This document shows, piece after piece, positions 1 to 32,795 of a DNA stretch of 32,795 bases (its first letter is position 1; each line of letters opens with the position of its first letter). Origin of the DNA: an uncultured Planctomycetaceae bacterium (GTDB lineage: Bacteria; Planctomycetota; Planctomycetia; Planctomycetales; Planctomycetaceae); NCBI GenBank assembly GCA_937916515.1, contig CALFSX010000138.1:1-32795 (forward strand), read 5' to 3'. Under the pieces are notes generated by a model, which ran no database searches, had not been told where the DNA came from, and saw nothing but the letters and a program-made list of their open reading frames with translations. Both the position numbers and the translations under genes were made by a program.

Positions 1-57
1 ACTTAAACATATCCCGTCGAACCTACGCCACCGCCCGCCGAGGCGTCTCGGCCAGCT

Positions 58-1341
58 TTAGTGGCGGTCGAGTTTGGGGGTGGGGGATTGGGCGGCCATT
101 TCGAGTTGGTTGAGTGTTTCGACGATGGTGACTGAGGTGACGTCTTCGAATGAGCCGACGGCTGGCAGCTTGGTCAGCTGGTGTGCTCGAGTTTGCGCGT
201 GAGCGGCGTCGCTCATGCTGAAGCTCCAAACCATCAGCAGCATTGCCGCGCAAACGATGAACGCAAGCCAACCGAGATACGGTGTCAGCTGATCGGCTCG
301 AGTTGACGTCACGACCACTTTGGGGACTTCACGAAAACGGCTGGCGACAAACAAGGGAGCCATCGACACCCCATTACGACTTTCGTAGCCCTCGCGTTTG
401 AAGAAGTAACCGGTAAATTTTACAGAAGGAGCGTCCTTGATTTTGAAGTCTCTCGTTCTGGTCGGATTATTTTCGCCGATTAACGCGACCAATTTGGGGT
501 CAGCATTCAGACTGACGGCGTGAACCAGATTTTCTCCGGAATCAGCCGTTGTCAGCCATGCATCGTAGACAGTGCCGACTCCCAGAGCGTTGACCTGCCC
601 TTTGACGACGGACAGTTTTCGCAGCTTGCCGGAGATATTCCATGGCTTGCCGCGAGATCCGTTGGGCGAATCCATAAACAGTGCGTACGCGCCTGCTGGA
701 GCGTTTTCCAGTTTGCGTTCGGCAATCACAGACGCCATCTTCATCGCAGCAAAGTAGGCATCTGATTCGGCAGAATGCACGCCAATCACGTCGTCTCGAA
801 TTTCCTTCAACAGGCTTTCCGGAACGCTGGGAATTGCTTTGGGATCGAACCTGGGAGTAGTGCCGTCCGGGCTTTCCGCAAGCACCTGATAGGCGGGGCG
901 GAGTGCTGTTACAGAAACAGCTTCGTCTGCACTGTTGGCAGAACGAGCTTCTTCGCCGATAAGAAATTCGTCGTGCTTAATAGAATTGTCGGGCGCGGAA
1001 GTTTCCTCAGCGGGCTGTTGTGCTGCGGGAGAAACAACTTTCCAGTTGGCATCGTTTTCCGCGGTTCCTGCAGAAGAGCTATTAAGCGAACCATCTGCAG
1101 CTTGACTGGCCGGCACAGTTTCAGGAAACAGGCCGCTCCAAAACTGAGGCCGTCGAACGACCGTAAAGCAGATCATAATGACGCCCAGGCCAAAAATCAG
1201 CAGCGTCAGTCGCTTTTGGTCGCGAGCCTTCAGCAGGCCGCGAGGTCGTTCTTTGGTACGAAAACGCACGTTTGTAAATCCCTCAGAAATCCGTTCGTCC
1301 GTAACAAGCACATGTTCGCTGGCTTCAGGCCAGGCTGACAC
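58..1341 (-). CDS. Membrane protein of unknown function (two TM segments)
   Basis: A 427-aa protein that I do not recognise. It has a charged cytoplasmic-type N-terminus (about residues 1-44), a hydrophobic segment at about 45-62, a long low-complexity Ser/Ala/Glu-rich linker (about 75-130), a soluble region at about 165-345, and a second hydrophobic segment at about 356-374 followed by a short polar tail. Two membrane spans with a large loop between them suggest that residues 75-345 lie outside the cytoplasm. The only start that gives the full N-terminus is GTG at 1339-1341; no strong ribosome site precedes it, so the start is uncertain. It is the last gene on this strand before the window edge and has no partner in view. 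The coding call rests on length and on a sensible membrane-protein layout. The function is unknown. Confidence 0.8.
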   Translation of the reverse strand: MSAWPEASEHVLVTDERISEGFTNVRFRTKERPRGLLKARDQKRLTLLIFGLGVIMICFTVVRRPQFWSGLFPETVPASQAADGSLNSSSAGTAENDANWKVVSPAAQQPAEETSAPDNSIKHDEFLIGEEARSANSADEAVSVTALRPAYQVLAESPDGTTPRFDPKAIPSVPESLLKEIRDDVIGVHSAESDAYFAAMKMASVIAERKLENAPAGAYALFMDSPNGSRGKPWNISGKLRKLSVVKGQVNALGVGTVYDAWLTTADSGENLVHAVSLNADPKLVALIGENNPTRTRDFKIKDAPSVKFTGYFFKREGYESRNGVSMAPLFVASRFREVPKVVVTSTRADQLTPYLGWLAFIVCAAMLLMVWSFSMSDAAHAQTRAHQLTKLPAVGSFEDVTSVTIVETLNQLEMAAQSPTPKLDRH

Positions 1342-1424
1342 AATAATATCGACTCGCCACCGTCTGAAATCGACACATGCAACCTGCAGGCATCGGCATC
1401 AATCGTGAAACGACTGATCGTTAG

Positions 1425-1569
1425 CTGGACGGCGCCAAGTTTCAATCTCAATCAGCCGCAAGGCGTTCGCCCCTGTCGTCTTCCGTGATCCGCACAAACC
1501 GGGGCTAACGCCCTGCGGCTGATGTGGTTACCGAAATGCTAAAATTTGATTTAACCTGACGCTGTCCAA
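1425..1569. repeat. MITE-like nested palindromic element, copy 1
   Basis: About 145 bp with imperfect terminal inverted repeats: the left end reads CTGGACGGCGCCAAGTT and the right end, on the other strand, TTGGACAGCGTCAGGTT. Inside is a second inverted pair built around CCGCAGGGCGTTAGCCCC (left about 1452-1473, right about 1501-1524). A related copy lies at 5621-5755. It carries no ORF. I see no clear target-site duplication. The nested symmetry would fold into a long hairpin on either strand. Confidence 0.75.
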
Positions 1570-1700
1570 TTGATTTTTCCAGAAGATGATGCGTGGTCGG
1601 TTCGTATCATTCTCTTATGATGACCACGGAGCGTTTTCGAACGTCGGCTCGAATCGGCTGGCGGGCCGCCCAGCATCACGTTTATTAAGTTTATGTTGTT

Positions 1701-1877
1701 ATGGCGGGTTTGGGCAAGAGTTTGATGGCTGGAAGCTTCCATAAAATGGGCCATATGACCAACAAGGCAGGAATGTTGACGCGAACTGCCAGGAACGTTG
1801 CTGCTGTGGTTGACGAACGGGGCAAAGACGAAAACAATCCCGCGCACTGGTTGATCGCAGCGTTTTTGTGCGTTTGA
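1701..1877 (+). CDS. Possible small protein, 58 aa, unknown function
   Basis: An ATG-started ORF of 58 codons ends at TGA 1875-1877. The product begins MAGLGKSLMA, has basic and Met-rich stretches (HKMGHMTNKAG), a VVDERGKDENNPAHW segment and a hydrophobic end LIAAFLCV. The composition looks protein-like rather than random, and no longer convincing ORF occupies either strand here. It precedes the small basic-tailed protein at 1933 by 55 bp on the same strand, so the two could share a transcript. No obvious Shine-Dalgarno precedes the ATG, which is not unusual in this window. I do not recognise a family; conservation in relatives would decide whether it is real. Confidence 0.4.
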   Translation: MAGLGKSLMAGSFHKMGHMTNKAGMLTRTARNVAAVVDERGKDENNPAHWLIAAFLCV

Positions 1878-1932
1878 CGATGTTTGAGCCAGGTATCAAT
1901 TTTGTTGAGTCTATGTGTAAGTGGGAAAAGCT

Positions 1933-2157
1933 ATGAGTGGTCCGATCGTAAGGACGGGGACGAATCCAAAGTTCTGGTCAAACTGGGATCAGGCGTTCGG
2001 CGGAGGCAATTCTGCGGATTCCAAGGCGGAAAAGACTGGCAAATCAAAAAAGAAGGCCGACTCTAAGAAAGTGGCCTCTCCCAAGGCGGCCAAAGCAGCC
2101 GCTCCCAAAGCCGACACAAAGAAGGCTGCCAAGAAAAAGAAAAAGTCTAAGAATTAG
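1933..2157 (+). CDS. Small protein with a Lys/Ala-rich basic tail, unknown function
   Basis: A 74-aa protein. Residues 1-24 form a short conserved-looking head (MSGPIVRTGTNPKFWSNWDQ) and the remaining 50 residues are almost wholly Lys, Ala, Ser and Pro, ending in a run of lysines. Such a tail resembles the disordered C-termini of histone H1-like or ribosome-associated proteins, so nucleic-acid binding is a fair inference, but the head matches no family I can name. I chose ATG 1933 because GGGAAAA lies just upstream; an in-frame GTG at 1921 would add only four residues. The gene for the polytopic membrane protein starts 8 bp after the stop, implying co-transcription. Confidence 0.7.
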   Translation: MSGPIVRTGTNPKFWSNWDQAFGGGNSADSKAEKTGKSKKKADSKKVASPKAAKAAAPKADTKKAAKKKKKSKN

Positions 2158-2165
2158 CCGTTCCA

Positions 2166-3803
2166 ATGAACGGAGTGAAGATCAAAACAAGTCCCACTAG
2201 CCGGACTGCGTTAGTCGTTTTTGCGACTGGCGCTGTTTTTATCACATGGTCGCTGTTAAGCGTGCCGATTCCGGGCGTCAACGAGCCTCATTATTTTACG
2301 AAGGCTCGTAACTTTGCAGCCCCGCATTGGTGTCGCGAAGACTTCTTTCTGCAGTCCGCGAACGCCCATGCCGTGTTCTTTGCGCTGGTTGGCCCCGTCG
2401 CCAACGTGTTGTCGTTTTCGGCCACGGCATTGTTGGGGCGAATTCTGAGTTTATGGCTACTGGCTGCCGGATGGGTGCATCTTGGCCGACGTATCGGGCT
2501 AAGCAACTTTTCCGTTCTGTGCGCCGCGTGCCTGTACTGCCTGATTGCGGCCAGCGGAAACTTTTCCGGCGAATGGGTGATTGGCGGCTTTGAAAGCAAA
2601 GTGCCAGCCTATGGCTTCGCTCTATTGGCCGTAACATATTGGCTGGATGGCTTTCGCACTTTGCAGAAACGGCCCTATCTGATTTCCGGCAGCATGGCCG
2701 GACTGGCCGTTTCGCTGCATCCAGTGGTTGGGCTGTGGTTTTGCCTGGCAATGGCCATGTGTGAAGTCTGCCTGTGCCGAACGAAACGTGAAGCATTGGC
2801 GGACTCTGTCGCAGTAGCGTCGGCCGCTCACCGGTTGACGCTGCGAACGTTTGTGGTGAATTCGTCCTGTTTTGTGGCCACCTCGATTCTGTTCGCTTTG
2901 CCGGGCCTTATTCCGGCTCTGCAACTGGTGATCAATTCCGACGTTGATCAGGCCACTCAGGATACCGCCAACTATATTCAGATTTTCTGGCGTCTGGCGC
3001 ATCACCTCGATCCCAGTACGTTTCCGGCCTATGCATGGAAACACACGGCTGTGTTGTGCCTGACCGCGGCAACGGTACTTTACGGCGAACGTTGGCTTGG
3101 CAGAAGACAGAATGCTTCTGCCAGCACAAACTGGCTGCCGCTGGTGTGTCTGGTGCTTGCGGCAGCCGTGATTGCATGCGTGGGAATTGTCATTGGATGG
3201 CACTCCGGCGAAGCCAAAGATCTGCCTGATTGGAAATGGCGAGCATCTTTGTTGCGATTTTATCCGTTCCGCATGTTCGACGCGCTTCTGCCGATGCTGA
3301 CTGCGTTTGCCGTTGCGGCAACTATCAGCAGGTTTGTGCTTCATCGAAAAGCGAAGTTGGCAGTAGTGAGCGTGGCCGTTCTTGCAATGTGTGTGGTTGG
3401 GCTGAATGTTCGTCCGTCAGCTCCCAGTGCTTATAGTTCAAAGTCGTTTGCGGAATGGAAAGTTGCCTGCCAGTGGCTGTCTGAAAACACGGCTGAAGAC
3501 TGCCTGATCTGGGGGCCTCGCGAAAGTTTCGGGCTGAAGTGGTTTGCGAATCGAGCTGAATATATTTGCTTTAAAGACTGCCCTCAGGACGCAGCCGGCA
3601 TCGTCGAATGGAATCGGCGACTGTGGACGATTTTCCATTGGTCCGAAGCTGCCTACAGTGACGAGATGTTCGATAACAGCGATTTGCGAGCCCTGCGCAA
3701 ATTAACCAACGTCGACTACGTGATGACTCGCCAGTTGGGACCGTTCGAATCAGAGCCGGTCTATCAGAACAGCATCTGGCGCATTTACGAAGTGCCGCAG
3801 TAA
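2166..3803 (+). CDS. Polytopic membrane protein, GT-C glycosyltransferase-like fold
   Basis: A 545-aa protein with roughly 11-12 hydrophobic segments spread over residues 14-420 and a soluble C-terminal part (about 425-545). The first extracytoplasmic loop carries NEPHYFTKA at about residues 38-46; an acidic residue in that position, followed by a conserved loop, is typical of GT-C lipid-linked-sugar transferases (ArnT/PMT-like), where it acts in catalysis. The C-terminal part contains a Trp/Cys-rich segment with LIWGPRESFGLKWFANRAE, and resembles planctomycete proteins of unknown function. Sugar or lipid-sugar transfer at the cell envelope is therefore an inference from topology, not shown. 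It starts 8 bp after the small basic-tailed protein and is probably translated from the same mRNA. Confidence 0.8.
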   Translation: MNGVKIKTSPTSRTALVVFATGAVFITWSLLSVPIPGVNEPHYFTKARNFAAPHWCREDFFLQSANAHAVFFALVGPVANVLSFSATALLGRILSLWLLAAGWVHLGRRIGLSNFSVLCAACLYCLIAASGNFSGEWVIGGFESKVPAYGFALLAVTYWLDGFRTLQKRPYLISGSMAGLAVSLHPVVGLWFCLAMAMCEVCLCRTKREALADSVAVASAAHRLTLRTFVVNSSCFVATSILFALPGLIPALQLVINSDVDQATQDTANYIQIFWRLAHHLDPSTFPAYAWKHTAVLCLTAATVLYGERWLGRRQNASASTNWLPLVCLVLAAAVIACVGIVIGWHSGEAKDLPDWKWRASLLRFYPFRMFDALLPMLTAFAVAATISRFVLHRKAKLAVVSVAVLAMCVVGLNVRPSAPSAYSSKSFAEWKVACQWLSENTAEDCLIWGPRESFGLKWFANRAEYICFKDCPQDAAGIVEWNRRLWTIFHWSEAAYSDEMFDNSDLRALRKLTNVDYVMTRQLGPFESEPVYQNSIWRIYEVPQ

Positions 3804-3846
3804 CGGACAAAGGGACCCTGCCAAGCTAGTGCAAAGACGCTGTCAA

Positions 3847-3867
3847 CCTCCGAGGCAAGCTCGGGGG
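3847..3867. repeat. Short hairpin of the CCTCCGAG/CTCGG type
   Basis: CCTCCGAG (3847-3854) pairs with CTCGGGGG (3860-3867) around a GCAAG loop, with one G-T wobble. A degenerate relative, CCGGAGGCAAGCTCAGG, occurs at about 19640-19660, next to queD. It is 43 bp downstream of the stop at 3803, so it might also act as a weak transcript end, but no T-run follows. Confidence 0.45.
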
Positions 3868-3924
3868 CGGTGTGTGCGTTTGGTGATAGACGGTTGGCTG
3901 TGATGTGGAGCGTGAAAGTGCTTC

Positions 3925-4059
3925 AGAGTCTTACTCAAAATGATGGGCGCACGGAGCGCATGTTGGCCGGAGCGACAACGGAGCGGCTCGGCGATTTCAG
4001 CGTTCCATGTCTTCCCGCCAACCACGCCACTGGGTCAAGGGCGAAGCCCTTGTCAGGCG
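3925..4059. repeat. Dispersed 'GCGAAGC' repeat, copy A (overlaps gatA stop)
   Basis: About 135 bp starting AGAGTCTTACTCAAAA, containing AGCGACAACGGAGCGGCTCG and ending with the hairpin CAAGGGCGAAGCCCTTG (4036-4052). Copies B-D are at 5758-5896, about 9005-9128 and about 16688-16792, all in this orientation. The final TCAGGCG overlaps the last codons of gatA: TCA (4053-4055) is the gatA stop read on the minus strand, so in the mRNA the hairpin is formed immediately after the stop codon. Confidence 0.8.
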
Positions 4060-5549
4060 AACTCTGTCGGTATTGCCACCGCTGCTGCTGTTGTTGAGGT
4101 GGTGGATTGTTCCAGCATTCTGGCGGCTTGCAGCATGGCCGTTTCCTGAAACGCGGCGGCCTGCAGTTGTATTCCGATGGGCAGACCGGACGACGTGAAG
4201 CCGCAGGGAATAGAAATTCCCGGTATCCCGGCCAGGTTGGCGCTAATCGTATAGATGTCGCTTAAATACATGGCCAGCGGGTCGTTCATCTTTTCGCCCA
4301 GCTTGAAGGCGGCGGAAGGAGCCACAGGGCCGGCAATGACATCAACATCTGCAAAGGCGGCGTCATAGTCTTCTCGAATACGTCGCCGCACCTTCAACGC
4401 TTTCAGGTAATACGCGTCGTAGTATCCGGCAGACAGGGCGTATGTTCCCAGCATGATGCGACGCTTCACTTCGGGGCCAAAGCCTTCACCGCGACTTAGG
4501 CAATACAGATCCGTCAAGCTGTGTTTGCTGCTGTCGAAGCTTTCGGAACGATAGCCATAATGAATGCCGTCATAGCGAGCCAGGTTGCTGGACGCTTCGC
4601 TGGGGGCGATCAGGTAATAAGTGGCTACGCTGTATTTGGCGTGAGGCAGTGCCACAGTTTTTACGGTGGCTCCCAGAGCTTCCAGGTTTGCAACGGCTTT
4701 GCGAACAGCGGAATTCACTTCTTCGTTCAGTCCGTCGCGATAATGTTCGTCGACGATGCCGACCTTTAAGCCAGCCAATGGTTGATTAACGCTGCCCATG
4801 TAATCGGGCACGGTTTCGTTGACGGAAGTTGAATCTCGATCGTCGTGTCCAGCGATGGCCTGCAGCAGCAGGGTGGCCCCAAAAACGTCTTTTGCAAAGG
4901 GGCCGATTTGATCCAGTGAACTGGCAAACGCGACAAGTCCGAATCGGGAAACTCGCCCATACGTCGGCTTCATGCCCACTACGCCGCAAAACGAAGCTGG
5001 CTGACGAATGGAACCTCCCGTATCAGAACCCAACGCCAACGGAACCAGCCCGGCAGCAACGGCTGCGGCGGAACCTCCCGAGGATCCGCCGGGAGAATGT
5101 TCTGTGTTCCATGGATTGCGAGTGACGCCCGCAGCAGACGTTTCCGTCGATGACCCCATCGCGAATTCGTCCATGTTCAGCTTGCCAACGATGACGCCGT
5201 CGGCCGCGTTGATTTTTTCGACAACCGTGGCATCGTAAGGTGGCTTAAAGTTGTTCAGCATGCGGCTGCCGCAGGTGGTGGTGATTCCGACCTGGCACAT
5301 GTTGTCTTTAATGCCGATCGGCAGACCTTCCAGCAAGCCCACGGTTTGCCCGGAGGAGCGTTTGGCATCGACGGCATCGGCTTGTGCCAGAGCGGACGAG
5401 GCGTCAACGCTGACAAACGCATTTAGCTGCGGGTTGAATTTTTCAATGCGTTGCAGGCATTGTTCTGTAAGCTGTCGGCTGGTAACGCTGCCCGTTTGCA
5501 GAGCTTCCACAAGAGCGGAAGTGCTAAGCTGGTGGTGTTCAGAAGTCAT
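4053..5549 (-). CDS. gatA: Asp-tRNA(Asn)/Glu-tRNA(Gln) amidotransferase subunit A
   Basis: A 498-aa amidase-signature protein, normal length for GatA. GatA hydrolyses glutamine and supplies ammonia to GatB, which amidates mischarged Glu-tRNA(Gln) and/or Asp-tRNA(Asn) in the GatCAB complex. The Ser-cis-Ser-Lys triad is visible: K81 in GIKDN, S156 in GGSSGGS and S180 in DTGGS, with the usual ~24-residue Ser-Ser spacing, plus the PASFCG segment after it. ATG 5547-5549 begins MTSEHHQLST at the normal family start. gatC lies upstream on the same strand, but 340 bp of repeat-filled sequence separates the two genes, so they may not be a tight operon. gatB is not in the window. The final Ala codon and stop lie inside a dispersed repeat. 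Confidence 0.97.
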   Translation of the reverse strand: MTSEHHQLSTSALVEALQTGSVTSRQLTEQCLQRIEKFNPQLNAFVSVDASSALAQADAVDAKRSSGQTVGLLEGLPIGIKDNMCQVGITTTCGSRMLNNFKPPYDATVVEKINAADGVIVGKLNMDEFAMGSSTETSAAGVTRNPWNTEHSPGGSSGGSAAAVAAGLVPLALGSDTGGSIRQPASFCGVVGMKPTYGRVSRFGLVAFASSLDQIGPFAKDVFGATLLLQAIAGHDDRDSTSVNETVPDYMGSVNQPLAGLKVGIVDEHYRDGLNEEVNSAVRKAVANLEALGATVKTVALPHAKYSVATYYLIAPSEASSNLARYDGIHYGYRSESFDSSKHSLTDLYCLSRGEGFGPEVKRRIMLGTYALSAGYYDAYYLKALKVRRRIREDYDAAFADVDVIAGPVAPSAAFKLGEKMNDPLAMYLSDIYTISANLAGIPGISIPCGFTSSGLPIGIQLQAAAFQETAMLQAARMLEQSTTSTTAAAVAIPTEFA

Positions 5550-5620
5550 AGGACTGATGTTCTTTTGTTTCGATTTTCGTTAAGGACCGAGACGCGATTG
5601 CGAGAGTTTTGTGGTTTTGG

Positions 5621-5755
5621 CTGAACAGCGCCAGTCGCAATGAACCGCAGGGCGTTGGCCCGTTTTTTTCGTTTTCTGCGCTAACCGTGGCTGAAGCCCT
5701 GCGGCTGATGTGGGTACAGAAATAATGCCCCTTCATTGAACCTGGCGCTGTCCAG
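5621..5755. repeat. MITE-like nested palindromic element, copy 2
   Basis: About 135 bp with ends CTGAACAGCGCCAG (left) and, on the other strand, CTGGACAGCGCCAGGTTCA (right). The core again holds CCGCAGGGCGTTGGCCC (left) facing GAAGCCCTGCGGCTGATG (right). It matches copy 1 at 1425-1569 in ends, core and length but differs in the middle. It sits between gatC and gatA and directly abuts dispersed repeat copy B. Confidence 0.75.
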
Positions 5756-5757
5756 TT

Positions 5758-5896
5758 AGAGTCTTACTCAAAAAAGTCGCACGCACGGTGCGCAAATCTT
5801 TTCACGTAGCGACAACGTAGCGGCTCGGCGATTTGAACGTTCCACGTCTTGCCGCCATCCACGCCAATGGGTCAAGGGCGAAGCCCTTGTTAGGCG
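5758..5896. repeat. Dispersed 'GCGAAGC' repeat, copy B (overlaps gatC stop)
   Basis: About 139 bp, beginning AGAGTCTTACTCAAAA like copy A and ending in the same hairpin CAAGGGCGAAGCCCTTG followed by TTAGGCG. TTA at 5890-5892 is the gatC stop read on the minus strand, in the same position in the repeat as the gatA stop in copy A. Copies A and B are the most similar pair. Confidence 0.8.
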
Positions 5897-6183
5897 TCTT
5901 TCTGTTCCAGAATCTGAGGGACCTGAAAGAAACGTCCATCCGTTTTGGGGGCGTTTGCGAGGGCATCCGTCGTTGGCAATGATGGTTGTCGCACGTCTTC
6001 TCGAAACACGTTCGACAGTTCCACGGCGTGCGGCATCGGTTGAACGCCGTCTAAATCGACTTCGTCCAGCACCTTCACGTAGCCCAGAATCTGAGTCAGC
6101 TGTTCGCCGTAAGTTGTTAGCTCTGATTCATTTAGCGAAAGTCTGGCCAGCGAAGCGACCTTTCGGACTTCTTCAATTTCCAT
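5890..6183 (-). CDS. gatC: Asp-tRNA(Asn)/Glu-tRNA(Gln) amidotransferase subunit C
   Basis: A 97-aa protein starting MEIEEVRKVASLARL, the standard GatC opening; an upstream in-frame TTG would add four residues and is less likely than ATG 6181-6183. Conserved features include the N-terminal helix with LARLSLNESEL, the central LGYVKVLDEVDLDGVQPM, and the C-terminal FREDV...GRFFQVPQIL, which in known GatCAB structures wraps around GatA and GatB. The length is normal. GatC stabilises GatA and is needed for assembly of the complex. It is divergent from typA across a gap of about 440 bp. Its stop codon falls within dispersed repeat copy B, so the gene end and repeat end coincide. Confidence 0.96.
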   Translation of the reverse strand: MEIEEVRKVASLARLSLNESELTTYGEQLTQILGYVKVLDEVDLDGVQPMPHAVELSNVFREDVRQPSLPTTDALANAPKTDGRFFQVPQILEQKDA

Positions 6184-6225
6184 AATCTGTACCAATACTA
6201 TTTATGATTCTGAAAGTCTTCTGCA

Positions 6226-6263
6226 GCTTCAGCGAGCCTGCCGATGTGCAGGCAGGCCGAAGC
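6226..6263. repeat. Hairpin upstream of gatC
   Basis: GCCTGC (6236-6241) pairs with GCAGGC (6248-6253), and GCTTC (6226-6230) with GAAGC (6259-6263), around small internal loops. It lies in the gatC/typA divergent gap (6184-6622), about 43 bp upstream of the gatC start, where it could be in the gatC leader. I see nothing else clear in that gap; the 83-codon plus-strand ORF there looks spurious. Confidence 0.45.
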
Positions 6264-6622
6264 GACGTTTCTAATGAGCTTGTGGCCGAGAGACAGAACA
6301 TCGGCGGGGTTCGCTGTCGTTCACAGGACAATTGGTTTTGAATATAATCGAAACGATTGGCTGCAATTTACGGGCAAACCTTTAATCGCTTCAGACGTGT
6401 TTGGCGGCAAAGTTTCTCAGGACGCCGTCAGATATCAAGCGGTTGACGTCTTGCGCCGCGGAATTCCCGGTCTCCATATGAGAAATATGAGTTAAAAGGC
6501 GAATTGGCTCTAAACGCTCGACGACATGGTTTGTTAGTATCCCTCGCTTCTTATAAGCCGGACGGAACGGTCTGCGGCCCTCATTGGCCGCCCTTTCCCG
6601 GCATCACCGATCGGACCCTGTC

Positions 6623-8479
6623 ATGTCCACTGCGACACCGCCCACTCAAAATTCCAGCGAAAACGTTATGCGCCGCGACGATATTCGTAACATCGCCATT
6701 ATTGCCCACGTCGACCATGGCAAGACTTCCCTTGTTGACTGCCTGATTAAGCAAAGCGGTATGTACCGCGACAACCAGAAGATGCAAACCTGCGTTCTGG
6801 ACAGCAACGACCAGGAACGAGAACGCGGAATCACCATTTTGGCGAAGAACATCGCCATGATGTATAAAGACGTGCGAATTAACATTATCGACACGCCTGG
6901 GCATAGTGACTTCGGCGGCGAAGTTGAACGCGTGCTGAAAATGGCCGATGGTGCGTTGCTGCTGGTCGATGCCTTTGAAGGGCCTCGCCCGCAAACTCGC
7001 TTTGTACTACAGAAGGCGTTGGAAAACGGCCTGGCACTGATGGTTGTCATCAACAAGATTGACCGCCAGGACTGCCGTCCGGACGAAGTACTGTCTCAAA
7101 CCTTCGACCTTTTGGTTGAACTGGGTGCAGACGACGCAACTCTGGACTTCCCATACATTTTCACCAGTGCTCGCGACGGTTACGCGACTCACGATCCAAC
7201 AAACCTTGGCGGAGACATTTGTCCGCTGCTGGATATGGTTCTGGACAAGATTCCAGGCCCGATTGTTCGTCCGACAGAACCTCTGCAGTTTATGGTCACG
7301 TCTTTGGCGTGGTCTAAGTACGTCGGCAAAATTGCCACCGGTCGTATTGCGGCTGGCAAAGTGCGCACTGGTCAGCAGGTTGTGCTGATGAAAAAAGACG
7401 GTTCCAATGTGAAGTGCAAGGTTGACCAGGTTCAGCTGTTCGACAACCTTGGACGAACCGACGCCGCAGAAGCCGCCGCTGGAGACGTTGTTGCGTTGAT
7501 TGGTCTGGACGATCCGGAAATTGGCGACACTGTTGCTGACGTGGATAAACCAGTCGCTTTGCCGCGAGTCGAAGTGGACGAGCCGACGCTGTCCATGAAG
7601 TTTACGATTAACAGTTCACCACTGGCTGGCCAGCACGGCAAGTACGTCACCAGCCGCAATTTGCGAGAACGGCTGTTTAGAGAACTGCAGTCGAACGTTG
7701 CGTTGCGAATTGAAGAAACCGAAGACAAAGAATCGTTCAAGGTTTCTGGTCGAGGCATCCTGCATCTGGCCGTACTGATTGAATCGATGCGACGCGAAAG
7801 TTTCGAACTTTCGGTTGGTAAACCAGAAGTCATCATCAAAGAGATCGATGGTCAGAAGTGCGAACCATACGAATTGCTGGTTGTTGACGTGCCCACCGCA
7901 GACGTTGGTCCAGTAATGGAACTGGTCGGAAATCGTCGAGCTCAAACTTTGGAAATGACGGCTACCGGCACCGGCATGACTCACCTGGAATTCAGTATTC
8001 CAGCTCGAGGACTGATTGGCCTGCGTACTCGCATGTTAAACGCAACTCGCGGCGAAGCCATTATGCATCACCGCTTTAATGAATACCGACCAATGGAAGG
8101 CGACATTCCTGCTCGCCAGAACGGCGTGTTGGTTTCTCAGGTTAGCGGCAAGATTGTCGGCTATGCTTTGTGGAAGCTGCAGGAACGAGCGGAAATGTTC
8201 GTGAAGCATGGCGAAGACGTTTACGAAGGCATGATCATTGGCGAAAACGCTCGCGAAAATGACATGGTCGTCAATCCGATTCGCGAAAAGAAGCTGACCA
8301 ACGTGCGATCGTCTGGTGCTGACGATGCCATCGTGATGCGACCACCTCGCGAAATGACACTGGAAGCCGCTCTGGAATACATCGAATGGGACGAATACGT
8401 GGAAATCACTCCGCAAATCATTCGTCTTCGTAAGACTTTCCTGACCGAAAACGAACGCAAGCGATTTGCTCGTAAATAG
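6623..8479 (+). CDS. typA: Ribosome-associated GTPase TypA/BipA
   Basis: A translational GTPase of EF-G type, about 618 aa, normal for TypA/BipA. It binds the ribosome and is linked to ribosome assembly and stress or cold adaptation. The G motifs are plain: G1 AHVDHGKTS (about residues 28-36), G2 RGITI, G3 DTPGHSDFGGEV, G4 NKID and G5 SAR, followed by the EF-Tu-like beta-barrel, EF-G domain III/V-type segments and the TypA-specific C-terminus with NVRSSGADDAI and PPREMTLEAALEYI. I chose ATG 6623 (MSTATPP); ATG 6668 (MRRDDIRNI) is an equally common-looking family start, and neither has a strong ribosome site. The gene stands alone and ends with a good terminator. Confidence 0.97.
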   Translation: MSTATPPTQNSSENVMRRDDIRNIAIIAHVDHGKTSLVDCLIKQSGMYRDNQKMQTCVLDSNDQERERGITILAKNIAMMYKDVRINIIDTPGHSDFGGEVERVLKMADGALLLVDAFEGPRPQTRFVLQKALENGLALMVVINKIDRQDCRPDEVLSQTFDLLVELGADDATLDFPYIFTSARDGYATHDPTNLGGDICPLLDMVLDKIPGPIVRPTEPLQFMVTSLAWSKYVGKIATGRIAAGKVRTGQQVVLMKKDGSNVKCKVDQVQLFDNLGRTDAAEAAAGDVVALIGLDDPEIGDTVADVDKPVALPRVEVDEPTLSMKFTINSSPLAGQHGKYVTSRNLRERLFRELQSNVALRIEETEDKESFKVSGRGILHLAVLIESMRRESFELSVGKPEVIIKEIDGQKCEPYELLVVDVPTADVGPVMELVGNRRAQTLEMTATGTGMTHLEFSIPARGLIGLRTRMLNATRGEAIMHHRFNEYRPMEGDIPARQNGVLVSQVSGKIVGYALWKLQERAEMFVKHGEDVYEGMIIGENARENDMVVNPIREKKLTNVRSSGADDAIVMRPPREMTLEAALEYIEWDEYVEITPQIIRLRKTFLTENERKRFARK

Positions 8480-8503
8480 GCCACCGTGCTGAATTGGAAC
8501 TCC

Positions 8504-8532
8504 AGAAAGCCGCCATTTATGGGCGGCTTTCT
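8504..8532 (+). terminator. Intrinsic terminator after typA
   Basis: An 11-bp perfect stem, AGAAAGCCGCC (8504-8514) and GGCGGCTTTCT (8522-8532), with a 7-nt loop, 25 bp after the typA stop. The T-rich side of the stem and following GCGTTT supply a modest U-tract. Confidence 0.7.
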
Positions 8533-8661
8533 GCGTTTCAGGCACATGGAACCTGCCCAGCGCCGTGAAGGATCTTTGAGCTGAAAACCAATGAGTTAAA
8601 GCGAGACATTGCAGTCTGGAGTTTGGGTGCGTTAAAGTCACGAAGTGACGGTAGGTGATAG

Positions 8662-8681
8662 CCACGGGCGCGAGCCCGTGG
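8662..8681. repeat. Perfect hairpin CCACGGGC-GCGA-GCCCGTGG
   Basis: An 8-bp perfect stem closed by a GCGA loop, in a gene-free stretch (8480-9145). It is the first of three consecutive, unrelated palindromes there. Confidence 0.7.
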
Positions 8682-8700
8682 AACAGCATTCGACAGTCGT

Positions 8701-8768
8701 TTTCAGTCCTGAAGGGACGACAGGCAGCAACGCGAAATGATACGCCTGTCGTCCCTTCGGGACTGAAA
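8701..8768. repeat. Inverted repeat, 25-bp arms (CAGTCC...GGACGACAGGC type)
   Basis: The arms at 8701-8725 and 8744-8768 are complementary with one mismatch, around an 18-nt spacer. The arm core is GAAGGGACGACAGGC. I recall similar sequences as common intergenic palindromes in planctomycetes; that is memory, not a search. No other copy is in this window. Confidence 0.8.
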
Positions 8769-8845
8769 CGCATTCGGCATGATTGCCTCTTCTCCATTTC
8801 AATCAGTGTTTTTGCTTTTCAAAATCCTTCATGGCACATGGAACC

Positions 8846-8924
8846 TGCCGTAGTGGATCTTGTTAAAGATCCCATTGATAACGGATCTGATGGAACCGGA
8901 TCTTTAACAAGATTCACTACGGCA
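8846..8924. repeat. Inverted repeat, 27-bp arms (GTAGTGGATCTTGTTAAAGA type), copy 1
   Basis: The arms TGCCGTAGTGGATC...(8846-8872) and ...GATTCACTACGGCA (8898-8924) match with one G/A difference; the spacer is 25 nt. TTTTT follows on the plus strand, so it could terminate transcription. A second, more diverged copy is at 30724-30781. Confidence 0.85.
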
Positions 8925-9004
8925 ATTTTTAAGGTACTAAAGTCGATGTAAGCCGTTCGACTGTCTTACACTGTTCCCGCAAGTGTCTGAAAGTCGTCCC
9001 CATC

Positions 9005-9128
9005 ATGATGAGCGGACAGTGATCGCCTGTTGCCCGCACCGACAACGGAGCGTCTCGGCGATTAACGCGTTCGACGTTTTGCTGCGTGCCACGCCACCGG
9101 GGGCAAGGGCGGAGTCCTTGGGAGGGCA
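9005..9128. repeat. Dispersed 'GCGAAGC' repeat, copy C (diverged)
   Basis: It contains CACCGACAACGGAGCGTCTC and CACGCCACCGGGGGCAAGGG; the hairpin end is degraded to CAAGGGCGGAGTCCTTG. The right end lies about 17 bp before the ATG at 9146, so the ribosome site region of the ATP-grasp gene adjoins or overlaps the repeat. Confidence 0.7.
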
Positions 9129-9145
9129 AGTGAAGAGAAATCGGT

Positions 9146-10675
9146 ATGTCGCAACCAGATGTCATTCTTGTCGGTGCCAGTGTCCGCAGTCTTGCAGAAT
9201 CCGCGATACGAGACGGCCTGCGTCCGGCTTGTGTGGATATGTTCGTAGACGCCGATCTGGTGGCAGTAATTGGCCTGAACAATGCCACAGAAAATTCGCA
9301 TCAGCTTGTGCGAATGCAGTCGTTTGATGAGTTGCCATCATTGTTAAGCCGATTTGATGGAAATGTGCCGATCGTGATTTGTGGTGGTCTGGAAAATCAT
9401 CCTCACGTGCTGGAACAGCTGTTCGCAAGGCACACTGTGGCATCGCCTAAGATGGGTGCCATAAGTGCTGTGCGAGATCCCCGGATGCTGTTTCCGGCGT
9501 TAAGAAGTGCTGGCTGCAGTGTTCCGGCTTGGCATCGTCTTGCCGATTGGACAGCCGCAAATGGGGCCACCCATCAATTGCATGGGCAGCAGCAGTCGGG
9601 CGACAACATACAACAGTCAAAGCAAAGGTGGCTGCTAAAGAACGTTCGTTCGTCGGGTGGAATGAGCGTGTCGTGGTTGGATGAAGCGGCTGGCGAGCTG
9701 CTGAGTGATCAACCTGGAGAATCAGCCGATTTCATTGTGCAGGAATACATCGAAGGCGTCCCAATATCGGCCACGTTTTTGCGAGATCCATCAGGCCATG
9801 CGATTGCGGCGGCTGATTTCGGCGAAGTGGCTCACAGCCAGGTGGCTGGCCCTGAAACAGGCTTCAGCTCAAATGGGAATTCCGACACAATCCTGCTGGG
9901 AGCGTCGTTGCAGCTTTCTGGCCAGCCGCAACTGAACGCCATCGGTTTCCAGTTCTGCGGGAGCGCCGGGCCGGTGCAACTTGCTCCGAACCTGAAGCGG
10001 CAGGTGATGAAGGCCGGAATGGTTGTGGCAAAGTTCAGTGGGCTAACGGGGATTTTCGGAATCGACTTCATCGTTCGAGACGGGATCGCGTGGCTGTTGG
10101 AAGTGAATCCTCGCATTACGGCGTCGCACGAACTGCATGAATCTTCGAGCCGATTTCCCTGCGGACAGGTGTCCCTGCAATTGGCCTGTTTTGGAGCGAG
10201 TGTTTCCAGCACCCACGACGTTCTGCCAGCGGAACGCCGCTGTGATGCGAGCGAACCGACGCCGAAATTCCGTGAGTCCCTGGCTGTTCCAACGGTTCTC
10301 GGTGGCGACAGGTCGGCAGCGAAGTCGACATTCAAAGAAAATACTTTTCGTTTTGTTGTGTATTCAGAATGTGATTTCCACGTCGATTCTCGGCTGGAAT
10401 CTCAGTTATTGGCCGCTTGCCGGGCATCTGGACGCTCCTCGCCCGTTCGTCGTGCCTGGTTGGCAGATATTCCGTCAGCGGGCTCAATTGTCAAAAAACA
10501 TTGGCCTTTCTGTTCAATCTACGTCCGGTCGAGGGGCTCGCACGCGATTTCAGACCTCCAGACACTGCTGAATATACTGCCAATCGCCCTTCCGCAGCTG
10601 TCCGGCGCATTCCTGTTAAGAACTCAACGCCAAATCGACGACCTAGAGTCTGGGCAAAATTTAAGTAACTGCTAG
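9146..10675 (+). CDS. ATP-grasp superfamily protein (COG2232-like)
   Basis: A 509-aa protein. The N-terminus (residues 5-40) is a Rossmann-like pre-ATP-grasp segment (VILVGASVRSLAESA). The ATP-grasp region spans about 110-335: RWLLKNVRSSGGMSV (about 161-175) looks like the ATP-binding strand and glycine loop, VQEYIEGVPISATF (198-211) the central strand, and GIFGIDF (302-308) with EVNPR (319-323) the metal-binding end. Residues about 390-509 form a separate domain of unknown function. ATP-grasp enzymes join a carboxylate to an amine or thiol through an acyl-phosphate; the substrate here is unknown. COG2232-type genes occur in archaeal-like tetrahydromethanopterin C1 clusters of methylotrophs and planctomycetes, so a role in that cofactor's synthesis is a hypothesis; no other C1 gene is visible nearby. 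AGAG stands upstream of ATG 9146. Confidence 0.85.
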   Translation: MSQPDVILVGASVRSLAESAIRDGLRPACVDMFVDADLVAVIGLNNATENSHQLVRMQSFDELPSLLSRFDGNVPIVICGGLENHPHVLEQLFARHTVASPKMGAISAVRDPRMLFPALRSAGCSVPAWHRLADWTAANGATHQLHGQQQSGDNIQQSKQRWLLKNVRSSGGMSVSWLDEAAGELLSDQPGESADFIVQEYIEGVPISATFLRDPSGHAIAAADFGEVAHSQVAGPETGFSSNGNSDTILLGASLQLSGQPQLNAIGFQFCGSAGPVQLAPNLKRQVMKAGMVVAKFSGLTGIFGIDFIVRDGIAWLLEVNPRITASHELHESSSRFPCGQVSLQLACFGASVSSTHDVLPAERRCDASEPTPKFRESLAVPTVLGGDRSAAKSTFKENTFRFVVYSECDFHVDSRLESQLLAACRASGRSSPVRRAWLADIPSAGSIVKKHWPFCSIYVRSRGSHAISDLQTLLNILPIALPQLSGAFLLRTQRQIDDLESGQNLSNC

Positions 10676-10910
10676 CCCATTCAGGCTCGTCAGGAATGGC
10701 AAATTTGCTAAGAATGCTGATCATAGTGTAGGTGACGAGTCTTCCTTTATGTCACACTTCGCAAACGCAGATGTGTTTTGCAAAGATCTGAGTAAAGAAG
10801 TTACGGTGTTTGCTGCGGCAACTTCGGGCTTTTAAGAAGACTTTGACGAGCTCGTGTTGAGCTCATCTAAATTCAACATCGAATTCAACAGGAGTGACTA
10901 AGGTAGATCG

Positions 10911-12374
10911 ATGAGTAAGGGCAAGTCGACCGACATTCAGATTCTGGATGTCAAAATTGATTTCGAACCAGTGTCCTTTCGGGCGCCACTCAAGTTCGGA
11001 GGACGCGTCGTTGATCACACCTACCTGATTAACGCAGCCGTTAAGGTTGAAACCAGAAACGGGCATCACGCCACCGGATACGGCAGCATGCCGGTCGGTA
11101 ATGTGTGGGCCTGGCCGTCAGAAGCTGTTGAACCGGCTCAGACGGAAATGGCCATGAAAGCCTACGCCGAAAAGTTTGGCGAACTGTTTTCCAGCTACCC
11201 TGAATACGCACACCCTGTTGAAATTCAGTTCAACGTTGGTGCGGAATTCTTCCATCAGGCGAAGAAGGTTGCTGATAAAGTTGGAGTCAGCGAAACGCTG
11301 CCGCCACTGGCTCAGTTGGTCGCCACCAGTGCTATCGATGCCGCCTTGCACGACGCTTATGGACGTGTTCACAAGACAAACAGCTTCAATCTGTTGTCTG
11401 CTGAATACTGCAATCAAGATCTGTCTAACTTTCTTGACGAACAGTTTGCTGGCGAATATCTGGACCAGTACACCCTTCGTCAGCCAACGGCAACTCTGCC
11501 ACTGTACCACCTTGTTGGGGCAATGGACCCTTTAACAGATGGCGACGTAACCGATCGCCCCGACGACGGTTTGCCCGTCACTTTGACCGAATGGGTTGCC
11601 GCAGACGGGTTGACTCACCTGAAGATCAAGCTTTCCGGCGACGATCTTCAATGGGACATCGATCGAGTTCTTGCCACAGAAAAAGTCGTTGCGGCAGCTC
11701 AGGCGGCTCGTGGCTGCACAGAGTGGTTTTACAGCTGCGACTTCAACGAAAAATGCGAATCTGCAGACTACGTGATTGAGTTCCTGAAGAAGGTGAAGTC
11801 GGCTTCTGAAGCGGCTTACGATCGCATTCAGTATATTGAACAGCCAACCAGTCGCGACCTGGAAGCAGCTTCGGCAGCGAAGATGCACAAGGTGGCCGAA
11901 CTGAAGCCGGTTGTTATCGACGAAGCACTTGTCGATTACGAAGCACTGTTGAAGTGCCGAGAACTGGGGTATTCTGGTGTCGCGTTGAAAGCCTGCAAAG
12001 GTATTACCGAATCTCTGTTTGCAGCCGCTGCGGCTCAGAAGTTCGGCATGTTTCTGTGCGTTCAGGACCTGACTTGTCCTGGTGGTTCATTCCTGCAGTC
12101 GTGCAGTCTGGCCGCCAGAATTCCAGGCATCACAGCCATCGAAGGCAATGCCAGACAGTATTGCCCCGGACCGAATGCTCGTTGGGCCAAGCGATATCCT
12201 GACATGTTCAAGATTACGTCGGGAACCGTGGGCACCGGAAAGCTGTCTGAATCTGGGCTTGGCTTCCACCTTCCCGAATGGACCATCACTGGTCTGGGTG
12301 AAGAATTGGAAGAATCAGCCAGTTCAACTCAGACGTCCGAAAAGTTCAAGAAGGTCGTCCGCGAAGAAAGCTGA
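10911..12374 (+). CDS. Enolase-superfamily (mandelate racemase/muconate lactonizing-type) protein
   Basis: A 487-aa protein, longer than typical mandelate racemase-group enzymes (about 360-440). Residues 15-155 form the capping domain and about 190-420 the (beta/alpha)7 barrel. Candidate catalytic residues are the KIK pair (K238, K240) on the second strand, D277 in YSCDFNE, E310 in YIEQPT, D337-E338 in VVIDEA as metal ligands, and K360 in VALKACK as a general base on the opposite face. Enzymes of this group abstract a proton alpha to a carboxylate for racemisation, dehydration or lactonisation of sugar acids and similar substrates; the substrate cannot be read here. ATG 10911 follows an AAGGT ribosome site. 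It lies 235 bp after the ATP-grasp gene and has its own strong terminator, so it is probably a separate transcription unit. Confidence 0.9.
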   Translation: MSKGKSTDIQILDVKIDFEPVSFRAPLKFGGRVVDHTYLINAAVKVETRNGHHATGYGSMPVGNVWAWPSEAVEPAQTEMAMKAYAEKFGELFSSYPEYAHPVEIQFNVGAEFFHQAKKVADKVGVSETLPPLAQLVATSAIDAALHDAYGRVHKTNSFNLLSAEYCNQDLSNFLDEQFAGEYLDQYTLRQPTATLPLYHLVGAMDPLTDGDVTDRPDDGLPVTLTEWVAADGLTHLKIKLSGDDLQWDIDRVLATEKVVAAAQAARGCTEWFYSCDFNEKCESADYVIEFLKKVKSASEAAYDRIQYIEQPTSRDLEAASAAKMHKVAELKPVVIDEALVDYEALLKCRELGYSGVALKACKGITESLFAAAAAQKFGMFLCVQDLTCPGGSFLQSCSLAARIPGITAIEGNARQYCPGPNARWAKRYPDMFKITSGTVGTGKLSESGLGFHLPEWTITGLGEELEESASSTQTSEKFKKVVREES

Positions 12375-12420
12375 TGACGATGATGTCGTTCGTGTAGCGA
12401 ACCATCAAAAATATACAAAA

Positions 12421-12455
12421 CGCCCGACCACGAAACTGGTCGGGCGTTCTTGTTT
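12421..12455 (+). terminator. Intrinsic terminator after the enolase-superfamily gene
   Basis: CGCCCGACC (12421-12429) pairs perfectly with GGTCGGGCG (12438-12446) around an 8-nt loop and is followed by TTCTTGTTT. It starts 46 bp after the stop and is the clearest terminator in the window. Confidence 0.85.
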
Positions 12456-12519
12456 ACCGTTTGTTCGCCTGAAGTTGGTTCGCGTTGACTTAGGTGTTCA
12501 GTGCCGAGCGGCAGCAATG

Positions 12520-12692
12520 TAGCCATCACGCTCCGCCGTGGTGAGCCGCGCAGTGCCAGGTATCGTCAAGCGGAGTCGCGTGTTCGTACGTCTGGCTGTG
12601 GCTGGCTGTGTCGGTCGCCAATGTCCGGAGGAGCTGCCAACTGTTAACAGAGGTCACTCTGCGCCGCTCATCACGACGGAGCGTGATGGCTA
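12520..12692. repeat. Long inverted-repeat element, about 37-bp arms (TAGCCATCACGCTCCG type)
   Basis: The left arm 12520-12555 (TAGCCATCACGCTCCGCCGT... to CGCAGTG) matches the reverse complement of 12655-12692 with a few differences and a 2-nt length change. About 100 bp separates the arms. A single related arm stands at 22109-22133. No transposase ORF is inside. The rest of the gene-free stretch 12375-13119 shows only a small AAAAAACC/GGTTTTT hairpin at about 12714-12731. Confidence 0.8.
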
Positions 12693-13119
12693 CTTTTCGG
12701 TCCAGGATGCTTAAAAAAACCGTTGGTTTTTGCCCATTTTTCCTGACGGAGCGAATCAGATGCGTACACGCGTCATTCCGATCAGGCGGTTCGGGACGTG
12801 TTTTTGGCGTGTTGCTGGCTGGATTCCCTTTCGCAATCGGTTTCAATGGAACGGAATCAAGGCACAAACGCAAATCGACAGTTTCCACTCTGGAGTTCGC
12901 TTTCGATGTGCCGTTATCATGCTTAGCTGTAAAGATGCGAGTTCATTGACGCAACACGTGGTTCAAAAGTCGTTTGCGCGGCCATTAAGGTGAATCGCCA
13001 CTGTTTTTTGAATTGTATCCTTACTGAAGAAGGCTGGTCGTTCAGTCTTGTTGTTTCTCGGGCTCGCGCTGCGTGCCTTCGTTTTGATGCCCTTCACCAG
13101 CGTGTGGGGAAATGCAAAC

Positions 13120-14928
13120 ATGCAACGATTCTCTGCTATTGCCATTATCTGTCTCACATTTATGCTGCCAGCAGCGCATTCGGTTTCTTCTGCGGCAGAC
13201 GTTCCGACGGCTGCCGACCTGCAACCGTTGGGGCTGGAACTGCGTTGGAACAGTCAAGCTGTTCTGGACGTTGGTCGGGATGTGGTGGCCTTTGTTACCA
13301 ACGACGAAAACAACTTGTACGTGCAGTCGTCTGGCGGCATCCTGACGGTGTTCAACGCCGAAAATGGTCGTAAACTCTGGTCGGCTCAGATTGGCCGACT
13401 GAACGAGCCAGCGTCGTCGGCCATTTCCAACAAGAACCTGTTTGTTGTTGTTGTGGGCCCGGTTATCTACGGGTTCAACAAGTTTACGGGCGTTCCGGTT
13501 TTTGAGCAGCGATTGCCTAAACCACCATCGGCTAGTCCTGTCATCAATGAATCAACTTTGTTTGTGCCGGTTCTGGGGGGAGCGATTTACGCTTATTCCC
13601 TGGGCGTTCTGGAATACTCTTATCGCTACGGCAAGCTGCCTGATACAGAGGCTCGTCCGTTTTTGTGGCGTTACATTGGCAAAGAAGAAATCATTCGTCC
13701 TCCAGCGTTGGGCGAGAAAGCTCTGGCCTTCGCCACAGAAGCCGGCAACCTGATTTCGATAGCAACGCGAGGCACTACTCCTGGACGCACTGAGTTTCAG
13801 ATGCAGCTAAGCTATCCTGCGTCTGCAGCGTTGGCGATTGCCGACAACAAGTCTTCGTCCAGCATTTTGATGCTTACCGAAGACAACCTTGCTTTCAGCG
13901 TTGACCTTTTAAAGGGAAGCACAGAATGGGTCTATCCAATGGGACGTCCCATGCGCGAAACGCCGATCGTTATTGGAGACGATGTTTATGTCGTCACCAC
14001 AGAAGGCTCGCTGACACGACTGAATCGCAACAATTTCTCTCCCAACTGGGGGCGCCCTGTCGAAATCCCGCTGTTCAAGGCGCCAACGCTGATCGGCGTC
14101 GGTGTGGAAGATGTTGAAATTGATGCTCAGGTGAAGGACGATCTGGAACTGATCAGCAGCTCTGGAATTCTGGTCAAAGAAGTCGAAGCGAAAAGTCCTG
14201 GTTCACGCTGCGGCTTGATGCCTGGTGACATCATCGTCAGCCTTGATGACATTACCGTGGCGACAGTGAATGAACTGAAAGCCAGTTTGTTGGAACTTGC
14301 TCGGCGAGTTGAGCGACCGGTTCGAGTTATTCGTGATGGAAAAATTGTTACTTTGAAGCTGGTCATTCCTGTTCAGCAATGGGACGTTCAGGGAATTGAC
14401 GGCGTTGCTGCGATTGGTCGCTTCAGCGTGTTTGGTATCGATGGCGCCAGACGTCTGGTGGCGTTTGATAAGTCAACGGCTGCCATCACAGGACGGACTT
14501 CAGTTGCTGACTATGGATTCCTGCATCACAATTATCTGACTGATCAGGTCTTTCTGGTTTCCAGCAGTGGTGAAATTGTTTGCCTGCGTGAAATTGGCCC
14601 AACCTTCCGCATGCCCGAAGTTTCCAGCGCCAGCAAGCATGCAAAAGTTGTAAAGCTGAACGTAAAAGCTGGTGACGTTACCGAAGAAACCGGCACGGCC
14701 ATCTGTGACATTGAATTGCCGGACGGAACCGTTATTCCTTTGACGGCAAACCTGAAAGGGACCATCCGCCAGGTCTATGTCAGCGAAGGTCAGGCGATCG
14801 CAATTGATGATCCACTTGTGTTGATCGGCGACGATAAGTTTGCCACCTACTATCGCAATCCGGAACAACGACCAATTGACGTTGAACTGCTGGATCCGAA
14901 CGACGTGCAGCCAACGGAACCGGAATAG
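13120..14928 (+). CDS. Exported PQQ-like beta-propeller protein with PDZ and lipoyl-like domains
   Basis: A 602-aa protein if it starts at ATG 13120, which gives a clean signal peptide (MQRFSAIAIICLTFMLPAAH..., cleavage near residue 25); an upstream in-frame start at 13048 would bury this signal and is rejected. Blades of a PQQ/WD40-like propeller fill about residues 45-330 (repeated motifs such as LYVQSSGGILTVFNAENGRKLW). A PDZ domain follows at about 342-418 (GSRCGLMPGDIIVSLDD), then more propeller-like sequence (430-490). Residues about 527-572 look like a biotinyl/lipoyl barrel-sandwich fold (LKGTIRQVYVSEGQAIAIDD) but lack the EAMKM lysine, so they are not a cofactor carrier. A periplasmic scaffold or ligand-sensing role is an inference. 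The next gene starts 94 bp later on the same strand. Confidence 0.85.
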   Translation: MQRFSAIAIICLTFMLPAAHSVSSAADVPTAADLQPLGLELRWNSQAVLDVGRDVVAFVTNDENNLYVQSSGGILTVFNAENGRKLWSAQIGRLNEPASSAISNKNLFVVVVGPVIYGFNKFTGVPVFEQRLPKPPSASPVINESTLFVPVLGGAIYAYSLGVLEYSYRYGKLPDTEARPFLWRYIGKEEIIRPPALGEKALAFATEAGNLISIATRGTTPGRTEFQMQLSYPASAALAIADNKSSSSILMLTEDNLAFSVDLLKGSTEWVYPMGRPMRETPIVIGDDVYVVTTEGSLTRLNRNNFSPNWGRPVEIPLFKAPTLIGVGVEDVEIDAQVKDDLELISSSGILVKEVEAKSPGSRCGLMPGDIIVSLDDITVATVNELKASLLELARRVERPVRVIRDGKIVTLKLVIPVQQWDVQGIDGVAAIGRFSVFGIDGARRLVAFDKSTAAITGRTSVADYGFLHHNYLTDQVFLVSSSGEIVCLREIGPTFRMPEVSSASKHAKVVKLNVKAGDVTEETGTAICDIELPDGTVIPLTANLKGTIRQVYVSEGQAIAIDDPLVLIGDDKFATYYRNPEQRPIDVELLDPNDVQPTEPE

Positions 14929-15022
14929 CCGCCGTTGACCAGGCGATTGCGCCCACTGCTTCCGCTGAAGTTGTTGTCACCCATTCGCAACGTCCTCACG
15001 TTAGCGGCAATACAGAATTGAA

Positions 15023-16195
15023 ATGATGAATACCCCCGCCGCACCAACCAATCGTATTCAGCAGATGACTGAAGGTCTGCCGGAATCTCCGTCTAAAGAT
15101 GACGTCCTGAAAGCACTACACGCGACGCTTCTGGCAGAAAAAGACTATCACCGTCTGTTCGACGCCAAGCTGATTGCCGTACGAGTCGCTATGGAACTTC
15201 CGGTCACGCAACCAACGTCGCTGGAAAATGTCCCCGCAGGCAAGGAAGCTGCTTTTCGAGAAGCCTATATCAACGCGGCCAGAGAAGTTGGTCAGCTGTT
15301 TCTGGACGACGGAAAGCTCTCTGACGCGTGGGCGTATTTTCGAACAATCGGCGAACCGGAACCTGTGCGCAAAGCGATCGAAAGCGTTCGTATCCCGCGA
15401 GAACCGGACGAAGCCTTCGACGAAGTCATGAACCTGGCGTTGTACGAGGGAGCTCACATTACCAAGGGGCTGGAATTTTTGCTGAAGACGCACGGCACCT
15501 GCAACACGGTCACCGCGCTTAGCCAGTTGCAGCAACAGATGAGCCCCGCAGAACGTCGAACGTCTGCCGCCATGATGGTGCGAACAATCTACGACGATCT
15601 GCAGATGTCTGTGCGGCGCGAAGTCGAAACCAGAATGCCCGTGTTGGCACCCAACGCCAGCGTGGCCGAACTGATTAAAGGTCGCGATTGGCTGTTCGCC
15701 GAAGGCAACTATCACATTGACGTGTCGCACCTGCATTCAACCGTTGGTTTTGCCCGAGCACTCAATGCCGACGATCCCGAACTTCCGCTGGCCATCGAAC
15801 TTTGCGATTACGGGCAAATGCTTTCGGCTCAATTGCAGTATCCCGCTGACGTGCCGTTCGACGAATATTATGTCGCTAACCGTCATTTTCTGAAAACGCT
15901 GTCCGGGCAGGATGTTGACACAGGCATTAACTACTTCATCAAGCGTTTGCAGGATGAACCCGATGCACCGGATCGACAGTTGATCGCTTTTGTGGTGTTG
16001 GACCTTGCTCAGCGTATCGGCCGCACCAAAGACGTGCTGCAGAAAACGGCAGAACACGTCAGCCGCATGGAAGACCCCAACGGCTTCTCGTTTTCAACGC
16101 TTTGCGTAGACCTGAAACTGACCGAAGAACTGGAAGCCGCGGCTCGCCAAAACGATGACGTGCTGGCCTTCGCCATCGCCAGGCTGGCTGTTTGA
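15023..16195 (+). CDS. Helical (TPR-like) protein of unknown function
   Basis: A 390-aa soluble protein with no signal peptide or membrane span. It is rich in predicted helix with Ala/Leu/Glu patterns, and segments such as YINAAREVGQLFLDDGKLSDAWAYFRTIG (about residues 75-103) have the spacing of tetratricopeptide-like helical hairpins. Conserved-looking acidic and His residues (HITKG, HIDVSHLHS) could bind a ligand or metal, but no catalytic motif is recognisable. The start is the ATG pair at 15023/15026. It lies between the PQQ-propeller gene (94 bp upstream) and yjbQ (67 bp downstream), all on the same strand, so a shared transcript is plausible. The function is unknown. Confidence 0.85.
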   Translation: MMNTPAAPTNRIQQMTEGLPESPSKDDVLKALHATLLAEKDYHRLFDAKLIAVRVAMELPVTQPTSLENVPAGKEAAFREAYINAAREVGQLFLDDGKLSDAWAYFRTIGEPEPVRKAIESVRIPREPDEAFDEVMNLALYEGAHITKGLEFLLKTHGTCNTVTALSQLQQQMSPAERRTSAAMMVRTIYDDLQMSVRREVETRMPVLAPNASVAELIKGRDWLFAEGNYHIDVSHLHSTVGFARALNADDPELPLAIELCDYGQMLSAQLQYPADVPFDEYYVANRHFLKTLSGQDVDTGINYFIKRLQDEPDAPDRQLIAFVVLDLAQRIGRTKDVLQKTAEHVSRMEDPNGFSFSTLCVDLKLTEELEAAARQNDDVLAFAIARLAV

Positions 16196-16262
16196 AAAGC
16201 GGCGCGTGTCATCTTGCTGGTGGTGCTGCTGCCCGTTTGCTTTCCATAAGTGATTTGATTTC

Positions 16263-16685
16263 ATGACTCGCTGGGTACAGAAAGAAGTGACTCTTCGGCA
16301 ATACGCCCGCGGCTGCCATTTGGTAACGCGTGAAGTTGTCGCTCAAGTGCCTGAAATCGGTGAGTTTCAGGTCGGGCTGATGAACGTGTTCATCATGCAC
16401 ACGTCGGCATCGTTGACGCTTAACGAAAATGCGGACCCAGACGTGCTGGTCGACATGAACATGGCCATGAACCGACTTGTTCCGGAATCGTGGCCATACG
16501 TGCATACCTGCGAAGGTCCGGACGATATGCCCGCTCATATCAAAGCGTCGCTCACGGATTCATCGCTGACCATTCCAATTGGCAACGGAAAACTGCTCAC
16601 AGGTACCTGGCAGGGGATCTACCTTTGCGAACACAGAAACCATGGCGGTCGTCGCCGACTGATTGTTACGATTCAAGGCGAATGA
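16263..16685 (+). CDS. yjbQ: YjbQ family protein (UPF0047, secondary thiamine-phosphate synthase family)
   Basis: A 140-aa protein of normal length for the family. Diagnostic features are [17 protein letters not shown] (about residues 45-61), [17 protein letters not shown] (about 81-97) and the end [19 protein letters not shown]. The conserved histidines and acidic residues form the metal or substrate pocket in known structures. Family members show weak thiamine-phosphate synthase activity in E. coli, but the physiological reaction is not established. The start is ATG 16263. The stop at 16683-16685 is followed almost at once by dispersed repeat copy D and then tdk. Confidence 0.95.
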
Positions 16686-16687
16686 CG

Positions 16688-16792
16688 GCCCGCATTTCTT
16701 GGCAGCGACAACGGAGCGGCTCGGCGATTAAGATGTTCCACCTTAATCCACGTTCCACGCCACCGGGGCAGGGGCGAAGCCCTTGGTCAGAC
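16688..16792. repeat. Dispersed 'GCGAAGC' repeat, copy D
   Basis: It begins directly after the yjbQ stop, contains AGCGACAACGGAGCGGCTCG and CACGCCACCGGGGCAG, and ends with AGGGGCGAAGCCCTTGGTCA. Its hairpin end lies about 25 bp before the tdk ATG. It is shorter than copies A and B because the AGAGTCTTACTC part is missing. Confidence 0.75.
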
Positions 16793-16810
16793 ATCAACCA
16801 ACGAAAACTT

Positions 16811-17419
16811 ATGGCGAAACTGTACTTCTATTATTCTGCGATGAATGCCGGTAAGTCCACCAACTTGCTGCAGGCCGCGTACAACTACAAAGAACGAGGC
16901 CTCAAGCCGTTGCTGCTGACACCTCAACTGGACACTCGCAGCGGCGTGGGCAAAATCGGTTCACGCATTGGCCTTGCGGCAGACGCGATCGCGTTTTCGC
17001 AAACCGAATCGTTGTACGAAATCTGTCGTAAAGAACACGCTGGCAACGAAGTTTCCTGCGTGTTTGTGGACGAAGCTCAGTTTCTAACGCGGCAACAGGT
17101 TTACGAACTGGGTGATGTTGCCGATCGTTTGGGAATACCCGTTCTGACGTATGGTTTAAGGACAGACTTTCAAGGCAACCTGTTTGAAGGCAGTTTGCAT
17201 CTTCTGGCGTGGGCCGACGTATTGACGGAAATCAAAACTATCTGCCATTGCGGCCGCAAAGCATCGATGGTGTTAAGAATCGATTCGTTGGGCCGCCCGA
17301 TCCGCAGTGGCGAACAAATCAAAGTTGGCGGCAACGAAAGCTATGTTTCCGTGTGTCGCTTACACTTCAAATCGGGCCTTTCCGAAAAGGACCAACCTGA
17401 ATTGCCGTTTGCAGATTAG
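16811..17419 (+). CDS. tdk: Thymidine kinase, type II
   Basis: A 202-aa enzyme of the salvage pathway that phosphorylates thymidine with ATP to dTMP. The P-loop is MNAGKST (residues 11-17), the Walker B/catalytic region FVDEAQF with E88, and the lasso and zinc region carries C145, C147, C182 and H185 ([16 protein letters not shown]). The whole sequence is very close in pattern to E. coli Tdk (shared strings [40 protein letters not shown]), which is unexpected in a planctomycete-like window. ATG 16811 ([10 protein letters not shown]) is the family start; the open frame continues upstream through the repeat to about 16490, which I reject as coding. It follows yjbQ with copy D of the dispersed repeat between them. 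Confidence 0.97.
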
Positions 17420-17598
17420 CCGATTTTTTCGACTGCTTAGCTTCCTCGCGACCTCGAACGTTAGTCCCATGGGCCCCGCAGCTTCACATCCAGCAGCTGC
17501 TTCGATTGTGATCAGTCGTTCGCTTGTCGATAGACGTCCATCCTGACAAAATTACGGCCCACCGCTGTTTCTTTTTATCACGTCAGGTCCCCGTTTTC

Positions 17599-18822
17599 AT
17601 GTCGGACGCCGCTACAGACACACTTGCCGATCAATCGTTTCAGGCAGGCCTGCAAATCGCTGCTCGCATTCGATCGCACGTGCTGGAACCTCTGAAGTCA
17701 GACTTCGTGGGTAAAGATGAAGTGATCGACCTGCTGGGAGTCTGCCTGGTTTCTGGTGAAAATCTGTTTCTTCTGGGGCCACCCGGCACTGCCAAAAGTG
17801 CGATCGTCCGAGGTCTCGCGGCTCGCCTGGATGGGCGTTATTTCGACTATTTGTTGACTCGGTTTACGGAGCCCAGCGAACTGTTCGGACCATTCGATAT
17901 CCGAAAACTTCGCGACGGCGAACTGCTCACAAACACAGAAGGCATGCTGCCCGAAGGCGAAATCGTTTTTCTGGATGAACTACTGAACGCCAACAGTGCG
18001 ATTCTGAACAGCTTGCTGATGGCATTGAACGAAAAGGTTTTTCGGCGAGGACGAGAGACTCGCAATTTAGGCTTTGTGCTGACCGTGGGAGCCAGCAACA
18101 GACTTCCGGAAGACGAAGCACTGACGGCTTTGTTTGACCGCTTTCTGCTGCGAGTGCAATCCAACAACGTACCGGACGAACAGCTTGCCAACGTGCTGCA
18201 AGCCGGATGGCACCTACAGGCGAAAGGACAATCGGGCGAAGTTCCTGATCGAGTAATCTCGGTTGATGAAGTGCGGCAACTGCAAAGCTGCATTGCGAAA
18301 GTCGACGTCAGTGGTACTCGAAATGACTATGTGAACCTGATTCACAGGTTAAGACATGCCGGTATCGACGTGTCCGATCGGCGAGCCGTACGAGTCCAGC
18401 GCCTGGCGGCTGCCAGCGCTTTAATGTGTGGGCGTAGTTACACCGACGTTTCTGATTTGTGGGTGTTGCGATACATTTGGGACACTTTGGAGCAGGTGGA
18501 AGTGCTGGCCAATATTGTTGACGAAGTCGTCAGCCGAACGTCCGATTCTTCAGAGGATTCGCCAACGATCGCAATTCACCCCAGAGCAGCCGGAGCTGAC
18601 GCTCCCAACGCGGAAGACCTGTCTCGAGATCTTAGCCAACTGGAAAGCCAGATCGCATCAGCAGCGAATGATAAAGCGAAACGCTCGTGGATCGCCGATC
18701 GCCTCAGCATTCTGGCGTCACGCTGCGAATGGGTGGCCAACGAAGAATCTCGGACGTTTCTGCGAGACCGAATTCAGCAGCTGATGACTCAGCTTAACAA
18801 CACCGGCGAAGCAGTTTCATGA
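17599..18822 (+). CDS. MoxR/RavA-type AAA+ ATPase
   Basis: A 407-aa ATPase. It has Walker A GPPGTAKS (residues 60-67), Walker B IVFLDE (122-127), sensor 1 GASN (164-167) and an arginine-finger segment ALFDRFLLR (about 177-185). LLTRFTEPSELFGP (85-98) is typical of the RavA/MoxR branch. Residues 230-325 form the alpha-helical lid; about 330-407 is an acidic, helical tail that may bind a partner. MoxR ATPases work as chaperones that remodel or insert metals into partner complexes, usually with a vWA-domain protein. ATG 17599 (MSDAATDTL) is preferred to an upstream in-frame start at 17524. Its stop overlaps the start of the next gene (ATGA), so the two are translationally coupled and probably act together. 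Confidence 0.93.
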   Translation: MSDAATDTLADQSFQAGLQIAARIRSHVLEPLKSDFVGKDEVIDLLGVCLVSGENLFLLGPPGTAKSAIVRGLAARLDGRYFDYLLTRFTEPSELFGPFDIRKLRDGELLTNTEGMLPEGEIVFLDELLNANSAILNSLLMALNEKVFRRGRETRNLGFVLTVGASNRLPEDEALTALFDRFLLRVQSNNVPDEQLANVLQAGWHLQAKGQSGEVPDRVISVDEVRQLQSCIAKVDVSGTRNDYVNLIHRLRHAGIDVSDRRAVRVQRLAAASALMCGRSYTDVSDLWVLRYIWDTLEQVEVLANIVDEVVSRTSDSSEDSPTIAIHPRAAGADAPNAEDLSRDLSQLESQIASAANDKAKRSWIADRLSILASRCEWVANEESRTFLRDRIQQLMTQLNNTGEAVS

Positions 18823-19589
18823 CCAGCCCCTGGGCGTTGAAAATCGCCAACAGCCACGTTCAACGAGCAACCAAAGTTCGCACGTTGGCAGGCATAATGG
18901 CAGCATATGACGGCGAGCATCTTTGGCTGAAAGGTGAAAGTCGCGATGCCGCAACGTCCGTACTGCTGGCATCCATAGCGGATGGCCCGGTGTTCGATGT
19001 TCTGGCTCCGAACTTGTTGGTTCCATCCGGCGACGCTGTCCCGACGGAAACGCTGCCCGATCTAAGCTGGCAGCCTTTACGCGATCTGGTGCAACTTTCG
19101 CTACCAAACGCCGCTGTTCCGTTCGGCAGAATCCGCAAGGCACGTTTGCAGCTGGTGCGATCAGAGACAGTGCGGCCCGCTGAAGTGTTGATTTGTGAAC
19201 GATCATCATTTGTTTCGTGGGCCGGTACCGCCGCTGAAATTAGATTGCACGCCTGTCGGTTCGCCGTTCAAAGATCTGGCAGGCCCGATGAAACCACTAT
19301 GGTTGTGGTAAAAGGCAATCCGCTTCCCGCCATTGCCGGTCGCCTGTTTTGGCTATCGGGTAACGTAGCGATCCCGTTGGGATTTGAATGGAGCCCCGCC
19401 GTTGATGAAGCTACCGTCCGTGATGTGCTGCTGCGAAGCCGCGAAGACGCAAAGCGATCAACTTTGGTTATCTGGCAAGCACCTTCGAAAGATCACCCAA
19501 CCGGTTGTCTGGATTTCGTCGCCGAAACTGACTTCGTCTTAGCTTCCAGAACCAACGTACGGGCCTCCAGCGGCGGCAAGCAGTTCTAG
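18819..19589 (+). CDS. bpX2-like partner of the MoxR ATPase
   Basis: A 256-aa soluble protein overlapping the MoxR gene by 4 bp. From memory the pattern fits the bpX2-type domain of the MoxR-vWA-beta-propeller ternary systems: an N-terminal LAGIMAAYDGEHLWLKGE, a central LSWQPLRDLVQLSLPNAAVP (about residues 85-104), KARLQLVRSE...PAEVLI, a W/R-rich segment SWAGTAAEIRLHACRFAV (about 138-155), and GNPLPAIAGRLFW...VAIPLGFEWSPAVDEATV. Its biochemical role is unknown; in described systems it is encoded with MoxR, a vWA protein and a beta-propeller protein. Neither of the latter is adjacent here: the next gene is queD on the other strand. Confidence in coding is high, in the family name moderate. Confidence 0.75.
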   Translation: MTSPWALKIANSHVQRATKVRTLAGIMAAYDGEHLWLKGESRDAATSVLLASIADGPVFDVLAPNLLVPSGDAVPTETLPDLSWQPLRDLVQLSLPNAAVPFGRIRKARLQLVRSETVRPAEVLICERSSFVSWAGTAAEIRLHACRFAVQRSGRPDETTMVVVKGNPLPAIAGRLFWLSGNVAIPLGFEWSPAVDEATVRDVLLRSREDAKRSTLVIWQAPSKDHPTGCLDFVAETDFVLASRTNVRASSGGKQF

Positions 19590-19680
19590 TTCTGATGCGG
19601 TGCCTCCAACACGCCAGCCCGGCCCAGTCCGCGCCGCCCCGGAGGCAAGCTCAGGCGGCGGTTTCAGCGGACGGAGGCGG

Positions 19681-20157
19681 CTATGGCTGTTCGACGTTTT
19701 GATTGGCTGAATGCTTTGAAAAATAGCGGTTATCTTTGACCCAATCGTTGTGTGTATAGATCAACGTCGACGAATCTGTTTCCTGAATTTCAATGCGATC
19801 CAGCGTGAAGCCCATTTCCACAATTTCGCTGAACATCACCCACGCCAGGTTTTCGACGCTGGTCGGTCCGTCCAGGACTTTCATGCGAAAGCGTTCGCCT
19901 GTGCGAGCTGTATGATCCAGAAGTGTCTGGTACAACGGATCGTGGCCGTTAATGAGTAAACCGTGGTCGAAGTTTTCTTTCAGGTACGGTTCAATCTTGG
20001 CGTCGAAGTCGCCGAACAGCGTGCTGATGTCGCCTTCTCGTTCCACCTCAAAATGAATACGCAGACCGTACCGATGCCCGTGAAGATTGCTGCACTTGTC
20101 GTGCAGTGTTTCGTTGCGATGGGCGGCGTAAAATTTATATTGTTTCTGGATAATCAT
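19681..20157 (-). CDS. queD: 6-pyruvoyl-tetrahydropterin synthase / 6-carboxytetrahydropterin synthase family
   Basis: A 158-aa enzyme of the PTPS/QueD fold. The zinc ligands are H13 (FYAAH), H26 and H28 (LHGH); the catalytic cysteine is C22 (KCSNLHGH), D64-H65 are the charge relay (FDHGLL), and E126 (IQETDSS) anchors the pterin substrate. The single Cys in the CxxxHGH arrangement fits 6-carboxytetrahydropterin synthase, the second step of queuosine synthesis from 7,8-dihydroneopterin triphosphate; a true PTPS or a tetrahydromethanopterin-type pterin role cannot be excluded, and no queC, queE or folE is nearby. The start is ATG 20155-20157 (MIIQKQYKFYAAH). It is divergent from glgA and converges with the bpX2-like gene. 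Confidence 0.9.
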   Translation of the reverse strand: MIIQKQYKFYAAHRNETLHDKCSNLHGHRYGLRIHFEVEREGDISTLFGDFDAKIEPYLKENFDHGLLINGHDPLYQTLLDHTARTGERFRMKVLDGPTSVENLAWVMFSEIVEMGFTLDRIEIQETDSSTLIYTHNDWVKDNRYFSKHSANQNVEQP

Positions 20158-20485
20158 GGGGTTGATGCTTCAGTTTTAATAAGCGTTTCAGAACACTGAA
20201 ACTTTCAAAAACACACAAATGCCACGTGCCGTGTCATCTGTTTCTGTCTATTGTTTATACCTGTGGCATTGATGGCTGAATAACACTCAATTATACCAAA
20301 GACTCGAAAATGTAGTGGTCACGATATTCGACACAATCGTTACCTAAGAAAAATCTTCTGCATATTGCCGATTGTGCCACTGCAGCCGCTGAAGTAACGC
20401 AGCGATCCTGCCGTTGGAACGATTATCTCTTTATCAGGCAGAATCTGCCACATACTCAGACTTCTACTAGACGATTTCCCACACA
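20158..20485. other. Divergent gap between queD and glgA
   Basis: A 328-bp AT-richer stretch that must hold the promoters of both genes. It contains no ORF of note and no repeat seen elsewhere in the window. I cannot pick out a convincing -35/-10 pair or operator by eye. Confidence 0.5.
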
Positions 20486-22009
20486 ATGTTGTGCTCAGAC
20501 AAACTCAGAATCGTCCTTGCCGCTTCAGAGGCCGTCCCGTTTTCCAAGACAGGCGGGCTGGCGGATGTCTCCACGGCGCTGGCGAAAGCGCTGGACGCCA
20601 TGGGGCACGATGTCACGTTGATCGTTCCGGATTACCGAGTTCTTCGGTTGGCACGTCAGGAATATCTGCCGGTCGTATCCGACACCGGGTTGCGATTTGG
20701 CATTTCCATTGGTGGAAAATACGTCACGGCCGGAGTTAACTGGACGGCGTTGCCAAACACGGGCGTGAAGGTTCTGTTGATCTGCCAAACGGATTATTTC
20801 GACCGGCCTCAGTTGTATATGGAGGCAGGTGAAGGCTATCTCGACAACTGCGAACGCTATTGTTTTTTCAGCCGCGCTGTGCTGACCATCTGTCAGCAAA
20901 TGGTGCTGCGGCCCGACATCGTTCACTGCAACGATTGGCAAACCGGATTAATTCCCGCGTTACTGCACAGCGTCTACGCCGGGCGACCTGGCTTCGAAAA
21001 TGCGGCGTCGGTAATGACGTTGCACAACATGGCCTATCAGGGACGCTTCTGGCATCTTGACATGCCGCTGACCGGGTTGGATTGGAAGTACTTCAATCTG
21101 AATCACATGGAAATGTACGGCGACGTGAACCTGTTGAAAACGGGAATTGCGTTCTCCGATCAAATCACCACGGTGAGCCCCACCTATGCCAACGAAATTT
21201 GCACACGTGAAGGCGGCGAAGGACTGGACGGACTGCTTGGCTATCGACGCGGCGATCTTACGGGAATTCTAAACGGCATTGACGACGATATCTGGGATCC
21301 AAACTCAGATCCTCTTATTCCGGCTCACTATTCGGTTACCAATATAGACGCCGGAAAGCCGGCCTGTAAAGCTCGCTTGCAGGAACGCCTGGGACTGCCC
21401 AGCCGCAACGACATACCGGTGTTTGGCATGGTGTCTCGCATGTCAGACCAGAAAGGTTTCGACCTGCTGGCATCATGTGCGTCGCGACTTTTGGCGCACG
21501 ACATTCAGATGGTGTTCTTAGGCACGGGAGAACCTCGCTACGAAAGTTATCTCAAACACCTTGCGGCTCACCACCCTGCAAAGGTGGCCATTTACGTTGG
21601 GTTTGATGAATCACTGGCTCACCAGATTGAAGCGGGCTCAGACGCATTTTTGATGCCCAGCCGCTTTGAACCATGTGGCCTGAATCAGATGTACAGCCTG
21701 CGTTACGGCACGCTGCCGATTGTCCGCAAGGTAGGTGGTCTGGCCGATTCTGTGGTTGATACAAATGCCGTGACACTGGCCACGAACACGGCCACGGGCT
21801 TTGTGTTTGACAGCTATGATTCCAACGCGTTAGCGGAAACGGTGGAGCGAGCGATCGACCTTTACAGTGAGCCCGACCAATGGCGACGAGTGATGACGAA
21901 CGGCATGTCGATCGACTGGTCGTGGCAGAATAGCGCGAAAAACTATATCGACGTGTATCGCAAAGCTCTGGAACGCCGCTTCGACAGAACCAGCGACGGT
22001 CGCGAATAG
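20486..22009 (+). CDS. glgA: Glycogen synthase (ADP-glucose type, GT5)
   Basis: A 507-aa GT-B glycosyltransferase that extends alpha-1,4-glucan chains from ADP-glucose. The N-terminal ADP-glucose motif KTGGLADV is at residues 21-28 (K21 binds the phosphate), followed by VTLIVPDYR. HCNDWQTGLIP (about 152-162) and LHNMAYQGRFW (about 182-192) are GT5 hallmarks; GILNGIDDDIWDP marks the domain junction, and the C-terminal SRFEPCGLNQMYSLRYGTLP with VRKVGGLADSV holds the catalytic Glu/Cys and phosphate-binding loop. The length is typical. ATG 20486 (MLCSDKLRIVLAASE) gives the usual short N-terminus. It is a single gene with no other glg gene in the window; a weak terminator follows. Confidence 0.96.
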   Translation: MLCSDKLRIVLAASEAVPFSKTGGLADVSTALAKALDAMGHDVTLIVPDYRVLRLARQEYLPVVSDTGLRFGISIGGKYVTAGVNWTALPNTGVKVLLICQTDYFDRPQLYMEAGEGYLDNCERYCFFSRAVLTICQQMVLRPDIVHCNDWQTGLIPALLHSVYAGRPGFENAASVMTLHNMAYQGRFWHLDMPLTGLDWKYFNLNHMEMYGDVNLLKTGIAFSDQITTVSPTYANEICTREGGEGLDGLLGYRRGDLTGILNGIDDDIWDPNSDPLIPAHYSVTNIDAGKPACKARLQERLGLPSRNDIPVFGMVSRMSDQKGFDLLASCASRLLAHDIQMVFLGTGEPRYESYLKHLAAHHPAKVAIYVGFDESLAHQIEAGSDAFLMPSRFEPCGLNQMYSLRYGTLPIVRKVGGLADSVVDTNAVTLATNTATGFVFDSYDSNALAETVERAIDLYSEPDQWRRVMTNGMSIDWSWQNSAKNYIDVYRKALERRFDRTSDGRE

Positions 22010-22020
22010 ACGCGTCATCC

Positions 22021-22049
22021 GCGGATTGAAAGTGGCAGAGTCCGCTTTT
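22021..22049 (+). terminator. Weak candidate terminator after glgA
   Basis: GCGGATT (22021-22027) pairs with AGTCCGC (22039-22045), one wobble, 11-nt loop, followed by TTTT. It starts 11 bp after the glgA stop. Confidence 0.4.
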
Positions 22050-22108
22050 CCGACGCTGGATATTCAGAGCAACGGTTGGTCATTTTAACAAGCTGAATGT
22101 GTTGCATT

Positions 22109-22133
22109 TCATCACGGCGGAGCATGACGGCTA
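22109..22133. repeat. Solo arm of the TAGCCATCACGCTCCG-type repeat
   Basis: TCATCACGGCGGAGCATGAC plus GGCTA matches the right arm of the element at 12520-12692 with a few changes, and similarity seems to run on into CTACT..GATGCT (to about 22152). No partner arm is visible nearby. It lies between the convergent glgA and sprT-like genes. Confidence 0.6.
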
Positions 22134-22161
22134 CTATTCTTTGCTGATGCTCTGCAGCGAT

Positions 22162-22929
22162 TCAGCCGACTCGTTCCAGGGCGCTTAGCGGCATGTAGAA
22201 CTTCAAATAGTGGATGCCGTCGGAATAACGCATGCCTTTGGGGTGAGCCACCAGGACTGTCGCTCGCTTGGTGACCCTGTTGACGATGCCTTCAAACCGC
22301 TGGCCTTCAAAGTGAAAGCGAACTCGCGATCCCGTGCGAATGCCGTACTTCTGATCTGCCAGAACGCTGGGAGTCATCAGTTCGTGGCGATGATCTGTAT
22401 GGCCAAACAGTCGAGACGCGATATTCTGAAAGCGGTGCAGCGAGCAGCTGGAATCCAGCCACACCAGCATTTCAATCAGGTGCACAATTTCGTGTTCCAT
22501 AATTCGCATCAGACCATCCAGACGCGAATCGCATTCCAGCCCGGTCACAACGACGTTTTCTTCCGGGGCGTTAAACGACTGAAACATCAACGGCGTGGAA
22601 ATTGCAATTTCGTATTTCGGCAACACGTTGGGTTGCGGGTAAATCCAGCGAGTCGTTTTGCCTCCGGCACTTGTCATGCGTTTTGACAGTCGGAACGAAA
22701 TCTGTTTCGGGTTCAGACTGCGATGCAGCAGCCCTTTGAAAAAGGTTTCGTCGTACAGTTCGTACAGCAGTTGCAGATCGTCCGGATGGAAGCGAGAAAA
22801 ATTCGGTTCGTTCAAATACGGAGACGTCGCAAAGACATGTTCGGCAATCATTGATACGCGACGCTGCCGTTCACCCGGGCTAACGCGATCTTCTCTCACA
22901 AGTGCTTCTAATTGCTTGAGTCCTGTCAT
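22162..22929 (-). CDS. SprT-like zinc metalloprotein with C-terminal SH3-like domain
   Basis: A 255-aa protein. LYELYDETFFKGLL (about residues 55-68) and FRLSKRMTSAGGKTTRW (79-95) are the standard SprT opening, and HEIVH (146-150) is the zinc-binding HExxH, with H177 in FGHTDH as a likely third ligand. SprT/Spartan relatives are zinc proteases, some of which degrade DNA-protein crosslinks; bacterial members are mostly uncharacterised. Residues about 196-254 (RVRFHFEGQRFEGIVNRVTKRATVLV) look like an SH3/Tudor-type beta barrel not present in E. coli SprT, possibly for nucleic-acid or protein binding. The start is ATG 22927-22929. It is divergent from the sulfatase gene across 288 bp. Confidence 0.85.
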   Translation of the reverse strand: MTGLKQLEALVREDRVSPGERQRRVSMIAEHVFATSPYLNEPNFSRFHPDDLQLLYELYDETFFKGLLHRSLNPKQISFRLSKRMTSAGGKTTRWIYPQPNVLPKYEIAISTPLMFQSFNAPEENVVVTGLECDSRLDGLMRIMEHEIVHLIEMLVWLDSSCSLHRFQNIASRLFGHTDHRHELMTPSVLADQKYGIRTGSRVRFHFEGQRFEGIVNRVTKRATVLVAHPKGMRYSDGIHYLKFYMPLSALERVG

Positions 22930-23217
22930 GTGAAAAATATAGCAAAACGAATTCCAACTCTGGAATAGCCAGCCAGGCCTTCCTTAGAAAGAAATGCGGT
23001 GAAGTTATCTGCCTGAATCGCGTGTGCTGCCGCCATTGCATCGAAGCATTCAGCCAACAGGCTATTCCAGACAGGGTTCGCGCTGTTCCGGCACGCGTCG
23101 CACGCTCGATGCGGCCCACATCACGCTTTGCGATTCGGCAACGGGTTGCGAAATACTGCCAGGACGCGTAATTTAGCGTTCTGGCATTTACCGTCCCAAA
23201 CTTCAATTCAGGGTTAA

Positions 23218-24714
23218 ATGATGATTCGAACTGTTACTTTCTGTTTGCTGGCCATCGCAGCTTGCATGCCGTATTTGCGTGCCGCTGATTCACTGAAGGG
23301 GTCTCGCCCCAACATCATTCTGGTGATTACAGACGATCAGGGTTACGGTCCCGTTGGGCGTCACGGGCACCCCTGGCTGAAGACGCCGAACATGGACGAA
23401 CTGTACGACGCCAGCACGCGGTTCACTCGCTTTCTGGTGGCTCCCACGTGCGCTCCCACTCGATCTGCGTTGATGACCGGACGACATCCGATGCAGAACG
23501 GGGTCACTCATACGATTCTGGAACGAGAACGAATGACGCTGGACGCTTTCATTCTGCCGCAGATGTTAAAGACCGTCGGCTATACGTCCGGAATTTTCGG
23601 GAAGTGGCATCTGGGCGACGAAGAAGAATACCAACCTCACACACGCGGCTTTGACGAAGCGTTTATTCATGGAGCAGGGGGCATCGGCCAGGCCTACGCC
23701 TGCAGTTGTGCGGACGCTCCCGACAATAAGTACTTCGATCCGGCAATTCGTCACAACGGCAAGTTCGTGAAGACTCACGGATTCTGCACAGACGTCTTCT
23801 TCACCGCTGCATTGGGATGGATTAAAGAAAAGCACGAAGCCAAAGAACCGTTCTTCGCGTACATCAGCACGAACGCTCCTCACGGCCCGTTTATTGCTCC
23901 CCCTGCAAGCCGCAAACGATTTGAAGACATGGGCTTTGAATCTCAAACGGCTGGTTTCTACGGCATGATCGAGAACATCGACGACAACATGGGGCGTCTG
24001 ATGTTGAAGCTTGACGAATGGAACATGCAGGAAAACACCATGGTGATCTTTATGTCAGACAATGGCATGACGGGTGGCGGTTCCGGCCGACAAGGCAAGG
24101 CGCTGGGCAAAACAGCCGACGGCAAAGAACTGCAACTGTACAACGCCAACATGAAGGGGCTGAAAGGCAGCAGCGACGAAGGCGGTGTGCGAGTTCCCTT
24201 TTTTGTGAGATGGAATGGCAAAGTGAACGCTGGCAAAGATGTTGATCGGATCGCCGCTCATATCGACCTGTATCCCACGTTGGCGTCATTAACGGGAGCC
24301 AGCCTTCCGGAAGGCCAGGTTTCCGGGCGAGACCTTGTTCCGCTCATTGAAAACCCCAATGCCGACTGGGAAGACCGGTTCCTGTTTACTCACCAGGGAC
24401 GCTGGAAAACGGGAGTCAACCCGGACAATGATCAGTGGAAGCACTTTGCTGTTCGCAATCAGAAGTACCGATTTGTCGATAACAACGCTTTGTTCGACAT
24501 GGAAGCTGATCCTTCACAGAAAAACAACGTAATTGAACAGCATCCGGAAATCGTTAAACAAATGAAAGCCGCGTATGAATCATGGTGGAAGGTAACCCGG
24601 CCCATGATGGTCAACGAATCGGCTCCTATGTCACCGGTTCGCCCCTTCCACGTTCTGTTTGAAGAACAACAGAAGAACGGCGGAATTCCCGATTGGCAGG
24701 CGCCGAATCTTTAG
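23218..24714 (+). CDS. Secreted sulfatase (arylsulfatase/type I family)
   Basis: A 498-aa sulfatase that removes sulfate esters, probably from a polysaccharide. A signal peptide covers about residues 1-23 (cleavage near RAAD). PNIILVITDDQGYG (31-44) supplies the metal-binding aspartates D39 and D40. The signature is CAPTRSALMTGR with C78 as the formylglycine precursor; it has Thr rather than Ser at the fourth position, which the family allows. FGKWHLG, HGPF and SDNG (about 279-282) are the remaining active-site segments. Maturation needs a formylglycine-generating enzyme, not in the window. It converges with the GH2-symporter operon, suggesting joint use of a sulfated substrate. The ATG pair 23218/23221 follows AGGG. 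Confidence 0.95.
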   Translation: MMIRTVTFCLLAIAACMPYLRAADSLKGSRPNIILVITDDQGYGPVGRHGHPWLKTPNMDELYDASTRFTRFLVAPTCAPTRSALMTGRHPMQNGVTHTILERERMTLDAFILPQMLKTVGYTSGIFGKWHLGDEEEYQPHTRGFDEAFIHGAGGIGQAYACSCADAPDNKYFDPAIRHNGKFVKTHGFCTDVFFTAALGWIKEKHEAKEPFFAYISTNAPHGPFIAPPASRKRFEDMGFESQTAGFYGMIENIDDNMGRLMLKLDEWNMQENTMVIFMSDNGMTGGGSGRQGKALGKTADGKELQLYNANMKGLKGSSDEGGVRVPFFVRWNGKVNAGKDVDRIAAHIDLYPTLASLTGASLPEGQVSGRDLVPLIENPNADWEDRFLFTHQGRWKTGVNPDNDQWKHFAVRNQKYRFVDNNALFDMEADPSQKNNVIEQHPEIVKQMKAAYESWWKVTRPMMVNESAPMSPVRPFHVLFEEQQKNGGIPDWQAPNL

Positions 24715-24789
24715 ACACGGCACGTTGTTGACCGTTATGGCCGGGTTCCCTTTGTGATGTCGCTCAGCTGTAACAATGTGGATTTAATA

Positions 24790-24829
24790 AGCGTCCGGTT
24801 TGCCGAATAACTTCGGTGAACCGGACGCT
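24790..24829 (+). terminator. Perfect hairpin downstream of the sulfatase gene
   Basis: AGCGTCCGGTT (24790-24800) pairs with AACCGGACGCT (24819-24829), with an inner CCGAA/TTCGG stem. It starts 76 bp after the sulfatase stop. It is followed only by ATTGTCTTTG, so it could equally be an intergenic palindrome. Confidence 0.45.
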
Positions 24830-24875
24830 ATTGTCTTTGCAAATACCGTTGATCGAGCAGTCAAAAACGGAAGTG

Positions 24876-24907
<32 letters not shown>

Positions 24908-24928
24908 GCTCCGGAAGGGGAATATTTT

Positions 24929-25033
24929 AGCCACAGATGAACCACAGATTTGCACAGATGGTGTGATGGCATGAAAGCAGGCCTGCTATGTCGTCTACTT
25001 GTGATCTGTGAACATCAGTGGTTCATCTGTGGC
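24929..25033. repeat. Palindromic element with AGCCACAGATGAACCAC ends, copy 1
   Basis: 105 bp bounded by AGCCACAGATGAACCAC and its inverse GTGGTTCATCTGTGGC, with further CACAGAT units inside. Copy 2 at 25154-25258 has the same length and differs at only about three positions, in direct orientation 225 bp apart, pointing to a recent duplication. Confidence 0.9.
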
Positions 25034-25153
25034 TTTAAAACTCACCATTGCCTGCTCGCTATTTCTGGCGACAATTCGTGACGCGCAGGCAACGCAACCG
25101 CGACAACGCGATTTCGCTCGTGAACGGCGAAGTCTTTTCCGAGTGATCTTTTT

Positions 25154-25258
25154 AGCCACAGATGAAACACAGATTTGCACAGATGGCGTGATGGCATGAA
25201 AGCAGACCTGCTATGTCGTCTACTTGTGATCTGTGAACATCAGTGGTTCATCTGTGGC
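25154..25258. repeat. Palindromic element with AGCCACAGATGAAACAC ends, copy 2
   Basis: A near-identical direct copy of 24929-25033. The similarity seems to continue about 20-30 bp to the right (TTAAAA..GATGCCTGC against TTAAAA..CATTGCCTGC). Together the copies fill most of the 612-bp gene-free stretch between the convergent sulfatase and GH2 genes. Confidence 0.9.
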
Positions 25259-25269
25259 CTTAAAAATGA

Positions 25270-25303
25270 CCGATGCCTGCGCGATCTTACGCGCTGGCAT
25301 CGG
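25270..25303 (-). terminator. Hairpin terminator for the GH2 gene
   Basis: CCGATGCC-T-GCGCG pairs with CGCGC-T-GGCATCGG around ATCTTA (interrupted by one T-T mismatch). On the minus strand it lies 23 bp after the GH2 stop and is followed by TCATTTTTA, a good U-tract. Confidence 0.7.
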
Positions 25304-25326
25304 AATCAAGTCAGATGACAGTTCAG

Positions 25327-27612
25327 TCAGTTCGCAAACAGAATGCGGTGCATTTTGGCAAGTTCTGCGGCTGGGATTTTGATGACTTTTCGATCGTATG
25401 TCATCAGTCCGTTGATCTCGCCTTCGACGTCGGTTGTTTGAGTGTAAACACCGGCGGCGATGCCCTGCCTGCGAAGATCGTTCAGCATGTTCAGGCTGGT
25501 TTTGTAGCGTTCCTGATATTCTGCGGAATCTTTCGGCAAGTCGCCATAGCCCCAGTTTCTGCGGTTGGCGTCCCACAGATGATTCTGCACCGGAAGCCCG
25601 TGGCCTCCGAATTCGCCCATCACTTTTACAAAACCATCAAAGCGTCCGTTGGCTCCCAGATGGAACGGGAATCGGGGATGAGGATAACTGTGTTCGTCAA
25701 CCACATCGCCAACAGGCCAGAAGTTGCCTCCACTGGCTACGTTCACCAGGCGTGATGGATCGCGTTCGACCGTCCATTTGCCAACTTCCATGGTGCGATG
25801 TTGGCCCCACGCTTCGTTGAATGGCACCCAAACCGTGATGCAGGCATGACTTTCCAGCAACGTGATCATGCGCTCCAGTTCCAGCATGAACTGAGCGTGT
25901 TCTGTGTCCGGCCATTGAGCGTCTTTGGGGTTTGGTTCCAGGCGAGTCCACGGCGGATTATTGCCAGCGCTGACCTGGTCCTGCCACACCATCATGCCCA
26001 GTCGATCGCAGTGATAATAGTAGCGACGCGGTTCAACCTTGATGTGCTTGCGAATCATGTTGAAGCCAGCCGACTTCAGCCATTCAATATCAAACAACAT
26101 GGCTTCGTCAGACGGTGGAGTCAGCAGTCCGTCCGGCCACCAGCCCTGATCCAGCGGGCCCCAATGGAAGATTGGCTTGCCGTTTAACAGAAATCTGAGG
26201 TTTCCGTCTTTGTCGGCAGCTTTGGAAACGCTGCGAATACCGGCATAGCTGTTGACGGTTTCAATGGTTGAGCCATCGGCTGCCAGCAGTTGCAGTTCGA
26301 TGTCGTACAGATGCGGAGAATCCGGCGACCACAGTTTGGCCTTGGGAATCGTCAGCGTCAAATTGTCCGCGGCGCCCTTGCCTTCCGCCACAATGTTCTC
26401 ACCTTCACGAATGATGGCTCGCACATTGTGCCCGCCTGTTCCCTGAGCTCCTGAAACGCTTGTCGCAACGCTAATGGTGCCAGCGTCTGCATTGGTGGAA
26501 AGTTTGATGTCTTGAATATGCGTGGCTGGCACGCGTTCCAGCCACACGGTTTGCCAGATTCCGGACACCTGAGTGTACCAGATACCTCGAGCATTCAGAG
26601 TTTGCTTGCCACGCAACTGCCACTTTTCCGTGTCGTCTTCAACTCGCACAACAAGTTCGTTTGCCCCGTTCTTGACTGCGGCAGAAACGTCAAAGAAGAA
26701 GGGAGTGTTACCGCCCTGATGTTTGCCGACAGACGTGCTGTTCACGAACACTTCGCAGCGGTAATCGACCGCTTCAAAATTCAGCAGCAGCTTCTCTCTG
26801 GCGGAAGTTTTTGCTTCAAACGTTCGGCGGTACCACAGTGCTTCCGTGCCATCCAATAGACGTTGCACCTTGCCAAGCTTTGATTCCAGGCAAAACGGAA
26901 CCAGAATTTCGCCGTCCCATTTGGCTGGCACTTCTGTCTGCTTCACGTCGCTGATTGCGTAGTCCCACATTCCGTTCAGGTTGGTCCAGTTTTTACGCTG
27001 CAGCAGAGGTCGTGGGTATTCTGTCCACGCGTTTTCCGGAGTCACTTCGGAGCCCCAGGTGGTGATCAATTCCGACTGAAACGGCTTTGTATCTCGTTTG
27101 GCCGGTGGAAGTTCCGGTACGTTGTCGCCGTCAACCAAATGGACGTCGATAAATTGTCCGCCGGTTGTTTGGCGACAATGCACGGCCATCACATTTTTTC
27201 CGGCCTGCAAGGTTTCTCGATTGATGGCCGGAATCTGCACGACTTCGTACTTGTTGGTGAAACCTTTCAGCTGAGCAACCGCTCTTCCGTTGATGTACAC
27301 TTCGACGTCTTCGTCGTGATGCATCAACAGCACCGGATTGGCTGGCACCGTTTCCAGTGTAAACGTTTTTCGCAGCCAGATAGACTTCGTTCCCCACGTT
27401 GTGCCAACTCGCGCACCGGGAGTATCCTGCGTGCCAAAACCGCCGAAGCCCTGCGTCCAATCGGCATCGTCAAAGTTTGACTGTCGCCAGCCGTCTGCTG
27501 GCTTCTTTACGGTATACCGCCATTCATCAACAATTTGCTGAGCATCACAGGTTGATGCGGCATTCAGCAAAAAGGACAGGCACAATAATGGCAGAATTCC
27601 GGAATACATCAT
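25327..27612 (-). CDS. Secreted glycoside hydrolase family 2 protein
   Basis: A 761-aa glycosidase with a signal peptide (about residues 1-24). Residues 28-160 form an extra N-terminal jelly-roll-like module; then come the GH2 sugar-binding domain (about 200-360: NLNGMWDYAI, LWYRRTFEA, VDYRCEVFVN), the Ig-like domain (about 365-460) and the TIM barrel (about 465-761). The acid/base is E600 in WVPFNEAWGQ (NE pair) and the nucleophile is E667 in VMGEFGG, in the normal order. The family covers beta-galactosidases, beta-glucuronidases and beta-mannosidases; the substrate is not readable from the sequence. Export implies action outside the cytoplasm. It follows the symporter-mutarotase gene by 74 bp on the same strand, a probable operon, and ends in a hairpin terminator. 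ATG 27610-27612 and the next codon are both Met. Confidence 0.93.
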   Translation of the reverse strand: MMYSGILPLLCLSFLLNAASTCDAQQIVDEWRYTVKKPADGWRQSNFDDADWTQGFGGFGTQDTPGARVGTTWGTKSIWLRKTFTLETVPANPVLLMHHDEDVEVYINGRAVAQLKGFTNKYEVVQIPAINRETLQAGKNVMAVHCRQTTGGQFIDVHLVDGDNVPELPPAKRDTKPFQSELITTWGSEVTPENAWTEYPRPLLQRKNWTNLNGMWDYAISDVKQTEVPAKWDGEILVPFCLESKLGKVQRLLDGTEALWYRRTFEAKTSAREKLLLNFEAVDYRCEVFVNSTSVGKHQGGNTPFFFDVSAAVKNGANELVVRVEDDTEKWQLRGKQTLNARGIWYTQVSGIWQTVWLERVPATHIQDIKLSTNADAGTISVATSVSGAQGTGGHNVRAIIREGENIVAEGKGAADNLTLTIPKAKLWSPDSPHLYDIELQLLAADGSTIETVNSYAGIRSVSKAADKDGNLRFLLNGKPIFHWGPLDQGWWPDGLLTPPSDEAMLFDIEWLKSAGFNMIRKHIKVEPRRYYYHCDRLGMMVWQDQVSAGNNPPWTRLEPNPKDAQWPDTEHAQFMLELERMITLLESHACITVWVPFNEAWGQHRTMEVGKWTVERDPSRLVNVASGGNFWPVGDVVDEHSYPHPRFPFHLGANGRFDGFVKVMGEFGGHGLPVQNHLWDANRRNWGYGDLPKDSAEYQERYKTSLNMLNDLRRQGIAAGVYTQTTDVEGEINGLMTYDRKVIKIPAAELAKMHRILFAN

Positions 27613-27686
27613 GGTGATGAAACTTACAAAAGTGTGACAACAGATAGGCAGAACGAATCGCAGCGAACAGGACTTCCAGCCCTGAT

Positions 27687-30386
27687 CTATTCTTCAGATT
27701 CGGTTTCTGCTTCTGCGTTGCGAACCGAGAACGTGAATACGGTTTTCGTTTTGTATTCACTGCCCGGGTTAAGAATGGTTGACGGGAAGTTGGGCTGATT
27801 CGGGCTGTCAGGGAAGTGTTGAGTTTCCAGGCAAAAGCCGCCACGATGAACGTACGGCTTGCCGGATTTGCCCGTCAGCCGACCATCCAGAAAGTTGCCG
27901 CAATAAAATTGAAGGCCAGGTTCTGTGGTTTCGACGGTCAGCACTCGACCGGTTGTCGGTTCAAACACTTCCGCAGCAAGGGTTAGCGTTGAGTCGGTTT
28001 CGGGCTTGTTCAGTACCCAGTTGTGGTCGTAGCCCAGGCCGAATGTCAGCTGTTGATTGTCCTGCCCGATGTCGCGACCAATCGCCTTGGCAGTGGTGAA
28101 GTCAAATGGCGTGTTTTTAACGGTTGGCAGTTCGCCGGTGGGAATCAAGCCTTCGTTAACGGGAGTATACGAATCGGCATTCAGCATTAATTCGTGATCA
28201 AGAATCGTGCCTTCGCCTTCTCCCTTGAGGTTAAAGTACGTGTGCTGAGTCAGGTTGACGGGCGTGGCCTTGTCGGTGACGGCCAGATAGTCGATGACGA
28301 TAGAGTTGTTGCTTGTCAGAGTATACGTCACCGTGACGGCCAGATTGCCGGGATAGCCTTCTTCCATATCTTTGGCCAGGTAAGACAGTTCGATCGCGTT
28401 GCTGGCCGGATCTGGTTTGGCCGTCCAGATGACTTTGTCGAAGCCGATTACTCCGCCGTGCAGATGGTTTTCTCCGTTGTTCTTTGCCAGCGTATAGGTT
28501 TCGCCATCCAGAGTGAACTGGCCGTTGGCGATGCGGTTTCCATAGCGTCCGACGATGGCTCCAAAGTACGGCTTGTCGACGGCGTTCATGTAACCGTCAG
28601 CGCTGTTGTATCCCAAAGCCACGTCCTGCATGTTGCCTTTGTTGTCTGGCACCATGATGGATGTAATGATGGCTCCATAGTTGGTCACCTTAACCGACAT
28701 GCCATTTTCGTTTTGCAACGTGAACTGTCGGATGTCTGCAAAGTCTGACCCAGCGGGTGGATCCAACACGCTGAAGTCAGCAAACGTTGCATAGATGCCG
28801 AACACTGTGGCGATAAGAGCCAGCCCGGCAGGCTTGGCAAGTCGCCAGGGAGTCATGTCAACGGCTCCCACATCCTGCTGGTTGAATTCTTCGGCACTGG
28901 GCTTAACTTCGCCAATCACAAACATCAGCACCACCAGCCAGGCGAACACAAGACCCAGAAAATGGAATTCGTGCAACGACGCCACCACTTTGTCGAACGG
29001 AGACACAAAATAGCCAACCGCAATAATTGAAAAGCCGGCAATCAACGCAATCTTCGCGGCAACCGGTGGAACTCGTTTGGAAATCATGCCGACCAGCACA
29101 ACGGCAAAGATCGGTATGAAATACATTCCGTTCATCTTCTGTAGATAGCCAAATATGCTGGTGGTGTTCGCCAGCAAAGGAGCAATCACCATGGCAATAA
29201 TGGCGACGATCCAGCCAAACACTTTTCCAGAACGGACCACAGATTCTTCGCTGGCGTTTTTGTTCAGAACGCTTTTGTAAAGGCCGAGGCTGAACAACGT
29301 ACAAGAACTGTTGAGCGCGGAATTAAAGCTGGACAGAATCGCTCCAATCATCGCGGCTGCAAAGAAACCGGTCAGATGCGGCGGAAGAACTCGATTCACC
29401 AGCATGCCGTACGCCTGGTCGGGCTTAATACCTTCACCGGCAAAAACGGTGTAGGCAATCATGCCCGGAACAACCAGATACAGCGGCCCCAGCAGTTTGA
29501 GTGCTCCTGTTAACAGAACGCCTTTCTGACCTTCGGCAAGACTGCTGGCGCCAAACGTGCGTTGGATGATCTGCTGGTTGGTGGTCCAGTAAAACAGGTT
29601 CAACAAGAAGATGCCGGAAAAGATTGTTCCAAAGGGAACAGAGCTGCTGGTGCTTCCGACGGAATTCAGTCGAGCCTTCTGTTCGGTGATCAGCTTAGTC
29701 GCTCCGGCACTGAATCCATCGTCGCCGCCCAGCAGGTTGATCGCGAAAATGGTGATCAGAAATCCGCCGACAAACAGGCCGATGCCGTTCAGTGTGTCAG
29801 AAACCGCAACTGTGCGAAGCCCGCCAAACAGGGCATAGATGGCTCCCACAATTCCCACCAGCCACACAATCAAATACAGCGAAAGCGTGTCCGGGTTAAT
29901 GTCTAACGCTTCGGGAAGTCCGCCCAGCATTTCGGGGACATTCAAAATCCCCATCATTCCGGTCGCACCTGTGTATAAAATGATCGGCAGCAGAATTCCG
30001 ACGTACGCCAACAGGAAAATCAGGTTGGTGATCACCTGAGTCTGATGGTCGAAGCGAATTTCGAGATACTGCGGCACGGTCGCCACACCGCTTTTCAAGA
30101 AGCGAGGCAGAAAGAACCACGCCATAAATACCAGAGCCACCACGCACACAACTTCCCAGACCATCACGCACAAGCCGTCGGTGAAGGCAGCTCCGTTAAG
30201 TCCGACCATCTGTTCTGTGGAAAGATTCGTCAGCAGCAGCGATCCCGCAATCAGCGGAAACGACAATGAGCGTCCCGCCAGAAAATAGCCGCTGCTGCTG
30301 TCGTGGTCGTCGCCTTTGGTCAGCCACCACGTGCAAACCGCGACAAGCCCCGTGAAGAACAGAAAGGAAAGAAGAGTAATCAACAT
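27687..30386 (-). CDS. Na+/sugar symporter fused to galactose mutarotase
   Basis: A single 899-codon frame with two complete modules. Residues 1-536 are a solute:sodium symporter (SSS/SLC5) with about 14 hydrophobic segments; LTNLSTEQMVGLNG (52-65) and AILSSFNSALNSS (349-361, Na+ site serines) are typical, and it resembles E. coli YidK. After a short linker (about 537-550), residues 551-890 are an aldose 1-epimerase: H643 in NHLHGG, H715 in LTQHTYFNL, D787 in GYDHNW and E854 in FCLETQ are the expected binding and catalytic residues. vSGLT-type transporters have 14 spans with both ends outside, so the mutarotase is probably periplasmic, converting sugar anomers next to the transporter. It is upstream of and co-directional with the GH2 gene. 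No stop or frame change separates the modules. Confidence 0.93.
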   Translation of the reverse strand: MLITLLSFLFFTGLVAVCTWWLTKGDDHDSSSGYFLAGRSLSFPLIAGSLLLTNLSTEQMVGLNGAAFTDGLCVMVWEVVCVVALVFMAWFFLPRFLKSGVATVPQYLEIRFDHQTQVITNLIFLLAYVGILLPIILYTGATGMMGILNVPEMLGGLPEALDINPDTLSLYLIVWLVGIVGAIYALFGGLRTVAVSDTLNGIGLFVGGFLITIFAINLLGGDDGFSAGATKLITEQKARLNSVGSTSSSVPFGTIFSGIFLLNLFYWTTNQQIIQRTFGASSLAEGQKGVLLTGALKLLGPLYLVVPGMIAYTVFAGEGIKPDQAYGMLVNRVLPPHLTGFFAAAMIGAILSSFNSALNSSCTLFSLGLYKSVLNKNASEESVVRSGKVFGWIVAIIAMVIAPLLANTTSIFGYLQKMNGMYFIPIFAVVLVGMISKRVPPVAAKIALIAGFSIIAVGYFVSPFDKVVASLHEFHFLGLVFAWLVVLMFVIGEVKPSAEEFNQQDVGAVDMTPWRLAKPAGLALIATVFGIYATFADFSVLDPPAGSDFADIRQFTLQNENGMSVKVTNYGAIITSIMVPDNKGNMQDVALGYNSADGYMNAVDKPYFGAIVGRYGNRIANGQFTLDGETYTLAKNNGENHLHGGVIGFDKVIWTAKPDPASNAIELSYLAKDMEEGYPGNLAVTVTYTLTSNNSIVIDYLAVTDKATPVNLTQHTYFNLKGEGEGTILDHELMLNADSYTPVNEGLIPTGELPTVKNTPFDFTTAKAIGRDIGQDNQQLTFGLGYDHNWVLNKPETDSTLTLAAEVFEPTTGRVLTVETTEPGLQFYCGNFLDGRLTGKSGKPYVHRGGFCLETQHFPDSPNQPNFPSTILNPGSEYKTKTVFTFSVRNAEAETESEE

Positions 30387-31186
30387 AGTGGAGATTTCTG
30401 CCTATTAACCGGTGACAAAAACGGGGTGAAACAGTCAGGATGTAAAGATTCGCACTTAGCGATTGCGATGAAGAATGCTTGCGGGCGAAGACTCGGTCAC
30501 TCGATGAAGCAACGCCGGAACCGCCAACGAGCCCAATTGTTACCAATTCGCCCGCGAATTCGCTAAGTCTAACCGCTTCTGTAAAGATGTCCCTCCAAAC
30601 GCCAGCATTCGTCTGCGATTCGCCTCGGAAGTAACGCCAGCAATTGTCTGCGAACAGGTCCGCGAACGACGGCAGCGTTCACGTTCAGCTGGAGCTGCGT
30701 CACCCCTAAGAATTGGGCTTTGTGGTGGTGAGTCTTGTTAAAGATCCCCGAGTCGCAGGATCTTTCACAAGATCCACTACCAGAAGATTAAGCTGCGCTC
30801 GGGCACTCTGCTGGAGATCAGAAGTCAGCCAGCCAGACCAGGTAAAAGCCCACCGCAGATGGCTCCGTGCAATGTCTTGCCACGTGGAAATGCCCGTGTC
30901 TGCCCTGAATTGCGGCAGTATCTGCCGGAAGGCTGTGTCGCATTGCTCCCAAAACGGTCAGATCTGCGGATTCACGTGAATTTGGCTGCACAGGCGAATA
31001 TCTGGCAGCAAAATGGTCTGCCCTCACTTTTTGATGTCCGCTACGTTACCGGGGTTCCGCACGGTATTCCGTGCCAATAATCTCTCTCTCAACCAGTTAT
31101 TTCGTAGTAATCGATTCTCAAAACAACTGCCCGGCCATCTGTTGGCGGCGTTCGATTTTCTGCGACCAGAATCTAAGGATCATCCA
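30387..31186. other. 800-bp gene-free stretch between divergent genes
   Basis: It must hold the promoter of the symporter operon (-) and perhaps that of the epimerase gene (+). It contains an inverted pair ACTTAGCGATTGCG / CGCGAATTCGCTAAGT (30454 to 30568), two direct repeats of AACGCCAGCA-T-GTCTGCGA (30598 and 30633) and the GTAGTGGATC-type palindrome. Short ORFs here overlap those repeats and look spurious. Confidence 0.5.
30724..30781. repeat. Inverted repeat of the GTAGTGGATCTTGTTAAAGA type, copy 2
   Basis: The arms 30724-30747 (...GAGTCTTGTTAAAGATCC) and 30758-30781 (GGATCTTTCACAAGATCCAC...) match with a few differences around a 10-nt spacer. It is the same family as 8846-8924 but with a shorter loop. 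Confidence 0.75.
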
Positions 31187-32791
31187 GTGGGTAGACAGAC
31201 TTCCGCTCTGACAGCTCCCATCGGTGGCTCATTCCGCTTCCGTTTGTTCGGCTCTTCTGGCACACGCACTGTTGCATCCAAGATGGCCGTCGATTTTGGG
31301 ATTGCCAACTTCGCGCTCATCGCGGCATCCTTGTGTCGATTGGTGACCAGCCGACAGCTGTCGTCTGCAGATCCGATTGGATCCGTGGCCGATCGCCTGA
31401 ATTCCACCTTTCTGGTGAATGCCGCATGGTTCGGAATAACGGCCATTGGACTGCTGGCTCTCACAGGATTTTATCGCCCGCTGCCAAGTGGTCGTCTGCA
31501 GGATCGATTAATCGCAGCCGCCAAAACCTGCCTTGCCGGATTTGTCCTGCAGGTTGTGTTTGGAACGGTTGCTTTGCAGCGTCCGATGCCCGCCATTGAA
31601 CTGGGCATACCTGCATGGGCCATCTTGTTTTCAGGTCTTGCGTTGACGCGACTTTCCAGGCGTTCTGTGTCTGCGTTCTTTCACCTGATTCCCAAGTCGC
31701 AAACTCATGGAGCCACCAATATTGAATCCGTTTTGGTGGTTGGTGGAGCTGGCTATGTCGGTTCAGAACTTGTCCGCCAATTATTGAATTCCGGCTATCA
31801 GGTGCGAGTGCTTGACCTGCAACTGTTTGGCCTGGAACCACTTCAGGATCTGCTTGGCAACAAGCGACTGCAGGTTCAAAAAGGCGACTTCCGAAATATC
31901 GAACACGTGACTCGCGCACTTAGAGGCATGGATGCTGTCATTCACCTTGCTGCTATCGTGGGCGATCCCGCGTGTGCGATCGATAAAGAAACAACGATTG
32001 CCGTCAACTATCAGGCGGCTCGCATGATGGCTCAGCTTGCTCGAGCTAACAGTATTTCTCGCTTCATCTTCGCTTCAACCTGCAGCGTTTATGGAGCATC
32101 CGATGGCAAAGCAGCCATTAGCGAACAGGGAACGCTGAATCCTGTTTCGCTGTACGCCACCACAAAGATTGACGCAGAAACCGCTCTGCAGGAAACAGCC
32201 GATGACTGCTTCCAGCCAACGCTGCTGCGATTCGGTACAGCTTACGGGCTGTCTCACCGACCTCGCTTCGACCTGGTGGCTAACCTGTTCAGTGCTCAGG
32301 CCGTTACGAAGGGTGAGATCTCAGTCTTCAACGGCCACTATGCTCGCCCGTTCATTCATGTGCGAGACATGGCAAGAGCCTGTCAGATGTGCATTGAAGC
32401 ACCGCTGCCAGTTGTCGGAAATCAAACCTTCAACGTGGGCGACGAAAGTCAGAACTACACCATCAGCGAACTTGGCCAGATGATTGCCAACCATATTCCG
32501 GGAATCAAGGTTACCGAATCCAGCGACGACAGCGACCCACGCAGCTATCGAGTTTCGTTTGACAAGATCCGCCGCATGCTGGGCTTCACCGCCAGCGTTG
32601 ATGTTTCGGAAGGCGTTCGAGAAATGATCGAAGCCGTGCGAGACGGTCGAATTGCCGATTGGCAGGATCCAATCTACAGCAATCAACTCCAGATGAAGCA
32701 GTTTGGAATGGACGTGCTGAAGTTCCCCACCGTTTCCGAACGAGCCGAAGAAATGGCAGCGACCTCAGAATTTCTGCGACGAGCCGCTTAG
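31187..32791 (+). CDS. Membrane-anchored NAD-dependent epimerase/dehydratase (extended SDR)
   Basis: A nucleotide-sugar epimerase/dehydratase-like protein, about 534 aa from GTG 31187. The N-terminal third has about four hydrophobic spans (FGIANFALIAASLCRL, VNAAWFGITAIGLLALTGF, AAKTCLAGFVLQVVFG and PAWAILFSGLALTRL), as in the PglF/CapD group. The SDR domain follows: VVGGAGYVGS is the NAD-binding GxxGxxG, HLAAIVGD the central strand, STCSVYG supplies Ser, and YATTK the catalytic Tyr and Lys. PFIHVRDMARA and FNVGD are typical of extended SDRs. A role in envelope or surface-glycan sugar synthesis is likely. The frame is open from 31013, and ATG 31034 or ATG 31283 are alternatives; I prefer GTG 31187 for its AAGGAT ribosome site. 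The gene is complete, ending 4 bp before the window edge. Confidence 0.85.
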   Translation: MGRQTSALTAPIGGSFRFRLFGSSGTRTVASKMAVDFGIANFALIAASLCRLVTSRQLSSADPIGSVADRLNSTFLVNAAWFGITAIGLLALTGFYRPLPSGRLQDRLIAAAKTCLAGFVLQVVFGTVALQRPMPAIELGIPAWAILFSGLALTRLSRRSVSAFFHLIPKSQTHGATNIESVLVVGGAGYVGSELVRQLLNSGYQVRVLDLQLFGLEPLQDLLGNKRLQVQKGDFRNIEHVTRALRGMDAVIHLAAIVGDPACAIDKETTIAVNYQAARMMAQLARANSISRFIFASTCSVYGASDGKAAISEQGTLNPVSLYATTKIDAETALQETADDCFQPTLLRFGTAYGLSHRPRFDLVANLFSAQAVTKGEISVFNGHYARPFIHVRDMARACQMCIEAPLPVVGNQTFNVGDESQNYTISELGQMIANHIPGIKVTESSDDSDPRSYRVSFDKIRRMLGFTASVDVSEGVREMIEAVRDGRIADWQDPIYSNQLQMKQFGMDVLKFPTVSERAEEMAATSEFLRRAA

Positions 32792-32795
32792 CAAG

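Follow-up and report, generated by a model that had tools for sequence, protein, structure and literature searches.

The analysed stretch of DNA (the window) comprises 32,795 nucleotides from an uncultured Planctomycetaceae bacterium, and its minus strand contains an open reading frame of 899 codons that runs unbroken from an ATG at position 30386 to a stop codon ending at position 27687 (27687..30386). The coordinates in the original prediction carried no strand; the plus strand at 27687-30386 is interrupted by stops, and the gene lies on the minus strand. In the predicted full-length product of ~97 kDa, one chain carries a solute:sodium symporter (SSS) together with a complete-looking aldose 1-epimerase (galactose mutarotase, GalM) module. 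Pfam and NCBIfam profiles matched both halves, and both domains scored above their Pfam cut-offs, which bears out the prediction that transporter and mutarotase share a single polypeptide. From the N-terminus, the minus-strand gene encodes the SSS (SLC5/vSGLT-like) part with 14 hydropathic spans (residues 1-541; 28764..30386; delimited by profiles, hydropathy and alignment), a junction linker DPPAGS in place of the stop, spacer and leader of the relatives (residues 542-547; 28746..28763), the GalM part (residues 548-889; 27720..28745; delimited by profiles and alignment), and a short acidic C-terminal tail seen in the translation (residues 890-899; 27690..27719). Most of the neighbouring but separate GalM relatives have their C-terminus at, or a few residues from, the position of residue 889. 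The GC3 values of the SSS half (0.638) and the GalM half (0.637) were equal. The AlphaFold2 model of the fusion reached a mean pLDDT of 79 and a pTM of 0.57, with pLDDT below 50 at residues 540-548 around the linker.

Analysis of the SSS half revealed a match to Pfam SSF (PF00474) at residues 34-451 (E 7.9e-47; 160.5 bits against a curated cut-off of 22.8) and a score of 276.4 bits with TIGR00813 (cut-off 184). The best family-level match, covering residues 2-538, was NCBIfam PRK10484 solute:sodium symporter (674.6 bits; cut-off 401), a model whose name specifies no sugar. Foldseek aligned the SSS half of the model with the vSGLT structures 2xq2 (TM 0.82 by target, 556 columns) and 3dh4 (TM 0.83 by target, 543 columns). 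In the alignment, N54, Q59, E78, N263, Y266, K297 and Q416 of the fusion correspond to N64, Q69, E88, N260, Y263, K294 and Q428 of vSGLT, and S352 and S353 correspond to S364 and S365, both serines being kept; we take the vSGLT numbering and the sugar-contact and Na2-site roles of these residues as given, and the K294 numbering is consistent with the PDB title of the matched structure. The position of vSGLT S91 is occupied by C81 in the fusion, and among 99 aligned SSS rows it holds Ala in 60, Cys in 22 and Ser in 15. The N260-equivalent position is Asn in 73 of these 99 rows. These features suggest that the SSS half is a vSGLT-like member of the SSS/SLC5 family, for which sodium-coupled sugar transport is predicted. 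In the SSS tree, the nearest sister of the fusion's SSS part was not resolved.

The GalM half matched Pfam Aldose_epim (PF01263) at residues 554-884 (E 5.1e-93; 312.2 bits against a curated cut-off of 27) and the NCBIfam subfamily model PRK11055 (332.4 bits; cut-off 240), and it scored 350.4 bits with the equivalog TIGR02636 galM_Leloir, under the cut-off of 397.65. Foldseek aligned this half of the model with human GalM 1snz (TM 0.85 by target). The four active-site residues named in the original prediction, H643, H715, D787 and E854, were found at exactly those positions and were invariant in all 14 aligned GalM rows, the fusion included; they correspond to the catalytic His, His, Asp and Glu of GalM enzymes. 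The fused GalM was 65-74% identical to the GalMs of loci with neighbouring SSS and galM genes, versus 50-54% to the other two full-length GalMs of its own genome. Its end branch in the tree (0.41) is barely past the range of the unfused proteins (0.03-0.40, with one at 1.01), so there is no clear sign of decay, and this similar protein divergence speaks for a kept function, not for an advantage of the fusion. Elsewhere in the same genome, which contains at least four Aldose_epim matches, there are two or more further GalM genes, of which one has a leader-like N-terminus (L002:1462-2598) and another has no evident leader at the chosen start (L003:1489-2535).

In the relatives, SSS and galM were found as neighbouring but separate genes in nine loci (L008, L009, L012, L014, L020, L021, L027, L028 and L035), of which eight are distinct since the SSS proteins of L008 and L020 are identical. 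The SSS of these loci stops shortly past span 14. In L028 and L035, from relatives of the Rhodopirellula type, the SSS stop and the galM start overlap by 4 nt (L028:7662-7665; L035:7626-7629), one step from a fusion. In Rhodopirellula europaea 6C (L021:6001-8838), the same type of GalM (69%) lies beside a much more distant SSS (46%), which suggests that GalMs of this type have become, or have remained, partners of different transporters. An apparent second fusion in G051 (L008, open frame 962) was rejected, as two stops lie between the genes.

From the end of the SSS match to the start of the GalM match, the interval measured 88-201 nt in the nine loci (eight distinct) versus 18 nt in the fusion; the interval of the relatives includes a stop codon, the beginning of a gene and a leader, none of which is present in the fusion. 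The original prediction had considered that an error at 28740-28790 might have removed a stop. The comparison disposed of this as a single-base matter: stop, spacer and leader are all gone, and a missed stop or a base-call error is therefore inadequate as an explanation. The tail LDPPAGSD of the fusion resembles the tail LDPDSGSD of an unfused SSS (L013/L030). An imperfect 14-nt direct repeat occurs in three copies in the GalM part (28554-28567, 28668-28681 and 28731-28744), the last of them 86% identical and ending one base from the boundary between linker and GalM. The presence of this repeat near the junction, the draft state of the genome (343 contigs) and the finding of the fusion in a single genome would all fit an assembly artefact, in which ~100 bp were collapsed from a true genome with a separate SSS and a galM carrying its leader. 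However, both frames are preserved across the join, the linker is similar to a native SSS tail, and the repeat is short and imperfect and was judged too weak for a collapse, although collapsed-out sequence would be invisible to the repeat test. On these grounds an assembly collapse at the junction appears unlikely, and we give the artefact very little credence.

A full match over residues 1-899 was obtained in the fusion's own genome alone among the 8 genomes of the genus, in one of 170 genomes of the family (24 genomes matched at E 1e-180) and in one of 392 genomes of the phylum sample (again the same genome; 24 matched at E 1e-150), the family and phylum counts covering scored candidates, a subset of the first-look candidates per genome. 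Besides this full-length match, the genome yielded four partial ones. Among the 80 loci retained out of 284 relatives, a contig set that may exclude the source genome itself or very near genomes, five span both halves and none is fused. A fusion shared across the clade was rejected on these counts, and the fusion appears to derive from separate genes that lay side by side and not to represent a conserved architecture. The other seven members of the genus gave SSS homologues alone, at 41-51% identity or lower, which implied that either transfer brought in the gene set or the remaining members lost it.

In the phylum sample, PF01263 matched 158 of the 392 genomes at E 1e-20. No SSS domain was detected at E 1e-6 in five of the at least six GalM frames longer than 600 aa that this sample contains besides the window's; the long frames outside this check are those of G291 (625 aa), G069 (798 aa) and G097 (1244 or 400 aa, depending on the search). 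In the gammaproteobacterial SSS homologues, the matched ranges stop short of the GalM domain proper. Halomonas and further planctomycete families also have SSS proteins of this type, at ~60-65% identity (L057, L110, L113 and similar), and no GalM match was found at these loci within the stretches fetched. A search of titles and abstract openings in the open-access literature found no description of an SSS-GalM fusion.

Simple hydropathy analysis of the fusion, at one chosen threshold on which the span count rests, gave 14 spans, the last at residues 522-540. A review (PMC7918813) describes SGLT-type proteins as having 14 spans, the SSS N-terminus as lying outside and the SSS fold as having 13-15 spans. 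An even number of spans together with an outside N-terminus would place the C-terminus outside as well. In all nine SSS-galM loci, the unfused GalM starts with a signal-peptide-like leader, assigned by eye as were all leaders and signal-peptide-like N-termini in this study. Both lines agree with the placement of the enzyme outside the membrane, which the original prediction had made conditional on vSGLT topology, and the mutarotase domain is probably located on the outer (periplasmic) face of the inner membrane. The side of the membrane is best supported by the combination of an ancestral GalM that was presumably exported with a fused GalM on an outward-facing end. The GalM of Escherichia coli is cytoplasmic, and a cytoplasmic mutarotase domain that readies the imported sugar for metabolism would have that precedent; however, the even span number with N-out orientation and the leaders of the unfused neighbouring GalMs both point to the opposite side, and we regard such a location as extremely improbable.

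A real fusion gene could also deliver its GalM as a free periplasmic protein, through a signal peptidase cut after span 14 (Y-A-T-F-A / D537) or through an internal start at the ATG of codon 511. Residues 532-537 (YATFAD) read as a possible site under the general rule for signal peptidase, and a GGGAG lies 8 nt before the ATG of codon 511, from which a product would begin in a signal-anchor-like manner. But ATFADFSVL is also present near the end of an SSS without GalM (L013/L030), hence it did not arise as a cleavage site, and the Shine-Dalgarno-like GGGAG falls within conserved codons. Among 12 sequences compared, GGGAG before this ATG was confined to the window, with GGAG also in L012, L014 and L006. 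We consider release of the mutarotase rather unlikely and retain the membrane-held domain as the preferred reading.

A glycoside hydrolase gene of family GH2 (761 aa; 25327..27612, minus strand), with a signal-peptide-like N-terminus by eye and the motifs NEAWG and GEFGG, lies 74 bp downstream of the fusion stop on the same strand. This spacing, the leader and a gene order common to relatives are consistent with the secreted, co-operonic GH2 enzyme of the original prediction. The gene order was compared in a set of 51 SSS loci, the window among them (43 distinct proteins; many short flanks), all of which had a usable start and an identity of 66% or more. In this set, GalM adjoins SSS in eight loci besides the window (L008 and L020 being copies), and GH2 lies downstream of SSS in seven loci besides the window (L013 and L030 being copies). 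The order SSS-galM-GH2 was found in four relatives (L009, L012, L028 and L035), and longer stretches confirmed a near full-length GH2 at 64.6% in G141 (L009) and at 66.1% in G126 (L012). SSS and GH2 without GalM occur in L011, L013/L030 and L042, the last of which has no start and stands outside the set of 51. As such loci exist and GalM does not adjoin SSS in the majority of the 51, the mutarotase appears to be an optional component that the system can do without. Nearby, at 23218-24714 on the strand opposite to GH2, lies a sulfatase-like gene (PF00884, PF16347) whose start is leader-like; other sulfatases, of low identity, are found near SSS in several relatives.

The best structure match of the GH2 enzyme was 7sf2 (530 bits), a structure without a stated activity, and matches were also obtained with the beta-D-galactofuranosidase 9j6n (383 bits) and its twin 9j6m (381 bits); 7xyr (GH2_19) scored 262 bits and LacZ-type chains scored at most 69 bits. 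The best NCBIfam match was a LacZ-type model at 125 bits, well below its cut-off of 999. A 2025 subfamily study places 9J6M in the furanosidase group GH2_18 (PMC12243196). By the structure-match scores, the enzyme appears to resemble GH2_18 furanosidases more than LacZ. In the genome, no match was found to the galactokinase signature domain or to arabinose isomerase, and one weak galT-like match was obtained; since several Aldose_epim matches are present nevertheless, the mutarotases may serve another sugar or route. If GH2 frees furanoses, uptake would have to be preceded by a change of ring form as well as of anomer; help from GalM in this step is a speculation.

Taken together, we think it likely that the fusion arose from neighbouring genes for an SSS, an exported GalM and a GH2, and that its product is a membrane-held periplasmic mutarotase serving its own importer. 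In the simplest history, a deletion that removed the SSS stop codon, the intervening spacer and the leader of GalM without disturbing either frame would have joined span 14 to the mature GalM, and span 14 would now direct the export that the leader directed before. In the proposed working, the secreted GH2 would release a monosaccharide on the extracytoplasmic side, where the tethered mutarotase, next to the importer, would hasten the equilibration of its anomers; the symporter would import the sugar with sodium. The covalent link would fix a 1:1 stoichiometry and the co-localisation of mutarotase and symporter. The channelling of hydrolysis, anomer conversion and uptake advanced in the original prediction is plausible, and a direct hand-over of substrate between the active sites is possible. 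An anomer preference of the transporter and a position of the enzyme at its mouth, both part of that prediction, are conjectural; span 14 is peripheral in the vSGLT-type fold, and model confidence is low at residues 540-548. We put forward with considerable reserve the stronger proposal of a single-chain transport metabolon, in which the tethered mutarotase would turn the sugar form released by the furanosidase-like GH2 into the form accepted by the symporter, so that control over uptake would extend beyond the identity of the sugar to its ring form or anomer. The same anatomy could have come about neutrally, by a chance deletion that joined genes whose products already shared a compartment and that improved nothing relative to the separate genes; this account disputes the benefit alone, and its odds overlap with those of the preferred origin. 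It would agree with the single occurrence, with the separate genes in all other loci having both, and with the 4-nt stop/start overlap of L028 and L035, from which a fusion needs little; nothing speaks against it directly, the GalM divergence favouring a kept function but not an advantage. We rate this neutral account as a serious possibility, a little short of an even chance.

For the preferred reading of a tethered mutarotase at its own importer, the natural fusion, for which the separate genes of the relatives offer an existing control, makes the question of mutarotase-assisted uptake testable. The fusion also suggests that an outward-facing SSS C-terminus can replace a lost signal peptide for export, and in planctomycetes the gene order connects SSS with an exported GalM and with a GH2 of furanosidase-like type.

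Compared with known systems, the fusion shares the SSS fold, the Na2-site serines and most galactose-contact positions with vSGLT of Vibrio parahaemolyticus (TC 2.A.21), whereas vSGLT is without an enzyme domain and has S91 where the fusion has C81. The fold and the four catalytic residues are common to GalM (human GALM 1snz; Lactococcus lactis 1l7k), but the GalM of the fusion is tethered to a transporter and, in contrast to its relatives encoded by neighbouring genes, has no leader. The Rhodopirellula-type set of SSS, galM with leader and GH2 (L009, L012, L028 and L035) has the same parts in the same order as the window; its genes are separate, as in nine of nine loci with SSS and GalM, whereas those of the window are fused. 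The yeast protein Gal10 (1z45), which is cytosolic, likewise contains a GalM-type domain in a natural fusion, but with UDP-galactose 4-epimerase and with no transporter. According to passages of PMC7918813, SSS domains fused to sensor-kinase domains exist; these proteins carry an added module like the fusion, but one for signalling and not a sugar enzyme. The closest functional parallel comes from excerpts of PMC10017367, in which the periplasmic sialic acid mutarotase NanM is proposed to act ahead of NanT and may raise the uptake of a glycosidase product; parts of PMC10942642 are a further source for this type of proposal. NanM thus resembles the fusion, whose enzyme is probably also extracytoplasmic and may likewise aid uptake of a glycosidase product, but it is a beta-propeller and a soluble homodimer separate from the transporter, and in those excerpts the argument that an extracytoplasmic mutarotase supplies an importer concerns sialic acid and not hexoses (PMC10017367). 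A fused mutarotase serving its importer is best read as following the NanM-NanT logic. The parts are already known, and what appears to be new is their union in one chain.
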